Shown here in pieces: positions 1 to 64,000 of a DNA stretch of 64,000 bases. The DNA lies in NCBI GenBank assembly GCA_002238965.1, contig MPNJ01000001.1, forward strand, positions 124,001 through 188,000, in the 5' to 3' direction. This stretch comes from Nitrospinae bacterium bin107. Lineage in GTDB: Bacteria; UBA8248. Under the pieces are notes generated by a model. That model saw only the letters and a list, made by a program, of their open reading frames with translations. It searched no databases and was not told where the DNA came from. How positions within the stretch are numbered: position 1 is the stretch's first letter; each line of letters begins with the position of its first letter. The position numbers were made by a program, and so were the translations under genes.

Positions 1-288
1 GTGGCAATCCGAATACCCCATGCCGAGCATAGACTTGAACACCTGGTTGCGGGCCGCGAAAGAGCCCAAATCGGCCAGGGCCTGCTGCTCGGCTCTGGGT
101 GCGGCGAGATTCAGCTTCGTGTCTGAGATGATGGATGAAGGGATGGCTTTTTCGACGAGATCGTCCAGGGAGTCCAGGCCGATGACTCCCAACATTGATT
201 CGATGTCCGCATCGCTCGGTGCGATGTGGCGATGAATGAACTCTCCCCGATTTTCGAGATTCTCAAGAGACAAGCGAGATTCCGACAT
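1..288 (-). CDS. gcvP: Glycine dehydrogenase (decarboxylating), P-protein, N-terminal fragment
   Basis: This is the first 96 residues of the PLP-dependent P-protein, which decarboxylates glycine and passes the aminomethyl group to lipoyl-GcvH. The rest lies beyond the window edge. The reading starts at ATG 288 and shows the family N-terminus FIHRHIAPSDADIESML, then GLDSLDDLVEKAIPSSI and GMGYSDC, which match the start of known P-proteins. It is the third gene of a gcvT-gcvH-gcvP order on the minus strand, about 100 nt after gcvH. The PLP lysine region is not in view, so integrity of the full gene cannot be judged. Whether it is the long single-chain form or the split PA subunit cannot be decided from the fragment. 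Confidence 0.85.
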   Translation of the reverse strand, partial: MSESRLSLENLENRGEFIHRHIAPSDADIESMLGVIGLDSLDDLVEKAIPSSIISDTKLNLAAPRAEQQALADLGSFAARNQVFKSMLGMGYSDCH

Positions 289-391
289 GAATGCGACCCT
301 TCAGGTTATGGGGATTCAGGCGGACACGTCATTTCCGCTCCGGCTCAGGTTAGAAAACCCCTGCCGGCGTGAGGGACAGAACCAGATCAGG

Positions 392-781
392 CTAACCGCT
401 TTCCTCCTCGGTGTACGCCCGGTACGAATCGGCTTCCAGGAGATCGCTCAACTCCGAATCGTCTTTCATCTCCACTCGAATCATCCAGCCGTCTTCATAC
501 GGCTCGGAGTTCACGAGTTCGGGCTGATCCTCCAGCGTTGTGTTCGCCTCGACGACGACGCCCGAGACCGGGGCGAAAAGGTCCGACACCGCCTTAACGC
601 TCTCCACGACGCCGAAAGTGTTGTTCGCCTCCACCTCGGTGCCGACTTCGGGCAATTCGACGTAGACCACGTCTCCCAGTTCGGATTGGGCGAAGTCCGT
701 AATCCCAATCACCGCGATGTTTCCCTCTACTCTCACCCACTCGTGCTCTCTGGAATATTTGAGGCCGCTCGGTAGTTCCAT
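392..781 (-). CDS. gcvH: Glycine cleavage system H protein
   Basis: This 129-residue protein is the lipoyl carrier that shuttles the aminomethyl and reduced lipoyl arm between P, T and L proteins in the cytoplasm. The lipoylation site is Lys63 within [15 protein letters not shown], and the N-terminus [12 protein letters not shown] is the standard family start. Length is normal for the family. It lies 71 nt downstream of gcvT and upstream of gcvP on the same strand, so the three are probably co-transcribed. No lipoate ligase or synthase gene is present in the window. Confidence 0.96.
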
Positions 782-852
782 GCTCCTGAATGCCTCCCTT
801 TTAATAACGGCGGTTGATTATGATTCGTTGTTAAAAAACGGAAATCATTCCG

Positions 853-1962
853 CTAGCTCTTCTTGTAAAAAGGTGTCTTCACAATCTGCGCCCGCCTCGC
901 TTTGCCTCGAATGTCGATTTCGAGAGCGGCGCCCTCCTCCGCATTCGAGGCAGGAACGTAGCCTATCCCGATGGCTTTGCCAAGAGAGGGACTCATCGTG
1001 CCGCTCGTCACCTCTCCGGCCACATCGCCGTCGATCAGGATGGGCGCTCCATGACGAGGAATACCACGATCCACCATCTCGAATCCAACCAGTTTTCGCT
1101 TCACGCCCTCGGCCTTGAGGGCCAGCAGTTTCTCGCGGCCGATGAAATCCCCCGCCTTGTACCTCACCACCCAGCCGAGACCCGCTTCGAGCGGATGGGT
1201 GGACTCGTCGATGTCGTTTCCGTAGAGGGCGAATTTCATCTCGGTGCGCAAGGTATCCCGCGCGCCCAGGCCACAGGGCTTGAGACCCTCGCTCCCGCCC
1301 TCGCTCATCAGCGCATCCCATAGCACCGGCGAATCGGCCGATTTGCAATAGAGCTCAAAACCGTCCTCGCCCGTGTAGCCCGTGCGGGAGACCAGTACCT
1401 CGCACCCCGCCACGTCCTTGTACCGCGCGCCGTAATAGGGGATGCCGGCGAGGTCTCCGCCGCCCGGAATCAGTTTCCCTAAAATGGATTCCGCCTTGGG
1501 GCCCTGCAGAGCGAGGAGGCCAATCCGGTCGCTCACGTTTTCGAACGCGCAGTCCTCTGCATGATGGGAAGCCATCCACTCCCAGTCCTTCTCGATGTTC
1601 GCCGCGTTCACGACGGCCATGTAGCGCTCCTCACCAAGCCGGTAGACCGTGAGGTCGTCCACGATCCCACCTTCCTCCCTGCACATGGCCGCATACAGGA
1701 CGCCGCCCACCTCGAGCTTGCGGACGTTGTTCGTCACCAACTTGTGGACGAAAGCGCCCGCTTCTTTCCCGCGCGCCTCGAATTCGCCCATGTGGCTTAC
1801 GTCGAACAGACCGGCCGCTTCCCGCACCGCACGGTGTTCCTCGATGACGCCCGTGTACTGGACGGGCATCTCATAGCCTGCGAAGGGCACCATCTTGGCG
1901 CCTGCGGCCTTGTGGGTTTCATACAGGGAGGTTCTGCGCAGTTCCTGCTCGGGATTCGTCAT
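853..1962 (-). CDS. gcvT: Aminomethyltransferase, glycine cleavage T protein
   Basis: This 369-residue protein transfers the methylene unit from aminomethyl-lipoyl-GcvH to tetrahydrofolate and releases ammonia. Visible family motifs are the N-terminal FDVSHMGEF, the catalytic acidic motif GGIVDDL near residues 99-104, YTGEDGFELY in the folate-binding region, and GTMSPSLGKAIGIGYV near the C-terminus. The start at 1962 follows a GAGG-type ribosome site. It is the first gene of the gcvT-gcvH-gcvP run. The 164-nt leader upstream was inspected for a glycine riboswitch and none was recognised. Confidence 0.96.
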   Translation of the reverse strand: MTNPEQELRRTSLYETHKAAGAKMVPFAGYEMPVQYTGVIEEHRAVREAAGLFDVSHMGEFEARGKEAGAFVHKLVTNNVRKLEVGGVLYAAMCREEGGIVDDLTVYRLGEERYMAVVNAANIEKDWEWMASHHAEDCAFENVSDRIGLLALQGPKAESILGKLIPGGGDLAGIPYYGARYKDVAGCEVLVSRTGYTGEDGFELYCKSADSPVLWDALMSEGGSEGLKPCGLGARDTLRTEMKFALYGNDIDESTHPLEAGLGWVVRYKAGDFIGREKLLALKAEGVKRKLVGFEMVDRGIPRHGAPILIDGDVAGEVTSGTMSPSLGKAIGIGYVPASNAEEGAALEIDIRGKARRAQIVKTPFYKKS

Positions 1963-2126
1963 GACAACCTCACGTAGCGGCTGATATCACTGCCCTTCTT
2001 GAGCCTTACCGCGTATCGGAACGAATTTCAAGAGGTTTCTTGCATCATGATTACTAGAACAACCGATGACTGGGTGCCTGACAACATTCAAATAGCAGAA
2101 ATTCAAAGACTTGCGATATTATTCGC

Positions 2127-3278
2127 TCACGCGAACGCGCGGATTCCGGTTTCGTACCCGGCGATGATGAGTTTCTGGATCTGGCTGGTTCCCTCGTAAA
2201 TGGTCGCCACGCGGGCGTCGCGCATGTAGCGCTCCACGGGATACTCGTTGCTGTAGCCCATGCCGCCGTGAATCTGTATCGCATCGTTCGCGCAGCGCAG
2301 GGCCGCTTCGCTGCAATAGTATTTGGCGATGGAGGTCTCGCGCGTATTCGGCTTGCCTGCGTTCTTGAGTTCTCCCGCCCGGTAGAGCAGGAGCCTGCTC
2401 GCGTCGATGTCGACCACCATGCGGGCGATCATGTCCTGTACGAGCTGGTGCGCGGCGATGGGCTTTCCGAACGTGCGGCGCTCTTTCGCGTAGGCGACCG
2501 ACGCTTCCAGCGACCCCTGCGCGATTCCCAGACATCCCGCGCCCACCGAATAGCGCCCGTTGTCGAGCGCGCTCATCGCGACCTTGAAGCCGTCGCCCAC
2601 CTCTCCCATCAATGCGTCATCGGGCACTTCCACGTTCGCCAGAAAAAGCTCGGCGGTGTTCGAACTCCTGAGTCCCAGCTTCCCGTGCATCGTCCTGGCC
2701 TCGAAACCGGGCAGGTCGGTTTCCACCAGAAACGCCGCCATCTTTCGGGGATTCTCGCGATCGGTCTGCGCGATCACGAGTGCGAGTTGCGCGACCCCAC
2801 CGTTGCTGATCCAGATCTTCTGGCCGTTCAGCTTCCAGCCGCCCGGGGTCTTCTGCGCAAAAGTCTTCAGGTGCTGGGCGTCGGAGCCCACGTCCGGCTC
2901 CGTGAGGCCGAAACACCCGATCCATTCCGCCGTGCAGAGTCTGGGCAGATACTTCTTCTTCTGCGCCTCGCTGCCCCATTTGAGGATCGTGGTGGCGACG
3001 AGAGAGAGCTGCACCGACAAGACGGTACGCACCGAACTGCACGCCTTGCTGATCTCCTCGTTCATGATGGCGTAGGAGATATAGTCGAGACCCGCCCCGC
3101 CGTATTCCTCCGGAATCGGCCCGCCGAACATGCCCAACTCGCCCATCTCGGCGACGATATCCGCCGGATAACGTTCTTTCTCGTCGTTCTCACGGGCCAC
3201 GGGGATGATTCGCCGCTGGGCGAACTCCGCCGCCGTTTCCTTGATCAGCCGCTGGGTCTCGTTGAGTTCAAAATCCAC
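2127..3278 (-). CDS. Acyl-CoA dehydrogenase
   Basis: This 383-residue FAD enzyme introduces the trans-2 double bond into an acyl-CoA and hands electrons to electron-transferring flavoprotein. Signatures include the N-terminal helical domain, FGLTEPDVGSDA in the middle beta domain (FAD/substrate contact), and YEGTSQIQ, where Glu362 is the expected catalytic base of the short/medium-chain type. Length is typical. It is 21 nt downstream of the 3-hydroxyacyl-CoA dehydrogenase gene and two genes below a thiolase, which together form a beta-oxidation or butyryl-CoA type set. Chain-length preference cannot be read from sequence alone. Confidence 0.93.
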   Translation of the reverse strand: MDFELNETQRLIKETAAEFAQRRIIPVARENDEKERYPADIVAEMGELGMFGGPIPEEYGGAGLDYISYAIMNEEISKACSSVRTVLSVQLSLVATTILKWGSEAQKKKYLPRLCTAEWIGCFGLTEPDVGSDAQHLKTFAQKTPGGWKLNGQKIWISNGGVAQLALVIAQTDRENPRKMAAFLVETDLPGFEARTMHGKLGLRSSNTAELFLANVEVPDDALMGEVGDGFKVAMSALDNGRYSVGAGCLGIAQGSLEASVAYAKERRTFGKPIAAHQLVQDMIARMVVDIDASRLLLYRAGELKNAGKPNTRETSIAKYYCSEAALRCANDAIQIHGGMGYSNEYPVERYMRDARVATIYEGTSQIQKLIIAGYETGIRAFA

Positions 3279-3299
3279 TGTTTTCTCAGGATGGAAGTT

Positions 3300-4154
3300 T
3301 TATTCGTAGGTGAAGAAGCCGCGGCCGGATTTTCGGCCCAGATGGCCCGCCCGGACCATCTTGCGCAGCAGGAAGTTGGGCCGGTAGCGCGTATCGCCCA
3401 GCTCGCGGTAGAGCGTCTCCGTCTTGGCGAGGTGGATGTCCACGCCGATCAGGTCGATGAGTTCGAGCGGCCCCATGGGCAGGCCCGCGCCCATCTTCAT
3501 CGCCTTGTCGATGTCCTCGGCGGAAGCGAGGCCACCCGCATAGACTTCCACCGCCTCGTTGAGCATCCCCGCCAGCACGCGGCTGCCGATGCCCGCCGGG
3601 CTGTCGAAATTCGCCATCACGGGCGTCTTGCCGAGCCGCTCGGCGAGTGTGCGCGCCGCCTCCACCGTCTCTTTCGAGGTGCCGAGACCCGGCATGATTT
3701 CCACGAGCTTCATCACCAGCGGCGGATTGAAGAAGTGCACGCCCACCACCTTCTCGGGCCTCGAAGTGGCCCCCGCCATCTCGGTGATGGAGAGCGAGGT
3801 CGTATTCGATGCGAAAATTGCGCGCTCCGGCGCCGCCTCATCCAGAGCGCCCAGCACTTCTTTCTTGATATCCATGTCCTCGAAAACGGCTTCGACGACG
3901 ATGTCCGCATCCGCCGCCTTCGCGTAGCCCGTTCCCGGCGTGATGCGCGAGAAAATGGCGTCTTTCGCCTCAGCAGACATTTTGCCCTGCTCCACGCGAC
4001 GCGCGACGCGCGCCTCAAGACCCCCGATGGCCTTCGCCACCATCTCTTCATTCAGGTCGGTCAGGACCACCGGAATCCCGTTTTGCGCGAACACCTGGGC
4101 GATGCCTGCGCCCATCGTACCCGCGCCCACCACCATTGCCTTTTCGATTCCCAT
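3300..4154 (-). CDS. 3-hydroxyacyl-CoA (3-hydroxybutyryl-CoA) dehydrogenase
   Basis: This 284-residue protein is the stand-alone, monofunctional NAD(P)-dependent dehydrogenase that interconverts 3-hydroxyacyl-CoA and 3-ketoacyl-CoA. The Rossmann motif GAGTMGAGIAQVFAQNG is at residues 10-26. The catalytic-region motif HFFNPPLVMKLVEI (His and Glu) follows, and the C-terminal helical dimerisation domain contains GPLELIDLIGVD and RKSGRGFFTYE. The length matches FadB2/PaaH/Hbd-type proteins rather than multifunctional FadB. It sits between thiolase and acyl-CoA dehydrogenase genes on one strand, consistent with a single operon. Confidence 0.94.
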   Translation of the reverse strand: MGIEKAMVVGAGTMGAGIAQVFAQNGIPVVLTDLNEEMVAKAIGGLEARVARRVEQGKMSAEAKDAIFSRITPGTGYAKAADADIVVEAVFEDMDIKKEVLGALDEAAPERAIFASNTTSLSITEMAGATSRPEKVVGVHFFNPPLVMKLVEIMPGLGTSKETVEAARTLAERLGKTPVMANFDSPAGIGSRVLAGMLNEAVEVYAGGLASAEDIDKAMKMGAGLPMGPLELIDLIGVDIHLAKTETLYRELGDTRYRPNFLLRKMVRAGHLGRKSGRGFFTYE

Positions 4155-4193
4155 CTCATCCTCAGATTTTGCTGATCTTCACGATTGTCTCTT

Positions 4194-5378
4194 CTAAGCG
4201 ACGCGCTCCAGGACGACGGCCACCCCCTGGCCCCCGCCGATGCAGGCGCTCACGACGCCGAACTGCCCGCCCCTTTGCTCAAGCGCGCTCAGGCATGTGG
4301 CGATAATCTTGCCGCCCGTGGCACCCACCGGATGCCCGAGGGCGATGGCGCCGCCGTGAACGTTCAGTTTTTTCCTGTCCCACTCGAGTTCGCGCTCACA
4401 GGCGATGACCTGAGCGGCGAACGCCTCGTTCACCTCTATCAAGTCCATGTCCTCAAGCGCGAGACCCGCACGATCGAGCGCCTTCGGAATGGCCGTGACC
4501 GGGCCCAGCCCCATGTAGCGGGGCTCCACGCCCGTCGAGGCGTAGCCGCGCAGGACGGCGATGGGCTTTGCCCCCAACTCTTCGGCCTTATCCCTGGACG
4601 CCAGCACGAGGGCGGAGGCCGCATCCGCCTGGCAGCACGAATTGCCGGGGGTCACGGAGCCGTTCTTGTCGAAAACAGGCCTGAGGCGGCCTAGTTTTTC
4701 CATCGACATGCCGCTGCGCGGCGTCTCGTCCTTATCGAAAACGTTCACCTCGCCTTTGCGCCCCTTCATTTCGACCGGCACGATCTCCCCGGTGAACTTC
4801 CCGCCTTCGATGGCCGCCACGGCCTTCTCCTGGCTTTCGAGCGCGTACGCATCCTGCTCCTCGCGGCTCAGGTTGTATTTTTCCACCAGATTCTCCGCCG
4901 TCACGCCCATGAGCTGTCCCGAAAGGGGATCCTCATAGCCGTCCTTGTAGATCAGGTCCAGAAACTGCGCGTGCCCGAAGCGGTTCCCCCACCTGGCTCC
5001 CGGGTTCACGAAGGGCACGTTGGAAGTGCTCTCCACGCCGCCTGCGAGGACGACCTCCGCATCGCCCGCGCGAATCGCCTGTGCGGCCAGGGCGGCGGCC
5101 TTGATGCTGGAGCCGCAGCGCTTGTTGATCGTATAGGCGGGCGTCTCCTTGGGAAGCCCTGCGCTCACCGAGATGAGCCGCGCGGAATTGGGCCCCACGC
5201 CCGCCTGCCAGCCGTGGCCGATGATGGTTTCGTCGAAATGTTCCGGCTCCACGCCCGATCTTTGAACCGCCTCTTGCGCGATGTGTACGCCCAACTCCGG
5301 TGCGGTCATGCCCTTGAGCGCGCCGCCGAAGGCTCCGCCCGGAGAACGAACGCTACTGAGAATGACGACATCTTTCAT
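4194..5378 (-). CDS. Acetyl-CoA acyltransferase (thiolase)
   Basis: This 394-residue thiolase performs thiolytic cleavage, or the reverse condensation, of 3-ketoacyl-CoA. The nucleophile is Cys88 in INKRCGSSIKAAA. The His of NVHGGAIALGHPVGATG and the Cys of VVSACIGGGQG complete the active site. I chose the ATG at 5378. A TTG four codons further upstream would also open the frame, but that TTG sits inside the likely Shine-Dalgarno sequence TTGAGGG. It heads the thiolase - hydroxyacyl-CoA dehydrogenase - acyl-CoA dehydrogenase run. It could be biosynthetic (acetoacetyl-CoA) or degradative. Confidence 0.94.
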   Translation of the reverse strand: MKDVVILSSVRSPGGAFGGALKGMTAPELGVHIAQEAVQRSGVEPEHFDETIIGHGWQAGVGPNSARLISVSAGLPKETPAYTINKRCGSSIKAAALAAQAIRAGDAEVVLAGGVESTSNVPFVNPGARWGNRFGHAQFLDLIYKDGYEDPLSGQLMGVTAENLVEKYNLSREEQDAYALESQEKAVAAIEGGKFTGEIVPVEMKGRKGEVNVFDKDETPRSGMSMEKLGRLRPVFDKNGSVTPGNSCCQADAASALVLASRDKAEELGAKPIAVLRGYASTGVEPRYMGLGPVTAIPKALDRAGLALEDMDLIEVNEAFAAQVIACERELEWDRKKLNVHGGAIALGHPVGATGGKIIATCLSALEQRGGQFGVVSACIGGGQGVAVVLERVA

Positions 5379-5585
5379 GTAAACCCTCAATTTTCAAAGA
5401 GATGTGAGTTCTCTTTCCCTTCAATACATCAAACCTGGGATGGAGAACTGAAATGCTCGAATCGGTATCTTCATACGCCAGGGGTTCTTATGGCATATCT
5501 CGAACGCGGTAGGCAAGGAATGAGACGAAACGAAACCTCAGGACGCCTCGGGCGGCCTGTACACGAACCGCTGAATGAGAAAGCG

Positions 5586-6551
5586 CTACTCCCGTAAATC
5601 TTCCAGCAGTTTCAGGAAATCCGCCGGGGGTTCGGCCATCAACTCCCGCTCATCCCCGTCGATGGGGTGGCGAAAAGCCAGCCTGTGGGCATGGAGGGCC
5701 TGTCTCCCGATAAGGCTTTTTTGATTCGATTTTGTTTTCTTCCGAGGCCCTCTCGGCAACCGGCCCAGGCCGTACACCGGGTCGCCCAGGACGGGATGCC
5801 CGATGTGGCTCATGTGCACCCTGATCTGGTGCGTTCTGCCCGTCTCGAGCGTAATACCCAAAAGCGATTCGTCTCCCAGCACTTCCCGGACCTTGTAATG
5901 GGTCACCGCCCGGCGGCCGCTCTCCACAACCGCCATGGCCGTTCTGTGTGTGGGATGGCGACCGATAGGGGCGTCAATCGTCCCTTCCCCCTGCGCGGGG
6001 ATGCCCCGGACGATGGCCAGGTAGCGCCGGTGAATCCGGCGCGCCTTGAGGTCGGCGGAGAGTCTTCCGTGGGCCGCATCCGTTTTCGCCGCTATCAGCA
6101 GTCCGGACGTATCCTTGTCGAGCCGGTGAACGATGCCGGGCCTCTCCACCCCGCCGATGCCCGAAAGCTGCCCTCTGCAGTGATGCAAAAGAGCGGCGGC
6201 CAGGGTTCCCCTGCGCTGGCCCGCGCCGGGGTGAACCACCATGCCGGGCGGCTTGTTGACCACGAGAAGGTGCGCGTCCTCGTAGCGAACGTCGAGCGCA
6301 ATATCTTCGGCCTCGATGTGAGAGGGCACGGGAGGCGGGAGCGTCACCACGACGCGTGCGCCGCCCGGGAGGGCATGCGCCGCTTTCGTCTCGATTCTCC
6401 CATCGACTGAGACCATGCCGTCCCGGATGAGTCCCTGCACGCGCGAGCGGGAGAGTTCTTTCAGTCTAAGGGCCAGGAACGAATCGACCCGCTTCGCACC
6501 CTCATGGCAGGTCAGCGCCCAGGTTCTCTCGCCCCTCTTTGCCATACTCAT
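5586..6551 (-). CDS. 23S rRNA pseudouridine synthase, RluA/RluD family
   Basis: This 321-residue RNA-modifying enzyme has an N-terminal S4 RNA-binding domain (residues about 20-75, KELSRSRVQGLIRDGMVSVD). The RluA catalytic domain follows, with the nucleophile Asp145 in GIVHRLDKDTSGL and the later LETGRTHQIRVH motif. An S4 domain plus this length fits RluD best, but RluC-type activity is possible. The ATG overlaps the stop of the upstream membrane-protein gene by four nucleotides (ATGA), so translation is probably coupled. It ends the trpS-ileS-lspA housekeeping run. Confidence 0.9.
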   Translation of the reverse strand: MSMAKRGERTWALTCHEGAKRVDSFLALRLKELSRSRVQGLIRDGMVSVDGRIETKAAHALPGGARVVVTLPPPVPSHIEAEDIALDVRYEDAHLLVVNKPPGMVVHPGAGQRRGTLAAALLHHCRGQLSGIGGVERPGIVHRLDKDTSGLLIAAKTDAAHGRLSADLKARRIHRRYLAIVRGIPAQGEGTIDAPIGRHPTHRTAMAVVESGRRAVTHYKVREVLGDESLLGITLETGRTHQIRVHMSHIGHPVLGDPVYGLGRLPRGPRKKTKSNQKSLIGRQALHAHRLAFRHPIDGDERELMAEPPADFLKLLEDLRE

Positions 6552-7090
6552 ACCTTGACGAGGGCGGCGATGATGCGGCTTCTGGGATACAGCGTCCCCC
6601 GGACCTGATCGCCCGGCGCCAGGAGTTCGTGGTAGCCCTGCGCGGCCAGAAACCAGCCTTCCTTGATGATTTTCCCGCTCCCGAGCGTCAGCGGGCGCAT
6701 CCCCACCCCGCGAACAATTCGGAGGTGATACTTCTCCTCCAGAAAAGCGAGCTTGTTCCAGAAGATATAGGACGATTTGGACGCGACCCGGCCCTCGAAA
6801 TTCACGGGATCGCCCATCAGGTCCGTGAGCGCGCGCGAGGTTCTCCAGAACGCATAGGCGAGAAAAACGCCCAGAACGGATGCGGCGGCGTAGAAGAGCG
6901 TCTCATGTTGAATGGGGCGCTGCGCGATCAGGAATCCCAGGCACGAAATACACGCCAGGGAAACCAGTCCCCAGAAAATAGAGGTGTTCCATAAATAATG
7001 GCGCGCATAGCCGCGCGCCCTGGTCGCCGAGCCTATGGAGGGATCGTTCCGGCTCGAATGCGTCCCCGAGAACGGGAAAGGGCCCAGCAT
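6548..7090 (-). CDS. Small integral membrane protein of unknown function
   Basis: This 180-residue protein is not recognised as a named family. It has two clear hydrophobic segments (roughly residues 40-60, SIFWGLVSLACISCLGFLI, and 70-88). A soluble C-terminal region of about 90 residues follows (PVNFEGRVASKSSYIFWNKL to the end) and could be a small beta-rich domain. The ATG at 7090 is chosen because a GGAGGGG ribosome site lies directly upstream; the reading frame is open further 5' but overlaps lspA there. It lies 44 nt after lspA and overlaps the RluD-type gene by four nucleotides. Location should be the inner membrane. Confidence 0.7.
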   Translation of the reverse strand: MLGPFPFSGTHSSRNDPSIGSATRARGYARHYLWNTSIFWGLVSLACISCLGFLIAQRPIQHETLFYAAASVLGVFLAYAFWRTSRALTDLMGDPVNFEGRVASKSSYIFWNKLAFLEEKYHLRIVRGVGMRPLTLGSGKIIKEGWFLAAQGYHELLAPGDQVRGTLYPRSRIIAALVKV

Positions 7091-7134
7091 CTCCACCCCT
7101 CCAGAAAAATCGACCGGTTCGCGCGAAGCCTCGC

Positions 7135-7644
7135 CTACCCGCTCTCCCCCGTCGATGCGGTCTCGGGCGGACTCCGAAGCATGTCGACTATCATCAGCCC
7201 GACTCCGACCGTGATCCCTGAGTCCGCCAGGTTGAAGGCGGGCCAATGGTATCGCCCATAATAGAACAGGAGATAATCGATCACCTCTCCATAAGCGACC
7301 CGGTCGACAAGATTCCCCAGACCGCCGCCGAAAACGAGAATCATGCCGACTCTTCCCCAGAGATTTCCCGGCGGGTGAGAGCGGTATAGATACAGGACGA
7401 ACGCCAACGCGGCCAGGGTGGCGCAGATGAAGAAAAGACGCCCCCACAGGGGAGGCAGGCCGTCGAGGATGCTGAACGCCCCGCCTGAATTTCTCAGGTA
7501 TACGAGATTGAAAAAACCCGGGATCACCGCCAGTGAATCGCCGAGGGAGAAGGTTTTATCGACGATCTGCTTGATCACCTGATCGGCGAGGGCGAAAAGA
7601 ACGGCGATGAGGAAAAACGGTTTGAGCCCCAGCCTTAGACTCAC
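7135..7644 (-). CDS. lspA: Lipoprotein signal peptidase (signal peptidase II)
   Basis: This 169-residue inner-membrane aspartic peptidase cleaves prolipoprotein signal peptides. It has four hydrophobic segments. The conserved motifs are LRNSGGAFS (residues 50-58), [11 protein letters not shown] and the catalytic pair Asp123 (VIDY) and Asp141 (AFNLADS), spaced 18 residues apart as in known LspA. The start is the GTG at 7644, which overlaps the ileS stop codon (GTGA). The open frame continues upstream inside ileS, but that part is not LspA-like. The ileS-lspA order is a widespread bacterial arrangement. Confidence 0.95.
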
Positions 7645-10508
7645 GAAAGCACCTGCGCGGCGATGCGTGCGCAGCGCGCCGAGAGGTCGGGGAAGCGGGG
7701 GTCCGAACCCACGTCTTCCGAGATTTTCCACGACATGGCGCATTTCGCTCCCCGCGCCTCGCTCACTTCGACGGCCAGCCCTTCTACCTCCTCGCTGCGG
7801 TAGGCATCGCCCGAGGGCGCCTCGCCTGCGCCTGCGAGCGCAGCGCCCGATACGATGAACACGTCTCCCATCTCGGGCTCCAGGGCCGTGAGCTTCTCGC
7901 GCATCTTCTCTTCCGCAAAAAGCCTCACGCTGAAATTGAGTGAACTTCCCTTGCCCTTTTCCTGATTCTGGCGGACGAGTTCGAGCGCCTTGAGCACCTC
8001 GCCCCGCGCGCGCATGAGCGGCTCCCACCGCTCTTCCAATGCCTCGTCGCGCCGCGCGGGGTCGGCCTCGGGCAAGGACGCCAGATGGATGCTCTCGCCG
8101 TGGAGTTTCGGCGTGAGCTGATAGGCCTCTTCCGCCGTGAAGGGCAGGATCGGCGCCATCATCCTGAGCAGCGCATCCAGGATTTCGTGCATGGTGCTGA
8201 CGCCCGAAATCCTGTCCACGTCATCGGGCATGGAGATGTAGAGCCTGTCCTTCAAGACGTCGAGATAGAACGAAGACAAATCGACCGCGCAGAAGTTGTT
8301 GAGCGCATGGTAGACGGCGTGAAATTCATAATCGGCATAGGCCTGCCGGACGCGCTCGACGAGCTTGTCCAGACGGCTGATGATGAGCCTGTCGATCTCC
8401 ATGCGTTCGGGCAGCGGAACGGCGTCCTGTGCGGGGTCGAAACTCTCATAGTCCCTCAGATTGCCCAGCAGGAAGCGGCAGGTGTTTCTTATCCGGCGAT
8501 AGGCCTCGGCCATGCGGTCCAGAATCTGCGGGGAAATGCGGATGTCTTCCCTGTAATTCTCCCCGGCGACCCAGAGCCTTAATATCTCGGCACCATATCT
8601 CTTGATGATCTTCTCGGGCGCGATCGTATTGCCCAGGGATTTGCTCATCTTCTTGCCCTTGCCGTCCACCACGTAGCCGTGGGTGAGCACCTCGCGGTAG
8701 GGCGCCGCGTCCCGCACGCCCACAGCGGCGAGCAGTGAGCTGTGGAACCAGCCGCGGTGCTGATCGCTGCCTTCCAGATACATGTCCGAAGGCCACGTCA
8801 GTTCCTCTCTTTTCTCCAGAACGGCCGCCTGGCTCACGCCCGAATCGAACCAGACGTCGAGAATGTCGGTCTCTTTTCTGAATGACGCGCCGCCGCATTC
8901 AGGACAGGAGAAACCCGGCGGCAGAAGATCGGCAGGCTGCTTTTCGAACCATACGTCCGCGCCGCCTTCTTCCATCAGGTCCGCCACGCGGTGCGCCACC
9001 TCGGCATCCACGACCACGTGCGCGCAACCCTCGCAATGGAAGGCCACGATGGGCACTCCCCAGGAGCGCTGGCGCGAGATGCACCAGTCCGGCCTGTTCT
9101 CGATCATGCCGTAGATGCGCTCCTCGCCCCAGGGCGGCACCCAGGCGACTTTTCGAATCTCTTCGAGCGAGCGTTTTCTCAAATCGCCGTGCTCCATCGA
9201 GATGAACCACTGCGGCGTCGCACGGAAGATAGTCGGCCTGTGGCTTCGCCAGTCGTGCGGATAGGGGTGAGTGTAATCCTCCACCGCGAACAGACGTCCC
9301 GATTCGCGCAGATGCGCGATGATGTTCGGGTCGGCGTCAAAGACGAACTGGCCTGCGAAATGCGCCACGTCGTCGGTGAATTTCCCGTCATCCGCTATGG
9401 GGCTGTAGACTTCGAGGCCGTATTTGAGGCCGGTTTCGTAGTCTTCGCGCCCGTGGCCGGGGGCGGTGTGCACGACGCCCGTACCCTGATCGAGGGTGAC
9501 GTAATCGGCCTTCACGACGAGCGAATCGCGCTCCACCCAGGGATGCCGCGCGCGCAAGCCCTCGATTTGGCCACCCTGGAAACTCGCCACCTTCTCGAAA
9601 GATGCGCTCGCCCCCTCTTGCTCGGCCAACGCCTTGAGCTGGGGCAGAAAATGCTCATGGAAGATGAGGAGTTCCTCCCCGTGACGGAACACGCCATATT
9701 CCAGGGACTCGCTGAACGCCAGCGCCAGATTGGCGGGCAGCGTCCAGGGCGTCGTCGTCCAGATGAGGACGCTTACCCGCGAGCCTTCGGCAGCCTCGCC
9801 CAAGCCGGCGATCTTTTCCGCCCAGCCCGAAAGTTGCTCCTCGGCGACCGGGAATTTCACATAGATGCTCGGCGTGGTGATATCCTCATACTCCACTTCG
9901 GCCTCGGCCAGCGCCGTCCTCAGACCCGGCGCCCAGTGCACAGGCTTCAGGCCCAGATACACGCCGCCGCGCTCGATGAAGCGCGCCAGCTCGCGCACGG
10001 TGGCGGCCTCGTAGTCGTAGCTCATGGTGAGATAGGGCCGCTCCCAATCCCCAAAGACGCCCAGGCGCTTGAACTCATCCCTTTGGATGTCGATGTATTT
10101 CTCGGCGTATTCGCGGCACATCTTGCGCTTCTGCACTTCGTCGATATCGAAGCGCTTGCGGCCGAGCTCCTTGTCCACCTGATGCTCGATGGGCAAGCCG
10201 TGGCAGTCCCATCCTGGCACGTAGACGGCGTCGAAACCGGCCATCTGCTTCGATTTCACTACGACGTCCTTCAGAATCTTGTTCAGCACCGTGCCCAGGT
10301 GGATATGCCCGTTCGCATAGGGGGGGCCGTCGTGAAGAACATATTTCTTGCGTCCCTGCGATGCGTCCCTGATCTTCTCGTAAACCTCCTGCTCCGCCCA
10401 GGACTCGAGCATCTGCGGCTCGCGCACGGGCAGGTTCCCCTTCATGGGAAAAGAGGTCTTGGGCAGGTTCAACAGTTCCTTGTAGTTCGTCGTCATTTTC
10501 TCTCTCAT
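7641..10508 (-). CDS. ileS: Isoleucyl-tRNA synthetase
   Basis: This 955-residue class I synthetase charges tRNA-Ile. The HIGH-type motif [11 protein letters not shown] and the [11 protein letters not shown] loop are intact. The editing domain carries [14 protein letters not shown], and a CPECG knuckle lies before DVWFDSG. The C-terminal zinc module typical of bacterial IleS is altered. Where four cysteines are expected, the sequence reads Cys923-x-x-Ser926 and Ser943-x-x-Cys946. Either ATG 10508 or ATG 10496 could be the start; the first has a GAGG four nucleotides upstream. It lies 7 nt after trpS and overlaps lspA. Confidence 0.97.
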
Positions 10509-10515
10509 TCAACCT

Positions 10516-11538
10516 CTACGTTTGATTCACCGCCGATACGGGCATCCCGGGTATTCCCGCCGCCGCCCTGACGAGGCGCATCGTCTCTTGCGCCTCCGCT
10601 CTGGCCCTGGCGCCCCCTTCGGCCAGGACGCCTTCTACATAGCCGACATCCTGCTCCAGGCGTTTTCTCTCTTCCCGGTAAGGCCCAAAATACGCATCCA
10701 TTTTCTCGAAGAGAATCTGCTTCGCATTGCCGTAGCCGAACCCGGGCGTCCGGTATTGAACCCGTAACTCCTCCTGTTCCGCTTCACCGGAGAACAGTTC
10801 AAACAGGGAAAACACGTTGCAGGCGTCAGGGTCTTTCGGTTCTTCGAGCGGGGTGGAGTCGGTGACGATAGACATCACGCGCTTCCTTAAGTTCTTCCCC
10901 TCCTCAAAAATCTCTATCGTGTTGTCATAGCTCTTGCTCATCTTCTGGCCGTCGAGGCCCGGCACCTTCGCGCCTGCGTCGAGCCTGACGGTGGGCAGGG
11001 GAAATATCTCCCCATAGGTGTTGTTGAACGCCAGCGCCATGTCCCGCGTCATCTCGAGGTGCTGAACCTGATCCTCTCCCACCGGCACGATGGTGGAGCG
11101 GTAGATCAGGATGTCGGCGGCCATGAGCATCGGGTAATAGTAGAGTCCCATCGAGGGAGTGATGCCTCTCGCCACCTTGTCCTTGAATGATGTGGCGCGG
11201 TCCAGAAGCCCCTTGCCCGTGACGGCGGAGAGCATCCAGGCGAGTTCGTTCACCTCGGGCACGTCGGACTGGCGGAAGAAGACCGCCTTTTCGGGATCCA
11301 GACCCAGAGCGAGATAGTCCATCGCCACGGCAAGCGTCTGCTCCGCAAGCAGGTCTCTGTCCTGCACCGTCGTCATGGCGTGGTAGTTCGCGATGAAGTA
11401 GAAGGCCTCGGCCTCGTCCTGGAGCGCGATGTGCTGCTTGAGCGCGCCGAAATAATTGCCCAGGTGCAGTTTTCCCGAGGGCTGCACGCCGGAGAGAAAC
11501 CGCGTCGGTCGGTTTTTCCGGTTCTGGCTGTCCGTCAT
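10516..11538 (-). CDS. trpS: Tryptophanyl-tRNA synthetase
   Basis: This 340-residue class I synthetase charges tRNA-Trp. The signature PSGKLHLGNYFGAL (HIGH equivalent) is at the N-terminus, VGEDQVQHLEMTRD is in the Rossmann domain, and KMSKSYDN is the KMSKS loop. Length is normal for bacterial TrpRS. It lies between a site-2 protease family gene (36 nt upstream) and ileS (7 nt downstream) on the minus strand and is probably part of the same transcript. Confidence 0.97.
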   Translation of the reverse strand: MTDSQNRKNRPTRFLSGVQPSGKLHLGNYFGALKQHIALQDEAEAFYFIANYHAMTTVQDRDLLAEQTLAVAMDYLALGLDPEKAVFFRQSDVPEVNELAWMLSAVTGKGLLDRATSFKDKVARGITPSMGLYYYPMLMAADILIYRSTIVPVGEDQVQHLEMTRDMALAFNNTYGEIFPLPTVRLDAGAKVPGLDGQKMSKSYDNTIEIFEEGKNLRKRVMSIVTDSTPLEEPKDPDACNVFSLFELFSGEAEQEELRVQYRTPGFGYGNAKQILFEKMDAYFGPYREERKRLEQDVGYVEGVLAEGGARARAEAQETMRLVRAAAGIPGMPVSAVNQT

Positions 11539-11574
11539 CCGTGTATCCTTCTTCCACTCACTAAAAAAAACCCG

Positions 11575-12246
11575 CTACGCCAATCCGAAGATTCTGAGAA
11601 GATTTAACACAAAAACCTGCTCGGCCGTAGCCAGGGCGACGAAAATCGGCATCATGATCGTGTGCAGTACGCCCAGCAGCAACAGGCCCAGCACGATGAA
11701 GAAGCCGAACGGCTCGCTGCGCGAGTATTGCCACGCCAATCTTCTCGGCAAAAGCCCCATGACGATCCTGCCCCCGTCGAAGGGGAGGATGGGAATCAGG
11801 TTGAACGCCGCAAGCGCGGTGTTGATGGTGAAGCTCGCCCGCAGCATCAACATGAGCGGCTCGCCCACGAAGGTGTAGCCCATACCCGAGCCGCGCAGCA
11901 GGGAAAACAAAAAACCGCTGATGATCGCCAGTATGAAATTCGTCGCCGGTCCCGCGAGGGCCACCCACATCATCCCGCGCCTTGGGTGGCGGAAGTTGCC
12001 CGGATTCACCGGCACCGGCTTCGCCCAGCCGAAGCCCACGCCCCCCACCATGGAGATGATGAAGGCGAGCGTCCCCAGCGGATCGAGATGCACGATGGGG
12101 TTCAGGTTCAGACGGCCCAGCATTCTCGCGGTGTTGTCGCCCAGCTTGTCGGCCATCCAGCCGTGCGCCACCTCGTGAAAGGTAAGCGCCAGCAGAATAG
12201 CCGGCACCGCGATCAGCAACTGCTGAATGAAGTCGGATGAGAACAA
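11575..12246 (-). CDS. Site-2 protease family (M50) intramembrane metalloprotease
   Basis: This 223-residue membrane protein has the M50 zinc motif HEVAHG (His24, Glu25, His28) in its first transmembrane region and the second conserved motif NLIPILPFDGGRIV, in which the Asp is the third zinc ligand. It has about five or six hydrophobic segments and no PDZ or CBS domain. That fits the small, compact S2P group often encoded next to trpS rather than RseP. Substrate is unknown. It is the first gene of the minus-strand run that continues into trpS and ileS. Confidence 0.9.
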   Translation of the reverse strand: MFSSDFIQQLLIAVPAILLALTFHEVAHGWMADKLGDNTARMLGRLNLNPIVHLDPLGTLAFIISMVGGVGFGWAKPVPVNPGNFRHPRRGMMWVALAGPATNFILAIISGFLFSLLRGSGMGYTFVGEPLMLMLRASFTINTALAAFNLIPILPFDGGRIVMGLLPRRLAWQYSRSEPFGFFIVLGLLLLGVLHTIMMPIFVALATAEQVFVLNLLRIFGLA

Positions 12247-12401
12247 GGCAGTCCCTTACCCCGTCAAGAGAGGCGACAATGAAGCAGGCGACATGAACCC
12301 CTGAAAATCACAAAGCCGGGCGCCTCATCCCGCAAACCCGCTGGATTCTAGGGGGTTGGGACGATGGGGTCAAACGCGAAATGCGCCGCAAAAAACCTAC
12401 T

Positions 12402-12962
12402 TCAAGACTTAGACGCATTGCCGAACGAATCCCGGAAGAAAATCTCGGCGGGGTCTTTGCGCGCGGGCGGCCTGTTGTCCTTGGCCTGCACGTCGGGATG
12501 CAGTTCCTCGGTCTTGCCCGGATAGCCCACGGCGAAGAGGGCCGCGACGCGAAACGGCTCAGGAATGTTGAAACTCTCGAGCACCTTCGCCTCGTCCCAC
12601 CCTGCCATGGCGTGAACGGTCAGCCCGAAATCACTGCCCTGGAGCAGGAGATTCTCGAGCGCCATACCGACATCGAGAAGATAGCGATCCTGACCGTTGC
12701 GCTCAGGCTGTTCTTCCGGGTTTCCCAAGATGATCATCTTGAGCGGAGCCGCGGTCGCCCACTGGAGGTTCCCTTCGCTCAGGCATTCGTTGAACTTCGC
12801 CTGCGCTGCTTCTGATTCCACCACGATGACGCGCCAGGGCTGGCGGTTGTTCGAGGACGGCGCCCAGCGGAACGCCTCGAGCAGGGCTTCGATTTTTTCC
12901 GGCTCGGGCGGCACGCCGTTAAATGCGCGCAGGCTTCTGCGGTTCTTGATGAGTGGGTGCAT
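12402..12962 (-). CDS. Nitroreductase family protein
   Basis: This 186-residue protein belongs to the FMN-dependent nitroreductase fold. The N-terminal motif IKNRRSLRAFNG supplies FMN phosphate-binding arginines. RWAPSSNNRQPWRVIVV is the second flavin motif, and DVGMALENLLLQGSDFGL is the conserved helix. The sequence supports a flavin oxidoreductase but not a specific substrate. It is a single gene, with 155 nt between it and the M50 gene and 320 nt on its upstream side. Confidence 0.88.
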   Translation of the reverse strand: MHPLIKNRRSLRAFNGVPPEPEKIEALLEAFRWAPSSNNRQPWRVIVVESEAAQAKFNECLSEGNLQWATAAPLKMIILGNPEEQPERNGQDRYLLDVGMALENLLLQGSDFGLTVHAMAGWDEAKVLESFNIPEPFRVAALFAVGYPGKTEELHPDVQAKDNRPPARKDPAEIFFRDSFGNASKS

Positions 12963-13282
12963 CTTTTAACTTCCCTCCTAGAGTGAACAAAAAAGATCAA
13001 ATCAAAGTAGCTATGTATACCGAACACGAAATGCAGACAACTTCTCCATCAAACTCATCCAAAAATAGTGCAAACTTCGATTTTGATTTCGCTTGATATC
13101 ACTACGACTCGACCCGTATATTGAATCCAACATAGCCACCACGCCTCTCTCAATGATGTTTATTGATGATGCGGACCTTGGTGGCTTTTTTGTTATTGGG
13201 GCGAAGCCTCTTTGGGAGCGTGCGAGGTGATTGCCCGATTCAACCACGCATCATAGCCGAATCGGGATTTCGCGGGGAACTT
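12963..13282. other. Non-coding spacer, AT-richer than its surroundings
   Basis: This 320-nt stretch separates the nitroreductase gene from the enoyl-CoA hydratase gene. I see no recognisable protein; a minus-strand reading frame of 78 codons covers much of it but resembles nothing known. The nitroreductase promoter should lie here. The only clear structure is the long hairpin listed at 13134-13191. Confidence 0.5.
13134..13191 (+). repeat. Long imperfect hairpin followed by a T-tract
   Basis: AGCCACCA at 13134-13141 is perfectly complementary to TGGTGGCT at 13179-13186. A smaller inner inverted repeat (TCAAT/ATTGA) lies in the loop, and six T residues (13186-13191) follow. It looks like a plus-strand terminator in form, but no plus-strand gene precedes it and the loop is long. 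It could instead be a remnant of a small repeat element. Confidence 0.35.
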
Positions 13283-14110
13283 TTATTCCGAACCCTCGAA
13301 CCTGGCGTCACGCCAGGCGACGGCGGCACGGAGGCCCTCGGTCCGCGCAATCTCCAGGAAGCGGGCCTTATCCTCCGTGCCCCTGCCCTCGATCATGAGG
13401 TCCAGGTCGAGCGCGGCTTCGAGCGCGCGGCCCATTCCCATGATCTCGTAGGTGCGGTTCAGCGCCAGCTTGGTGGCCCGCAGGAGGCTCTGGTCCATCC
13501 GCGTCATCTGCTCCGCCAGTGATATGGCCGTATCCAACACTTCGGCTTCGGGAACCACGCGGTTCACCAGTCCCATGCGGTGGGCGTCCTGGGCAGATAC
13601 GCCGTCTTCTCCTGTCAGGATGATCTCCTTCGCCAGCTTGGGGTTCGTGAGCCAGGGCAGGAGCATGACGACAATCCCCGCGCCGAATTTGAGCTCAGGC
13701 TCGCCGAACACGGCGTCCTCCGCCGCCACGGTGACGTCGCACGCCAAAGCCAACTCGCAGCCTCCCGCCAGGGCGTGACCGCGCACGGCGGCGATGGTGG
13801 GTTTCGATAAGTTCCAGAAGCGCATGACGGCGTCGAAATCCTGCCTGAGCGCGCGCCGCCACTCGGCGAAACCGACCGGCGTGTTCTCGGCCTGTTCCTT
13901 GAGATCGAAGCCTGAGGAAAACGACTTGCCTTCACCGGTGAGAACGGCGACGAACAGGGCGTCTTCCGCCTCGATGAAATCGCACGCCTCGTTCAATTCG
14001 CGCAGCATGACGCGGTTCATGGCGTTCAGCCGCTCGGGGCGGTTCAGGCTCACGAGCGCAACGTGGCCGCGCACCTCGAACAGGAGCGTCTCAAAAGCGG
14101 GAACCTTCAT
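13283..14110 (-). CDS. Enoyl-CoA hydratase/isomerase (crotonase) family
   Basis: This 275-residue crotonase-fold protein has the oxyanion-hole region VRGHALAGGCELALACD. Both catalytic glutamates expected of a true hydratase are present: Glu139 in FGEPEL and Glu162 in AKEIILTG. This favours hydratase activity on a 2-enoyl-CoA over isomerase or decarboxylase variants, though the substrate is unknown. Its ATG overlaps the stop of the upstream alpha/beta hydrolase by one nucleotide (TGATG), so the two are translationally coupled and probably function together. Confidence 0.88.
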   Translation of the reverse strand: MKVPAFETLLFEVRGHVALVSLNRPERLNAMNRVMLRELNEACDFIEAEDALFVAVLTGEGKSFSSGFDLKEQAENTPVGFAEWRRALRQDFDAVMRFWNLSKPTIAAVRGHALAGGCELALACDVTVAAEDAVFGEPELKFGAGIVVMLLPWLTNPKLAKEIILTGEDGVSAQDAHRMGLVNRVVPEAEVLDTAISLAEQMTRMDQSLLRATKLALNRTYEIMGMGRALEAALDLDLMIEGRGTEDKARFLEIARTEGLRAAVAWRDARFEGSE

Positions 14111-14931
14111 CAGGTTGTAGTCCTTGACAGAAACCTGAGAATCGCCTCGGCCGTGGCTTCGGGGCGTTCGGAATAAAAATGATGGCCCGTGTTCTCGACT
14201 ATCACCAGCTCGGCGCCCGGAATCCGCCCGGCCATGAGTCTTGAATTCTCGGTAGGCACGAGAACGTCGCTCTCGCCCGAGATGACGAGCGTAGGCACAT
14301 CCAGAGATTTTATCTGTTCTGATACGTCGAACTCCGCCATCCCCTTGTTGCGCCTTGCTATCTCCTCTTTGCTGATGGGGAAACGGCGCTTGAAGCCGTC
14401 ATAGAAAGCGACCACCTCGGGACGTTCGTCTATCGTCTCGGGATGAAAGAGCGTCTCCAGGGCCGCGCGGCGTTCTTCATCATTCGCATTCGGCGCGCCG
14501 CCCCGTGCGCGGGTCTCGCGGACGCCCGGGGCGGATGCGACCTTATCGTCTCCCCCGAAATGAGAACACGCGACGATGAGGCTTTTTATTCTGTGGGGAT
14601 GTTTCACCGCGAAGGAGAGCGCGATGGTCCCGCCGTAGGAGCCGCCCATCAGGTGGAAAGAATCAAGGCCCAGCCCGTCGACCAGCCCCAGCAAGTCTTC
14701 CACCATGCGCGCCGGGGCGCGGTCGCCGTCATCCTGATGCGCCTTCGTCCGGCCCGTCCCCCGGTTGTCCGGCATGACGAGGCGGTACTTCGCCGCAAGC
14801 AGCCCCCGGAGCTTGCCCCAGACCTCTACCGTGGCCGTCAAGCCGCCCACCATCACCAGAGGCTCGCCCGCGCCCTCTTCCTCGTAGTAGACCTCGACTT
14901 TTCCCCGGCTCTCGATTTCCAGCTTCGCCAC
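14110..14931 (-). CDS. Alpha/beta hydrolase
   Basis: This 273-residue cytoplasmic hydrolase has the nucleophile elbow LMGGSYGGTIAL, the acid in ISGESDVLVP and the His in VENTGHHFYSERPE, which form a complete Ser-Asp-His triad. The N-terminus EGAGEPLVMVGGLTATVEVW and DNRGTGRTKAH are typical of the group containing 3-oxoadipate enol-lactonase and other small-molecule esterases. Coupling to a crotonase-family gene suggests a shared catabolic step, such as hydrolysis or C-C cleavage of a ring-fission product. That is inference. Confidence 0.85.
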   Translation of the reverse strand: MAKLEIESRGKVEVYYEEEGAGEPLVMVGGLTATVEVWGKLRGLLAAKYRLVMPDNRGTGRTKAHQDDGDRAPARMVEDLLGLVDGLGLDSFHLMGGSYGGTIALSFAVKHPHRIKSLIVACSHFGGDDKVASAPGVRETRARGGAPNANDEERRAALETLFHPETIDERPEVVAFYDGFKRRFPISKEEIARRNKGMAEFDVSEQIKSLDVPTLVISGESDVLVPTENSRLMAGRIPGAELVIVENTGHHFYSERPEATAEAILRFLSRTTT

Positions 14932-15025
14932 CTATGACTCCTCAATCACGCGTTAAACGCCTGCGCTCGTGCGGGTATGCACGTATGGCCGGCTCAGTCG
15001 CGCCACATTAAACTACTGTCCGGCC

Positions 15026-16204
15026 TTACGCGCCCAGCTTTTCGGCCATCCAGTCCGCCATGTGCCCCACGACGGGCGTGATATAATCCATGTGGCAATG
15101 CTGGGAACCGCCGTCGGTCCCCTTGTAGACCCGGAGCGTCTTGTCCTTGGAACCCGCCGCCTTGTAGAGCGATTTGGCGTCCGCGAGCGGGATTTGCTGA
15201 TCGTCTTCCCCGTGCACCAGCAGGAAGGGGCACTTCATCTTCTGCACCACGCCGTCGAGCCGGAAGCCTTCGAGCTTCTCCAGGGCCTCCTCCGCCGTCT
15301 TGACGTTGAAGCTCCACGCCAGGTGGTTGCCCGGCGAGGGGAGCTGAATCTTGAACGCCGCGTCGATGCGCCTTTTCCAGATCGCGTGGTAATCCCAAAT
15401 CGCGCCGTGGGCGACGCAAGCCTTGAAGCGGCGCTCCATGCTGGCGGTCCTGGGCGCGTAATATCCACCCAGACTCGACGCCATGATGCCCGCGCGCTTC
15501 GCGTTCACGTCTTTACGCTTCTCCAGCCAGTCGAGAACCGCAGAGCCCGCCACCTCGTAGTCATGCCTCAGAAAAATCTTGCGGAAGCGGATGGCCTCGC
15601 CCACGCCCGGGGTGTCGGGCACCACCACGCTCATGCCGCGCCGGGCGAGTTCCAACGCCGAGATTACCATGGGCGATTCCTTGGTGCCGTCGAAACCTGT
15701 GTAGAGCACGACCACGGGCGGTTTTGATTTACGCGTATTCTCTGCGTGGATGAAATAGCCGGGCAGCGATTTGCCCCCCTCATAGGGAATCTCGACGATC
15801 TCCGTCTTCGGCCTGTCGTTCAGGCGGACGTAGCGCTTGAAGCTGTCGATGGATTTGCGGTACACGCCCTGCGATACCTTGTCCTTCGGGAAACGGAACC
15901 GATCGGCCATCTGGTGATAGGTGGCGGAACGGGAAAAATGGCCCGCCGCCGTGAGGTCGTGGCCGCGCCGCAAAGCCGCCATCCCCATCGCCCGCAAACG
16001 ATCGCCCATGCCTGCCCACTCATCGAACCAGAGATCGTCGTTGCCGACGTCTCTATCCAGATTCCTGCAGACCTCAAAAATTTCCGCCGTATCGGCCCCG
16101 CCACCCGCCACGCGCATCAGGCCGATGGAGACGATGAAAGACCAGCGATAATTGTCGGGAAAGTATGTGAACCATGGAACCTTGCGTACCGCGTTGACGA
16201 CCAT
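15026..16204 (-). CDS. Alpha/beta hydrolase of the FrsA / 2,6-dihydroxypseudooxynicotine hydrolase type
   Basis: This 392-residue protein has a helical N-terminal domain (residues about 1-130). An alpha/beta hydrolase domain follows, with the nucleophile elbow GIMASSLGGYY, an acidic residue in VHGEDDQQIP and a His near SQHCHMDYI. The extra N-terminal helical domain and the length match the family that includes nicotine-pathway C-C hydrolases and FrsA-like proteins rather than ordinary esterases. The start has a GGAG site seven nucleotides upstream. It is transcribed away from the cupin gene at 16359, so the 154 nt between them should hold two promoters. Confidence 0.8.
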   Translation of the reverse strand: MVVNAVRKVPWFTYFPDNYRWSFIVSIGLMRVAGGGADTAEIFEVCRNLDRDVGNDDLWFDEWAGMGDRLRAMGMAALRRGHDLTAAGHFSRSATYHQMADRFRFPKDKVSQGVYRKSIDSFKRYVRLNDRPKTEIVEIPYEGGKSLPGYFIHAENTRKSKPPVVVLYTGFDGTKESPMVISALELARRGMSVVVPDTPGVGEAIRFRKIFLRHDYEVAGSAVLDWLEKRKDVNAKRAGIMASSLGGYYAPRTASMERRFKACVAHGAIWDYHAIWKRRIDAAFKIQLPSPGNHLAWSFNVKTAEEALEKLEGFRLDGVVQKMKCPFLLVHGEDDQQIPLADAKSLYKAAGSKDKTLRVYKGTDGGSQHCHMDYITPVVGHMADWMAEKLGA

Positions 16205-16358
16205 GCGCTATCTCCTCAAATGCAAGTATCTGGAATAAAACAACTCTCTCGGATGATGAAAGTATACGCGAGATGACGCTTTTCTTGGAATCGGGTTATG
16301 ATTCGCGGGTCCTTTTGGCAACCATCTCGTATGCACAACACTTGCAGGAGCGCATAAA

Positions 16359-16775
16359 ATGCCATTTTACAGCACCGACACCATCGAGAACGTACAGCTC
16401 AGCACGGGAAACCCGGGCGAGTACAAGCCCCTGGCCGGGGAGTTCATGAAGGCGGGCGTCGTCACCTACCGCAGGGGCACGGGCTCCAAACCTCACTGGC
16501 ACAACAACGAGGAACAATACGTCTACATCATCAAGGGCAAGCGATACATGCGCCTTGGCGATGAGGAGCGAATCATCGGCCCCGGCGACATACTTCACAT
16601 CCCCAGAGGGACGCTCCACGGCGGCAGGACGCTGACGGAAAAAGCGGTGATGTTCGTGGCGAAATCACCCGCCGAAGACCCCGACCTGGGCGCCGACCAC
16701 CATTATCCGGACGATTTGCAAGACATCATCAAGCACCTCGACGCCAAGGCGGAGGAGCTTTACGGGACCGTGTAG
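16359..16775 (+). CDS. Single-domain cupin protein
   Basis: This 138-residue protein is one small cupin barrel. The metal-binding set is His46, His48, Glu52 (PHWHNNEEQ) and His87 (RGTLHGG), so a metal centre is likely. An AGGAG site lies eight nucleotides before the ATG. Possible roles are dioxygenase, isomerase or sensor; the sequence does not decide. A second cupin gene (17161-17541) lies convergently on the other side of a repeat-rich spacer. The two share motif layout and may be distant duplicates. Confidence 0.85.
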   Translation: MPFYSTDTIENVQLSTGNPGEYKPLAGEFMKAGVVTYRRGTGSKPHWHNNEEQYVYIIKGKRYMRLGDEERIIGPGDILHIPRGTLHGGRTLTEKAVMFVAKSPAEDPDLGADHHYPDDLQDIIKHLDAKAEELYGTV

Positions 16776-17160
16776 GTAATCGGATAATGTCGGCTGTAGG
16801 GACAGGCCCCTGTGCCTGTCCGAGGTCGCGGACCTGAACCTACCCTATTCTTCTCCATGGTGATGTCTGACGTGGTTACAGGCTGGGCCCGCCACCGTAA
16901 AACCACGATGTTCATGTAGGGGCCGCATATGGAGTAGTTGAAAAAGCCCTCGGGGCCGGGCTTCCCGAGGGAAAAGCCCGACAGCAAGACTTGCAGCAAG
17001 AGATTCACTCCCCCCTTGAGGGGGAGTGAATGTCCTCGCTACTAGGTCGGTAACTACCTTCAGGGGGGAGTAGTTTCATAACTCGTATGTCGATTGTGAA
17101 ATCCATTCCCCGCTTTAGGGGAACTTTTTCAACAACCTCTCTTCGGTCGGGTTTGACCCC
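16776..17160. repeat. Repeat-rich spacer between two cupin genes
   Basis: This gene-free 385 nt is built of dispersed palindromic units also seen near 24.6, 29.5-30.6 and 55.9 kb. It contains GTAGGGACAGG at 16796 with an 8-bp stem (GGACAGGC/GCCTGTCC, 16800-16821) and GTAGGGGCCGCATA near 16916. It also has GTTGAAAAA at 16937 and its reverse complement near 17125, and a perfect 12-bp inverted repeat (ATTCACTCCCCC, 17003-17014, with 17020-17031). The inverted repeats may also act as terminators for the two convergent genes. Confidence 0.7.
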
Positions 17161-17541
17161 TTAAAACGGGTCGTCCGGCGGCGGCGCGTCGGGTGCGGCT
17201 TCGCCGGCGGCCACGCCTTTCAGGCTCCAGGTGGTGTCCTTGACGTAGATGGCCTCGACTTCTTCGATCATCTCCGCCGCGTGGACCTCGTTCGCCGGAA
17301 TGTGAATAACATCGCCAGGACCCAGTTCGTGCACCTCCCCGCCCATCGTGAACTTCTGCCTTCCGCGCATAATGTAGATGAACTGCTCGCAGGCGTGGTA
17401 ATGCGGCTTCGCCTCGGTGCCCGCCTCCCAGATACGGTGGCAGAAATACATCTTCTCCCCCTTGATGGTCTCCCCGTGGCCCGAGGAGAGACCGGGGTTC
17501 TGGCGCACGTCCTTCAAGTCTTCAAATCTGTAGATAGTCAT
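17161..17541 (-). CDS. Single-domain cupin protein
   Basis: This 126-residue protein is a single cupin barrel with metal ligands His47, His49, Glu52 (PHYHACEQ) and His87 (ANEVHAAE). Residues 112-126 form an acidic, proline-rich tail. An AGGAG site is six nucleotides before the ATG. Function is unknown beyond the fold; a metal-dependent enzyme or ligand sensor is plausible. It is convergent with the cupin at 16359-16775. Confidence 0.85.
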   Translation of the reverse strand: MTIYRFEDLKDVRQNPGLSSGHGETIKGEKMYFCHRIWEAGTEAKPHYHACEQFIYIMRGRQKFTMGGEVHELGPGDVIHIPANEVHAAEMIEEVEAIYVKDTTWSLKGVAAGEAAPDAPPPDDPF

Positions 17542-17566
17542 TTTATTCTCCTAGCTTGCTTAAACG

Positions 17567-17851
17567 CTATTTCCTGACTTTTCGGCTTGCTTCACGTGCT
17601 TTCTTGTATAAATCAACATCATCCAATTCGAGCGCCTCGATACCCTTCTTGGTGATTTCCCATTTATGCTCTTGTGTTCCTTCTTGTTTTTTGCTTTCCA
17701 AATACCCTGCATTTTTATAGTCAGTGCGTGTGATAAGCGCTTCCAATACATGCTTCTTTATTTCAGTTCCACTGAGAGGGCCTCTCTCCTTAAGCATGAC
17801 AAGCACCGCGTTCATGATCTTGGCATCCGTGATTCTGGTGTTCTTGGTCAT
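17567..17851 (-). CDS. Small predicted winged-helix DNA-binding protein
   Basis: This 94-residue protein is rich in Lys and Glu. Residues 10-80 look like a winged helix: helix NAVLVMLKERG, turn, helix SGTEIKKHVLEALITRTDYKN, then the wing HKWEITKKGIEAL. A similar layout occurs at the N-terminus of Mrr-type restriction proteins and in PadR-like regulators. It is clearly more AT-rich than its neighbours, which hints at recent acquisition. It stands alone between a cupin and a dehalogenase gene. Its function is not known. Confidence 0.6.
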   Translation of the reverse strand: MTKNTRITDAKIMNAVLVMLKERGPLSGTEIKKHVLEALITRTDYKNAGYLESKKQEGTQEHKWEITKKGIEALELDDVDLYKKAREASRKVRK

Positions 17852-17887
17852 TACCCAGATTCTCCTTTCTTAACGTGATGCGCTAAA

Positions 17888-18775
17888 TCACTTCCCCCTC
17901 ACCTTCTGGATAAACGCCGCCACGGCGCGGCCGATCTCATCAGGACAGTCCTCCTGCCCGTAGTGGCGCGTGGGTATCGTTGTCTCCTCCTGGTTCGGCC
18001 ACGTGCGGCAGAAGTCGCGCGCGGCCCCCGCCAGCGCGTGGCCGTACTCGCAGTTGATGAACAGTTTGGGGAGATTTTCGCTCGCGCGAAGAAAATCGCT
18101 GTAGCGCTTCACGATCTCGTAGTTGTCCTGAGGCTCGCCCTCGAAGGGAATCTCACACGCCCACTGGTGGGTCTGCCTTCTTTTCTGAGGATCCTGTGTG
18201 GGCTTTCTGTAGGCCTCCTTTTCCGCCTCGCTCAAATCGCGCACGATTCCGCGCTCGAACAGCATGGTCTCGACGAAAAAATTATCCTCCATGACCATCT
18301 GAAGCCCCGCCTCGCCGCGCAACGTCTTGAACTGCGCGACCCTGTCTTCGGGCATGTCGGTCCAAAGGCGCGGGCGCACCATGGACTCCATATAGGCAAG
18401 ACCGATGGCCTGTCCGGGGAAACGCGAGACGCGATTAAAGCCCAGCGCCGCGCCCCAGTCGTGGAGCACGAAGAACGCGTTTTCCGTTGCCCCCACCGCC
18501 TCGAACCAGGCATCCAGATAAGGGATGTGATCCCGGTAGCGGCAGCCGCCGCCAGGAATGTCGTCCGACGCCCCGCTGTTCATGAGGTCGGGCGCGAGAC
18601 ACCGCCCAAGGCTTTCGAGTTGGGGGATTACGTTCCGCCAGAGATAAGAAGTGGCCGGATTGCCGTGAAGGAGCACGATGGGATCGCCCTCCCCGGCCTC
18701 GATATACGCCATCTCCGCGTCCAAGACCTTAACGCGCTTTCTCTCATAGGGGTCGTCAGGTGATACGGGACTCAT
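17888..18775 (-). CDS. Haloalkane dehalogenase, LinB/DhaA-like (HLD-II type)
   Basis: This 295-residue alpha/beta hydrolase hydrolyses carbon-halogen bonds. The full HLD-II catalytic set is visible: nucleophile Asp106 and halide-binding Trp107 in VLHDWGAALGF, Asn39 in LLHGNPATSYLWRN, acid Glu130 in AYMESMVRP, and base His271 in TRHYGQEDCPDEIG. The C-terminal stretch DFCRTWPNQEETTI strongly resembles LinB. I chose the ATG at 18775, which has GGAG seven nucleotides upstream; a TTG at 18793 also opens the frame. No signal peptide is seen. It is a single gene with no other dehalogenation genes nearby, so the natural substrate is unknown. Confidence 0.88.
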   Translation of the reverse strand: MSPVSPDDPYERKRVKVLDAEMAYIEAGEGDPIVLLHGNPATSYLWRNVIPQLESLGRCLAPDLMNSGASDDIPGGGCRYRDHIPYLDAWFEAVGATENAFFVLHDWGAALGFNRVSRFPGQAIGLAYMESMVRPRLWTDMPEDRVAQFKTLRGEAGLQMVMEDNFFVETMLFERGIVRDLSEAEKEAYRKPTQDPQKRRQTHQWACEIPFEGEPQDNYEIVKRYSDFLRASENLPKLFINCEYGHALAGAARDFCRTWPNQEETTIPTRHYGQEDCPDEIGRAVAAFIQKVRGK

Positions 18776-18828
18776 GGAGACTCCAGAAATCAAGAATTAT
18801 GATTAGAGAGAGCGCAACACAATCTTCC

Positions 18829-19200
18829 TCAGTTGGGCGCGCCCTCTTCCTCGCGGGGTTCGATGAGTTCGAGCCGCGAATCGCCCTCCAGCATCCCCAC
18901 CCGGTAGAGGGTGTGCGCCAGAGACTGCGGAGATTTTAATACTTGCACTCGCCCGGAGGCGCTCAAAAGGAGGCGGGTGAGGTCCACCATCCGGGCGACG
19001 GCAACTCCGTCCAAAAGTTCCAAATCCTCCAAATCCAGGCTCGTGAGGTCTGTGCTTAATACCTGAGCTTCCATCGCCTCCAGGACGCGGGCCGCTCCCT
19101 CCGCATCGAGATCGCCAGCGAGCGTGTAGCGCTCGCCCGAGGCGGTTTTTCCGAGTTCGTAACTTTGATGCGAGAGTAGAATTTTTTCTTCGAAATTCAC
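18829..19200 (-). CDS. STAS-domain-like protein
   Basis: This 123-residue protein resembles a free-standing STAS domain (anti-sigma factor antagonist / MlaB type). It has an initial strand (ERYTLAGDLDAEGAARVLEAM), a central strand and loop (TSLDLEDLELLDGVAVARMVDL, where a Ser/Thr phosphosite would lie) and a final helix (SLAHTLYRVGML). The usual phosphorylatable Ser after the Asp is not obvious: the loop reads ELLDGVAV. No partner kinase or phosphatase gene is nearby. It lies 12 nt after the Gfo/Idh/MocA gene and is probably co-transcribed with it. Confidence 0.6.
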   Translation of the reverse strand: MNFEEKILLSHQSYELGKTASGERYTLAGDLDAEGAARVLEAMEAQVLSTDLTSLDLEDLELLDGVAVARMVDLTRLLLSASGRVQVLKSPQSLAHTLYRVGMLEGDSRLELIEPREEEGAPN

Positions 19201-19212
19201 CGCGAATGGGAC

Positions 19213-20301
19213 TTAATGGGAATGGACGCCCGTCAGCGGGAAATCGATGGGCCTGTTTTCCTTGGCGCTGTGCTCGATCGCGAGCGTCACCTCGAGCACC
19301 GTGCGGGCGTGCTCGGGAAGTGCCAGCGATACGCTCCGGCCCATCGTCACGCGCTCCAGGAACAGCCTCGTCTCATCGCGCATCGGCCCCCAGAAATCGC
19401 CCACCAGCCAGTCGCCCGCCATCATGGATTCCAGGAACACGACGTCGGACGACATGCCGTCCACGTAGGGCGAGGGTACACCCTTGTTCGTCGCCATGAC
19501 GGCGTTCTTGTGCGAATCGTCTATCGCGATGGCCCCCTCCGTGCCCATGACTTCCAGGTCAATGGAGGTGATGTTCGCCGGCCAGTTGTCGGGCAGAATC
19601 CAGGAACAGCCGAAGTTCACGGTGCCGCCGTCCTCGAAGGTGAGGATCGCCCAGGCCCAGTCGCCACAGCCCATCGGATGGTGCGGGAACACCTTGCTGC
19701 CCCCCTGGGCGTAGACGCGCTTGGGTTTTCTGCCCTCGAAATACCAGAGGCAGATGTCCACCATGTAGGTGAGCGTGTCGGTGACGGGGCCGGCATGGGC
19801 GGCGCGCTTGTATATCTCCGCCCCGTTGGTGATGACGTTATAGAGCGTGGCGCGCGCGGTCTGCAGATGCCCCAGGCGGCCGCGCTGGATCTGCTCCTTG
19901 GCGTTTAAGAAACGGCGCCTTTGCCGCTGGGTGTAGCCGATGAAAAGCTCGGTATTCGATTTCTCATACGCCGCGAGAATCCTGTCCGCATCATCAAGCG
20001 ACAAGGATATCGGCTTCTCGCACAGCACGGGTTTTCCGAGTTCCAGCGCCCGGCAGACGGCGTCTGCATGATCGAACTCAGGCGTCGAGACGATGACGGC
20101 GTCCACGTCGGGATGGGAGAGCACTTCTTCATTATCGCCCGCGTGGAAATCGGCCTGCGTCTCCTCGGCGATGAGCTTGGCGCGCGCGGGGTCTCTGTCC
20201 GAAAGCGCCAGGAATTTGACTTCGGGCGAACCCGACGCCAAGTGCGCGCGCAACCTCCCCATGCGCCCTGATCCTATGATGCCCAATCCGATCTGCTTCA
20301 C
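19213..20301 (-). CDS. Gfo/Idh/MocA family oxidoreductase
   Basis: This 362-residue NAD(P)-dependent dehydrogenase has the Rossmann motif GIIGSGRMGRLRAH and the catalytic-domain motif CEKPISLS. A C-terminal alpha/beta domain carries the substrate residues (for example, DICLWYFEGRKPKRVYA). Substrates in this family are usually sugars, inositols or their derivatives. The start is a GTG with AAGGA seven nucleotides upstream. A paralogue of similar length and layout is encoded at 21246-22337, with the shared segment MRDETRLFLERVT, suggesting an old duplication separated by the HEPN-MNT pair. Confidence 0.88.
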   Translation of the reverse strand: MKQIGLGIIGSGRMGRLRAHLASGSPEVKFLALSDRDPARAKLIAEETQADFHAGDNEEVLSHPDVDAVIVSTPEFDHADAVCRALELGKPVLCEKPISLSLDDADRILAAYEKSNTELFIGYTQRQRRRFLNAKEQIQRGRLGHLQTARATLYNVITNGAEIYKRAAHAGPVTDTLTYMVDICLWYFEGRKPKRVYAQGGSKVFPHHPMGCGDWAWAILTFEDGGTVNFGCSWILPDNWPANITSIDLEVMGTEGAIAIDDSHKNAVMATNKGVPSPYVDGMSSDVVFLESMMAGDWLVGDFWGPMRDETRLFLERVTMGRSVSLALPEHARTVLEVTLAIEHSAKENRPIDFPLTGVHSH

Positions 20302-20313
20302 TTTATTATCCTT

Positions 20314-20450
20314 CTAGATATACAGAACTGGTTTCACTTCGTCCGGCGGCGTCGCGTCTCGCGCCTTCTTCTGCCGCTCACGAAGCTGCGCGACGAGCCG
20401 CTTCATCTTATGCTCGAACGGCTCGCCTCCTGCCTGCGGTACCACTCGAC
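20314..20450 (-). pseudogene. Remnant of a type I restriction-modification methylase C-terminus
   Basis: A minus-strand frame from about 20450 to the TAG at 20314-20316 reads PQAGGEPFEHKMKRLVAQ followed by LRERQKKARD. This resembles the extreme C-terminus of HsdM-type N6-adenine methylases (EPFEEKMxRLTxxL is a common ending). It overlaps the end of the MNT gene in another frame, and nothing else of an hsdM gene is present. An ATG at 20406 overlaps the MNT stop (ATGA), so a 30-residue peptide could still be made. The assignment rests on motif memory only. Confidence 0.4.
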
Positions 20451-20732
20451 CCCTTGCTCCCGGATATGCCGACGCAGCACCGGGTTGTCTATCGAGTCGT
20501 AGAGAACCAGATCGACCACCTGCGCCATGGGAATTTCTTCGATGTCGGCGGCGAGGCGAGCCTGATCGGTCAGTGTGAGGCGGCTGCCGAACAGCGCGAT
20601 GTCCACGTCCGACGTCACGGTGTTGGTTCCCGTGGCCCTGGAGCCGAACAGAACGGCCCGCTCCACCTTGTCGTTGGCGGCGATGGCGGCGGTGATCGCC
20701 GCGCGATGCTTGTCCTTGAGAGCGCCCGTCAT
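20403..20732 (-). CDS. Minimal nucleotidyltransferase, MntA-type antitoxin
   Basis: This 109-residue protein is a minimal polymerase-beta-like nucleotidyltransferase. The GSx10DxD motif is exact: Gly30-Ser31 and Asp42/Asp44 in LFGSRATGTNTVTSDVDI. In characterised pairs, such proteins modify and neutralise a partner HEPN RNase. Its ATG overlaps the end of the HEPN gene by four nucleotides. The last 13 or so residues (RRQEASRSSIR region) fall where a methylase-like remnant begins in another frame, so the native C-terminus may have been altered. Confidence 0.85.
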   Translation of the reverse strand: MTGALKDKHRAAITAAIAANDKVERAVLFGSRATGTNTVTSDVDIALFGSRLTLTDQARLAADIEEIPMAQVVDLVLYDSIDNPVLRRHIREQGVEWYRRQEASRSSIR

Positions 20733-21145
20733 CGCCGCCGTCTCTCGTTCAGGGTTGCGCGAAGCCGCAACAAGGCCGGGTGATAGCTGTTCTTGATCAG
20801 GGCTTCCGCTTCGAGCGCAAACTCCTTGCGATAGGTATGGCTCAGCAGATTCCTCTTGTCCAAGGCGTCGAGCAGGGCCTCGCTGTCATCCTCTCCGAGA
20901 TACCCGGCCTCGAAACCCTTTCGGATAATCGAACGGGGCACCTTTTCGTCATAACCCTCGAAAAACAGCAAATCCTTAAGGGTGTTCCAGGCGAGCTCAA
21001 AACTGAACTCAAACGTCTGAACCAGACCGGCTCGCTCCAGATCGCTATACTCCGTAATGGCGCAAGCATCCGTCAGTTGCGAGAGAGCGTTTTCGAAGCT
21101 TTCCAGCCTCTGCATCCAGCGGGCTTCATCGAGATTACTCATCAT
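20729..21145 (-). CDS. HEPN-domain toxin / nucleotidyltransferase substrate-binding protein (HI0074 type)
   Basis: This 138-residue all-helical protein matches the HI0074 (nucleotidyltransferase substrate-binding) family. The HEPN RNase motif R-x4-H is present as Arg98 to His103 in KRNLLSHTYRK. This suggests an active RNase rather than a degenerate copy. It precedes and overlaps the MntA-type gene (ATGA), forming a two-gene HEPN-MNT toxin-antitoxin module. Such modules often act in phage defence or plasmid maintenance. Which role applies here cannot be told. Confidence 0.86.
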   Translation of the reverse strand: MMSNLDEARWMQRLESFENALSQLTDACAITEYSDLERAGLVQTFEFSFELAWNTLKDLLFFEGYDEKVPRSIIRKGFEAGYLGEDDSEALLDALDKRNLLSHTYRKEFALEAEALIKNSYHPALLRLRATLNERRRR

Positions 21146-21245
21146 CCGCCCTCCAGAATCCCCGCGCTTTCAAGATCCCGGCGATGAAGGCGCCTGGGCG
21201 GGAGATGGAGCCGCTCATCACCCCGATGTTCCCTGCTTCACCTTT

Positions 21246-22337
21246 TCATCCGGTAAACGGCAGTTCGATGACCTCGCCGCCCCGGCGGGCGCTCTCTTCC
21301 ATCGCAAGCGTGAGTTCCAGCACGGCGCGGCCCGTCTCCGCGTCGCAGAGCGGCACGTCCTTGCCGGTGGTCACGCGCTCCAGGAACAGCCTCGTCTCGT
21401 CCCGCATGGGCCCCACGAAATCGCCCACGGCCCAGTCCCCCGGCATGGCGGAGCCCAGGAAGGCGACCTCCACCGAGGAGTCAGGCGCATAGGGCGAGGG
21501 GACGCGCTCGTTGCCCACCATCATGACGTCCTTGTGGCCGTCGTCGATGCGGACCGCACCCTCGCTCCCGAAGATGTCCATGCTGATGGTCGCCACCGTG
21601 GCGGGCCAGTGCTCGGGCAGCGCCCAGTTCCCGCCCAGACACGCCGCCGCCCCGTCGTCGAAGGTGACGACCGCCCAGCCGTAATCCCCCATCTGGTCCG
21701 GATGATCGTGAAACACCTCGCTGCCCGCCTGCGCGTATACACGCACCGGCTTTCTGGGCTGGAAGAACCAGAGCGCCATGTCGGCCATGTAGGTGATCTC
21801 GTCCGTGAAGGGATTCGCGTGCGGGGCGCGCAGGTAGACCTGCCGCGCGGTGGGGCGCGTGTTGTAGATGGTCATGCGCGCGGTCATCACCTCGCCCAGG
21901 CGGCCTGCGTCGATGTGCTCCTTGATGGCCAGAAATTTTCGCCTGATCCGCTGCGTGTAGCCGATGTAGAGCTCGGCGCCGCCCTTGTCCTTGGACTCCA
22001 TGATCCTGTCCGCATCCGGCAGCGTGAGCGCGATGGGCTTTTCGACCAGTACGGGCTTTCCGGCTTCCAGCGCCATGCAGATGGCTTCGGTGTGCTCGCC
22101 CTCGGGCGTTGAGACGATGAGGGCATCCACCTGGGGGTGTTCGATGACCTCACGGTTATCCGAGGTATGAAAGGCCGCCTCGTTCTGCTGGGCCACGGCC
22201 TCGGCGCGCTGGGGGTCGATGTCCGATATGGCGAAAAAATTCACCACCGGCGAAGTCGCCGCCAGATGCGCGCGGAGCGAGCCGATCTTGCCCGCCCCGA
22301 TCAGACCGATACCGACCTCTTTCTTGTGAATCACCAT
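21246..22337 (-). CDS. Gfo/Idh/MocA family oxidoreductase
   Basis: This 363-residue paralogue of the protein at 19213-20301 has the Rossmann motif GIGLIGAGKIGSLRAHLA, VEKPIALT and the shared GPMRDETRLFLERVTTGKD segment. The ATG at 22337 is selected because AAGGAGAG lies directly upstream; an open frame extends about 190 nt further without homology. It is divergent from the zinc alcohol dehydrogenase at 22565, with 227 nt between them. The two may share a regulatory region and a sugar- or polyol-related pathway; that is inference. Confidence 0.88.
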   Translation of the reverse strand: MVIHKKEVGIGLIGAGKIGSLRAHLAATSPVVNFFAISDIDPQRAEAVAQQNEAAFHTSDNREVIEHPQVDALIVSTPEGEHTEAICMALEAGKPVLVEKPIALTLPDADRIMESKDKGGAELYIGYTQRIRRKFLAIKEHIDAGRLGEVMTARMTIYNTRPTARQVYLRAPHANPFTDEITYMADMALWFFQPRKPVRVYAQAGSEVFHDHPDQMGDYGWAVVTFDDGAAACLGGNWALPEHWPATVATISMDIFGSEGAVRIDDGHKDVMMVGNERVPSPYAPDSSVEVAFLGSAMPGDWAVGDFVGPMRDETRLFLERVTTGKDVPLCDAETGRAVLELTLAMEESARRGGEVIELPFTG

Positions 22338-22564
22338 ATGTGTCTCTCCTTCAGGGTCGGCGAATCCTACAATCCCGACCCGCGCTCTGCAAGGCGCGGA
22401 GGCCGGCTTCGAATAAAACCGGTGAGAAGACTTCGGCGACGGGATGAAAAACAGAAAGTGGGGAAAACCGCAGGAGGTACCCTCCTCTGGCGAAGCGCGG
22501 GATAAAACCTTATAGTGCGTCGCCAAATTGACGAAAACCCAAAATCACCACCGGAGGATTCCCC

Positions 22565-23614
22565 TTGAACGCGCAAAATTCACTCGCCGCCCTTCTTCAT
22601 GAGCCAGGCCGCCTGGAACTCGTGGAGCGTCCCGTTCCCGAACCCGGCCCCGGCGAGGTGCTCGTCGAAGTCGGCGCCTGCGCGATATGCGGCAGCGATT
22701 TCCACCTGATGGACGGACACGTGCGGCGCGCGAAATACCCCGTCGTGCCGGGCCATGAACTCATGGGCGTGGTGAGCGCGCTGGGTCCGGGCGTAGAAGG
22801 GGTGGAAGTCGGCGCGCGCGCCTGCATCGAGAACCACGTGCACTGCGGGGAATGCTATTTCTGCAAGATGGGCCGGGTGAATCTGTGCAACAACTCGCGC
22901 TCCATCGGCATGAACACCGACGGCGGCTACAGCCGCCATGTCGTGGCGCCCGCGAAGTCCGTGCTGCCCCTGCCGGATGATCTGGACGACGCTACTGCCT
23001 CGGTGATGCAGACGCTGGGGACGGGCTACCACGTGGTGATGAACCGCGCGCGGCTGGAAGCCGGCGAGACCGTGGCCATCATCGGGATGGGGCCTGTGGG
23101 CATGTGCGCGCTGGCCGCTGCGAAATACGTCGGCGCCCGCGTTATCGCCATCGATGCGGTGGCGGAAAGGCTGGAAGTCGCCCGGGAGATGGGGGCGGAT
23201 GAGACGATAGACGTGCGCGAACACGATTCGGTTTCCGCCGTGCAGGACCTGACCGGCGGACACGGGGCGGACGCCGTTTTGGAAGTGGTGGGCGGGGCGC
23301 AGAACAAGACGATGGCGCAGGCCTTCGAGATGGCGCGCAAGGGCGGGCGCATCGTCGTCGTGGGCGCGTTCTCGGTGGATGCGCCCATACCGCTCGAGCA
23401 TCTACAGCACCTGGAAAAAGAGATTATCGGATCGCGCGGACACCCCGACACCTTCGAGGTCTGCATCGACCTGGCCGCGCGCGGGGAGTTGAACATTAAA
23501 CCCATGATCACGCACCAGATACCGCTTTCCATGGTGCACCGGGGCATCGAAATGATGCGCGAGCGAAAAGACGGGGCCATCAAGGTGGTGCTTTTACCGA
23601 ATCAGGAAAGCTGA
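22565..23614 (+). CDS. Zinc-dependent alcohol/polyol dehydrogenase (MDR superfamily)
   Basis: This 349-residue medium-chain dehydrogenase binds catalytic zinc through Cys42 and His64-Glu65 (AICGSDFHL, VPGHELMG) and structural zinc through Cys94, Cys97, Cys100 and Cys108. The NAD motif is GMGPVGMCALAAAK. Threonine, sorbitol or butanediol dehydrogenase activity is possible. The start is TTG, supported by GGAGG eight nucleotides upstream; no ATG is suitably placed. It is followed 99 nt later by a hydroxyacid dehydrogenase gene on the same strand. Confidence 0.88.
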   Translation: MNAQNSLAALLHEPGRLELVERPVPEPGPGEVLVEVGACAICGSDFHLMDGHVRRAKYPVVPGHELMGVVSALGPGVEGVEVGARACIENHVHCGECYFCKMGRVNLCNNSRSIGMNTDGGYSRHVVAPAKSVLPLPDDLDDATASVMQTLGTGYHVVMNRARLEAGETVAIIGMGPVGMCALAAAKYVGARVIAIDAVAERLEVAREMGADETIDVREHDSVSAVQDLTGGHGADAVLEVVGGAQNKTMAQAFEMARKGGRIVVVGAFSVDAPIPLEHLQHLEKEIIGSRGHPDTFEVCIDLAARGELNIKPMITHQIPLSMVHRGIEMMRERKDGAIKVVLLPNQES

Positions 23615-23713
23615 ATTTCATACTTACCGGCAACCTTCGGGTCCCGACGAAGTTTCCCCTATGAAAAAACCACCCACGCATCACCATGAAAGCATCGACG
23701 CAGGGAGAAAAGT

Positions 23714-24619
23714 GTGAACACGCAAAGAGAAGAAACTATCGGCTTCATCGGCCTGGGCCTCATGGGCCGGGCGTTTTCCAGGAACCTGATCGAGGACGGC
23801 TACCGCCTCGTGGGGGCGGACCCGGTTCCGGCGGCGCAGGATGAATTCAAGACGCTGGGAGGCTCCGTGCTCGCCTCTCCCAACGAGGTGGCCGAGTCGG
23901 CCGATTTCGTATTCATCTCGGTGCCGAACTCGAAGATATCGCTCGAATGCGCCCGGGGCGAGGCAGGCTATCTCACGGCCGATCCCGACAAGAAACCAAA
24001 GGCCGTGGTCGACACCACCACGGCGGACCCCGAGGACACGCGCGAGATGGCGCGGCTGTGCGCAGAGCGCGGCTTCGACTTCATGGAGGCGTGCGTGAGC
24101 GGCAACAGCGAGAACGTGAAGAACCGCTCGGGCCTCTTTCTCGTGGGCGGCGAGGAGCGGACGCACGCGCTCGTGAAGGACATGCTCGGCCGCCTGCTAT
24201 CGGACCAGATCCATTGCGGGGCCGCGGGCGACGGCGCGACGATGAAGGTGCTCATCAACTACCTCACCTGCCTGCAGCGGTGCGCCATCGCCGAGACCCT
24301 GCGCATGGGCCTGAGAGCGGGCGTCAAGGGAGAACTGCTCTTAGACGCCTTCATGCGGAGCGCCGCTGACAGCAGGCAGCTCAGGAACCGAGGCCCCCGG
24401 ATGGTGAGCGGAGACTTTTCGAACCCCGTGAGCACGCTCGACGTGCTGACCAAGGACATCAAGCTCGGCCTCGCCCTGGGCCAAAGCGTGGACGCCAACA
24501 TGCCGCTCGGCGACCTCTGCCTGCCCTTTTACACCTATGGACAGGAACTGGGATTCGGCTCCCTCGACAGCGCGGCGGTGTATAAGGTGTTCGAGGCGCG
24601 GGAGGAAAGCGGCGGGTAA
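23714..24619 (+). CDS. 3-hydroxyisobutyrate dehydrogenase family (beta-hydroxyacid dehydrogenase)
   Basis: This 301-residue NAD(P)-dependent enzyme carries the N-terminal motif GFIGLGLMGRAFSRNLIEDGY, the substrate-binding motif ACVSGNSENVKNRSG and the catalytic Lys in GDGATMKVLINY. The family acts on 3-hydroxyisobutyrate, tartronate semialdehyde, glyoxylate and similar compounds. The start is GTG with a GGGAG site upstream. It ends 66 nt before the convergent TRAP permease gene, across a spacer holding a GTAGGGGC-type repeat. Confidence 0.86.
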   Translation: MNTQREETIGFIGLGLMGRAFSRNLIEDGYRLVGADPVPAAQDEFKTLGGSVLASPNEVAESADFVFISVPNSKISLECARGEAGYLTADPDKKPKAVVDTTTADPEDTREMARLCAERGFDFMEACVSGNSENVKNRSGLFLVGGEERTHALVKDMLGRLLSDQIHCGAAGDGATMKVLINYLTCLQRCAIAETLRMGLRAGVKGELLLDAFMRSAADSRQLRNRGPRMVSGDFSNPVSTLDVLTKDIKLGLALGQSVDANMPLGDLCLPFYTYGQELGFGSLDSAAVYKVFEAREESGG

Positions 24620-24685
24620 GGATGAGTTGTTGTAGGGGCGGCTCCACGATAACCGACGCCGGAGAAGGCTGAGGAAAACTGGCCC

Positions 24686-27337
24686 CTAGAAACTGAGCGA
24701 GATGTCGCGGTGGTGGGACATGCAGGCCGCCACGGGTTTCGCGAGCCGGCTCGGCAGCCGCTCCAGCTGCCGGACGCCGATGGTTTCCCGCAGCACGGCC
24801 TCATAAGCCGCCAGACCGGTGTCCAGTTCCTGGGCGGCGCGGGTTCGCCAGGCCACCTCGCGCTCGAACAGGGCGATCACGTCATTCAGGCGCTTCCCGG
24901 CGCGCTTCTTGCCGGACTTGCCACGTCTCGCGTCCGCGCGCGCCCTGGAGAGGCCCGAGCGCAGATCATAGGTTCCGGGAACTTTTCTGAACGCGCGTTC
25001 GGCCTCGCGGATGGCGGAACCCGCCTTTTTGGCCGTCTGCGTCTGCAGGATTTCGGGCAGCCCCTTGAGCCTGGCGCCGGCTTCTTCCAGGGCGGCCACC
25101 TTCGCCAGCATCTCGCGCACCGTGGTCACGGAGGCGTAGGCGTCGTCGACGTTGCGCCGGTATGTGCGGCGGGCGCGGGTCTCCGTCTTTTCGAGAGTCT
25201 GGTATCGCCTGCGCATCTTCTTCCCGCCTTCGGGGCGTCTCGCCTCGGTGCGCGCCCTAAGTTTCGTCAACTCCTCGATCTCGTGGCGCAGCGCCGCCGC
25301 CCCGTCCGCATCCCGCCCCATGCGCCGGATGGTGGTGCGGATCTCGCGGATCTCGCGGTCGATCCGCCTCTCGTCCGCGTTGACGCGCCGGATGACGGTG
25401 TGCAAGGGCTGATAAGTCTCCCCGAACTTCTTTCGCTCCGCACTCGCGCGGCGCACTTGCGCGACCAGGTCGAAGGTCCGGGCCGCCTTCTCCATGCCGC
25501 CGGTCAGTTTCCCCCGGACTTTGTTGGGCAGATAGCCGGTATCGAGTTTTTGCGCGGCTCCAATGCTCGCGCGTATCTTCTCGCCGTCGCGGTCGTACTG
25601 CTCGAAGAGGTGCTGCTCCAGGCAGGCCTGCAAGCGCGGGTTCCGCGGAGGCGGCGCGGTCTCGCCGGTGAGCGACGTGCGCGTCGGCAGGTAGTTCACC
25701 AGGGGCGGATAGAAGCCGACGATGCCCAGGGCCACGAGCTGCAGCACGATGAAGGGGACCACGCCCCGGTAGATGTCCGTCGTCAGCACGGCGGGCGGCG
25801 CCACGCCGCGCAGGTAGAACAGCGCGAAACCGAACGGCGGCGTCAGGAAAGAGGTCTGCATGTTGACGCCGATCATCACCCCGAGCCAGACCGCGGTGAC
25901 GTTGGCCGAGGGGTCCGAGAGCAGGATGGGGGCCACGATGGGCACCACCACCACCGCGATCTCGATGAAATCGAGGAAAAACCCGAGGATGAAGATCACC
26001 GCCATGACGACGATGAACTGGCTCCAGAAGCCGCCGGGCAGGGTGGTGAGGAATTCCTTCACCAACTCCTCGCCGCCAAAGCCCCGGAAGGCGGAGGTGA
26101 GCATGGCCGCGCCCAGGAGGATGATGAAGACCATGGCGGTGGTCTTGGCGGTCTCGACCATGACGCCCGCGAGCATGTTCTCGGTGCGGTAGGCGCGCCA
26201 GCCGCTCCAGGCCACGGAGACCAGCAGGCCGGCGACCGCAATTCCGGCGAACGTCACGCCGATAGCCTCGTAGGCGCCGTGGATGGTGCGTATGTTCAGG
26301 TCGACGGTGACCAGCAGAACGAAGAGCGCGAGCAGGGACAGGCCCGCGATGATGGCCGGCGTGTAGCACCCGCGCTGACCCTCGCTCAACCGGTAGCCCG
26401 CCATGATGGTGGCGCCGACGGCGCCGATGGCGCCCGCCTGGTTGACCGTGGCGATGCCCGCGATGATGGAGCCGAGCACGGCCAGGATGAGCGCCAGGGG
26501 CGGAATCAGCGCCATCACCACGCGGGCGGCGAACTGGCGGTCGAAGTCGCCTTCCATGGGGATGGCCGGCGCGGTGTTCGGCCGGATGAGGGCGGCCGCG
26601 AGTATGTAGGCGACATAGAGGCCCACCAGCACCAGGCCGGGCACGATGGCGCCCAGGAACATGTCGCCCGCGCTGGCCGAGGTGATGCTGAATTCCGTGG
26701 GCATGATGAACTGGCCGGTGGAGGCCTTGAAGTCCACCAGCCGCAGCGTGCCCGCCTGATCGGTGGCGTTCGAGAGCTGGTCGGCCAGGATGATGAGCAC
26801 CACCGAGGGCGGGATGATCTGCCCCAGCGTGCCCGACGCGCAGATGGTGCCGGTGGCGAGCCGGCGCGAGTAGCCGTTGCGCAGCATGGCCGGCAGCGAG
26901 ATGAGGCCCATGGCCACCACGGTGGCGCCGAGAATGCCTGTGGTGGCGGCCAGCAGCGCGCCCACCAGCACCACCGAGATGCCGAGCCCCCCCGGAACCG
27001 GCCCGAACAGGCGCGCCATGGTCACCAGCAGGTCTTCGGCGATCTTCGAGCGCTGCAGCATGATGCCCATGAACACGAACAGGGGCACGGCGATGATGGT
27101 GTCGCGCTCGACCTCCCAGTAGACGCCCCGGAAATTGGTGACGCCGGCCGTCAGCCACTGAACGGGGCCGTCCTGCGCGAAGAAGGCGCTGACGTCCCCG
27201 GCGAAGATGTAGCCGGTGATCGACGCGAGGGCGATGGTCAGGATGGCCGAGCCGGGCAGCGCGAACGCCACCGGGTAGCCCGACGCCAGCGCCAAGGCCA
27301 TGGCCAGGACCAGCAGTGCGAGAAAGAAAAGCTCCAC
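24686..27337 (-). CDS. TRAP transporter large permease (DctM-like) with a long C-terminal charged extension
   Basis: This 883-residue inner-membrane protein starts at GTG 27337, two nucleotides after the stop of the small permease gene. Residues 1-559 are a DctM permease with at least 12 hydrophobic segments and motifs such as LVGALLAATTGILGATVVAM and SGTLGQIIPPSVVLIILADQ. This is the sodium-coupled translocation subunit of a periplasmic-binding-protein-dependent uptake system. Residues 560-883 are a basic and acidic, helix-rich soluble tail (about 324 residues, from TAPPPRNPRLQ to HHRDISLSF) with long predicted coiled coils. I know of no such tail in standard DctM. The frame is continuous, so this is a fusion or extension, not a read-through artefact. 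Confidence 0.88.
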   Translation of the reverse strand: MELFFLALLVLAMALALASGYPVAFALPGSAILTIALASITGYIFAGDVSAFFAQDGPVQWLTAGVTNFRGVYWEVERDTIIAVPLFVFMGIMLQRSKIAEDLLVTMARLFGPVPGGLGISVVLVGALLAATTGILGATVVAMGLISLPAMLRNGYSRRLATGTICASGTLGQIIPPSVVLIILADQLSNATDQAGTLRLVDFKASTGQFIMPTEFSITSASAGDMFLGAIVPGLVLVGLYVAYILAAALIRPNTAPAIPMEGDFDRQFAARVVMALIPPLALILAVLGSIIAGIATVNQAGAIGAVGATIMAGYRLSEGQRGCYTPAIIAGLSLLALFVLLVTVDLNIRTIHGAYEAIGVTFAGIAVAGLLVSVAWSGWRAYRTENMLAGVMVETAKTTAMVFIILLGAAMLTSAFRGFGGEELVKEFLTTLPGGFWSQFIVVMAVIFILGFFLDFIEIAVVVVPIVAPILLSDPSANVTAVWLGVMIGVNMQTSFLTPPFGFALFYLRGVAPPAVLTTDIYRGVVPFIVLQLVALGIVGFYPPLVNYLPTRTSLTGETAPPPRNPRLQACLEQHLFEQYDRDGEKIRASIGAAQKLDTGYLPNKVRGKLTGGMEKAARTFDLVAQVRRASAERKKFGETYQPLHTVIRRVNADERRIDREIREIRTTIRRMGRDADGAAALRHEIEELTKLRARTEARRPEGGKKMRRRYQTLEKTETRARRTYRRNVDDAYASVTTVREMLAKVAALEEAGARLKGLPEILQTQTAKKAGSAIREAERAFRKVPGTYDLRSGLSRARADARRGKSGKKRAGKRLNDVIALFEREVAWRTRAAQELDTGLAAYEAVLRETIGVRQLERLPSRLAKPVAACMSHHRDISLSF

Positions 27338-27339
27338 GG

Positions 27340-28347
27340 TCAGGCCGGCTCGTGTGCGGACCGGCTCGGCGACTGCCCGCGGAGAACCGCCATGGCGTCG
27401 AGGTAGTAAGCCAGGAACTGCGTCATCATGGACACGGCGTAGACGGCGAGGAAACCCGCCATCAGGTACTTGACGTAGAGACCGTACCCGCTCTGGGAGG
27501 TTTCGTAATACAGCAAAGGGCTGTTGATGACGGACGCCTTGCCCGACATGCCGACGGCGAGGATGGTCCAGCACAGCGGCACGCCGAGCAGTATGGAGCC
27601 CCACGCGTTGACCAGGGCCTTGCGCCGATCGCTGAAATGCGTGTAGAGCACGTCCACGCGGACGTGGCCTCCGGCGACCAGGGTGTGGGCGCTGGCGAAC
27701 AGGAACAGCGCGGCGTACCAGAAACGCACCAGATCGCCCATGAACGCCTGCTCATAGGAGAAGATGAAGCGCGCGATGACTATCTGGAACTCGGCGACGA
27801 CCACGAGAAGCGCGAGCCAGATGAAATCGAGCCCCCGCCTGAAGCAGGCCACCACGGCCGCCGCGAGCATGAGCGGCAAGTGCACGTAGAGGCCGCGGAA
27901 ACTCGAGACGCCCAGTTGCCGGGCCAGCGCCTTGCCGAACACCGCGGGCAGGAGGCCTTCCACGCGCAGGAACGATATGACGCCGTCGACGATCCCGATA
28001 AAGAACGTCGACCAGAAGGCCGCAGAGATAACATAGGCGGTGACGGAATAGAGAAGCGCCGCGTCCGAGGCGAACGGCCTCTCGCGGTTCCGGAGCGCGA
28101 AGACGGTGATGGCGGCGACCGGAATGACGTAGCCGGCGCTCTGAAGCCATGCCAGCAGAGCCGCCGCCCCGCCGGGCGGGGCGCCGCCCATGATGCGCGC
28201 GACGCCCGGCCAGCCGAACCAGTAGACCAGATAGTTGTTGAAGAGAAACACGAACGTCGTAGCGGCCAGCGACAGCGCGAACGCGCGGTAGAGCGCGTCC
28301 GCGATGCCGGGCCGTCTTTCGTCCTCGTTCAACCGATCTTCCGTCAC
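27340..28347 (-). CDS. TRAP transporter small permease (DctQ-like), long form
   Basis: This 335-residue protein is longer than usual DctQ (about 160-200). The C-terminal half has the DctQ pattern (FWYAALFLFASAHTLVAGGHVRVDVLY), and the N-terminal half adds about four further hydrophobic segments. It resembles the mannitol/chloroaromatic-type TRAP small subunit in this respect. The start is a GTG. It lies between the binding-protein gene and the large permease gene on one strand. Substrate class cannot be read from sequence. Confidence 0.82.
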   Translation of the reverse strand: MTEDRLNEDERRPGIADALYRAFALSLAATTFVFLFNNYLVYWFGWPGVARIMGGAPPGGAAALLAWLQSAGYVIPVAAITVFALRNRERPFASDAALLYSVTAYVISAAFWSTFFIGIVDGVISFLRVEGLLPAVFGKALARQLGVSSFRGLYVHLPLMLAAAVVACFRRGLDFIWLALLVVVAEFQIVIARFIFSYEQAFMGDLVRFWYAALFLFASAHTLVAGGHVRVDVLYTHFSDRRKALVNAWGSILLGVPLCWTILAVGMSGKASVINSPLLYYETSQSGYGLYVKYLMAGFLAVYAVSMMTQFLAYYLDAMAVLRGQSPSRSAHEPA

Positions 28348-28389
28348 CGTATGAAACCGTAGCGGTCCGTCATGCTATACGCCGGTCGC

Positions 28390-29505
28390 CTAGTTCGAGA
28401 CGCCCAGCACGCGGTTGCGCTGCGCCACGAACGCCTGGTCGGAGAGATTCGACCACGCGCCGATCTCCCGGCGCGCCTTGTCGAAACTCTCATGGATGCG
28501 CTTGGCGAGCGGGCTGTGGGTCACCACACCCGCGAAGACCTCCTCGGCCGCTTTGCCGAACGCGTCGTAGATGTCGTCGTTGAACTTGCGCACCTGGACG
28601 CCCTGATCGCGCGTGAGCCTCGCCAGCGCAGCGCCGTTCTTGGCGTTGTACTCGGCCATCATCACGTCGTTCTCCATGGCGGCCGCGGCCTCGATCATCG
28701 TCTGATCGGCCTTCGAGAGCGAATCCCAGAACTTCTTGTTGAAGCCCGCGGAGAGCATCGAGCCGGGCTCGTGCATGCCGGGATAGTAGTAGTACTTGGC
28801 CGCTTCGTAGAACTTCATGAACTCGTCGTTCCACGGCCCCACCCATTCGGTGGCGTCGATGGCGCCCGAGACGAGGTTCTCGTAGATCTGCCCGCCCGGC
28901 AGGGACACCGGCGAGGCGCCGAGCTTCGCCATGACGTCGCCGCCCAGGCCCGGGATACGCATCTTGAGGCCCTTCAGGTCGTCGGGGCTGTTGATCTCCT
29001 TGCGGAACCAGCCGCCCATCTGGACGCCCGTGTTGCCGCACATGACGCCCTTGAGCCCAAACCCTGCGGCCAGTTCGTCCCAGAGCTGCTGTCCGCCGCC
29101 AAAACGGATCCAGGCGTTGAACTCGGTGTAGGTGAGGCCGAAGGGAACGGCGGTGAAATAGGCCCAACCCGGATGCTTGCCCTTCCAGTAGTAGTCGGCC
29201 GCGTGATAGGCCTGCGCGTTGCCCGACGCCACCTCGTCGAACGAGTCGAATGCGCCGACGCGCTCGCCCGCGGCGAAGTAGCTCACCTTGATGCGGCCGT
29301 CGCTCATATCCTGGAGCCGTTTGGCGAAACGCTGCGCCCCGGTGCCGAGCCCCGGGAAATCGCGCGGCCAGGTGGTGACGATGGCGATCTCGAGGCGCTT
29401 CCTCATTACGGCGGGCGCCTTCTGCGCCCGGGCCAACCCGCTGCCTGCCACGACCGCAGCGGCGGTCCCTGCCGCGGTCCCGGCAATAAAGTCACGACGT
29501 TTCAT
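28390..29505 (-). CDS. TRAP transporter solute-binding protein (DctP-like)
   Basis: This 371-residue periplasmic binding protein has a Tat-type signal peptide: MKRRDFIAG, an Ala-rich core and a cleavage site near LARAQ. The mature part shows the DctP fold with VKYFAAGERVGAFDSFDEVASG-like and YYYPGMHEPGSML segments (for example LKGLKMRIPGLGGDVMAKLG). AAGGAG lies six nucleotides before the ATG. It heads the three-gene TRAP operon dctP-dctQ-dctM. The Arg in KMRIPG is the usual carboxylate-binding residue in this family, so an organic acid ligand is likely. Confidence 0.9.
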   Translation of the reverse strand: MKRRDFIAGTAAGTAAAVVAGSGLARAQKAPAVMRKRLEIAIVTTWPRDFPGLGTGAQRFAKRLQDMSDGRIKVSYFAAGERVGAFDSFDEVASGNAQAYHAADYYWKGKHPGWAYFTAVPFGLTYTEFNAWIRFGGGQQLWDELAAGFGLKGVMCGNTGVQMGGWFRKEINSPDDLKGLKMRIPGLGGDVMAKLGASPVSLPGGQIYENLVSGAIDATEWVGPWNDEFMKFYEAAKYYYYPGMHEPGSMLSAGFNKKFWDSLSKADQTMIEAAAAMENDVMMAEYNAKNGAALARLTRDQGVQVRKFNDDIYDAFGKAAEEVFAGVVTHSPLAKRIHESFDKARREIGAWSNLSDQAFVAQRNRVLGVSN

Positions 29506-29801
29506 GGGGTTCTCCTTTATGAGAGTTGGTTAATACCCACATCATCAGCTACCGGTTCGCCGGACGAATACGAACGGCCAACCACCCTTTCAAACTCATC
29601 GGCAATGTGTTGTGACGCAAGTAAACATACTATGCCAAGCGCTATTCCGGCGCAACCGCAAAATTCACGAAGGTTGGTCAAGCCGGGGGAATCGACACTC
29701 CCGAGTTCCTGCACGGGCTCCGACCCGCAAGAGGTTGTTGAAATCCCCGACGAACGAAGGTTCGACGCGGACGGGGTGCAGGAATTGATGCGGGAGGGGG
29801 T

Positions 29802-29867
29802 GTAGGGACAGGTCGCGACCTCGGACAGGCGCGGGGGCCACGGACAGGCACGGAGGCCTGTCCCTAC
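29802..29867. repeat. 66-bp palindrome-bounded repeat element
   Basis: The element is bounded by a perfect 11-bp inverted repeat, GTAGGGACAGG (29802-29812) and CCTGTCCCTAC (29857-29867). Internal GGACAGGC units repeat the same word. Related shorter units occur at 16796-16821 and 55936-55963. It carries no coding capacity and resembles REP/MITE-like intergenic repeats. Confidence 0.65.
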
Positions 29868-30126
29868 GGTAGGCGGCGGTTCTCCAGCAACCTCCCAGGA
29901 CGAAAACCACCCCGCCCTACCACCCTTGTCAGGGGGGCAAGAAAAAGCAAAGCCCCCTCTGCCCGGCGGGGACGCAACACCTTTTTATACCCCCCCCCCC
30001 CGACAAGGGGTTGTTGAATAACCCGGCTTTGGGAGCGGGCGCGTTCCTCTCGCCCCGCCTCGCTGCCGTATCGCCCTCACCCTAAGTAGCCGCCGAAGGT
30101 AGAACACGACTGGGGAAGGAGCGTTT

Positions 30127-30176
30127 GTATCGAAGGGGGCGACCGTTCGTCCCTCGATACGGCGCGCAAGCGCGCC
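30127..30176. repeat. Double-hairpin intergenic repeat (TCGATACG type)
   Basis: GTATCGA (30127-30133) pairs with TCGATAC (30154-30160). This is immediately followed by a second perfect hairpin, GGCGCGC (30161-30167) / GCGCGCC (30170-30176) with an AA loop, then CTACTCGGGATGA. Units of the form TCGATACG-hairpin-CTACTC are common dispersed repeats in several GC-rich environmental bacteria. Only one copy is seen here. Confidence 0.5.
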
Positions 30177-30889
30177 TACTCGGGATGAGGAGGTTTTTCA
30201 ACAGGCCCCCTCAAAGTGGGGAGTGGTTTGCTCTCTCGTCAGACGACAAGAACCCTCGAGGGGGGAGTGGTATGACCCGGCTCGCAAGCTTTTTTCCGCA
30301 ATCCCGTATGCGGCCCCTACACACTGCTCCCCTCAGTCGCAACAAACCGCCGTTCACCGCCCGGGGGGCCCTTTCCCGCAACGCCCCGCGCCGCGCCTCC
30401 CCGCATTTCCCCGCATTTGCCGCACGCCCTGAAACCCCGCATTCCGCTATCGTGCGCGCGGCGCCGGAAAACGATTTTCCCGCATCCTGCGGATTGGAAA
30501 GCGCGGAGGTTTCTCATGGAATCAGGGAACGGGGCGAGAGCGAAGGCGGCGGATCCCGGCGCGTCGGGGCTGTTGAAAAAGTCCTCGCCCGGGGCATCGC
30601 TTTTACCCCCTGTCAAGGGTGGTTTCGAGCCGGGGGCGGGAATGCCAATCACCGAATTGTTCACGGCAGCGGACAGGCCCCCGCGCCGCGTGAACCACCA
30701 TGCCGCCCGCTTCCGGAACGGGCTTTCTCAACCCCGCCCCGGCTCCGGGCCGGAGGCCTCGATGAGGGCGGAGGCGCGCATGGACGCAAGGACGACGAAG
30801 AAAATAAAAATAATCCAATTATCCGTAAATATGGATAAATTCACGGGGGTTTTCGATAAATTCCTGAAATGTCATGCTCCCGTAAATCA

Positions 30890-30916
30890 TTGTAATCAAA
30901 AAGGTTATCATATAAA
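30890..30916 (+). promoter_or_regulatory. Possible promoter upstream of aceE
   Basis: TTGTAA (30890-30895) and TATAAA (30911-30916) lie 15 nt apart in the AT-rich part of the spacer, about 240 nt before the aceE start. Just upstream, TTATCC and GGATAA form an inverted repeat around 30829, which could be an operator. The spacer is shorter than ideal, so this is tentative. Confidence 0.25.
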
Positions 30917-31152
30917 TATGAGCGCCCTGCACTCAGATTCGGCGTAAAAAAAGTTTTGGGGCGCACGCGCATTTCCCCGCAACTGCCCGCATTTCCTCCC
31001 GCGCCGCATCCCGCCGGCCAACGCCCGCTCCCCGGCCGGCCAACTCCGCCGGACCGCCCCGCCTCCCGGGACGGGGCGTTTCCGTTCGCCGGCTGAACGT
31101 GATATGTTCAGTCATATCCACGCCGCCACACGCCACGGGAGATGCCCTATCG

Positions 31153-33954
31153 ATGGAGAGGAATCCTCAGGATATCGGGGAAGCGCCCGTAAGGGAGGAT
31201 GGCCCGTCCATCTCCTCGAACGGGGCGCAGCGAGACGACTCCGGCGACGCGAGGTATCTGCCCGACCCGGCGGGCGCGCCGTTTCCCGAGGCTGAAACGG
31301 AACTCGACAAGGTAGAAACCGACGAGTGGCTCGAATCGCTCGATTACGTCCTGCAAACCAGAGGCCCCGATCGGACGAAGACCCTCCTCCGCCATCTGCA
31401 GGTTCATGCGGTGCGCGCGGGCGTCGTCCGCCCGTTCTCGGCGAATACGCCGTATATCAACACCATCCCGCTGGAAAAGCAGCCAGCCTTCCCCGGGGAC
31501 CGGGGGATCGAGCGGCGCATTAAAAGCCTCGTCCGCTGGAACGCGATGGCCATGGTGGCGCGCGCCAACAGGGAGGACGCCTCCATCGGCGGGCACATCT
31601 CCACATACGCCTCGGCCGCCACGCTGCTCGAAATCGGGTTCAACCATTTCTTCCGGGGCAAGAACGACCCGTGCGGTGGCGACATCGTCTACTTTCAGGG
31701 CCACAGCGCACCCGGCATCTACTCCCGGGCGTTTCTTGAAGGACGCCTGACGGAGAAAAACCTCGAAAACTTCCGGCGCGAGCTCAAAGAGGGCGGCGGC
31801 CTCTCCTCCTACCCGCATCCCTGGCTGATGCCCGACTTCTGGGAATTCCCCACCGTATCGATGGGCCTCTCTCCCCTGATGGCGATATACCAGGCGCGCT
31901 ATCTCCATTACCTGGAAGATCGCGGACTCAAGCCCGCGACGGGCCAGAAAGTCTGGGCCTTCCTGGGCGACGGCGAGATGGACGAGCCCGAATCGCTGGG
32001 CGCCATCACCCTGGCCGCGCGGGAGAAGCTCGACAACCTGATCTTCGTCATCAACTGCAATCTCCAGCGCCTCGACGGCCCGGTGCGCGGCAACGGGAAA
32101 ATCATCCAGGAACTAGAGGCCGCCTTCCGGGGCGCGCGCTGGAACGTCATCAAGGTCATCTGGGGGGACGACTGGGATCCCCTCATCGATATGGACGACG
32201 AGGGCGTCCTGCTCCAGCGGATGAACGAGACGGTCGACGGCCAGTATCAGAAATACAGCGTCGAGACGCTCCGAAAAGGCGACTATGTGCGCGAGCACTT
32301 CTTCGGCGGCGACCCGCGGCTACAGGCGATGGCCGACATGATGACCGACGCCCAACTCCACAGAATGCGGCGCGGAGGACATGACCCCGAAAAAGTGTTC
32401 GCCGCCTACCAGGCCGCCATGGAGTGCAAGGAGCGTCCCACGGTCATCCTCGCGAAGACAGTGAAGGGCTATGGTTTGGGCGAGGGTGGTGAGGGCAGAA
32501 ACGTCACCCACCAGCAGAAAAAACTCAACGAGGATGAACTCAAGGAATTCCGCACGCGCTTCGAGATTCCCATATCCGATGAAGAAGTCGCCGAGGCGCC
32601 GTTTTACCGCCCGGCGGAAGATAGCCCCGAAATCCTGTACCTCAAAGAAAAGCGGGTAAAACTCGGCGGGTATGTCCCCACGAGGCGGAGCGTATCCACC
32701 CCGCTCAAGCCGCCGCCTGACGACTTGTTCGAGGAGTTCTTGCAAGGAACGGACGGGCGCGAAGTCTCCACGACCATGGTCTTCGTCAGAATCCTGAGCA
32801 AGCTGCTCCGCGACGAGGGATTGGGCAAACTCATCGTTCCCATCGTACCCGATGAGGCCAGAACATTCGGTATGGAAGCCCTGTTCCGGCAAATCGGGAT
32901 CTACTCCCACGCCGGTCAGCTGTATGAACCCGTCGACCGCGACAGCCTTTTGTATTACAAAGAAGCGCAAGACGGACAGATTCTCGAGGAAGGAATCACC
33001 GAGGCGGGTTCGATGGCTTCTTTCATCGCCGCCGGAACCGCATACGCCACCCACGGCGTGAACACCATCCCGTTCTACATCTACTATTCGATGTTCGGCT
33101 TTCAGCGCATCGGCGATCTGATTTGGGCGGCGGCGGACATGTGCGCGCGCGGCTTCCTGATCGGCGGGACAGCCGGCAGAACCACTCTGAACGGGGAAGG
33201 ACTCCAGCACCAGGACGGCAACAGCCACCATCTGGCGTATCCCGTACCGAATCTGCTCACATACGATCCGGCTTTCGCCTTCGAGATGGCGGTGATCATT
33301 CAGGACGGAATACGCAGGATGTACCAGGAACAGGAGAAAATCTTCTACTACCTCACCGCCTACAACGAGAACTACGCCATGCCGCCGATGCCGGAGGGGG
33401 CGCAGGACGGGATATTGAAAGGCATGTATCTCTTCAAGCGCTCGGAGATGGACTCGGGTCTCAATGCGCAATTGTTGGGCAGCGGCACCATCATGAACGA
33501 GGTGCTCAAAGCGCAGGAAATGTTGGAGAAGCGCTATACGATTTCCACAGACGTCTGGAGCGTAACGAGCTACAAGGAGCTCAGGCGGGACGCACTCGAA
33601 GTCGAGCGATGGAACATGCTGCACCCGGATTGCGCGCCGAAAACCCCTTACGTGACGCAATGTCTCGCGCGCGCACCCGGCGTTTGCGTGGCGGCCTCGG
33701 ACTATGTGAAAGCTACACCCGATTCGATTTCAAAATGGGTGCCCAAGCCCATGGTTTCGCTGGGGACCGAGGGGTTTGGGAGAAGCGAGTCGAGAGCTTC
33801 CCTGAGAGATTTCTTTGAAATCGACGCGCGTTATATCGTGCTTGCCACTCTGTACAGCTTGGCGCGTAACAAGAAGATATACCCCGAACTCGTGAACAAT
33901 GCGATGAAAGACCTCGATATCGACCCCGAAAAAACCAACCCGATGATTTCCTAA
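31153..33954 (+). CDS. aceE: Pyruvate dehydrogenase E1 component, homodimeric type
   Basis: This 933-residue thiamine-diphosphate enzyme decarboxylates pyruvate and acetylates the lipoyl group of AceF. The ThDP motif is GDGEMDEPESLGAIT through NCNLQRLDGPV, and further AceE landmarks are GGHISTYASAATLLEIGFNHFF and QHQDGNSHHLAYPVPN. It is about 45 residues longer than E. coli AceE because of an acidic N-terminal tail. I chose ATG 31153 (GGGAG about 11 nt upstream); a GTG at 31099 opens the frame further. It is followed 21 nt later by aceF, so the two form an operon. The cognate E3 is not certain (see 36100-37614). Confidence 0.96.
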   Translation: MERNPQDIGEAPVREDGPSISSNGAQRDDSGDARYLPDPAGAPFPEAETELDKVETDEWLESLDYVLQTRGPDRTKTLLRHLQVHAVRAGVVRPFSANTPYINTIPLEKQPAFPGDRGIERRIKSLVRWNAMAMVARANREDASIGGHISTYASAATLLEIGFNHFFRGKNDPCGGDIVYFQGHSAPGIYSRAFLEGRLTEKNLENFRRELKEGGGLSSYPHPWLMPDFWEFPTVSMGLSPLMAIYQARYLHYLEDRGLKPATGQKVWAFLGDGEMDEPESLGAITLAAREKLDNLIFVINCNLQRLDGPVRGNGKIIQELEAAFRGARWNVIKVIWGDDWDPLIDMDDEGVLLQRMNETVDGQYQKYSVETLRKGDYVREHFFGGDPRLQAMADMMTDAQLHRMRRGGHDPEKVFAAYQAAMECKERPTVILAKTVKGYGLGEGGEGRNVTHQQKKLNEDELKEFRTRFEIPISDEEVAEAPFYRPAEDSPEILYLKEKRVKLGGYVPTRRSVSTPLKPPPDDLFEEFLQGTDGREVSTTMVFVRILSKLLRDEGLGKLIVPIVPDEARTFGMEALFRQIGIYSHAGQLYEPVDRDSLLYYKEAQDGQILEEGITEAGSMASFIAAGTAYATHGVNTIPFYIYYSMFGFQRIGDLIWAAADMCARGFLIGGTAGRTTLNGEGLQHQDGNSHHLAYPVPNLLTYDPAFAFEMAVIIQDGIRRMYQEQEKIFYYLTAYNENYAMPPMPEGAQDGILKGMYLFKRSEMDSGLNAQLLGSGTIMNEVLKAQEMLEKRYTISTDVWSVTSYKELRRDALEVERWNMLHPDCAPKTPYVTQCLARAPGVCVAASDYVKATPDSISKWVPKPMVSLGTEGFGRSESRASLRDFFEIDARYIVLATLYSLARNKKIYPELVNNAMKDLDIDPEKTNPMIS

Positions 33955-33975
33955 TTCAAATCCCGAGGGAGTTCC

Positions 33976-35379
33976 ATGACCATCGAACTCAAACTCCCCG
34001 AACTCGGGGAAAATATTACGTCCGGAAAAGTGATCGCCGTTTTGGTGAACGTGGGAGATACCATAGCGGTGGATCAGTCGGTCATCGAAGTGGAAACCGA
34101 CAAGGCGCTCATTGAAGTCCCCTCATCCGTTGGGGGCAAGATAACGGAAATTCATCTCAAACCCGGCGACGACGCCGAAGTGGGAGAAACCATTCTCGTC
34201 ATCGAAGAAAGCGACGCGAGCATGGAGCCCACTTTGGATAAGAAGGATTTTGAGGAAATCTCAACAGACACCGCCGAGTCAATGGGTCCGGAAGAAACCC
34301 AGCCCATGCTGATAGACCAGCCCGCACAGCCTTTAGAGACAGCGGGCGAAGATGCCGCGACTGAACCCGCGCCTGCCAGATTTACCCTGGAATCCACTGA
34401 TGCCCCGTCAGAGGCGCCTGTGCCGGAGGCTGCCGAAACTCCAGTACCAAAAAGCAAAAAAGAGCCCGCGCCCGCGGCGCCCTCGGTACGCAGAATCGCT
34501 CGCGAGGCGGGCGTCGACATAAGCGATGTGCCGGGCAGCGGGATTGGAGGCAGAATATCCGCGCAAGACGTCAAGGAATTCGTGGCGGCGCAAGGAGGTA
34601 CCGCCGTACCGGATACGCCTGCTCCCGCATTGATGAACGTGCCCGTTCAACTGCCCGACCTCGCCCGCTGGGGAGGAATTGAACGCAAGCCCATGTCGGG
34701 CATCCGGCGTGCGACGTCTGTGAATCTCTCTCGCGCATGGACGAACATCCCCCATGTAACTCAGTGCGAAAAAGCCGATATTTCCGAACTCGACGCATTG
34801 AGAAGAAAATTCTCCCCAAAAGCAGAGGCCGCCGGTGGCAAACTCACCGTAACCGCCATTCTCATTAAAGTCATCGCATCGGCCCTCAAAGTCTTCCCGC
34901 AATTCAATGCGAGCGTAGATACGGCGAACGAAGAGATCATCTATAAAGACTATGTTCACGTGGGTGTTGCCGTGGATACCGAAAATGGTTTGCTTGTTCC
35001 GGTGATTCGAAATGCGGACAAGAAAAACATCGTCGAACTATCAGTGGAACTAGGTGTAGCGGCGGAACGCGCCCGCTCCCGAAAACTCGCTCCCGACGAC
35101 ATGCAGGGCGGCTCCATCACCATCACGAACCTCGGAGGCTTTGGCGGCACCTATTTCACCCCGATAGTGAACTGGCCCGAAGTCGCCATCCTCGGCGTCT
35201 CCCGGGCGCGGATGGAACCGGTTTGGGTGAAAACCGAGAAGAAATTCGAACCGCGCCTGATGCTTCCGCTCATGGTTTCTTACGATCACCGCATTATTGA
35301 CGGAGCGGATGGCGTCAAATTCTTGAGGTGGGTGGCCGATGCGTTGGAAGAGCCCATGCTCATGACCCTCGAGGGTTGA
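33976..35379 (+). CDS. aceF: Dihydrolipoamide acetyltransferase, pyruvate dehydrogenase E2
   Basis: This 467-residue protein forms the E2 core of the pyruvate dehydrogenase complex and transfers acetyl groups to CoA. It has one lipoyl domain (residues 1-78, lipoyl Lys43 in VETDKALIEVPS) and a Pro/Ala/Glu-rich linker (about 80-168). A peripheral-subunit-binding domain follows (about 171-203, VRRIAREAGVDISDVPGSG), then the catalytic domain with SYDHRIIDGADG (His438, Asp442). A single lipoyl domain is the short form; E. coli has three. It lies 21 nt after aceE. Confidence 0.96.
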   Translation: MTIELKLPELGENITSGKVIAVLVNVGDTIAVDQSVIEVETDKALIEVPSSVGGKITEIHLKPGDDAEVGETILVIEESDASMEPTLDKKDFEEISTDTAESMGPEETQPMLIDQPAQPLETAGEDAATEPAPARFTLESTDAPSEAPVPEAAETPVPKSKKEPAPAAPSVRRIAREAGVDISDVPGSGIGGRISAQDVKEFVAAQGGTAVPDTPAPALMNVPVQLPDLARWGGIERKPMSGIRRATSVNLSRAWTNIPHVTQCEKADISELDALRRKFSPKAEAAGGKLTVTAILIKVIASALKVFPQFNASVDTANEEIIYKDYVHVGVAVDTENGLLVPVIRNADKKNIVELSVELGVAAERARSRKLAPDDMQGGSITITNLGGFGGTYFTPIVNWPEVAILGVSRARMEPVWVKTEKKFEPRLMLPLMVSYDHRIIDGADGVKFLRWVADALEEPMLMTLEG

Positions 35380-35515
35380 ACGAATCTTTCGGATGCGCAT
35401 ACGGCCGTCTGTTTGTGCATGGCGGGGATGCACGCCCCCGGAATCCTCTAGATCGATCAGCTCCAGCGTCTCCAATTAAAAATTCTCCCCGATTTGCCTT
35501 TTGGATGCCTTTTCG

Positions 35516-36094
35516 ATGACGAATCTCTTGGGCGATTGGAATTTCCTGCAGTCCTGGTGGTGGAAACCCTACATCAAACCCCTTATTGGTCTGGCCTGGT
35601 TTGCGGGCGTCATCGCGCTGGGTGCGATCATCTTCTTCGCGGTTATGGGGAGCGCCAGACTCTCCGAATACAGAGAAGCCCTCTTCCCTCCCAAAGAACC
35701 CGAGATTCCTGAGGACGAGGCAGAGCTTATCGATTTCATGGAGTCTTACTTCCCGGAAGCGTCCGAAGAAGAGATCATACTGATGGAGCAAATCCTCGAC
35801 GACGTCATGAAGGAGGATATTCATCCGCAAATGGCGCGTGAAATTGAAGCCCGGGGCATCCCTGTCCGGCTGCTGACCCTCCCGCCGCCTGAAATCGTAC
35901 GCGCAGTGGGAAGCTATCCCGTGGCCGTGTGGATTCCTCAATTGAACGCGATTGAGATATACGCTTCAGTTGTCAAAAGCGAATGCAGGCGAGACCCGAA
36001 GCGCTACAGAGAAAAAATAGGCGACCTGCTGCTGCATGAAATCGGTCACGCCCTGGGTCTTGATGAACCAACAATCAAGGATTTCGGCGTGTAG
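35516..36094 (+). CDS. Membrane-anchored minimal zincin metallopeptidase
   Basis: This protein of about 192 residues has one strong transmembrane segment (IKPLIGLAWFAGVIALGAI, about residues 21-45), an acidic linker and a C-terminal zinc motif LLHEIGHALGLDE. The motif and its position near the C-terminus match the minimal metallopeptidase family often annotated as Zincin_1 (PF06262). Those proteins are usually cytoplasmic and unanchored, so the membrane segment is unusual. The start is uncertain: ATG 35516 is used, but a TTG five codons earlier is possible, and neither has a strong ribosome site. It lies 136 nt after aceF and ends five nucleotides before the convergent E3-like gene. Confidence 0.72.
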   Translation: MTNLLGDWNFLQSWWWKPYIKPLIGLAWFAGVIALGAIIFFAVMGSARLSEYREALFPPKEPEIPEDEAELIDFMESYFPEASEEEIILMEQILDDVMKEDIHPQMAREIEARGIPVRLLTLPPPEIVRAVGSYPVAVWIPQLNAIEIYASVVKSECRRDPKRYREKIGDLLLHEIGHALGLDEPTIKDFGV

Positions 36095-36099
36095 CGGCT

Positions 36100-37614
36100 C
36101 TACTCCTCCGCGCCGTGCCCGTTGAGATCAGCAGGGTCGGTCACTTCCAAGCTACCCTTAAGCCCGAACAAGCGTTGCATCTTCTTCCTGAAGGCCGGTG
36201 TGAAGAGCCTTTCGGCATAATATCGACCCGCCACCCTCTTGTTCACCTGCGCCAGAGTGGGATAGACGTGAACCGTATCCACCACCTCCTTGATGTGCAT
36301 CTTCTTGCGGACGGCCAGCACAAACTCGTGTAATATCTCGCCCGCTGCTGGCCCGACCAGATCAGTTCCCACGAGCCTTCCCTTCTCGTCGCACACGACC
36401 TTGCAGATTCCTTCCGTTTCCCCGTCCAGGACGGCGCGGTCCACACGGCTCATCGGAAAGCGAAACACTTGGATGCGATTCGCCCCCAATGCCGCTTCGG
36501 CGTCAGCTTCGCTCATGCCGACATGCGCCGCCTCGGGCGTGGTATAGATCGTCCACGGCACGGCGTCATAGTTCGTTTTCTTCTTCAGAAACGGGAGCGA
36601 GATGCCAAATGGCGCGCTGAAGAGCATGTTCCTGAGCGCCACACCCGCCTCATACTCCGCCATGTGGGTAAAGAGATACTGGCCCCTGATATCGCCTGCG
36701 GCGAAGATGCGCGGATTCGCGGTTTGAAGATATTCATCCGTCTCCACACCGTGCGGGGTGTAATTCACGCCAGCCTTCTCCAGGTCCATCCCACCCACGT
36801 TGGGCGATCGCCCAGTCGCAATGAGCAGTTGATCGCACACCCACTCCCTTTTTCCAGACGGCGTATCGGCCTCTAAAAAAATCTCTTCCCCTCGTTTCTC
36901 GACTCTCTGCGTGTTCACGTTGAAATGGAGTTTGAGACCGGATTCCGTCAAGGAATCGGCCAGAATTTCGGCCATTTCCTTATCGAGTCTCGGCAAGAGC
37001 TTCGGCGCGCTTTGCAGCACTTCCACCTCTGCGCCGAGTTGCTGAAACGCCTGTGACAATTCCAGTCCTATCGGTCCCGCTCCCAGCACCACCAGGCGTC
37101 TCGGCAACTCTTCCAAATCGAAAACGGTCTCGTTCGTGAGATAGGGCACGCTATCGAGACCGGCGATGGGCGGCACGAAGGGAGAACTGCCCATGGACAG
37201 CAAAAACCGCTTGGCCCGCAGCGTCCTGTCCCCAATCTGAAACGTATCGGGACCGGTGAAAGCGCCATCTCCGAAGATCACCTCGATTCCCATGCCCTCG
37301 AAACGCTCTGGCGCGTCGTGCTCGCCGATGTGGGCCTGGGCCGCCTTCATCCGCTTCATGACACGGGGAAAATCGACCCGCACGTCGCTCACGTCAATCC
37401 CGAACTCGGGCATCGAGCGCGCCTGCGCCGCGAGCCGCGCCGAGCGGATAAGACCTTTCGAAGGCACGCACCCATAGTTCAGGCAATCTCCGCCGAGCTT
37501 CGCCTTCTCCACGAGCGCGGCTTTGGCCCCCAGTTGGGCAGCCCCAACGGACGCCACCAGACCGCCGACTCCCCCCCCGATGGATACCAAATCAAACACC
37601 GACTCATTTTGCAT
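36100..37614 (-). CDS. Dihydrolipoamide dehydrogenase / mercuric reductase-like flavoprotein
   Basis: This 504-residue FAD/NAD(P) disulfide oxidoreductase has an N-terminal FAD motif (SIGGGVGGLVASVGAAQLGA), redox cysteines Cys44 and Cys49 (GGDCLNYGCVPSK), a second dinucleotide motif (VVLGAGPIGLELSQAF) and ATGRSPN. In true lipoamide dehydrogenase the C-terminal HxHPTLxE motif supplies the catalytic His-Glu pair. Here it reads VHVYPTLAQ, so His is Tyr451 and Glu is Gln456. That variant is seen in relatives of MerA and membrane-associated reductases. It sits convergently beside aceEF, but identity as the complex E3 is doubtful. The protein has about 40 extra C-terminal residues. Confidence 0.85.
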   Translation of the reverse strand: MQNESVFDLVSIGGGVGGLVASVGAAQLGAKAALVEKAKLGGDCLNYGCVPSKGLIRSARLAAQARSMPEFGIDVSDVRVDFPRVMKRMKAAQAHIGEHDAPERFEGMGIEVIFGDGAFTGPDTFQIGDRTLRAKRFLLSMGSSPFVPPIAGLDSVPYLTNETVFDLEELPRRLVVLGAGPIGLELSQAFQQLGAEVEVLQSAPKLLPRLDKEMAEILADSLTESGLKLHFNVNTQRVEKRGEEIFLEADTPSGKREWVCDQLLIATGRSPNVGGMDLEKAGVNYTPHGVETDEYLQTANPRIFAAGDIRGQYLFTHMAEYEAGVALRNMLFSAPFGISLPFLKKKTNYDAVPWTIYTTPEAAHVGMSEADAEAALGANRIQVFRFPMSRVDRAVLDGETEGICKVVCDEKGRLVGTDLVGPAAGEILHEFVLAVRKKMHIKEVVDTVHVYPTLAQVNKRVAGRYYAERLFTPAFRKKMQRLFGLKGSLEVTDPADLNGHGAEE

Positions 37615-37675
37615 CTTTATATCCTCTCCAGACGGCGAAAAGCGTCTCTCCCGTAACGAACGCGAACCAGTCCGC

Positions 37676-39202
37676 TCAAGATGTTACTTTATCCAAGGGT
37701 TTCAGCCCGAACAAGAAAAACAAGAACGCGATAAACAAATAACCGACAGCTATGCCGGGCGCCGCCCCCCAGCCGAAAAAACTAACGACGCCGCCGGGCG
37801 TGATTCTCCAAGCGTGAATTATCCCGAACCAGCTCAATACCGCGCCGGCCAACGCCCATCCTCCCGCCTGTTTCGGTTCCTTATCTACCAGTTTTGCTAC
37901 GATGGCCGTAAGGATGATGGACGTAAATAGAAATCCGCGCTCCAAGGTAACCATCCCCACCAGGTGAAAACCCACTTTGGCGAACGCATCCTGTCCCACT
38001 TTCCACAAGGTTGTGCCCGCTCCCCTGAGGGAGGATTCCACCATCAGCAAACCCCAGGCGGCGATGGCGGGTATCAAACCGATAGCCACGGCCGGCCCGT
38101 GGTTCTTCGGCACAGCCTGAAATGCCTGGGTGAGCATCATCACCCCGATCCAGAGCATGAGGGCGAAGAGCGCCTCGCCCGGAATGATTTTCGAAAGCGC
38201 CGCTATCGAACCGGTAAAGCAGAGAACCGTCATCACCGTCCCGTTCAAGGCGCTGTAACCCGCGCGCGCCCCAACCCTCTTCCAGGCCGGATGTCCGATA
38301 TATATCGTCGTGGGAAAACAACTCCCAAGACACGCCGCGAGAAGCGAACCCGCGCCGTTCACCGCGAGGGAACTACCCGTGTCGTAACTGTCACCGGCCG
38401 CAGCTGCGCTTTCCAGGCACATCAGGCTGCCCACCAGCGTCATCAGACCCATGGGGATGGAAACCGCGAGGTAGTCCCAGGCCAGCGGACCGAAAAGAGC
38501 GTCAGACAAAGGCCCGAGGGCGGAGGATGGAAGCGCCAGCCCTACAGGCGCCGGGATACCGACCGGAAACCCCTTGATGACGGCGGAAAGAACCACTCCC
38601 ACCGCCACCGCTACGAGGCCACCCGGCACGCCGAAGGGAAATCTGAATCCGCCGAAATAATGGACCAGGATGATTCCCAGGGGCACCATGGAGAGGAGCG
38701 GGTTCTCCCAGATTCTGAATGCGAAATCCATCGCAATGAAAGTGAGCGCGATGCCTCCAAGTGCGGAGAGCAGAGCGGCCCTTGGCGCGACCCGCCTGAT
38801 CCACCCGCCCACCAGCGCACCGACTGTCTCGATCACCCCGCTCACGAAACAGGCCGCCAGACCTGCCTGCCAGGCCGCTTCGGCGCTTCCGGTCTTGAGC
38901 TTGACGGGCAGCATGACGAAAAAGATGAACGCAAACAGCGTCACCGTGTTGAGGCCGTAAGGCATGGCTGTCACATCGTCTCGGCCTTCGCGTACGGCCA
39001 GACGCCGCGCCTGCCAGGTATAGAAAAGGTTGCCCCCCAGAAGACTCAGGGCCGCAGCGGGCAATACGCGCCCGAATATTAGTGACTCGGGAAAACCCAG
39101 CAACCCTTTCAAGAAACTCACGATGAGAAGAAGGTTAATGAGGTTGTCCATCCACAGACCGAAAAAGCCGTCGATATCACCCTTCACGAACCATCCAGGC
39201 AT
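37676..39202 (-). CDS. NCS2-like (xanthine/uracil family) permease
   Basis: This 508-residue inner-membrane protein has 12-14 hydrophobic segments. Features such as MPYGLNTVTLFAFIF, the half-helix motifs ALLSALGGIALTFIAMDF and CLESAAAAGDSYDTGSS, and ACLGSCFPTTIYIGHPAW point to the NCS2/SulP superfamily fold. Substrate is unknown; nucleobase or anion are both possible. ATG 39202 is preferred (AGGGA nine nucleotides upstream); an open frame extends 16 codons further. It is transcribed away from the glutaredoxin-DinB gene at 39375. It lies 61 nt upstream of the E3-like gene on the same strand's downstream side. Confidence 0.68.
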   Translation of the reverse strand: MPGWFVKGDIDGFFGLWMDNLINLLLIVSFLKGLLGFPESLIFGRVLPAAALSLLGGNLFYTWQARRLAVREGRDDVTAMPYGLNTVTLFAFIFFVMLPVKLKTGSAEAAWQAGLAACFVSGVIETVGALVGGWIRRVAPRAALLSALGGIALTFIAMDFAFRIWENPLLSMVPLGIILVHYFGGFRFPFGVPGGLVAVAVGVVLSAVIKGFPVGIPAPVGLALPSSALGPLSDALFGPLAWDYLAVSIPMGLMTLVGSLMCLESAAAAGDSYDTGSSLAVNGAGSLLAACLGSCFPTTIYIGHPAWKRVGARAGYSALNGTVMTVLCFTGSIAALSKIIPGEALFALMLWIGVMMLTQAFQAVPKNHGPAVAIGLIPAIAAWGLLMVESSLRGAGTTLWKVGQDAFAKVGFHLVGMVTLERGFLFTSIILTAIVAKLVDKEPKQAGGWALAGAVLSWFGIIHAWRITPGGVVSFFGWGAAPGIAVGYLFIAFLFFLFGLKPLDKVTS

Positions 39203-39301
39203 TGGAGTTCCCTTGTTCAAGGTCAACACTTCAAACCGAGCACACCGCAACTCACGGGATAGTAAAACACGCGGGCTTGTTCGCCAAAGCGCACGAGGCA
39301 G

Positions 39302-39330
39302 TTTTTCTCACCCCAATCGTTTGGTATGAT
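39302..39330 (+). promoter_or_regulatory. Possible promoter of the glutaredoxin-DinB gene
   Basis: A good -10 hexamer TATGAT (39325-39330) lies 45 nt before the ATG at 39375. A weak -35 candidate TTTTTC (39302-39307) lies 17 nt upstream of it. The -35 match is poor, so only the -10 is persuasive. Confidence 0.3.
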
Positions 39331-39374
39331 TCGCCCATAAAAAATCACTTTCGCGCTCATCGGGGAGAAAATCG

Positions 39375-40127
39375 ATGGAAGCTGTCAAAGTCTACACGCG
39401 GCACGGCTGATACACCTGCGCCCTTACGAGAGAGTTTCTCTCGTCCAGCGGTCTGGAAGTCGTCAACAGAGACTGCACGAACGACGCCGAAGCCCAGGCG
39501 GAACTCAAGGCGCTGGGTATCAAGGCCCTGCCCGTCGCCGTGCGCGGAGAAAATGTGGTAGTGGGCTACGACGTAGATGCCCTTCGCGAGGCCTTTGACA
39601 TCGAACAGGAAGGCGCCGGTCCCCTCTCGTCTGAAAAAATGCTCCACTATTTCGAGATGGTGTTCGACGCCTTTCGCCGCGTGATCCGCCAGATTCCATA
39701 CGAAACGCTCGACTGGGTAACCCCCGGCAGACCCCGCACGCTTCGCCAGCTCACATGGCACAGCTTCGAGCGTCCGGACCTCGTGATGCAGACTCACGCA
39801 TCAGGAGAGTACACCGAAGATATGGTGCGGCGGTATGAAACGATGGCGAACGATTATGATACCAACGAAGATATCTGCGCCTATGGAGATGAAATTCAGG
39901 CAAAGCTCACCGACTTTCTGACAGACGGCGGCGAGGCGCTCGCCAAAAAAGTGTCGAGCTATATGGGACCCATCACCGTACATGAGTTGATGATTCTCTC
40001 GCTCGGGCACGCCTTCCAGCACCTACGGCAAACCTACCACTATTTCGAGATGCTGGAGATAGTGCCGGATAACCCGCTGCAACCCGAAGACTACGAAGAA
40101 GTGCCTGTGCCAAAGGATCTCTTTTAG
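39375..40127 (+). CDS. Glutaredoxin-like/DinB fusion protein, probable selenoprotein (in-frame TGA at codon 12)
   Basis: Reading from ATG 39375 (GGGGAG seven nucleotides upstream) to TAG 40125-40127 gives 250 codons with one in-frame TGA at 39408-39410. The N-terminus reads MEAVKVYTRHG-[TGA]-YTC, then ALTREFLSSSGLEV and KALGIKALPVAV. This is a glutaredoxin fold in which the TGA falls exactly on the first redox cysteine of C-x-x-C, so Sec12-x-x-Cys15 is predicted. Residues about 85-250 are a DinB-like four-helix domain with candidate metal ligands His129, His212 and His216 (LTWHSFERPD, LGHAFQHLRQ). A hairpin of bacterial SECIS geometry follows the TGA. Codons after the TGA keep the frame, motif and length, which argues against a pseudogene. 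The selABCD genes are not in the window. Without Sec insertion, only the part from about 39540 would be called. Confidence 0.82.
39408..39444 (+). promoter_or_regulatory. Candidate bacterial SECIS element following the TGA codon
   Basis: Downstream of the TGA (39408-39410), ACGAGAGA (39426-39433) and TCTCTCGT (39437-39444) form a perfect 8-bp stem with loop GTT (39434-39436). The loop begins 23 nt after the TGA and its first base is G. Published bacterial SECIS models require a stem-loop within the coding region, a UGA-to-loop distance of about 16-37 nt, and a G among the first loop bases. The element meets all three. Confidence 0.72.
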
Positions 40128-40157
40128 TCCTGTTTTGTTTTCCAAGGAGGCCGCTTG

Positions 40158-41435
40158 ATGCCGTCTAAAGAAACGTTTCCCCTCCGCGCGAACCGCGACC
40201 GCATGAGGCGTGAGTTCAACGCCCAGGCGAAGATCGGCAAATACGGAAAAACGGGCCTCGACCGCGTGGCCTTCACGCCGGTCTACAACGAGGTGCGAGA
40301 CCTCGTCGAGGGCTGGATGAAGAACGCGGGCCTTGAGACGCGGGTCGACGCCGTGGGGAATCTGTATGGACGAAAAGAGGGCCGCGTGCGCGGACTTCCC
40401 GCCGTGATGGCCGGCTCGCATCTCGATTCCCAGAGCCCGGGCGGACGCTTCGACGGCCCCGCGGGCGTGCTCACTGCTCTCGAAGCGTTCCGGCGCATCG
40501 ACGAGACGGGACTCGCCCACGATCACCCCATCGAGGTGATGGCCTTCGTGGGAGAGGAATCCGCATGCGGGATGACGGTGTTCGGCAGCAGCGTCGCCAC
40601 GGGTGTCGTGGGCGTGAAAGATTTGAAGAACACGGAGCATCCGCCGACCGGCAAATCGCTGTATGAAGCCATCGAGGCGGTGGGCGGCAATCCTGCGCGC
40701 GTACGCTCGTGCCGGATTAAAGACGGCTCACTCAAGGCCTTTCTGGAGCTTCACATCGAACAGGGGCCGGTGCTCGAATCGGCCGAGATACCCATCGGCA
40801 TCGTGGACAGGGTGGTGGGATACACGAGGGGCGAGGTTCACTTCACTGGCGTCACGGCGCACTCGGGCGGACAGCCCATGCCCTACCGAAAGGACGCCGG
40901 AATCGCGGCGGCGGACTTCATGGTGCGCATGGAGAACTTCGTGAACCGCGCGCCCGAGTCTCAGCGCGTAACAATCACCTTCGGGGAGATGGAAGCGCTC
41001 CCAGGATGGGTGTCCATCGTGCCCGGAGGGGCGAGGCTTTCTTTCGATCTCAGAAGCAGAAGCCAGACGGTGATGGAGCGCACCCTCGGGCGGATGGAAA
41101 AAACGCTTGCCGCCATCGAGAAGGAGCGGGGCGTCGAAGGCCGCCTCTCCGACGTGAAGAAGCTGGCCGTCTGCCCCACCTCCAACAACATTCAAAAGGC
41201 GCTCCGGCGCGCTTCCAAAGAAACGGGACACGCCGCGCTCACGCTATCGAGCGGCGGGGTGCACGACGCCTGCCGCATGGCGGCGATATGCCCGATCGGA
41301 ATGGTGTTCATTCCCTCGGTGGGCGGGCTCTCGCACACGCCCGAGGAGTTCACGCACTTTGACGACATGGTGAAGGGCGCAGAAATCCTCGCCTCCTCCA
41401 TTGCGCATCTCGCCAACGAGAAGGTGAAGGCGTAA
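40158..41435 (+). CDS. Zn-dependent amidohydrolase of the hydantoinase/carbamoylase (M20) family
   Basis: This 425-residue cytoplasmic enzyme resembles N-carbamoyl-L-amino acid hydrolase, allantoate amidohydrolase and beta-ureidopropionase. Motifs are AGSHLDSQSPGGRFDG (metal ligands His88 and Asp99), AFVGEESACGMTVFG, LHIEQGPVLE (His ligand) and the C-terminal SSGGVHDACRMA and GLSHTPEEF. The ATG at 40158 is chosen because AAGGAGG ends seven nucleotides before it; a TTG three nucleotides upstream is less well spaced. It lies 30 nt after the glutaredoxin-DinB gene on the same strand and is likely co-transcribed with it. A permease of NCS2 type is nearby, which could hint at purine or pyrimidine degradation. 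Confidence 0.88.
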   Translation: MPSKETFPLRANRDRMRREFNAQAKIGKYGKTGLDRVAFTPVYNEVRDLVEGWMKNAGLETRVDAVGNLYGRKEGRVRGLPAVMAGSHLDSQSPGGRFDGPAGVLTALEAFRRIDETGLAHDHPIEVMAFVGEESACGMTVFGSSVATGVVGVKDLKNTEHPPTGKSLYEAIEAVGGNPARVRSCRIKDGSLKAFLELHIEQGPVLESAEIPIGIVDRVVGYTRGEVHFTGVTAHSGGQPMPYRKDAGIAAADFMVRMENFVNRAPESQRVTITFGEMEALPGWVSIVPGGARLSFDLRSRSQTVMERTLGRMEKTLAAIEKERGVEGRLSDVKKLAVCPTSNNIQKALRRASKETGHAALTLSSGGVHDACRMAAICPIGMVFIPSVGGLSHTPEEFTHFDDMVKGAEILASSIAHLANEKVKA

Positions 41436-41510
41436 GGCGAAAAATCGACGGGCAACGCTTTATTGAATACTCTTACCCAAAGTGCCTGACGTAAGGAAAA
41501 GCACCTTTTC

Positions 41511-42284
41511 TCAACATCGCCGTTTTAGGTCCCACCCGTTCAAGTCATGTATTTCGAGTATCTCAGCACGCGACACACGCAAGTCAAGACGCAGATGTTT
41601 GTTCAACTCGACTTCGTCAATAGGAAGCAGCACATCCTTCTGAAGTGAAAAGCCGTGTTTCAACACACATACGTGGAGAGTTAATCCCGGGGACTCAACA
41701 TCTTTTTTGGTATGCTGTACCTCGTTGACATGCTTTGCTATTACGCTCAGGAGATGGTCGATGGTCAAGTTGTTGACACTCTTCAGAAGATGAAACCAAA
41801 GCCCCCACTCTTGCTCGCGAAGCAACTTCTCTACGTCTTTATAGATGTCGTCGGTGTTTCCTGCCAGGCTGACTCCCTCGGCCTTGAATTCTACATTGCA
41901 ACTATCAGTCCCTTTCATATCTTGCACCTGAAGATCAGTCTGTGCCGAACGTTCTCCATCTCCGCTAAACGAGTAAGATTTAGAAGTCGGTACCTCAACC
42001 GAATAACCATGAGAATTCTGGCGCAATAAGGCCTCAAAAAAAGCGAATCTGGCCTCCTGCTCACTTACTCGCAAACCGTTTTGACGGTAGCGCGGAAAAA
42101 TGAGCCGACCCGTGCCAATGCCGCTAGATTGACTTCCTCCACTTCGCGCATAGGCATCCCATAATAGCCTGTCCGTGCGTTCGCAAACCTCTGAGATGTC
42201 CAAACTTAATTGTTGCAACCTATGTCTCCCTTCACTATTCCACCAAAGAAATAATACATTTTCGGGATTTTGCTCACAGAGCAA
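41511..42284 (-). CDS. Hypothetical protein, predicted PD-(D/E)XK nuclease-like
   Basis: This 257-residue protein belongs to no family I recognise. Residues 74-136 have the layout of a PD-(D/E)XK nuclease core: Glu77 in a helix (SEQEARFAFFEALL), Asp117 in SAQTDLQV and Glu132-x-Lys134 in CNVEFKAEG. The rest is helical with a charged C-terminus. The gene is markedly AT-richer than its neighbours and stands alone between an amidohydrolase gene and a Liv operon, which suggests lateral acquisition. The only start codon in frame near the 5' end is a TTG at 42284 with no good ribosome site, so the start is uncertain. Confidence 0.6.
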   Translation of the reverse strand: MLCEQNPENVLFLWWNSEGRHRLQQLSLDISEVCERTDRLLWDAYARSGGSQSSGIGTGRLIFPRYRQNGLRVSEQEARFAFFEALLRQNSHGYSVEVPTSKSYSFSGDGERSAQTDLQVQDMKGTDSCNVEFKAEGVSLAGNTDDIYKDVEKLLREQEWGLWFHLLKSVNNLTIDHLLSVIAKHVNEVQHTKKDVESPGLTLHVCVLKHGFSLQKDVLLPIDEVELNKHLRLDLRVSRAEILEIHDLNGWDLKRRC

Positions 42285-42491
42285 TCTTACAACAGGCTTT
42301 ATATTGAATCTTTATAAGCGCTTTTCGCCCTGATATCCCTTTATGATTGTCAAGTTATTGTAAGCTAAGACGTATTATGATAAATTTCGCTACCTTAAAA
42401 TAAGTAAGTATGAATGTATTGTCGCAGTTACGTTTGCGGCGCAGCGTCTCGAAACCGAAACTCTATAGTTGAAATCGAGAGGGAGAAAAAA

Positions 42492-43751
42492 ATGGGCAGG
42501 ATAATCAGGCACGTCATTCTCGGATTTGCGCTGCTCCTCGCGGTGAGCATCGCCTTCACGCCCGCGGCGCATGCGGCCAAGGAAGTGAAGATCGGATTCA
42601 GCATGGCGCTGACCGGACCGCTCGGCCCCGCAGGCAAGGCGGCGCTGCTGGCCATGCAGATCTGGCGCGACGACGTGAACGCCAAGGGCGGACTGCTCGG
42701 CCGCAAGGTCAAGCTGGTCTATTACGATGATCAGACAAAACCCGCCAACGTTCCGGGCATCTACGCCAAGCTGCTCGACGTGGACAAGGTGGACTTCATC
42801 GTATCGGGCTACGGAACGAACCTCATCGTTCCCGCGCTGCCCATCGCGATGGAGCGCGGCATGGTGTTCATGGGTCTTTTCGGTCTGGATGCGAACGCGA
42901 AGTTCAAATACAACAACTACTTCCAGATCATGCCGGCCGGCCCCGACCCGATCGTGGACTGGTCGCGCGGCTTCTTCGAACTCGCCAAGAAGCAAAAGCC
43001 CCAGCCCAAGACGATCGCGCTGCTCTCGGCTGATTCCGAGTTCGCGCGAAACGCCGTCGCCGGCGCCCGCCGGAACGCGAAGAAATACGGATTGAAGGTC
43101 GTCTACGACCAACGCTACCCCTTCCCCGGCACGTCCGACTTCACGCCGATTCTGCGCGCGGTCAAGGCCGCCAAGCCGGATCTCTTCTACGTGGGCTCCT
43201 ACCCGGGCGGTTCTGTGGGCATCGTGAAGGCCGCGCATGAGATCGGCCTCGAACCCAAACTCTTCGGCGGCGGCATGGTGGGTCTTCAGTACACCGCCAT
43301 CCAGATGAACCTCGGCAAACTGCTGAACGGCATCACGAACTACTGGTTCTGGGCGCCGGAGAAGACCCTGAAGTTCCCCGGCATCGAAGCCTTCCTGGCG
43401 AAATACCAGAAAGAAGCGCCCAAGCAGAAACTAGACCCGCTGGGCTACTACCTGCCGCCGTTCGCCTACGCCTACGTGCAGTTGCTCGGAAATGCGATCG
43501 AGGCCACCAAGAGCTTCGACCAGGCGAAGGTCGGCGCCTACATTCGCAACAACACCCATTCCACCGTGGTCGGAAACGTGAAGTTCGGCAAGAACGGCGA
43601 GTGGGCGACCTCCCGGACGTTCCAGGTGCAGTTGCAAAACATCAAGAGCAACAAGATGAGCGAGTTCAGCAAACCCGGCAAGATGATCGTGCTGTATCCC
43701 GAGGACTTCAAGTCCGGAAACCTCATCTATCCATACGCGAAAGGCAAGTAA
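42492..43751 (+). CDS. Branched-chain amino acid type ABC transporter, substrate-binding protein (operon 1)
   Basis: This 419-residue periplasmic protein has a Sec signal peptide (GRIIRHVILGFALLLAVS, cleavage near AAHAAKE). The Leu/Ile/Val-binding (Peripla_BP_6) fold follows, starting EVKIGFSMALTGPLGPAGKAA, with KGGLLGRKVKLVYYDDQTKP. GGGAG lies seven nucleotides before ATG 42492. Liv-type systems also carry amides, urea and aromatic acids, so the ligand is open. It heads a five-gene operon with two permeases and two ATPases. Confidence 0.92.
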   Translation: MGRIIRHVILGFALLLAVSIAFTPAAHAAKEVKIGFSMALTGPLGPAGKAALLAMQIWRDDVNAKGGLLGRKVKLVYYDDQTKPANVPGIYAKLLDVDKVDFIVSGYGTNLIVPALPIAMERGMVFMGLFGLDANAKFKYNNYFQIMPAGPDPIVDWSRGFFELAKKQKPQPKTIALLSADSEFARNAVAGARRNAKKYGLKVVYDQRYPFPGTSDFTPILRAVKAAKPDLFYVGSYPGGSVGIVKAAHEIGLEPKLFGGGMVGLQYTAIQMNLGKLLNGITNYWFWAPEKTLKFPGIEAFLAKYQKEAPKQKLDPLGYYLPPFAYAYVQLLGNAIEATKSFDQAKVGAYIRNNTHSTVVGNVKFGKNGEWATSRTFQVQLQNIKSNKMSEFSKPGKMIVLYPEDFKSGNLIYPYAKGK

Positions 43752-43773
43752 CGAACCGGACATAAAACTGCGA

Positions 43774-43799
43774 TCGGGGGGAGACATCTCCCCCCGGTC
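43774..43799 (+). terminator. Intercistronic stem-loop after the first Liv binding-protein gene
   Basis: GGGGGGAG (43777-43784) and CTCCCCCC (43789-43796) form an 8-bp GC stem with loop ACAT, extended by three more pairs including one G-U. There is no T-tract, so it is more likely an mRNA-stabilising or attenuating hairpin than a full terminator. Such hairpins let binding proteins be made in excess of permeases. Confidence 0.5.
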
Positions 43800-43828
43800 C
43801 GCGTCCGGCTCGTCGCAGGAGCGCATCC

Positions 43829-44701
43829 ATGCTCAGCATCGAATTCTTGTTGAACGCACTCGTCGCGGGCCTCCTGCTGGGAGGCTTCTACGCCGCGTTA
43901 AGCGCCGGTCTTTCGCTCTCATTCGGTTTGCTGGACGTCGTGAACATCGCCCATCCGGCGTTCATTCTCTTCGGTTCCTACCTGACTTTCTACGCAAACG
44001 AGCACTTCGGGTTCGACCCGGTGCTCGCGGGCCTTATCTTCGCGGTTCCCGCCTATTTCGTGGGCGTCGCGGTCTACAAAATCTACTACAACAGCTTTGA
44101 AAAAACGGGGGCGGAATCCCTGCGCGGACTGGTGTTTTTCTTCGGACTCTTTTTCCTCATCGAGGTCATACTCATCATCACCTTCGGGGTGGACTACCGC
44201 CTCGTCCGCGCGTTCTACATCGGCAAGTCCACGTCTATCGGTCCGGTGGGAATCGCCTATCGGCTGTTCGTGCCCTTCCTCGTGGGGGGGATACTCTCCA
44301 CCGTCCTGTACCTGTTTCTCACAAAAACATTTTTCGGACGCGCCATCATGGGCGTTGCGCAGGACAGCCTCGCCGTCCAACTCATGGGGGTCGACCCGAT
44401 TCGCATCAAGACGGTCGCCTTCGGCATCGGCATCGCCACCGCCGTGATCGCGGGCTCTTTGCTCATCATCATCGGCCCGGTCGAGCCGACCATCGGACGC
44501 GAGTACATCGGCCGCGTGTTCGCGGTCACCGTGCTCGGCGGGCTGGGCAGTATGACGGGCACGCTCGTGGGCGCGCTCATCCTGGGCGTCGCGGAGAGCT
44601 TCACCTCTTCGTTCTTCGGCCCCTCGTGGGCGCTGGCCGTCTCGTTCGGCATTCTGCTCATCTGCCTGGCGGTCCGGCCGTCCGGCCTCTTCGGGAGGTA
44701 G
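43829..44701 (+). CDS. LivH-type ABC transporter permease (operon 1)
   Basis: This 290-residue inner-membrane permease has about eight hydrophobic segments. It shows the LivH hallmarks (GLSLSFGLLDVVNIAHPAF near residues 27-45 and GLGSMTGTLVGALILGVAES near the C-terminus). It pairs with the LivM-type protein encoded four nucleotides downstream. CAGGAG lies before the ATG. Its role is to form half of the translocation channel of a periplasmic-binding-protein-dependent importer. Confidence 0.92.
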   Translation: MLSIEFLLNALVAGLLLGGFYAALSAGLSLSFGLLDVVNIAHPAFILFGSYLTFYANEHFGFDPVLAGLIFAVPAYFVGVAVYKIYYNSFEKTGAESLRGLVFFFGLFFLIEVILIITFGVDYRLVRAFYIGKSTSIGPVGIAYRLFVPFLVGGILSTVLYLFLTKTFFGRAIMGVAQDSLAVQLMGVDPIRIKTVAFGIGIATAVIAGSLLIIIGPVEPTIGREYIGRVFAVTVLGGLGSMTGTLVGALILGVAESFTSSFFGPSWALAVSFGILLICLAVRPSGLFGR

Positions 44702-44704
44702 CCC

Positions 44705-45664
44705 TTGAGTAACGAAAAGAGGCTCTTCCTGATCGTGGCCGCCGTACTCGTAGTCGGGGCATTCCTCATCACGACCCAGATGGAGAACCGCTTCTACTAC
44801 AAGGCGGCCTACGTCGTGTTGCAGTACGTCGTCCTGGCCACGGCCTGGAACATCCTGGGCGGCTACACCGGATATGTGAATTTCGGCACGGCGGCGTTCT
44901 TCGCCATGGGCGCCTACACCGCCGTCGCGCTCATCAAGACCTGGAAGCCGCCCCTTTACGTGCTGCTCATTTCGGGCGGCATCGTCTCGGGCCTCCTGGG
45001 ACTCGGCATCGGCTACCTGACCTTGAGGCTCAGAGGCGTGTTCTTCTCCATCGCGACCCTCGCGCTGGCCGTCGTGCTCCAGATGGTCGTCTCGAACTGG
45101 GACTATGTGGGCGGCGGCGCGGGCACGGCCATCCTGAAACCCAGGAGCGTGCCGCTGTTCTCGAACTACGACGAGTTCCTCTTCTTCGTCATGGCGGCGC
45201 TCGCGGTGGTCGCCGTGGCCGTCGCCTGGCTCATCGAGAAATCCTGGGTCGGGCGGGGAATGGCCGCCATCCGCGACAACGAGGAAGCGGCCGAGTGCAT
45301 GGGCGTGCCCATTCTCAAAATCAAGCTGTTCGCCACCACGGTGAGCGGCGCGCTGATGGGAATCGCGGGCGCGCCGTTTTCCTATTTCGTCGTCTACATC
45401 GAACCCACATCGGCCTTTCACCTCGACTACGCGGTGAACAGCCTCGCCATGCCCATGATCGGCGGCACCACCTCATGGCTCGGCCCGCTGGTCGGCGCGG
45501 TTCTGGTCGGTACTGCCCAGCAGATAGCCACAGTCACGCTCTCCGCCGAGATGAACCTGCTCATCGTGGGCAGCCTGCTCGTTGGCTTCGTGGTGTTCGC
45601 ACCCGACGGCCTCGTGGGCCTGTTCGGCAAGATTCGCGCACGACTCGTGGGCAAGGAGGCGTGA
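44705..45664 (+). CDS. LivM-type ABC transporter permease (operon 1)
   Basis: This 319-residue permease has the LivM motifs AWNILGGYTGYVNFGTAAFFAMGAY and the cytoplasmic coupling-loop sequence AAIRDNEEAAECMGVPILKIKL. It starts at TTG 44705, supported by GGGAGG six nucleotides upstream that overlaps the livH stop region. Its stop overlaps the start of the following ATPase gene by one nucleotide (TGATG), so translation is coupled. Confidence 0.92.
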   Translation: MSNEKRLFLIVAAVLVVGAFLITTQMENRFYYKAAYVVLQYVVLATAWNILGGYTGYVNFGTAAFFAMGAYTAVALIKTWKPPLYVLLISGGIVSGLLGLGIGYLTLRLRGVFFSIATLALAVVLQMVVSNWDYVGGGAGTAILKPRSVPLFSNYDEFLFFVMAALAVVAVAVAWLIEKSWVGRGMAAIRDNEEAAECMGVPILKIKLFATTVSGALMGIAGAPFSYFVVYIEPTSAFHLDYAVNSLAMPMIGGTTSWLGPLVGAVLVGTAQQIATVTLSAEMNLLIVGSLLVGFVVFAPDGLVGLFGKIRARLVGKEA

Positions 45665-46389
45665 TGAGCGAAAACCTCCTCGACGTACACGGCGTCACCA
45701 AGCGCTTCGGCGGATTCAGCGCACTCACCAAAGTGGATCTGCACGTGAAGGAAAACGAGCGCTTCGGCCTAATCGGCCCCAACGGCTCGGGCAAGACGAC
45801 AATGATCAACTGCATCTCGGGCGCTCTCAACAACGACGAGGGGAACATCGTCTTCGCAGGCCGGGACATCACCACCATGCCCGCCTACAAGCGAACCCGC
45901 CTGGGCATCGCCCGCAGTTTTCAGATTCCCAAGCCGTTCGTCAGCATGACGGTTCTCGAGAACCTGTGCATTCCTCTCGAATACGCCGCCCACCAGCACT
46001 CCCACGGGGCGGAACTTCAGGGCGAGGCCATGGAAATACTCGAGATCATGAGCATGGCGGACAAGGCCGACGTGCGAACCGGGGGACTCACCCAGATCGA
46101 ACTGCGCAAGCTCGAACTCGCCCGCGCCATGGCGGCCAAGCCGAGGCTCCTCATATCGGACGAGGCCATGGCCGGCCTCTCCAACACCGAGGTGGACGAC
46201 ATTCTCGAAATCCTAGTCCGTCTGAACGAGGAAGGCCTCACGGTCATCATGATCGAGCACATCATGCGGGCGGTCATGAACTTCTCGGAGCGCATCGTCG
46301 TCCTCGACGCCGGGGAAAAGATAGCCGAGGGGACGCCCGATGAGATCGTCAACAACAAGGACGTGGAAAGGGCCTACCTTGGCGCATAG
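45664..46389 (+). CDS. LivG-type ABC transporter ATP-binding protein (operon 1)
   Basis: This 241-residue ATPase has Walker A GPNGSGKT and Walker B RLLISDEAMAGL. The signature segment reads GLTQIELRKLELARA in place of the classical LSGGQ, as is usual for one LivG subgroup. The C-terminal IVNNKDVERAYLGA is typical of LivG. The ATG overlaps the livM stop. It couples ATP hydrolysis to the LivM/LivH channel on the cytoplasmic face. Confidence 0.93.
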   Translation: MSENLLDVHGVTKRFGGFSALTKVDLHVKENERFGLIGPNGSGKTTMINCISGALNNDEGNIVFAGRDITTMPAYKRTRLGIARSFQIPKPFVSMTVLENLCIPLEYAAHQHSHGAELQGEAMEILEIMSMADKADVRTGGLTQIELRKLELARAMAAKPRLLISDEAMAGLSNTEVDDILEILVRLNEEGLTVIMIEHIMRAVMNFSERIVVLDAGEKIAEGTPDEIVNNKDVERAYLGA

Positions 46390-47110
46390 CATCGTCGTCG
46401 ACAACGTATCCGCGGGCTACGGCGCCGTGCGCGTGCTGCACGGGGTCTCCATCGAGGTGAACGACGGGGAGACCGTGGTGCTCCTCGGCACAAACGGCAA
46501 CGGCAAGAGCACGCTCATCAAGTGCATCATGGGCATCATCCAGCCCGATGAGGGCGCGATTTACCTGGAAGCCGACGGCGAGCGGATCGATCTGGCGGGC
46601 AAGAAACCCGAGGAGATCGTGAACCTGGGCGTCGCGCTCGTGCCCGAGGGCAGGCGCCTGTTCCCGCGCCTCACGGTGGAGGAAAACCTCCTCCTGGGCG
46701 CCTACCGCGAAGAGGCCCGCCGCGGCATCGACCGCAACCTGGCCTTCTCCTTCGAGGCTTTCCCGGTTCTCGCCGAGCGCAAGAACCAGCTTGCGGGCAG
46801 CATGAGCGGGGGCGAGCAGCAGATGCTGGCCGTGGCCCGCGCGCTCATGTCCGCGCCCAAGGTGCTCCTGGTGGACGAACCCTCCGTCGGCCTGGCGCCC
46901 ATTCTCGTGAGCCGGGTGATCTCCAAAATCCGGGAACTGAAAGAAGAATACCAGCTCACCGTCCTCATGGCCGAGCAGAACTTCAACCAGGCGGTCAAGA
47001 TAGCCGACAGGGGCTATATCATCGTCCACGGGGAGATCGCCTTCGCGGGCGAGAACACCGAAGCCCTCGTCGGTCACGAACTCGTGAAGAAATACTATCT
47101 CGGGGTGTGA
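46379..47110 (+). CDS. LivF-type ABC transporter ATP-binding protein (operon 1)
   Basis: This 243-residue ATPase has Walker A GTNGNGKST, the signature MSGGEQQMLAVARAL and Walker B VLLVDEPSVGLAP. Its start is probably the TTG at 46379, which overlaps the livG end by 11 nt and has a GGAAAGGG site upstream; no ATG fits the homology boundary (HSIVVDNVSAGYG). It is the last gene of operon 1. A 6-bp hairpin (GCAGCG/CGCTGC, 47119-47133) follows without a T-tract. Confidence 0.92.
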   Translation: MAHSIVVDNVSAGYGAVRVLHGVSIEVNDGETVVLLGTNGNGKSTLIKCIMGIIQPDEGAIYLEADGERIDLAGKKPEEIVNLGVALVPEGRRLFPRLTVEENLLLGAYREEARRGIDRNLAFSFEAFPVLAERKNQLAGSMSGGEQQMLAVARALMSAPKVLLVDEPSVGLAPILVSRVISKIRELKEEYQLTVLMAEQNFNQAVKIADRGYIIVHGEIAFAGENTEALVGHELVKKYYLGV

Positions 47111-47209
47111 GGCGGCGCGCAGCGATTCGCTGCACGGATCACCAACTTCTTCTCCACATTACCACTTCTCAGGACAATAACTGCTCTCCGTCCTTAGATT
47201 AAGACGAAG

Positions 47210-47641
47210 TTAATACCCCATTTCCTTAGCGGGGGCATCAGAGGCCACCTGTATGACGATGCCTTCGGTCTCATCGGGATGGAGAAAGAGTATTTCATAC
47301 CCTCTGGGCGTGTAGGTGCCGGGGCCGAAGCCTTCTAGGAACTGCACGCCGCTCTCCGTGAAATGCTTGCCCGCAGCACCCGTGTCCGGCGCGGAGAGCG
47401 CGATGTGCGAGAGACAGGGGCCGCCGTTTCGCTCCAGCATCTTCGTGTAGAGGTTCTCCGGGTCGTAGGGCTGCATGATCTCGATTTCCACGTCGCCCAT
47501 GCGCAGGAACGTGGCGTGCGCCCAGCCGGTATCGGCCACCTGTACGCGGTTCGGCTCGCAGCCGAGTTTTTCCTGGAACATCCTGGTGGTGCGCTCCATG
47601 TCGTCCGTGATGAGGCCCACGTGATGAATCTTCTTGAACAT
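47210..47641 (-). CDS. VOC-family (glyoxalase/methylmalonyl-CoA epimerase-like) protein
   Basis: This 143-residue protein has the paired beta-alpha-beta-beta-beta modules of the vicinal oxygen chelate fold: FKKIHHVGLITDDMERTTRMF, GDVEIEIMQPYD, CLSHIALSAPD and GIVIQVAS. Likely metal ligands are His7, a Glu in VEIEIMQ and His in LSHIAL. The layout resembles methylmalonyl-CoA epimerase or glyoxalase, but substrate is open. ATG 47641 has AGGAG seven nucleotides upstream; ATG 47647 is too close to it. The gene is antisense to and lies between the two Liv operons. Confidence 0.82.
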   Translation of the reverse strand: MFKKIHHVGLITDDMERTTRMFQEKLGCEPNRVQVADTGWAHATFLRMGDVEIEIMQPYDPENLYTKMLERNGGPCLSHIALSAPDTGAAGKHFTESGVQFLEGFGPGTYTPRGYEILFLHPDETEGIVIQVASDAPAKEMGY

Positions 47642-47935
47642 TTTCATACTCCTCAATTTATGATTGCTCGAATAAAGGTGCACCGGCGGAAATTTCACTT
47701 TCCACACTACCCGGCATAAGAGACACACGCTTCCCCGAATGTCAAAAACTCCCCGGCCCCGCCTGCCCCACGCATGAGACCGCCCGAAACGAAAAAATGA
47801 AACCACACCATTTTTCACTTGTTGACACTTAGAAGGCGAGATTCTATGATCCTCTCATCGCATCAAAATTGGGGGTATTCGCAGCAGCGCATACAACGCC
47901 TTCATGTCATTCATTCACCACAAGGAGGAAGATTC

Positions 47936-49222
47936 ATGAGTCGTTTAGACAGAAGAAAATTCCTGAAAGGCGCAGGCCTTATCGGCGGAATCGTCGCCGC
48001 CCAGACCGCGCCCCCCTTCCTGAGAGAAGGACTCGGCGCTCGGCCTATCAAATGGGGTTCCATCCACCCGACGACGGGCCCCTACGCCACCGAGGCGTTC
48101 GACCAGGTGGAAGGCGTCAAGATCGCCATCGAGGACGTCAACAAGGAAGGCGGCGTGGATGGGCGCGAAGTCAAGCTGCTCTTCCGCGACGATCAGTTCA
48201 AATGGGACCAGACCACCACGCACGCGCTCGACCTGATTGACAACCACAGGGTCGACTTCATCGCGGGCTCCATGGTCGGCCCCGAAGAAGTACGCCTCAA
48301 CGAGTTCTCCCGCAAGCGCAATATCATCTATGCGAACTACCCCCAGCACATCATGTCCACCCCGGGGAACGCGAAGAAGATGTCACCCCTGTTCTTCACG
48401 GCGAACACCACGCCGTACCAGCTATGCGCGAGTTCGCTCACGTATATCGCCAAGAACAATTTAGGCAAAAAGATCCACTGTGTGTTCGATGACTACATCT
48501 GGCCCAAGATGTTCATCCCGGCCTTCGAGAAGCTGACGAAGGACTTCAACCTCACGTGGAACAAGAATAGTTCCATCTCCTGGGTGCCCTTCCCGACATC
48601 GATGGACTATTCGGCGACGTTCCCGAGAATCCTGAAGGAAAAGCCCGACGTCGTCTACGCGCTCAACTGGGGACAGCGCCAGGTCGCCTTCGTCAAGCAG
48701 GCGCGCGAAGCCGGTCTCGACAAGAAGGTGAAGATCGTCCTCGGCGCCACCGAGATCACCATGCCCGAGGCCGCCGGCCCCGGTTCGTATGACGGCTTCA
48801 ACGCGGCGATGATGTGGCACCCCTCTCTCGGAAGCAAGTATCCGGCCGCCAAGGCGCTGAACGACAAGTTCCTGGCGCGCCGCAAGCGCCCGTGCTCGAG
48901 TTACGGAATGCTCGCCCACGATCTCACGCGGCTGATCCTGGACACGGCGAAAGAAACCAAGCTCTACAAGCGCCGTGATCACTTCAAGCTCGCGAAAGTG
49001 CTGGAAGGCATAAAATTCCAGTACAGCAAGGGCGAGTGCCAGATTCGTCCCTGCGACCACGTCTGCATCTCGGAGGTTTTCGTGATGCGCGGCAAGTCCA
49101 AGGCCGAGATGAAAGATAAATTCGACCACATCGAGGTCATCGGCTCCTCGAGCGGAGAGGGCAACACCGTCTCCTGCGAAGCGAAAGGCCTGAAAGAACC
49201 CGCCAGCGAGAGAAGGGCCTAG
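47936..49222 (+). CDS. Branched-chain amino acid / amide-type ABC transporter, substrate-binding protein, Tat-exported (operon 2)
   Basis: This 428-residue Peripla_BP protein begins MSRLDRRKFLKGAGLIGG, a twin-arginine signal, in contrast to the Sec signal of operon 1. The mature region (IKWGSIHPTTGPYATEAFDQVEGVKIAIEDVN) matches Liv/amide/urea-type binding proteins. AGGAGG precedes ATG 47936. Several cysteines occur near the C-terminus (KRPCSSYG, CQIRPCDHVC), which is unusual for this fold and may form disulfides. A strong terminator-like hairpin follows the gene. Confidence 0.9.
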   Translation: MSRLDRRKFLKGAGLIGGIVAAQTAPPFLREGLGARPIKWGSIHPTTGPYATEAFDQVEGVKIAIEDVNKEGGVDGREVKLLFRDDQFKWDQTTTHALDLIDNHRVDFIAGSMVGPEEVRLNEFSRKRNIIYANYPQHIMSTPGNAKKMSPLFFTANTTPYQLCASSLTYIAKNNLGKKIHCVFDDYIWPKMFIPAFEKLTKDFNLTWNKNSSISWVPFPTSMDYSATFPRILKEKPDVVYALNWGQRQVAFVKQAREAGLDKKVKIVLGATEITMPEAAGPGSYDGFNAAMMWHPSLGSKYPAAKALNDKFLARRKRPCSSYGMLAHDLTRLILDTAKETKLYKRRDHFKLAKVLEGIKFQYSKGECQIRPCDHVCISEVFVMRGKSKAEMKDKFDHIEVIGSSSGEGNTVSCEAKGLKEPASERRA

Positions 49223-49258
49223 GAAACGGCGCACAGAAGCGCCCCCTGAAAACGCCCA

Positions 49259-49294
49259 CCCGGGCGGCCGGAAATCCGGCCGCCCGGGCTTTTC
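49259..49294 (+). terminator. Strong intrinsic terminator or attenuator after the second Liv binding-protein gene
   Basis: A perfect 13-bp GC stem (CCCGGGCGGCCGG, 49259-49271, with 49276-49288) has an AAAT loop and is followed by CTTTTCT. It lies between the binding-protein gene and its permease gene. It would end most transcripts after the binding protein and allow partial read-through into the permeases. Confidence 0.85.
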
Positions 49295-49372
49295 TCACGG
49301 CGTTTGACAATGGGGCCGTTTCATCCTAGACATTGGCCCTCTTACGACTTCCCCGTTCTCAAGGAGCGTGTT

Positions 49373-50353
49373 TTGCCAAGCGGCGGCGTAGAGTTTTCGG
49401 AATTCGTCCAGCATCTATTCCTGGGGTTGGTGCAAGGTTCCTTCTGGGTTCTGCTGGCCTTGGGCCTTTCGATCGTTTTCGGACTGATGGGCATTATCAA
49501 CTTCGGGCACGGCGCCTTCTATATGCTGGGCGCGTATGTGGGGTACACGGTCTCGAACCTCATTTTCACGCCCATTTTCGGGCCGAACGTGGGTTTCATC
49601 ATGGCAATCGTCATGGTACCCGTCGTCATGTTCGGAATCGGGATGGTTTTCGAGAAATACGTCATCAGCAATATATACAATACGGAAAACGAACGATTCT
49701 CGGGCGTTCTCATCATGTTCGGCATGTCCATCTTCCTGCCGGACTTCGTCCGCTTAATCTGGGGCAGGCCGGGAAAACCCTTCAACATCCCGCCAATGTT
49801 CCAGTTCTCGCTCCTGAAGACGGGTACGCTCGACATCACCGCCTACAGGAGCTTCACCATCATCACCGCGGCGGTCCTCGTCGCCCTCCTCTGGGTGCTA
49901 ATCTACAGAACCAACCTGGGCATGATGATCCGCGCGGGCACCAACAACAACACGATGGTGAAGGTGCTGGGCATCAATGTGTCGCGCATCTGGCGGCTCA
50001 CGTTCGGTCTGGGGATAGCCCTGGCCGGATTCTCGGGCGTCATGATAGCGCCCCTGTTCGCGGTGGACGCCACGATGGGCGAACTGATTCTGGTGCAGAC
50101 CTTCATCGTGGTCGTCGTCGGCGGCATGGGGAGCTTCATCGGCCCGGTTATCGGCGGGCTGATTCTGGGCCAGCTCTGGGCGCTCACGCCCCTGGTGGGC
50201 AGAACCCAATACGTGGTTCAAAACTGGACGGGTACGGTCATAGGCCCCGATTTCTGGGAAAAAGCGTCCGACATCCTGCTCTTCATCGTGATGGCGGTAA
50301 TCCTTCTCTTGAGACCAAGAGGGTTGTTCGGCCAGGAAGGCGCTTTTGATTAA
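49373..50353 (+). CDS. LivH-type ABC transporter permease (operon 2)
   Basis: This 326-residue inner-membrane permease shows the LivH motif LSIVFGLMGIINFGHGAFYMLGAYV and GGMGSFIGPVIGGLILGQLW near the C-terminus, with about eight hydrophobic segments. The start is taken as TTG 49373, with AAGGAG six nucleotides upstream; the open frame extends 23 codons further without homology. It is followed 31 nt later by the LivM-type gene. Confidence 0.9.
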   Translation: MPSGGVEFSEFVQHLFLGLVQGSFWVLLALGLSIVFGLMGIINFGHGAFYMLGAYVGYTVSNLIFTPIFGPNVGFIMAIVMVPVVMFGIGMVFEKYVISNIYNTENERFSGVLIMFGMSIFLPDFVRLIWGRPGKPFNIPPMFQFSLLKTGTLDITAYRSFTIITAAVLVALLWVLIYRTNLGMMIRAGTNNNTMVKVLGINVSRIWRLTFGLGIALAGFSGVMIAPLFAVDATMGELILVQTFIVVVVGGMGSFIGPVIGGLILGQLWALTPLVGRTQYVVQNWTGTVIGPDFWEKASDILLFIVMAVILLLRPRGLFGQEGAFD

Positions 50354-50384
50354 AGATCCTTATCGTCTCGGGAGAGATTTTTAA

Positions 50385-51587
50385 GTGGACTCTGCAGCTC
50401 CAAAAAACCGATTCACCCCCAAGGAATTCTGGGCCTGGATATCGGAAGTTTTCGACAACTACGGAATACTGATACTCGCCGGTCTCCTGCTGGTGTACCC
50501 GTTTTTCTTCACCACCTTGAACGATTCGATCATCTGGCTCGAGGACAACGACTGGGAAACATCCGCTGAGATTCTCGCGGAGATTCGCGGCTTCGTACCG
50601 AGTACGCCGTTGATGATTCAGATTCTCATCTACACTTTATTCGGCATCGCCTTCAACATCCTGCTCGGCAACACCGGAATGCTCAGCCTGGGCCATTGCG
50701 CATTCTTCGGCGTGGGCGGCTACACCGTGGGCATCATGCACGCCTGGATCAAACCCGACACCTACGCGCCCGACTGGATGGTCAGCGCCTTCAAGGTGCT
50801 GCCCCTGGAAATCTCGCTCATCACCTGCGTCATCGTCTCCACCTTCGTCGCCTGGCTCATCGGCACCATCTGCAGTTCGAAGCGCGGCGTGTATTTCGCG
50901 ATGGTCACCCTCTCCATCAGCATGATCTTCTACTACTCCGCGCAGACGTTCGACGACCTCACCGGCGGAACGGACGGCCTGGGGGGCCTCGAGAACATGC
51001 GGCTGGGTTCCATCAACCTGCGCGTGGGTATCATGGACGCGAACATCACCTATTATTTCGTCTTTTTTCTGAGCGTCGTCTTCATCGCCATCATCTGGCA
51101 GATACTGCGCTCGCCCTTCGGCCACGTGCTCAGGGCGATTCGTGAAAACGAAGACCGCGCGCGCATCTGCGGCTACAACGTGGCGAAGGTCCGGCTCATG
51201 GCATTCACGATGAGCGGGGCCATCTCGGGAGTCGCGGGCGCGCTGGCGATCATTTACGGCGAGACGGTGCCGATCGAGAACATCCACTTCATCACCTCGG
51301 GGCAGATTGTCATCATCACCCTCTTCGGGGGAGCGGGCACATTCCTGGGGCCTGCGGTGGGGTCGTTCATCTATTGGTACCTGAGGCAGTTGATGAGCGT
51401 GGAGTTCGTCAAATACCTCGCCATCTTCCAGTATTGGGAAGCGTGGGTGGGCGGCATCTTCGTGCTGATCGTACTCTTCGTGCCCTCGGGCATTCTGGGC
51501 ACCATCCGCAACATGACGCTCGAATACCGCGAGAAGAAATATCTGGCGAAACAAGCCGCGGCCGAGGCGGCCGCCGACCCGGAATAA
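50385..51587 (+). CDS. LivM-type ABC transporter permease (operon 2)
   Basis: This 400-residue permease is longer than the one in operon 1 because of about 80 extra N-terminal residues with an additional hydrophobic segment and a periplasmic acidic stretch (WLEDNDWETSAEI). LivM motifs are FNILLGNTGMLSLGHCAFFGVGGY and RAIRENEDRARICGYNVAKVRL. It starts at GTG 50385 with GGGAGAG upstream. It is followed 12 nt later by a LivG-type gene. Confidence 0.9.
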   Translation: MDSAAPKNRFTPKEFWAWISEVFDNYGILILAGLLLVYPFFFTTLNDSIIWLEDNDWETSAEILAEIRGFVPSTPLMIQILIYTLFGIAFNILLGNTGMLSLGHCAFFGVGGYTVGIMHAWIKPDTYAPDWMVSAFKVLPLEISLITCVIVSTFVAWLIGTICSSKRGVYFAMVTLSISMIFYYSAQTFDDLTGGTDGLGGLENMRLGSINLRVGIMDANITYYFVFFLSVVFIAIIWQILRSPFGHVLRAIRENEDRARICGYNVAKVRLMAFTMSGAISGVAGALAIIYGETVPIENIHFITSGQIVIITLFGGAGTFLGPAVGSFIYWYLRQLMSVEFVKYLAIFQYWEAWVGGIFVLIVLFVPSGILGTIRNMTLEYREKKYLAKQAAAEAAADPE

Positions 51588-51599
51588 CGGAAAGACAAA

Positions 51600-52334
51600 A
51601 TGCCTATCCTGGAAACCAGAAGTCTGAGCAAGCATTTCGACGCCCTCGTCGCCGTGGACGCCGTGAATTATTCGGTCGACGCTGGCGAGTTGCGCTCCAT
51701 CATCGGCCCGAACGGCGCGGGGAAAACGACATTCTTCAACATGATCGCGGGCGATCTGCTGCCTACGTCGGGGCAGGTGCTCTTCGATGGAGAAGACGTA
51801 TCGGAAGTCCCCGCTCATGAGCGCTCCCACCTGGGGATTGGCCGCACCTACCAGATCACCAACATCTTCCCGAAACTGAGTGTGCTGGAGAACATCCGCA
51901 TCGCCGTGCAATCACGGAAGATGACCTTCAACCTGTGGTCGACGATAGGTAACCACAAGGAGTTGATCGAAAGGGCGGACGAGATACTCGAGCGCATCAA
52001 CATGACGGAGAAACGCGGCGAGCTGGGCGGTACGCTCGCGCACGGCGAGCAACGCTATCTCGAAATCGGAATCGCCCTCGCCACCGACCCCAAGCTCCTC
52101 CTGCTCGATGAGCCGACGGCGGGCATGAGCCCCGAGGAGACGATTCAGACGGGTGAGTTCATCAAGAGCCTGGCCGATCCGCTCACCATCGTGCTCGTGG
52201 AGCACGACATGGAGGTGGTGCTGGGCATTTCAGATAAAATCACCGTGCTGCACAACGGCGCCTTTCTCGCCGAGGGCACGGTGGAGGAAGTCCGCGCGAA
52301 CGCAGAAGTGCAGCGCGTATACCTGAGGGAATAA
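51600..52334 (+). CDS. LivG-type ABC transporter ATP-binding protein (operon 2)
   Basis: This 244-residue ATPase has Walker A GPNGAGKTT, the signature segment LAHGEQRYLEIGIAL and Walker B LLLLDEPTAGMSPEE. The final VRANAEVQRVYLRE is LivG-like. Its stop overlaps the ATG of the next gene by one nucleotide (TAATG). It differs from the operon 1 LivG in the signature region, so the two operons are not recent duplicates. Confidence 0.93.
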   Translation: MPILETRSLSKHFDALVAVDAVNYSVDAGELRSIIGPNGAGKTTFFNMIAGDLLPTSGQVLFDGEDVSEVPAHERSHLGIGRTYQITNIFPKLSVLENIRIAVQSRKMTFNLWSTIGNHKELIERADEILERINMTEKRGELGGTLAHGEQRYLEIGIALATDPKLLLLDEPTAGMSPEETIQTGEFIKSLADPLTIVLVEHDMEVVLGISDKITVLHNGAFLAEGTVEEVRANAEVQRVYLRE

Positions 52335-53038
52335 TGCTCGAAGTAGATTCCATCAACACGTTTTACGGCTTAAGCCACGTGCTTCACGACTTGAGCCTCA
52401 AGGTGGACGAAGGCGAGGCGGTGGCCTTCCTCGGCAGGAACGGGGCGGGTAAATCCACCACCATGAAGACTGTCATGGGGCTTCTGACGCCCCAAAGCGG
52501 CAAAATCACCATGGAGGGAGCCGACATCACGCAGGCCGAGGCGCACACCGTCTCGCTCGCGGGGGTTTCATGGATACCCGAGGATCGCCAGGTGTTCACC
52601 AACCTCACAGTGTTCGAAAACCTCAAGATCAGCCGCATCCCCATCGACGGCGCCAAGAACCTGGACACGCATCTCGACTGGATTTTCTCCCTCTTCCCGC
52701 GCTTGAAGGAGCGAATCAACAACAAGGGGAACCAGTTGAGCGGCGGCGAGCAGCAGATGCTCACCATGGCGCGGGGTCTCGGCACGGAGCCCAAGCTCAT
52801 CATGGTGGACGAGCCCACCGAGGGCCTGATGCCCGCCTACGTCGAGACCATCGAGAACGTGCTGGTGGAGATCCAGAAAAAAGGCATCGCCATCCTGCTC
52901 GTGGAGCAGAACTTCCGCATGGCGCTCAGCATCACCAAGCGCGCCTACCTGATTGAAAAAGGCATCATCCAGTGGGAAGGCGCCTCCGCCGACCTGCTCG
53001 AAGACCAGGAAACCCGCATGCGGTATCTGGGCGTCTAG
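52334..53038 (+). CDS. LivF-type ABC transporter ATP-binding protein (operon 2)
   Basis: This 234-residue ATPase has Walker A GRNGAGKSTT, the signature LSGGEQQMLTMARGL and Walker B LIMVDEPTEGLMP, then the C-terminal RMRYLGV typical of LivF. It is translationally coupled to the LivG-type gene by a one-nucleotide overlap and ends operon 2. A VOC-family gene follows 60 nt later on the same strand and may be co-transcribed. Confidence 0.93.
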   Translation: MLEVDSINTFYGLSHVLHDLSLKVDEGEAVAFLGRNGAGKSTTMKTVMGLLTPQSGKITMEGADITQAEAHTVSLAGVSWIPEDRQVFTNLTVFENLKISRIPIDGAKNLDTHLDWIFSLFPRLKERINNKGNQLSGGEQQMLTMARGLGTEPKLIMVDEPTEGLMPAYVETIENVLVEIQKKGIAILLVEQNFRMALSITKRAYLIEKGIIQWEGASADLLEDQETRMRYLGV

Positions 53039-53098
53039 GCTAAATACAGCAAAACCCGCAGAACCTTCCCGCCTTTCGACAACCAAGGAGGAGACGAT

Positions 53099-53524
53099 TT
53101 GGACCAGCGTCTCAGCATCGTCACCCTGGGCGTAGACGATCTTCCGCGTGCGCGGGCGTTCTACGAGGCGCTCGGCTGGCGCGTTGCGAGCGAGGAGTTA
53201 GCCGATTCCATCGTCTGCTTCACGCTCAACGGAATCGGTTTCGCCCTCTACCCCCGCGACAAGCTCATCGAGGACATCGGGCCAAATGCCGGCAGCGGTG
53301 AGGTGACCGGCGCGATCACCCTGGCCTACAACGTCCGAACGCGCGAGGACGTCGCCAAGGTGTTAGCCGAAGCCGAACGCGCAGGCGGAACCATCGTCAA
53401 GCATGCGCAGGATGTCTTCTGGGGCGGCCACTCGGGATACTTCAAGGATCCGGACGGGCATTATTGGGAAGTCGCCTGGAATCCCTTCTCACCTCTCGAT
53501 GACAAGGGAAACTTCGCCTGGTAG
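53099..53524 (+). CDS. VOC-family (glyoxalase/bleomycin-resistance-like) protein
   Basis: This 141-residue protein has the VOC fold: RLSIVTLGVDDLPRARAFYEALGW, then FTLNGIGFALYPRD, TGAITLAYNV and GYFKDPDGHYWEVAWNP. The last motif supplies the usual Glu and Asp positions. The usual first metal His is absent (VTLGVDD), so it may bind ligands without metal. The start is TTG 53099 with AAGGAGGAG upstream. It follows Liv operon 2 directly. Confidence 0.82.
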   Translation: MDQRLSIVTLGVDDLPRARAFYEALGWRVASEELADSIVCFTLNGIGFALYPRDKLIEDIGPNAGSGEVTGAITLAYNVRTREDVAKVLAEAERAGGTIVKHAQDVFWGGHSGYFKDPDGHYWEVAWNPFSPLDDKGNFAW

Positions 53525-53787
53525 TCGGAGGGGACTGACACGACTGAATCCGCATCCAAAATACCTTTAGCAAAACCAAGGTGCCCCTTTCCATCAATAT
53601 TAAGCTCATTACTTTGCAAGAGTCTTTGAACCGTTACATATGTGCAGTTCGCCTCACGGATTCGCGGATCGAGCTTGAGCGATAGAAGAGGATTTGTCTG
53701 AAAAGTACAGCCTCTATCATGTTTAGGCCGAACAATCATGGTGAAACTTGCCAACAGTGGTGGCACAGTTGGCAACAGGTAATGCAA
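53461..53787 (-). pseudogene. AT-rich reading frame, possible protein remnant
   Basis: In the 410-nt interval 53525-53934 before the DUF262 gene, the only protein-like stretch is on the minus strand. The core (LKLDPRIREANCTYVTVQRL, NELNIDGKGHLGFAKGILDAD) looks like real coding sequence but matches no family I know. Its 3' end runs 64 nt into the VOC gene, where it becomes a random shadow, so it is probably a truncated remnant. Low GC matches the adjacent DUF262 gene. The rest of the interval holds nothing I recognise. Confidence 0.3.
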
Positions 53788-53934
53788 GCGGAAAGAGTCA
53801 GTGATTTCATTGCGGACATAATGACTGGTTGATATGCTATTTTCTCCAAACAGTTAACCGGCTGAACACGCTGCCTGACAAGGCTGAATTATCTCAGGTA
53901 AACCACGTCCGGAAACAACAAAGGGGTTAGTTAG

Positions 53935-55758
53935 ATGCAAGAAATCAAGGGATACGACCGCTCGATCCAGGAACTTCTTTCTGGAGGAAGCTACGGGATA
54001 GACTATTACCAGAGAGAATATAAGTGGGGACGTAAACAACTACAAGAACTAGTGGACGACCTGACAGTTCGGTTTCTTGATAGCTATAAGGAGGGAGATA
54101 AAACCAAGGAAGTCGCCAACTACGGCCACTACTTCCTCGGATCGATTGTCGTTAGCAAAAGAGGTGACATACGTCATATTGTTGACGGACAACAACGGAT
54201 AAGTTCGCTCTCTATTCTCCTGATCTACCTAAACAATCTTCAGAAACAACGAGCTGATCAAGTCGCAATTCAATCACTCATTTATGCTGATGATTATGGT
54301 GACAAAAAATTTAAGCTAAACGTTCGAGAGCGTAATGACTGCATGGATGCGCTTTTCAACGAACGTCCATTCAACTCTGATGAAGCCACTGAGTCTGTTA
54401 AAACACTGTATGCACGATATCAGGACCTAAGTGAGTTGTTTCCAGACGAACTGCAGGGCGGCGCACTACCTCATTTCATTTATTGGCTCATCCGCAAAGT
54501 GAACCTGATCGAGATCATTGCGTATGCGGATGAGGATGCCTATACAATTTTTGAAACGATGAACGACCGAGGGTTGTCACTGACGCCGACGGAAATGCTC
54601 AGAGGCTATCTGCTGGCCAACATAGATGACACGGACAAGCGGCAGGAAGCGGATGCTAAGATTAAGGAGTATCTCGGTAAATTTGCCGAGTACGGCAAAG
54701 AGACCGAGGCTGATTTTTTCAAAGCATGGCTGAGATCTCAGTACGCGAAGAAGATCAGAGAACGAAAAAAGCATGCCAAGCCGGAGGACTTTGATCTCCT
54801 CGGCACAGAGTACCACCGCTGGGTGCGCAACCATGCAGACAGTATTAAGCTGAACAGCAGTGACGATTTCTATCATTTCGTGATGCGTGAATTTTACTAT
54901 TTTGCTGCTCTATACATCCGGTTGCTGCACGCTTCCGAAAATCGTACGGAGCGATTGGAGAGTGTACGCTACAACGGCGATGCGGGCTTTACGCTTCAAC
55001 ATCATTTAATCATGGCATCGATGACATCACAGGATGACATAGACACCACCAACGCCAAGATCGCTGCGGTGGCGGACTTTGTTGATTGTTGGTTGAACTT
55101 GCGACTGTGGAACTACAAGTCCAACAGCTATTCCACCATCCAATATTCGATTTTTGCGATCATGCGCGAGATTCGAGGCAAGTCGTTAGCTGATATTCAG
55201 ATAACCCTGCGGGATCGCTTGCAGGACGAAATGAACGAAATTACTTTCGACAAACCTGTTCGCCTAAATCAGTTTACGAGTAAAGCTATTCATCGCCAGT
55301 TGGCTCGCTTCACAGACTGGCTAGAACGACAATCGGGTGAACCCGGACGATACGAAGATTACATTATTCGGTCGGGCAAGAATGCCTATGAGGTAGAACA
55401 TATTTGGTCCGATCACTATGAGAGGTTTGCCCATGAGTTTGAGCAGGAACAAGATTTCCACACTCACCGCAACATGGTGGGCGGTCTGCTTTTACTGCCC
55501 AAAAAGATTAACGCCAGTCTCAACGATAAGAACTATGCCGAAAAATTGCCGGATTACTTAAAAACAAATGCACTAGCTCAATCACTTCACAGAGAATTTT
55601 ACAACAACAACCCCGGCTTTAGACAGACTATCAAAAAATATAACCTTCCCTTCGAACCACATGACAGTTTTACTAAGAAAGACTTGGAGACCCGCTCAAA
55701 CCTTTATTGCAAGCTAGCCCGCCTTATCTGGTCACCTGATAGGCTGGCATCTGAGTAA
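53935..55758 (+). CDS. DUF262/DUF1524 (GmrSD-type) protein, probable defence nuclease
   Basis: This 607-residue protein has an N-terminal DUF262 domain (GIDYYQREYKW at residues 21-31, FLGSIVV and VDGQQR near 83-88, the ParB-like nucleotidase motif). A C-terminal DUF1524 HNH-type domain follows (EVEHIWSDH near residue 489 and NMVGGLLLLPKKINASLNDKNY). This architecture is that of GmrSD-like type IV restriction enzymes and related phage-defence nucleases that cleave modified or phosphorothioated DNA. AAAGGGG lies eight nucleotides before the ATG. Its base composition is far more AT-rich than that of its neighbours, which signals transfer. No modification genes lie next to it. Confidence 0.88.
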   Translation: MQEIKGYDRSIQELLSGGSYGIDYYQREYKWGRKQLQELVDDLTVRFLDSYKEGDKTKEVANYGHYFLGSIVVSKRGDIRHIVDGQQRISSLSILLIYLNNLQKQRADQVAIQSLIYADDYGDKKFKLNVRERNDCMDALFNERPFNSDEATESVKTLYARYQDLSELFPDELQGGALPHFIYWLIRKVNLIEIIAYADEDAYTIFETMNDRGLSLTPTEMLRGYLLANIDDTDKRQEADAKIKEYLGKFAEYGKETEADFFKAWLRSQYAKKIRERKKHAKPEDFDLLGTEYHRWVRNHADSIKLNSSDDFYHFVMREFYYFAALYIRLLHASENRTERLESVRYNGDAGFTLQHHLIMASMTSQDDIDTTNAKIAAVADFVDCWLNLRLWNYKSNSYSTIQYSIFAIMREIRGKSLADIQITLRDRLQDEMNEITFDKPVRLNQFTSKAIHRQLARFTDWLERQSGEPGRYEDYIIRSGKNAYEVEHIWSDHYERFAHEFEQEQDFHTHRNMVGGLLLLPKKINASLNDKNYAEKLPDYLKTNALAQSLHREFYNNNPGFRQTIKKYNLPFEPHDSFTKKDLETRSNLYCKLARLIWSPDRLASE

Positions 55759-56020
55759 GACGCAGATACCAATTAAACCGCACCGCATTCACCTGAATGA
55801 TGGCAGTGCGGCCCACTACAGATAACGCGAGAGGGCTTCTGCGACAATCCCTTCCGCATTGATCGGGATTGACCCTCAAGGGGGGGGAGTATTTTCCAAA
55901 ATCTCAAAGGGAGAACGATTCAAGAAGGGAGCTTCGTAAGGACAGGTCGCGACCTGTCCCTACCATGTGACCCATTATGATAATGCAAGCGAGATTGCCA
56001 GAAGCTTTATACGGCATTTC
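55759..56020. repeat. Spacer with dispersed palindromic repeat
   Basis: The 262-nt gap after the DUF262 gene contains the perfect 20-bp palindrome GGACAGGTCGCGACCTGTCC (55940-55959) inside a GTAAGG...CCCTAC frame. It also has a CCCTCAAGGGGGGG unit near 55873. Both words recur in the spacers at 16.8-17.2 kb and 29.8-30.3 kb. No gene is seen. Confidence 0.65.
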
Positions 56021-57361
56021 TCACCGCTCATCGACGAGGCGGCGGGCCTTCACGTCGCGCATCGGGTCGTGGATAACGCCCGGCGCCACGAATTCGAGGA
56101 CCGGCCGTATCATCACCGCTCCCCGCACCCTGTCCGGCACGGAGGCGCCGAGCCGCTCGCGCTCTGAATCCTCGGCTTCCAGGCGGATGATCATCTCGTC
56201 CATCGAATCCACGTCATCGGGCGCGGACTTGCGGATCCTCACCTGAAACTCGCGTATCGCGCGCTCTTTCGAGAGAAGGTCGAAGACGATATCCGGATTC
56301 ATGAGCATCCCGCGCACCTTGAGCAGGTCGCCCGTCCGCCTCGGCAGGCGCACGATGCGCTCGCCCAGGCGCCCGCAACCCGGACAAGGCTCCCACCTGA
56401 GCGCGATGAGGTCGCCGATGAGATAGCGCAGAAACACCGTGCCGCGGCGATGCAGGTGCGTGAGGGCTATCACCCCCTCTTCTCCTTCCGGCACGCGCTC
56501 GCCGGATTCCGGGTCGACGACTTCGAGCAGGTAGAGTTCGGGCACGACGTTGTGCGGCATCGCATCGTTCGCGCACTGAACGAGGCCGCCCTGCATCTCC
56601 GTCGCCGCGTAGCGCACCCGCACTTGGGGGTCATCCGCCCCGAACCAGCGCAGGTGATCCATATACTCCTCGCGCAGGGCGTCGCTCACCGCCTCACCGG
56701 TGGTGAGCACCATGCGCGCGCGGTCGAGCTTGACGCCGCGCTCGCGCGCCCTCCTCAGGAAGCGGCGGACGAAACTCGGCACCCCCCAGATGACGGTGGC
56801 TCCCGAGGCGGCCACCACGTCGACGGCCTCATCGAGCGAGCGCCTTACGGGGTATTCGGGATGCGGGCTGCCCGTGAGCGCGCTCACCACGGGAAGCCCC
56901 ATGATTTCCGCCGAGCGCACGCAGCAGAGGAACCCGCCCAGGGGCATGGGCGATAGCGGGTAGAGATTGGCGATGACGTCGCCGGCCCCCAGACCCTCCG
57001 CCTCGTTGCACACCCGCGCCTGGAGCATGATGTGGTACTGGTCGTGCGTGGTGTTGAAAAAAGGAGAAGGCCGCCCGCTCGTTGTGCCCGTGGTGTAGGC
57101 CACGTTCCACATGGTGCGCTCCTCGAAGGGAAGCTCGGGCAGCCAGGCGGGGTCGAGGCTGAAATCCTCGGGCGCCGCCATGAAATCCTCTTTTTTCGTG
57201 AGGGGGATTTTCTGGAGGTCGTCGAGTTCCTTGACCGCCTCGGGGATGAGGTTCGCCTCTGCAAAGCGGCGCTTGTAGAACGGGTGCGCCCGACCGCACA
57301 GAGCCACCATTCTCTGCAGGCGTTTTCTCCTCAACTCGTGCAACGCGTCTCGTTCGTTCAC
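56021..57361 (-). CDS. Phenylacetate-CoA ligase-like (PaaK/CapK family) adenylate-forming enzyme
   Basis: This 446-residue protein has the PaaK-type phosphate loop YTTGTTSGRPSPFFNT, a mid-domain ATEMQGGL, and FLRYLIGDLIAL. A Cys-rich CPGCGRLGER insert then precedes RTGDLLKVRGMLMNPD. The family activates aryl acids or other carboxylates to acyl-CoA via an acyl adenylate. A C-terminal ACT-like region is typical. The start is ATG 57361. It is 18 nt after the cytochrome c gene and could be co-transcribed with it. The acid substrate is unknown. Confidence 0.86.
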   Translation of the reverse strand: MNERDALHELRRKRLQRMVALCGRAHPFYKRRFAEANLIPEAVKELDDLQKIPLTKKEDFMAAPEDFSLDPAWLPELPFEERTMWNVAYTTGTTSGRPSPFFNTTHDQYHIMLQARVCNEAEGLGAGDVIANLYPLSPMPLGGFLCCVRSAEIMGLPVVSALTGSPHPEYPVRRSLDEAVDVVAASGATVIWGVPSFVRRFLRRARERGVKLDRARMVLTTGEAVSDALREEYMDHLRWFGADDPQVRVRYAATEMQGGLVQCANDAMPHNVVPELYLLEVVDPESGERVPEGEEGVIALTHLHRRGTVFLRYLIGDLIALRWEPCPGCGRLGERIVRLPRRTGDLLKVRGMLMNPDIVFDLLSKERAIREFQVRIRKSAPDDVDSMDEMIIRLEAEDSERERLGASVPDRVRGAVMIRPVLEFVAPGVIHDPMRDVKARRLVDER

Positions 57362-57379
57362 CAGATCTTGCTCCCTCGC

Positions 57380-57787
57380 CTAAAAAATACCGGCCTTCCG
57401 CTGCAGCCAGCGCACGTATTGCACGATCAGGGCCACATCCTCGGGTTTCACACCCGGCACGGGCTGCATGTCGCCGAACTTCCAGTGGTGGCTCCTCACC
57501 CCGCGCGAGACGGCCATGAAGAAAGCGGCGTCCCCGTGGTGGGAGGGTTCGTAAACCTTGTGCACCAGCGGCGGGCCGATTCGCGAACCCTTGGCCTCCG
57601 GCCCGTGGCAGCGCATGCAGTTGCGCGAGAACAGCGATTTCCCCTTCTTGATCTGCGCCATGTCCTCGGTTGCGGGAACCTGCCTCGGCGGCTCGGGCCT
57701 TTTCGTCAACGTCACGATCAACCCAAACCCCGCTATGAGAAAAAGCCCCGCCGCCAACGCCTTTTTCATCGTCCACAAACTCCTCAT
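57380..57787 (-). CDS. Membrane-anchored or secreted monohaem cytochrome c
   Basis: This protein of about 135 residues has an N-terminal hydrophobic signal/anchor (KKALAAGLFLIAGFGLIVTL), one haem site CMRCH in GKSLFSRNCMRCHGPE, and a C-terminal helix (DVALIVQYVRWLQRKAGIF) with a methionine-bearing loop (FGDMQPVPG) as the likely sixth ligand. It is a class I c-type cytochrome of the periplasm. Start choice is uncertain among 57823 (GTG), 57787 (ATG) and 57769 (ATG). It precedes the PaaK-like gene on the same strand. Confidence 0.85.
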   Translation of the reverse strand: MRSLWTMKKALAAGLFLIAGFGLIVTLTKRPEPPRQVPATEDMAQIKKGKSLFSRNCMRCHGPEAKGSRIGPPLVHKVYEPSHHGDAAFFMAVSRGVRSHHWKFGDMQPVPGVKPEDVALIVQYVRWLQRKAGIF

Positions 57788-57880
57788 GGTGAGTGTCTTC
57801 GCTTCCCGAATCGCGCGCTCCACAAATCACATCATCTCTCATTGAAAATACAAGAGAGCACCCGAAGCGGCGCAGACAGC

Positions 57881-59293
57881 TTAAGTGGATTTGATCGCGG
57901 ATTTCAAACCCCGAACGCCCATAAAACCCCGGACATCCCCGCTCCGTGACCACCGGAAAAACCATACGAGGAGGAGCGCACCGCTCAGTATCTGGCCCCC
58001 GCTCACCGCTAACCAGACGCCGCCCGCTCCCACGGCAAACCAGAACGAGAGCAGATAGGCGGCGGGAAGCTGAACGCCCCAGCGAACGACGCCCTCCACC
58101 AGCATGGGCGGCTTCGAGCGCGAGGCTCCCTGGAACGCGCCCGCCATCACCCGGCGGATGGACTCCATGAGGAGGCCCGCGCACAGGATTCTGAGCGCCA
58201 TGACGGCCGTGTCGTTCCCCGCCAAGCCGAAAAACGAGACGACCTCCTGCGCCCAGGCGAACAAAAATACGCTCGCCGCCGCCATCAGCATCACAAGCGC
58301 GGCGACTGCAAGCCATACCGTGCGCGTCACGCGCTCGGGCTTCTCCGCGCCCATGTTCTGGCCCACCAGCGTGCGCACCGAGCTTTGCAGACCGAAGCTC
58401 GGCATCCGGGCGATCATCGTCACGCGGTTGCCGATGCTCCACGCGGCCAGTGCACTCGCCCCGAAGGGAGAAAGCATCCGCACCATGAGCAGGAGCGCGC
58501 TTCGCTCGAGGAGGTTCTGCACCATGGCGGGCCAGGCGAGACGCGCGACGCGGGATATCTCGGACGCGCGCGGGCGCAGATCGGCCCACCTCAGCCTGAG
58601 CCTCGATTTTCCCTTCACGATGAAGGTCAGCATGGTTGCGAATCCGCCCAGCCGCCCCACGCCGATGCCCAAAAAGCTGCCCGCTATCCCCAAAGCGGGA
58701 ATCGGCCCCCATCCGAACATAAAGAGGGGGATGAAGATGAGCGTCAAAACGGTGGAGGCCACGACGCCCGCGATGGTGATGCCCGGCTCGCCGGTTCCCC
58801 GCAATATCTGGCCGACCACGAACATCGCCTCGGCGGCGAGCAGCACGGCGAAGCCCGCGCGGATGTAGACGACGCCCAGGGCGGCCAGCGCGGGGTCGCG
58901 CGTCATCAAGTCCATCAGGAGGGGAGCGAACCATAGACCCAGGAACGTGGCGATGAGACTGAAGACGCCGACGAGGAAGATGGTCTGCCCCGCCATGACC
59001 GAGGCGCCCTCTCCATCGCCCGCGCCCACGCGCTGGGCCACGAGCGCCTGCCCTGCGATCCTGATTCCGAAAGGGGCCGAACGGATGAACAACAGGGTGA
59101 TGAAACCCAGAGACGCCGCCGCCAGGAATTCGGCCCCCATCCGGCCGAGCCAGTAAATCTCAAAAATGCCGTCGAGATTGCGCAGGATGCGCTCGCCGCA
59201 TATCGGAACCGAGAGGCGCGTGATGGCCCAGCCGACCGAGCCTTTCGTGTAATCGTATCCGCGCGTTCTCGTGGCTTGTTTCAGAAGGCGCAC
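57881..59293 (-). CDS. MATE-family efflux transporter
   Basis: This 470-residue inner-membrane protein has 12 hydrophobic segments in two homologous halves. MATE features include SVPICGERILRNLDGIFEIYWLG at the N-terminus, RSAPFGIRIAGQALVAQRVGAGD and, in the second half, NRVTMIARMPSFGLQSSVRTLVGQNMGA. It would export organic cations or drugs in exchange for Na+ or H+. Its first 40 codons and upstream region are duplicated in degenerate form at 61676-61870, upstream of the M20 peptidase gene. Confidence 0.88.
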   Translation of the reverse strand: MRLLKQATRTRGYDYTKGSVGWAITRLSVPICGERILRNLDGIFEIYWLGRMGAEFLAAASLGFITLLFIRSAPFGIRIAGQALVAQRVGAGDGEGASVMAGQTIFLVGVFSLIATFLGLWFAPLLMDLMTRDPALAALGVVYIRAGFAVLLAAEAMFVVGQILRGTGEPGITIAGVVASTVLTLIFIPLFMFGWGPIPALGIAGSFLGIGVGRLGGFATMLTFIVKGKSRLRLRWADLRPRASEISRVARLAWPAMVQNLLERSALLLMVRMLSPFGASALAAWSIGNRVTMIARMPSFGLQSSVRTLVGQNMGAEKPERVTRTVWLAVAALVMLMAAASVFLFAWAQEVVSFFGLAGNDTAVMALRILCAGLLMESIRRVMAGAFQGASRSKPPMLVEGVVRWGVQLPAAYLLSFWFAVGAGGVWLAVSGGQILSGALLLVWFFRWSRSGDVRGFMGVRGLKSAIKST

Positions 59294-59396
59294 CTCTCAC
59301 TGAAAATAATACCGGAAAGCGATCAGCTCATGATACGATAGAGCGTCCGATACGTTAAGGGAGAGAGACGCAGATGCCGCCTCCCGATTACGAACG
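59184..59396. repeat. Direct repeat copy A (MATE start, promoter region and M20 start-like sequence)
   Basis: This segment covers the MATE N-terminus, the divergent spacer and an orphan ATG at 59374 that opens MPPPDYERSKG before a stop. It aligns throughout with 61681-61893. Shared words include GAGAGGCGCGTGATG, CCCAGCCGACCGAGCC, TCAGAAGGCGCAC, ATACCGGAAAGCGA, CATGATACG and CGATACGTTAA. The orphan peptide mirrors the M20 start MPHPDFERC. Confidence 0.75.
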
Positions 59397-59405
59397 ATCG
59401 AAAGG

Positions 59406-61601
59406 GTGAATTCCTTGTTCCAAGATATTGCGTCCGAACTTCGCGCGGACGTCCTCTCCGATAAGACAGTTCCGGCGCTTTCCGCCGGATTCACCTCCGG
59501 CCTGGGCCTGCTCGTCGCCCAGATCGCCTTCGGCAGCTTCATTTTCTCGGGCGCATTGGCCCCATATACCTCCCAGGGCGTCGGCCTGATTTTATTCGGA
59601 AACTTCGCCGCCTGCCTCATTATCGCCCTCGCAGGCGGCTACCGCGGGGCGATTTCGGGGCTTTCTCCCGCGCTCGTGATCGTGATGGCGCTGATCGGCT
59701 CCACGATGGACGCCGAAGGCGATGCGCTGTTCGTCACCACGGCGGGCGCGCTCATGCTCAGCGCCATGGCCACCGGCGTCTGCTGTCTCGTTATCGGCCA
59801 CTTCCGGCTCGCCAACCTGGTGCGCTTCATCCCCTACCCGGTGGCGGGCGGATTCGTGGCCGGAATCGGGGGGGCCGTGTGCCTGGCGGCCATGTCCCTG
59901 ATGGGAGCGGAGCCTGACTGGCGTGCGGTCCCGGCGCTTCTGGAGCCATCCACGTTATGGAGGTGGGCCCCCGGCGCAGCGTTCGGGATCGCCCTGTACC
60001 TCGCCATAAAACGCTGGGGAAATGCGCTGATCCTCCCGGTGAGCGTGGCGATGGCCGTCGGCGCATACCACTTCGCCCTGGCCACTCTCGATATTTCCGG
60101 TGACGAGGCGAGATCGGCAGGTCTGTTGTTCAAGAGCACCGCGGAGGGAACCCTCTGGCCGGTTGTGGGGATCGCCGATCTGGCGCATCTGGATTGGGCG
60201 GCGATGGCGGAACAGGTTCCCAACATGCTGACGCTGATGCTGATCGCGCTCATCGTCGTGATCATGAATTTCGCCGGCCTAGAATTGGCCGCAAATCACG
60301 AACTGGACTGGGACCTGGAGTTCAGGACGGCCGGGCTCGCGAGCGTGGTCGCAGGACTGGGCGGCGGGACGGTGGCAAGCACGATCGTGCCCGCCTCGCT
60401 GCGCAGCAAGCTGCTCGGAGCCGCCACCCGCCTGACCGGCATCGTCGCCGCCCTCGTCATCGGGGGCGCATTGCTCCTGGGCGACGGGATGCTGGAACTG
60501 ATCCCGACGCCGCTCGTAGGCGGAATTCTGTTTTTTGCCGGCTTCGGCATGATAGACGAAGGTCTCGTAAGAAGCTGCAGGCGGCTCCCCTGGTCGGAAT
60601 ACGGCATCATCGTGTTGATCTTCGTCGTCATCATCTCCTTCGGACTGTTCGAGGGCGTCGGCGCCGGTATGCTGGCCACCCTCGTGTTCTTCGCCGTGCG
60701 CCTCAGCCGCGTGGATCTTGTCGAATCCCGGTTCAATGCACGAGAACGCAGAAGCAACAAGACCCGGCCCATCCCCGATCGGGCCATCCTGCTGGCCGAA
60801 GGCGAGCACGTGCATGTCTACCGGCTGCGCGGCTACATCTTCTTCGGAAGCGCCTATCCACTAGCCGAACAACTGAAAAAATCCCTCAGTGGCGATTCGC
60901 GTCCCGCCTGCCTGATGCTGGACTTCGCCGCCGTCTCCGGCTTCGACTACTCGGCGGTGAGCGTCCTGTCCAGGTTCCTGCAGACGGCGCAGGCGGCCGA
61001 AGTTCCCGTGGTTCTGAGCGCATTGGACGAACAGTTGCGACAGGGGCTGGAGCGCAACCTACCGCCTTCTATATTTCAGGAGCTGGTGATTGAGCCGAAT
61101 GCGGACAGTGCGCTGGAGCGCTGCGAGGAGACCGTCATTGCGGCATGGAGGGCGGACGTGAACTTATCGGACAAGCGGCGCGCCTCGCTGCTGGCGCACA
61201 CTGCCGATGACCTCGAGCGCTACCTGGAACGGCAAATTCATTTCGAGGAACTCATCGAAGAACTCAAAAGCTGGCTGGACTCTCGTCAGTACGCCGCCGG
61301 CGATGCCCTCGCAGGATCGGATGCGCCAGGCGAAGAACTCCAATTGTTGCTTGCGGGCCGGGCTTCCGCTTACGATTCCGCGGGCGCGCGTCTTCATGAT
61401 TTCGGTCCGGGCGACGCAATTTGGCCGGCCGGCACGCAGAACGATAAAGCGACCTCAGTGGTTGCAGACCAACCCTGCCGGACGATGGTGCTACCGCTGA
61501 CGGCACTGCACTGGTTGGACGAGCATGAAGAGGGGCTTGCCCTCAAGCTGTATCGTTATCTGCTCGCCGCACGTTTCCAGACCGAGTCAGAAAGCGGCTA
61601 G
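59406..61601 (+). CDS. SulP-family anion transporter with STAS and cyclic-nucleotide-binding-like domains
   Basis: This 731-residue protein has three parts. The SulP membrane domain (about residues 20-430, 10-12 hydrophobic segments) carries SGFTSG-like and YRGAISGLSPALVIVMALI motifs. A STAS domain (about 455-570) follows, with CLMLDFAAVSGFDYSAVSVL. The C-terminal region (about 620-731, YAAGDALAGSDAPGEELQLLLAGRAS) resembles a cyclic-nucleotide-binding jelly roll without the usual PRxTR arginine motif. Such three-part proteins are putative sulfate/bicarbonate-type transporters. GTG 59406 is listed; TTG 59415 has better Shine-Dalgarno spacing. It is bracketed by two copies of a direct repeat. 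Confidence 0.88.
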   Translation: MNSLFQDIASELRADVLSDKTVPALSAGFTSGLGLLVAQIAFGSFIFSGALAPYTSQGVGLILFGNFAACLIIALAGGYRGAISGLSPALVIVMALIGSTMDAEGDALFVTTAGALMLSAMATGVCCLVIGHFRLANLVRFIPYPVAGGFVAGIGGAVCLAAMSLMGAEPDWRAVPALLEPSTLWRWAPGAAFGIALYLAIKRWGNALILPVSVAMAVGAYHFALATLDISGDEARSAGLLFKSTAEGTLWPVVGIADLAHLDWAAMAEQVPNMLTLMLIALIVVIMNFAGLELAANHELDWDLEFRTAGLASVVAGLGGGTVASTIVPASLRSKLLGAATRLTGIVAALVIGGALLLGDGMLELIPTPLVGGILFFAGFGMIDEGLVRSCRRLPWSEYGIIVLIFVVIISFGLFEGVGAGMLATLVFFAVRLSRVDLVESRFNARERRSNKTRPIPDRAILLAEGEHVHVYRLRGYIFFGSAYPLAEQLKKSLSGDSRPACLMLDFAAVSGFDYSAVSVLSRFLQTAQAAEVPVVLSALDEQLRQGLERNLPPSIFQELVIEPNADSALERCEETVIAAWRADVNLSDKRRASLLAHTADDLERYLERQIHFEELIEELKSWLDSRQYAAGDALAGSDAPGEELQLLLAGRASAYDSAGARLHDFGPGDAIWPAGTQNDKATSVVADQPCRTMVLPLTALHWLDEHEEGLALKLYRYLLAARFQTESESG

Positions 61602-61675
61602 TCGGAAAAGACCCCGTCAAACGTATGAACCGTTTTATTTCTTATAGAAAAACGGCTTGCTTCAATTCACCGCGC

Positions 61676-61798
61676 GCGTGATGCGCTCGGCCTAGATGGG
61701 CATCGAGAGGCGCGTGATGACCCAGCCGACCGAGCCCCGGGTACAGTCATATCTGCGTGTGATTTTGGAGGGATTCAGAAGGCGCACTTCGATGAAAG
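61676..61798 (-). pseudogene. Degenerate 5' fragment of a MATE transporter gene
   Basis: On the minus strand the sequence reads VRLLNPSKITRRYDC, then TRGSVGWVITRLSMPI and a TAG stop, then AERI. It matches the start of the intact MATE protein (MRLLKQATRTRGYDY, TKGSVGWAITRLSVPICGERI). The cysteine codon of the intact gene is a stop here and the rest of the gene is missing. It is therefore a dead duplicate of about 40 codons. Confidence 0.75.
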
Positions 61799-61893
61799 CA
61801 GAGATACCGGAAAGCGACGCGCCCATGATACGCTAGGGCACTCGATACGTTAAAGGAGAACGATACACCGATGCCGCACCCCGACTTCGAGCG
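61681..61893. repeat. Direct repeat copy B (degenerate MATE start, promoter region, true M20 start)
   Basis: This is the second copy of the repeat described at 59184-59396. It includes the dead MATE fragment, the conserved spacer with CGATACGTTAA and a GGAGA ribosome site, and the real M20 peptidase ATG at 61871. Together the two copies bracket sulP. Confidence 0.75.
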
Positions 61894-63139
61894 CTGCGCG
61901 CGCCACATCACCGCAGAGACCGTGCGCGAACTCCTGAGCGAGATGGTGGATATCGCAAGCCCCACGGGCGGTGAGGCGCAAATGGCGCGCCATCTGGAGG
62001 GGCGCATGGCGCGCGCGGGAATGGAAACCCGCTTGCAGGAGGTCGACCCCGGCAGGCCGAACGCGGTCGGCGTGCGCGAGGGCGCGGGCGACGGCGCGAA
62101 CCTCCTCTTCACCGGTCACATGGACACTTCTTATGACGGGAATGAGGACTACCTGAACGGCGAGGGATTCAAGCCCAGGGCCGTCCACCGGGACGGCTGG
62201 ATATGGGGTCTGGGCGCGAACAACATGAAGAGCGGGCTTGCGGGCGCGCTGGCGGCGATTGAAGTCATCTGCCGCGAAGATGTCTCTCTGCGCGGGGACC
62301 TCACCCTCGCGGGCGTGGTGGGCGAGATAGAAAAAGCGCCGATCGATGAATTCTCGGGCAAATCCTACTCGGGCTACGGGACGGGCACGCGCCACCTTAT
62401 TCTCCACGGCGTGACGGCGGATTGCGCCATCCTGGCCGAGCCGACGGGGCTCAAGGTCTCGAACGCGAACATGGGCGTCGTGTGGGCGAAGATCACGGTG
62501 AGCGGCACGATAAGCCACAGCGTTTTCTCGAACCGCCCGGGGGTCACGAACGCCGTGCGCGCCATTCACAAGATACAAACCGCGGTCGAGCGATGGATAC
62601 CCGATTATGAAGCCAGACATTCCTGCATGAGCGAGCACCCCAACGTGACGATAGCCGCCGTGCGGGGCGGCTGGCCCTGGCGGCTATCGAGAAACCCCGC
62701 CGAGGCGAGCCTTTACCTGGACATCCGCACCGTGCCGGGCCAAAGCACCGAGGACATCAAGCGTGAGCTGCGCAGTGTGCTCGATGAGGCGGCGGATGAA
62801 GCCGGGCGCGCCGCTCTCTCGTTCTATGTGAACGACCCGCCCACGCTCTTAGATGCGGACGCTCCTCTTGTACAGGCTGCGCTTGCTGCGCACGAGGAGG
62901 TGACGGGCGAGGCGTCCGCACCCGTCATCAGGCGGCCTGCGGCCGATTCCACCCACTTCAACCGCTACGGCATCCCGTGCATCTGCTACGGCCCCGGCGG
63001 GCGGATGCACCCCGACGCCGCACAAAAAGGACTGATGCACGCCGTAGGCGAGCACGTTCTCGTCGAGGACGTGGTGACTGCAGCGAAAGTCTACCTCGCC
63101 GCAGCACTCTCGATTTGCAGCGTTCAAGCTTTTTCATAG
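61871..63139 (+). CDS. M20-family metallopeptidase / deacylase
   Basis: This 422-residue cytoplasmic protein has the M20 layout. The first metal motif is FTGHMDTS (His83, Asp85), and a dimerisation domain lies around residues 190-300. The catalytic Glu is in VVGEIEKAP, and the C-terminal GRMHPDAAQKGLMHAV carries the last His. The motif that usually reads GxGxxDMK, whose Asp bridges the two metals, is GLGANNMKSG here, with Asn118 in that place. This variant seems to mark a subgroup annotated as acetylornithine deacetylase/succinyl-diaminopimelate desuccinylase-like. The true substrate is unknown. GGAGA precedes the ATG. Confidence 0.86.
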   Translation: MPHPDFERCARHITAETVRELLSEMVDIASPTGGEAQMARHLEGRMARAGMETRLQEVDPGRPNAVGVREGAGDGANLLFTGHMDTSYDGNEDYLNGEGFKPRAVHRDGWIWGLGANNMKSGLAGALAAIEVICREDVSLRGDLTLAGVVGEIEKAPIDEFSGKSYSGYGTGTRHLILHGVTADCAILAEPTGLKVSNANMGVVWAKITVSGTISHSVFSNRPGVTNAVRAIHKIQTAVERWIPDYEARHSCMSEHPNVTIAAVRGGWPWRLSRNPAEASLYLDIRTVPGQSTEDIKRELRSVLDEAADEAGRAALSFYVNDPPTLLDADAPLVQAALAAHEEVTGEASAPVIRRPAADSTHFNRYGIPCICYGPGGRMHPDAAQKGLMHAVGEHVLVEDVVTAAKVYLAAALSICSVQAFS

Positions 63140-63227
63140 GGCTTGGGAAAGTGTGACATCAATAATTACGGGGGAGAACGCGAACGCTTCCATCTCATGA
63201 CGCGCATAAACTGACAAGGAAACCCGC

Positions 63228-64000
63228 ATGGATTTCGAACTGAGTGAAGAGCAAAAGAGCCTCCAGCTTCTCGCGCGGAAATTCGCGATGGAGGAAATGC
63301 TTCCCGTCGTGGCGGAACTGGAAAAGCGGCCAGACGGAGAGGACAAGTTCGCCTACGACCTGGTGAAGCGCGGCGCCGCGCTCGGGTTTCATTCCCTGGG
63401 CGTGCCCCAAGCGCATGGGGGCGACGGGGCCAGCGTTCTCACCCAGTGCATCGTGATGAGCGAACTCTCCTCCGGCTCGCCCGCCGTCTCCAAGGTGTAC
63501 AGCCACAACTGGAAGGCGATTGCGGGCCTCATCGCCGTGGCGAACGAAGAGCAACTCGCCCGCGTTATCCCCGACTACCTGGAAGACCCGCTCTATTGCA
63601 TCGGCATCGCCATCACGGAGCCCAACGCCGGCAGCGACAACGCGCTCCCCTTCGACGCGGACCCGGCGGCCGGCCCCGCCCTGAGCGCTGTGCGCGACGG
63701 GGATTCCTACGTCCTGAACGGGATGAAGCAGTTCATCGCCATGGGGGCGCAGGCGAAGTACGTCACCGCCTTCGCCCGGACCGACAGGAGCGTCCCGTGG
63801 ACGAAGGGCGTGACGGGGTTCATGCTCTTCCCGCCGCACGAGGGCTTCGAGGTCGGCAGGCTGCACGAGAAGGTGGGACTCAGGTGTTATCCCCAGCACG
63901 ACCTCATCTTCCGCGACGTGCGGGTCCCGCTGGAAAACCGCCTGGGCGAGGAGGACAAGTTCCAGGAAGGCAGGAGGAGCGTCGTCAACGTCGGCACCCT
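63228..64000 (+). CDS. Acyl-CoA dehydrogenase, N-terminal part (cut by window end)
   Basis: From ATG 63228 (AAGGA eight nucleotides upstream) the frame stays open to the window end, giving 257 residues. It begins MDFELSEEQKSLQLLARKFA and shows the N-terminal helical domain, the FAD/substrate segment ITEPNAGSDNALPFDAD and the middle beta domain with YVLNGMKQFIAMG and GLRCYPQHDLIFRDVRVP. The C-terminal helical domain with the catalytic Glu lies outside the window. It is not closely similar to the acyl-CoA dehydrogenase at 2127-3278. Confidence 0.9.
   Translation, partial: MDFELSEEQKSLQLLARKFAMEEMLPVVAELEKRPDGEDKFAYDLVKRGAALGFHSLGVPQAHGGDGASVLTQCIVMSELSSGSPAVSKVYSHNWKAIAGLIAVANEEQLARVIPDYLEDPLYCIGIAITEPNAGSDNALPFDADPAAGPALSAVRDGDSYVLNGMKQFIAMGAQAKYVTAFARTDRSVPWTKGVTGFMLFPPHEGFEVGRLHEKVGLRCYPQHDLIFRDVRVPLENRLGEEDKFQEGRRSVVNVGT

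What the first reader, a model, noticed from the sequence alone, without database searches (positions are those of the whole stretch)
39375..40127. Probable new selenoprotein: glutaredoxin domain with U-x-x-C fused to a DinB domain
Seen: one continuous frame from a well-placed ATG contains a single TGA at codon 12, exactly where the first redox cysteine of a glutaredoxin C-x-x-C should be (YTRHG-U-YTC). The frame continues through a full glutaredoxin fold into a DinB-like domain with three candidate metal-binding His. Known: Sec replaces the attacking Cys in many thioredoxin-fold proteins. Inference: this is a Sec-containing Grx-DinB fusion, a combination I do not know as a described selenoprotein family. 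A DinB metal/thiol-transferase domain joined to a Sec redox centre suggests a bacillithiol- or glutathione-linked oxidoreductase.
Basis: partly seen in the sequence, partly recalled or inferred. Interest (0 to 1): 0.92.

Follow-up and report, generated by a model that had tools for sequence, protein, structure and literature searches.

The report
Selenium-containing glutaredoxin fused to DinB
A bacterial gene that looks cut short by a stop codon very probably makes a full-length selenium-containing redox enzyme joined to a metal-binding domain, and the same kind of gene recurs in dozens of genomes from three separate bacterial groups.

Summary
Frame 39375-40127 (+) holds a single TGA at codon 12, in place of the first Cys of a glutaredoxin CxxC, and continues into a DinB domain. 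Sequencing error or decay is very unlikely: all 18 full-length copies in the phylum (17 of 18 genomes) keep the TGA, as do 5 of 5 genomes of a second phylum and all 30 genes read out of 48 full-length matches in a third group. Cys versions (GCSSC) of the same fusion lie on proteobacterial plasmids. The genome has selA, selB, selD (itself with an in-frame TGA) and tRNA-Sec(UCA). A hairpin 15 nt after the TGA fits the published bacterial SECIS model, beats a synonymous-codon control in 16 of 18 copies, and shows compensatory changes; five Cys versions do not beat it. The Sec glutaredoxin-DinB assignment is very strong (about 0.96). The bacillithiol/glutathione link has no support: BshC 0 of 18 genomes, GshB over cut-off 0 of 18. 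Best guess (about 0.4): the UxxC domain reduces a disulfide or S-conjugate made at the DinB metal site (H129/H212/H216). Sec-glutaredoxins and Cys Grx-DinB fusions are known; the Sec fusion is absent from a 2026 table of 119 families. New variant of a known kind.

The parts
39362..39367 (+). ribosome-binding-like sequence GGGGAG, 7 nt before the ATG
   Evidence: sequence
39375..40127 (+). selenoprotein gene, Grx-DinB fusion, 250 aa with Sec at residue 12
39375..39608 (+). glutaredoxin domain, residues 1-78
39408..39410 (+). UGA Sec codon (residue 12), first residue of U-x-x-C
   Evidence: aligned Cys in plasmid homologues
39417..39419 (+). codon of Cys15, the second (resolving) residue of U-x-x-C
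   Evidence: 58 of 58
39426..39444 (+). predicted bacterial SECIS hairpin ACGAGAGA-GUU-UCUCUCGU (loop AGUUU if the top A-U pair is open)
   Evidence: weaker; model of PMC13188914 section 5
39618..40082 (+). DinB / S-transferase-like four-helix domain, residues 82-236
39759..39761 (+). His129, predicted metal ligand 1
   Evidence: 58 of 58
40008..40010 (+). His212, predicted metal ligand 2
   Evidence: 58 of 58
40020..40022 (+). His216, predicted metal ligand 3
   Evidence: 58 of 58
40158..41435 (+). downstream M20 hydantoinase/carbamoylase-family amidase, possibly same transcript (30-nt gap); neighbour, not part of the selenoprotein
37676..39250 (-). divergent membrane protein kept near the gene in four of the five genera of the family that have the gene; no Pfam or NCBIfam hit
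36100..37614 (-). FAD-containing disulfide-oxidoreductase-family protein (candidate, untested electron donor), kept in order with the membrane protein and the selenoprotein in two genera

Best explanation
What it is (strongly supported, about 0.96): a selenoprotein in which UGA codon 12 is read as selenocysteine by SelB and tRNA-Sec, directed by a hairpin just downstream, giving a UxxC glutaredoxin domain fused to a metal-binding DinB (S-transferase-like) four-helix domain. How it works (inferred, about 0.4): the DinB domain holds a divalent metal through His129, His212 and His216 and binds a thiol or thiol-conjugated substrate there; the Sec12 selenolate of the glutaredoxin domain attacks the resulting disulfide, mixed disulfide or S-conjugate, and Cys15 resolves the selenenyl-sulfide, which a cellular disulfide reductase then resets. 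Substrate and thiol cofactor are unknown; no evidence was found that bacillithiol or classical glutathione is the cofactor.
For: TGA conserved in 18 of 18 full-length copies in 17 of 18 genomes of the phylum. TGA form also in 5 of 5 genomes held of the phylum of G112 and as a match over the whole protein with one TGA in 48 of 95 genomes of the class of G102; the 30 best of these 48 were fetched and read, and all 30 have U at the aligned site. Cys form GCSSC in 5 of 5 plasmid homologues read. selA 576 bits (cut-off 267.9), selB 385.7 (242.25), selD 333.9 (125; itself with an in-frame TGA, GG-U-GSK), tRNA-Sec 75.9 (47), anticodon tca by ARAGORN. SECIS: window hairpin -10.1 kcal/mol, 2 of 200 shuffles as good; synonymous-codon null P<=0.05 in 16 of 18 own-phylum genes, mean 6.78 of 7 pairs against 3.74 expected; pair 22-32 is G-C in 26 and A-U in 12 of 53 genes, pair 21-33 A-U in 44 and C-G in 4. 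His129, His212, His216 and Cys15 in 58 of 58. Fold. Closest solved Grx domain is cGrx1, 38-41% identical; by recall this is the Clostridium oremlandii Grx1 of the Sec-glutaredoxin work.
Against: No direct evidence of Sec insertion. With whole-window folding energy instead of stem pairs, the synonymous control gave P<=0.05 in only 4 of 18 own-phylum genes (0.026 to 0.59). SECIS pairing in the same register is not better than the null in 3 of 5 genes of the phylum of G112 and 15 of 30 of the class of G102; those may use other stems. Pair 22-32 has no standard pair in 15 of 53 genes. The sequences are related, so counts are not independent. One of 18 genomes (G007, 95% complete) lacks the gene though it has selA. 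selA over the cut-off was found in 29 of 35 carrier genomes tested (absent or below in G004, G014, G015, G016, G386, G462); four of these six are under 85% complete, but G016 is 98% complete with 8% contamination. Gene L073 looks frame-shifted inside its DinB part. 18 of the 48 matches in the class of G102 were not read. The DinB Pfam score lies just under its cut-off. The mechanism rests on family analogy; metal binding and activity are untested, and distances in the model could not be measured.
Confidence: 0.82

Rival explanations
1. TGA is a real stop: the gene is a recently broken Grx-DinB, or the base is an assembly error, and only the 195-aa DinB part from the internal GTG (39540) is made.
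For: By table 11 the frame stops at codon 12, and an ORF of 195 aa starts at GTG 39540. Sec insertion was not shown experimentally.
Against: TGA is kept in all 53 Sec-type genes read from three groups, with conserved protein on both sides and a hairpin that fits the SECIS model. A broken gene would vary or decay. The Sec machinery is complete.
Confidence: 0.02
2. TGA is read as another amino acid (Trp, Cys or Gly) by a changed code or a suppressor tRNA.
For: In-frame TGA in a conserved frame.
Against: 14 of 39 long ORFs in the window end with TGA; the position is Cys in the five homologues without TGA that were read; a tRNA-Sec with anticodon tca is present.
Confidence: 0.01
3. The same selenoprotein, but the Grx and DinB parts act in one chemistry: the Sec selenolate itself is the nucleophile at the DinB metal site and replaces the free low-molecular-weight thiol used by BstA or mycothiol transferases.
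For: In the 58 full-length proteins aligned the two halves come in the same order with all five active-site residues kept; BshC 0 of 18 and GshB over cut-off 0 of 18 in the phylum, so neither expected thiol cofactor was found; DinB relatives use metal-bound thiols (PMC10950700, passages; abstract and introduction of PMC5815605).
Against: No distances between Sec12 and the His triad could be measured. Matches to the DinB half alone occur in some genomes (G441, G443, G444, G445). Other thiols and other thiol genes were not excluded.
Confidence: 0.2
4. The same selenoprotein, but it serves only as a plain thiol-disulfide reductase (Sec-glutaredoxin or NrdH type) and the DinB domain is a docking or sensing module for one partner.
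For: Best glutaredoxin profiles are YruB and NrdH types, though below their cut-offs; by recall NrdH is reset by thioredoxin reductase rather than glutathione.
Against: The DinB His triad is kept in 58 of 58, which suggests that the metal site is working.
Confidence: 0.25

Closest known systems
Sec-containing glutaredoxin (PF00462, UxxC; listed as experimentally verified in PMC13188914 Table 1; 10 Sargasso Sea sequences in PMC1088965, passages)
   Same: UxxC glutaredoxin fold; closest solved domain 7c10/7c12 (cGrx1) at 38-41% identity
   Different: The solved cGrx1 chains are one domain of 84 residues; here a DinB metal domain follows.
Cys-containing Grx-DinB fusions annotated as 'DinB family protein' or 'glutaredoxin domain-containing protein' (Variovorax, Caballeronia, Roseomonas, Rhizobium plasmids)
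   Same: Same two domains, order and length; same Cys15, H129, H212, H216
   Different: Cys (GCSSC) instead of Sec; 20-28% identity to the window protein; the SECIS-type stem forms 2-6 of 8 pairs, not more than its null.
S-transferase-like (DinB/YfiT) bacillithiol and mycothiol transferases (BstA, MST)
   Same: DinB four-helix fold (8f5v Z 13.5; 5wk0 Z 10.9, a level that helical bundles can reach by common arrangement) and a metal site with His ligands
   Different: They are single-domain and use a free thiol cofactor; here a redox domain is fused, and BshC was not found.
Grx fused to other enzymes (Grx-NrdB ribonucleotide reductase, PMC6187632, search listing with start of abstract only; Grx-ferredoxin disulfide reductase fusion 7pwe)
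   Same: Principle of joining a glutaredoxin to the enzyme it serves
   Different: Other partner enzyme; no Sec mentioned in what I saw.
UXX-star (seleno)proteins (NF041212, NF041211, NF047338, NF041114)
   Same: Sec in a glutaredoxin-like domain; weak profile similarity (NF041212 38.4 bits)
   Different: All below the curated cut-offs (best 38.4 against 66); no DinB in the models' names.

Membership tests
Bacterial selenoproteins | in-frame UGA conserved among homologues and aligned with Cys in others | tested here: met
   53 of 53 Sec-type genes and 5 of 5 Cys-type genes read
Bacterial selenoproteins | SelA, SelB, SelD and tRNA-Sec in the genome | tested here: met
   all over the curated cut-offs in G000; ARAGORN tRNA-SeC, anticodon tca
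Bacterial selenoproteins | bSECIS model: 4-16 bp stem, loop of 3-9 nt, G in the first two loop positions, 16-37 nt from UGA, MFE <= -7.5 | tested here: met
   window: 8-bp stem, loop GUU (or AGUUU), 23 (or 22) nt, -10.1 kcal/mol; but only 15 of 30 and 2 of 5 distant relatives beat the synonymous null in the same register, and 4 of 18 near ones by folding energy
Bacterial selenoproteins | selenium present in the protein | not testable with these tools
   needs mass spectrometry or 75Se labelling
Glutaredoxin (PF00462) | profile match over the gathering score and a CxxC/UxxC motif | tested here: met
   33.5 bits against 22.9; fold match Z 12.9
Glutaredoxin (PF00462) | uses glutathione | tested here: inconclusive
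   GshB over cut-off in 0 of 18 genomes, weak matches in 15 of 18; GshA and GshF were not searched
DinB / S-transferase-like superfamily | DinB four-helix bundle | tested here: met
   fold match to DinB structures, Z 16.1, 144 residues, rmsd 2.4; DinB_2 profile 24.5 bits, just under the cut-off 24.8
DinB / S-transferase-like superfamily | three conserved His as metal ligands | tested here: met
   H129, H212, H216 in 58 of 58; that they bind metal is by analogy with PMC10950700 (passages)
Bacillithiol transferase (BstA) | bacillithiol available in the organism | tested here: inconclusive
   BshC 0 of 18; the control found it in B. subtilis, Thermus composti and Deinobacterium chartae; BshA and BshB were not searched
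UXX-star selenoproteins (NCBIfam) | score over the curated cut-off | tested here: not met
   NF041212 38.4 against 66; NF041211 22.9 against 100; NF047338 22.3 against 97; NF041114 16 against 72

The most novel reading that the evidence does not exclude
A widespread, unnamed selenoenzyme family that is a self-contained thiol transferase: the selenocysteine of the fused glutaredoxin serves as the nucleophile (or immediate recycling centre) at a DinB metal site, so that the enzyme does by itself what bacillithiol or mycothiol transferases do with a free thiol cofactor.
Probability: 0.2. Interest if true: 0.75.

Novelty: new variant of a known kind. Interest (0 to 1): 0.55.

Why it matters
It adds a Sec family with a clear domain architecture, Cys counterparts in culturable Proteobacteria and a SECIS-like hairpin, in a lineage for which a search for 'selenoprotein' with 'Nitrospin' found 0 papers in the held library. 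I expect that standard annotation would miss such genes or start them at the DinB part. It links selenium to the large and poorly understood DinB superfamily, and it gives a Sec/Cys pair in which the value of Sec can be tested.

Tried and rejected
Searches that led nowhere: viral contigs with alignment A1 (24 pattern matches, 0 relatives); PDB sequence search with the DinB part alone (3 hits, all PhoB; with alignment A1 one DinB-like chain at E 0.49); literature for selenoprotein + DinB (2 papers, one mention of each term, unrelated by their titles), selenoprotein + glutaredoxin + DinB (1 paper, on mercury exposure), selenoprotein + Nitrospin (0), glutaredoxin + 'DinB domain' (1 review), Alkaliphilus oremlandii + glutaredoxin + selenocysteine (1 paper, not opened), selenocysteine + sponge + symbiont (15 papers in the listing, none opened). 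Of the listings (30 shown of 40; 20 of 54; 11 of 11) I opened only papers named in this report.

Considered and rejected: broken gene or assembly error (TGA conserved across many assemblies); changed genetic code. Gene context gave no firm function: an M20 amidase follows in three (g1, g4, g6) of the five genera of the family that have the gene and a membrane protein lies on the other side in four (g1, g3, g5, g6; not in G017 of g3), in some g3 genomes with an aldo/keto-reductase-like ORF between; the distant Sec forms have other neighbours. I first took the membrane protein for an NCS2 permease by eye; neither Pfam nor NCBIfam gave a hit, so I leave it unnamed. selA presence does not separate carriers from the rest in the class of G102 (over the cut-off in 12 of 13 carriers tested and 38 of 44 genomes without a full-length match; 57 of the 95 genomes were put in), so co-occurrence is no evidence there. 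The tree does not decide between one Sec origin with change to Cys and two Sec origins: the Cys rows form one side of a branch, the root is a midpoint, and long branches meet.

Own errors corrected: one search read minus-strand loci on the wrong strand (redone); and 44 locus L073 was read at wrong places (redone); L097 was missed by my motif and read. In the scripts the more distant genes were located by a motif that includes G-U-x-x-C; no fetched locus was dropped by this (5 of 5 and 30 of 30 found), but the invariance of residues 12 and 15 is partly a result of it. L025 (cut by a contig end before the Grx part) was left out. The tree used 15 of the 30 rows of the class of G102.

Full report
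THE OBSERVATION. The frame 39375-40127 on the + strand is open for 250 residues apart from one TGA at codon 12 (39408-39410), in the context YTRHG-U-YTC. The ATG is preceded at 7 nt by GGGGAG. Pfam finds Glutaredoxin over residues 4-56 (E 4.9e-8, above its cut-off) and DinB_2 over 93-219 (E 4e-5, 24.5 bits against a cut-off of 24.8). The AlphaFold model from nine aligned sequences has mean pLDDT 88.9; residues 81-236 match DinB/YfiT structures (6iz2 Z 16.1, 144 residues, rmsd 2.4) and 3-75 match glutaredoxins (7c12 Z 12.9, 73 residues, rmsd 1.3) (Foldseek agrees).

IS THE TGA REAL AND CONSERVED? A search of the 18 genomes held of the window's phylum found the protein in 17; the 17 plus a second copy in G017 give 18 full-length genes, each with exactly one TGA, always aligned with codon 12. 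Identity to the window protein falls to 48% in the most distant copy. A nineteenth hit (L025) is cut by a contig end before the Grx domain and says nothing about the site. Six of eight record titles fetched from the genome collection say Nitrospinota or Nitrospinae, two only 'bacterium'. A search of 386 genomes, own phylum included, showed distant copies with one TGA in G102, G112, G250 and G379, and a single-domain match in G152. In the phylum of G112 all 5 genomes held have it; one of these genes, L073, looks frame-shifted inside the DinB part. In the class of G102, 48 of 95 genomes have a match over the whole protein with one TGA; the 30 best were fetched and read and all 30 have U in G-U-[ST]-S-C. 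On public plasmids 14 records match, 13 of them over at least 80% of the query; the five proteins read (Variovorax, Caballeronia twice, Roseomonas, Rhizobium) all have Cys, GCSSC, at the position. So among the 58 proteins aligned the site is Sec (53) or Cys (5); the distant ones were located with a motif that includes the site, but no fetched locus failed it.

SEC MACHINERY. In the same genome selA scores 576 bits (cut-off 267.9), selB 385.7 (242.25), selD 333.9 (125) and tRNA-Sec 75.9 (47). ARAGORN calls the last tRNA-SeC with anticodon tca. The selD gene itself has an in-frame TGA (GG-U-GSK; by recall the usual Sec place of SelD). TGA is also the stop of 14 of 39 long, mechanically picked ORFs in the window.

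SECIS. The stretch 39426-39444 folds as ACGAGAGA-GUU-UCUCUCGU, -10.1 kcal/mol, z -2.9, with 2 of 200 shuffles as good. [quoted passage not shown] Here the loop can be written A-G-U-U-U with A and U pairing, at 22 nt. Because the stem overlaps conserved protein, I compared it with random synonymous codons drawn from each gene's own usage: in the own phylum 6.78 of 7 pairs were formed on average against 3.74 expected, P<=0.05 in 16 of 18 genes (the two others 0.055 and 0.109). In the class of G102 the figures are 6.47 against 4.49, 15 of 30; in the phylum of G112 5.20 against 3.67, 2 of 5. A version by whole-window folding energy was weaker: P<=0.05 in 4 of 18, range 0.026 to 0.59. Pair 22-32 is G-C in 26 genes and A-U in 12, with no standard pair in 15; pair 21-33 is A-U in 44 and C-G in 4, with none in 5. 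The five Cys genes form 2 to 6 of 8 pairs, none better than its null. Related sequences are not independent, so these counts support but do not prove the structure.

ACTIVE SITES. Across the 58 aligned proteins C/U12, C15, H129, H212 and H216 are invariant. The three His are taken as metal ligands by analogy with DinB proteins, most of which hold a metal by three His (PMC10950700, passages). The glutaredoxin half is closest, at 38-41% identity, to cGrx1 (7c10, 7c12), which I recall as the Grx1 of Clostridium oremlandii; the review lists a Sec-Grx as experimentally verified, citing work on a selenoprotein glutaredoxin for selenoprotein MsrA (title in its reference list; that paper is not held).

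CONTEXT AND MECHANISM. An M20 hydantoinase/carbamoylase-family amidase follows after 30 nt (TIGR01879 347 bits); it is kept in three (g1, g4, g6) of the five genera of the family that have the gene. A membrane protein on the other side is kept in four (g1, g3, g5, g6), and an FAD-containing disulfide-oxidoreductase-family protein beyond it in two (g1, g3). The last could be an electron donor, but nothing tests this. The Roseomonas Cys homologue lies beside an isochorismatase-family protein, an AtzG-like protein and an amidase; the Variovorax, Caballeronia and Rhizobium ones have other neighbours. BshC was found in 0 of 18 genomes and GshB above its cut-off in 0 of 18 (weak matches in 15), so the suggested bacillithiol or glutathione link lacks support; BshA, BshB, GshA, GshF and mycothiol genes were not searched. 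My mechanism (Sec12 reduces a disulfide or S-conjugate formed or held at the DinB metal site, Cys15 resolves) is an inference from the two families and I give it about 0.4.

WHAT IS KNOWN. The 2026 review's Table 1, whose rows I read in full, lists 119 prokaryotic selenoprotein families or subfamilies, with several fusions as entries of their own; it holds Grx (UxxC) but no DinB entry, and a search of its text for DinB found 0. The Sargasso Sea paper (passages) reports 10 Sec-Grx sequences and does not mention DinB. The deep-Sep paper (passages) and the 2016 survey (passages) mention neither DinB nor glutaredoxin. No NCBIfam model passes its cut-off. Literature searches found no description. 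I therefore call it a new variant (new architecture) of a known kind, with the caveat that most subscription journals, preprints, supplementary files and database-only annotation were not searchable.

EVOLUTION. On a tree of 43 proteins the Cys proteins form one group beside the Sec proteins of G102 and G112, with the own-phylum Sec proteins (and the long-branched L096 of G386) on the other side of the midpoint. One Sec origin with a change to Cys, or two Sec origins, both remain possible.

Noticed in passing
G000:C32 (locus L039, 1501-2463): Selenophosphate synthetase selD is itself a candidate selenoprotein gene (in-frame TGA, GG-U-GSK).
   Followed up: partly
G000:C14 (locus L053, 2966-3769): An ORF of 267 aa, alpha/beta-hydrolase-like by eye only, lies between selA and selB.
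   Followed up: no
L019, L020, L021, L026, L028, L029: Short stand-alone glutaredoxins with TGA in a T-U-x-x-C motif (for example TTUPPC, PTUPHC), probably a separate Sec-glutaredoxin family; three of the six (L026 in G015, L028 in G009, L029 in G016) lie in genomes of the own phylum that also have the Grx-DinB gene.
   Followed up: partly
L074 (G152:C176): A single-domain glutaredoxin with TGA in QSG-U-VFC from another lineage.
   Followed up: no
G441, G443, G444, G445: These genomes with a one-TGA Grx-DinB match also have a separate match to the DinB half alone, without a stop inside, that starts at model position 76-81.
   Followed up: no
L073 (G379:C6): This Sec Grx-DinB gene looks frame-shifted in the middle of its DinB part: sequencing error or decay.
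   Followed up: no
window 42414-46389: A branched-chain-amino-acid-type ABC transporter set (substrate-binding protein by NCBIfam, the others by eye) follows the M20 amidase gene and is kept in the same-genus loci.
   Followed up: no
window 36100-37614: FAD-containing oxidoreductase near MerA and lipoamide dehydrogenase profiles (best PRK06370-type), below the cut-offs of the 25 models shown of 40; possible reductase partner.
   Followed up: partly
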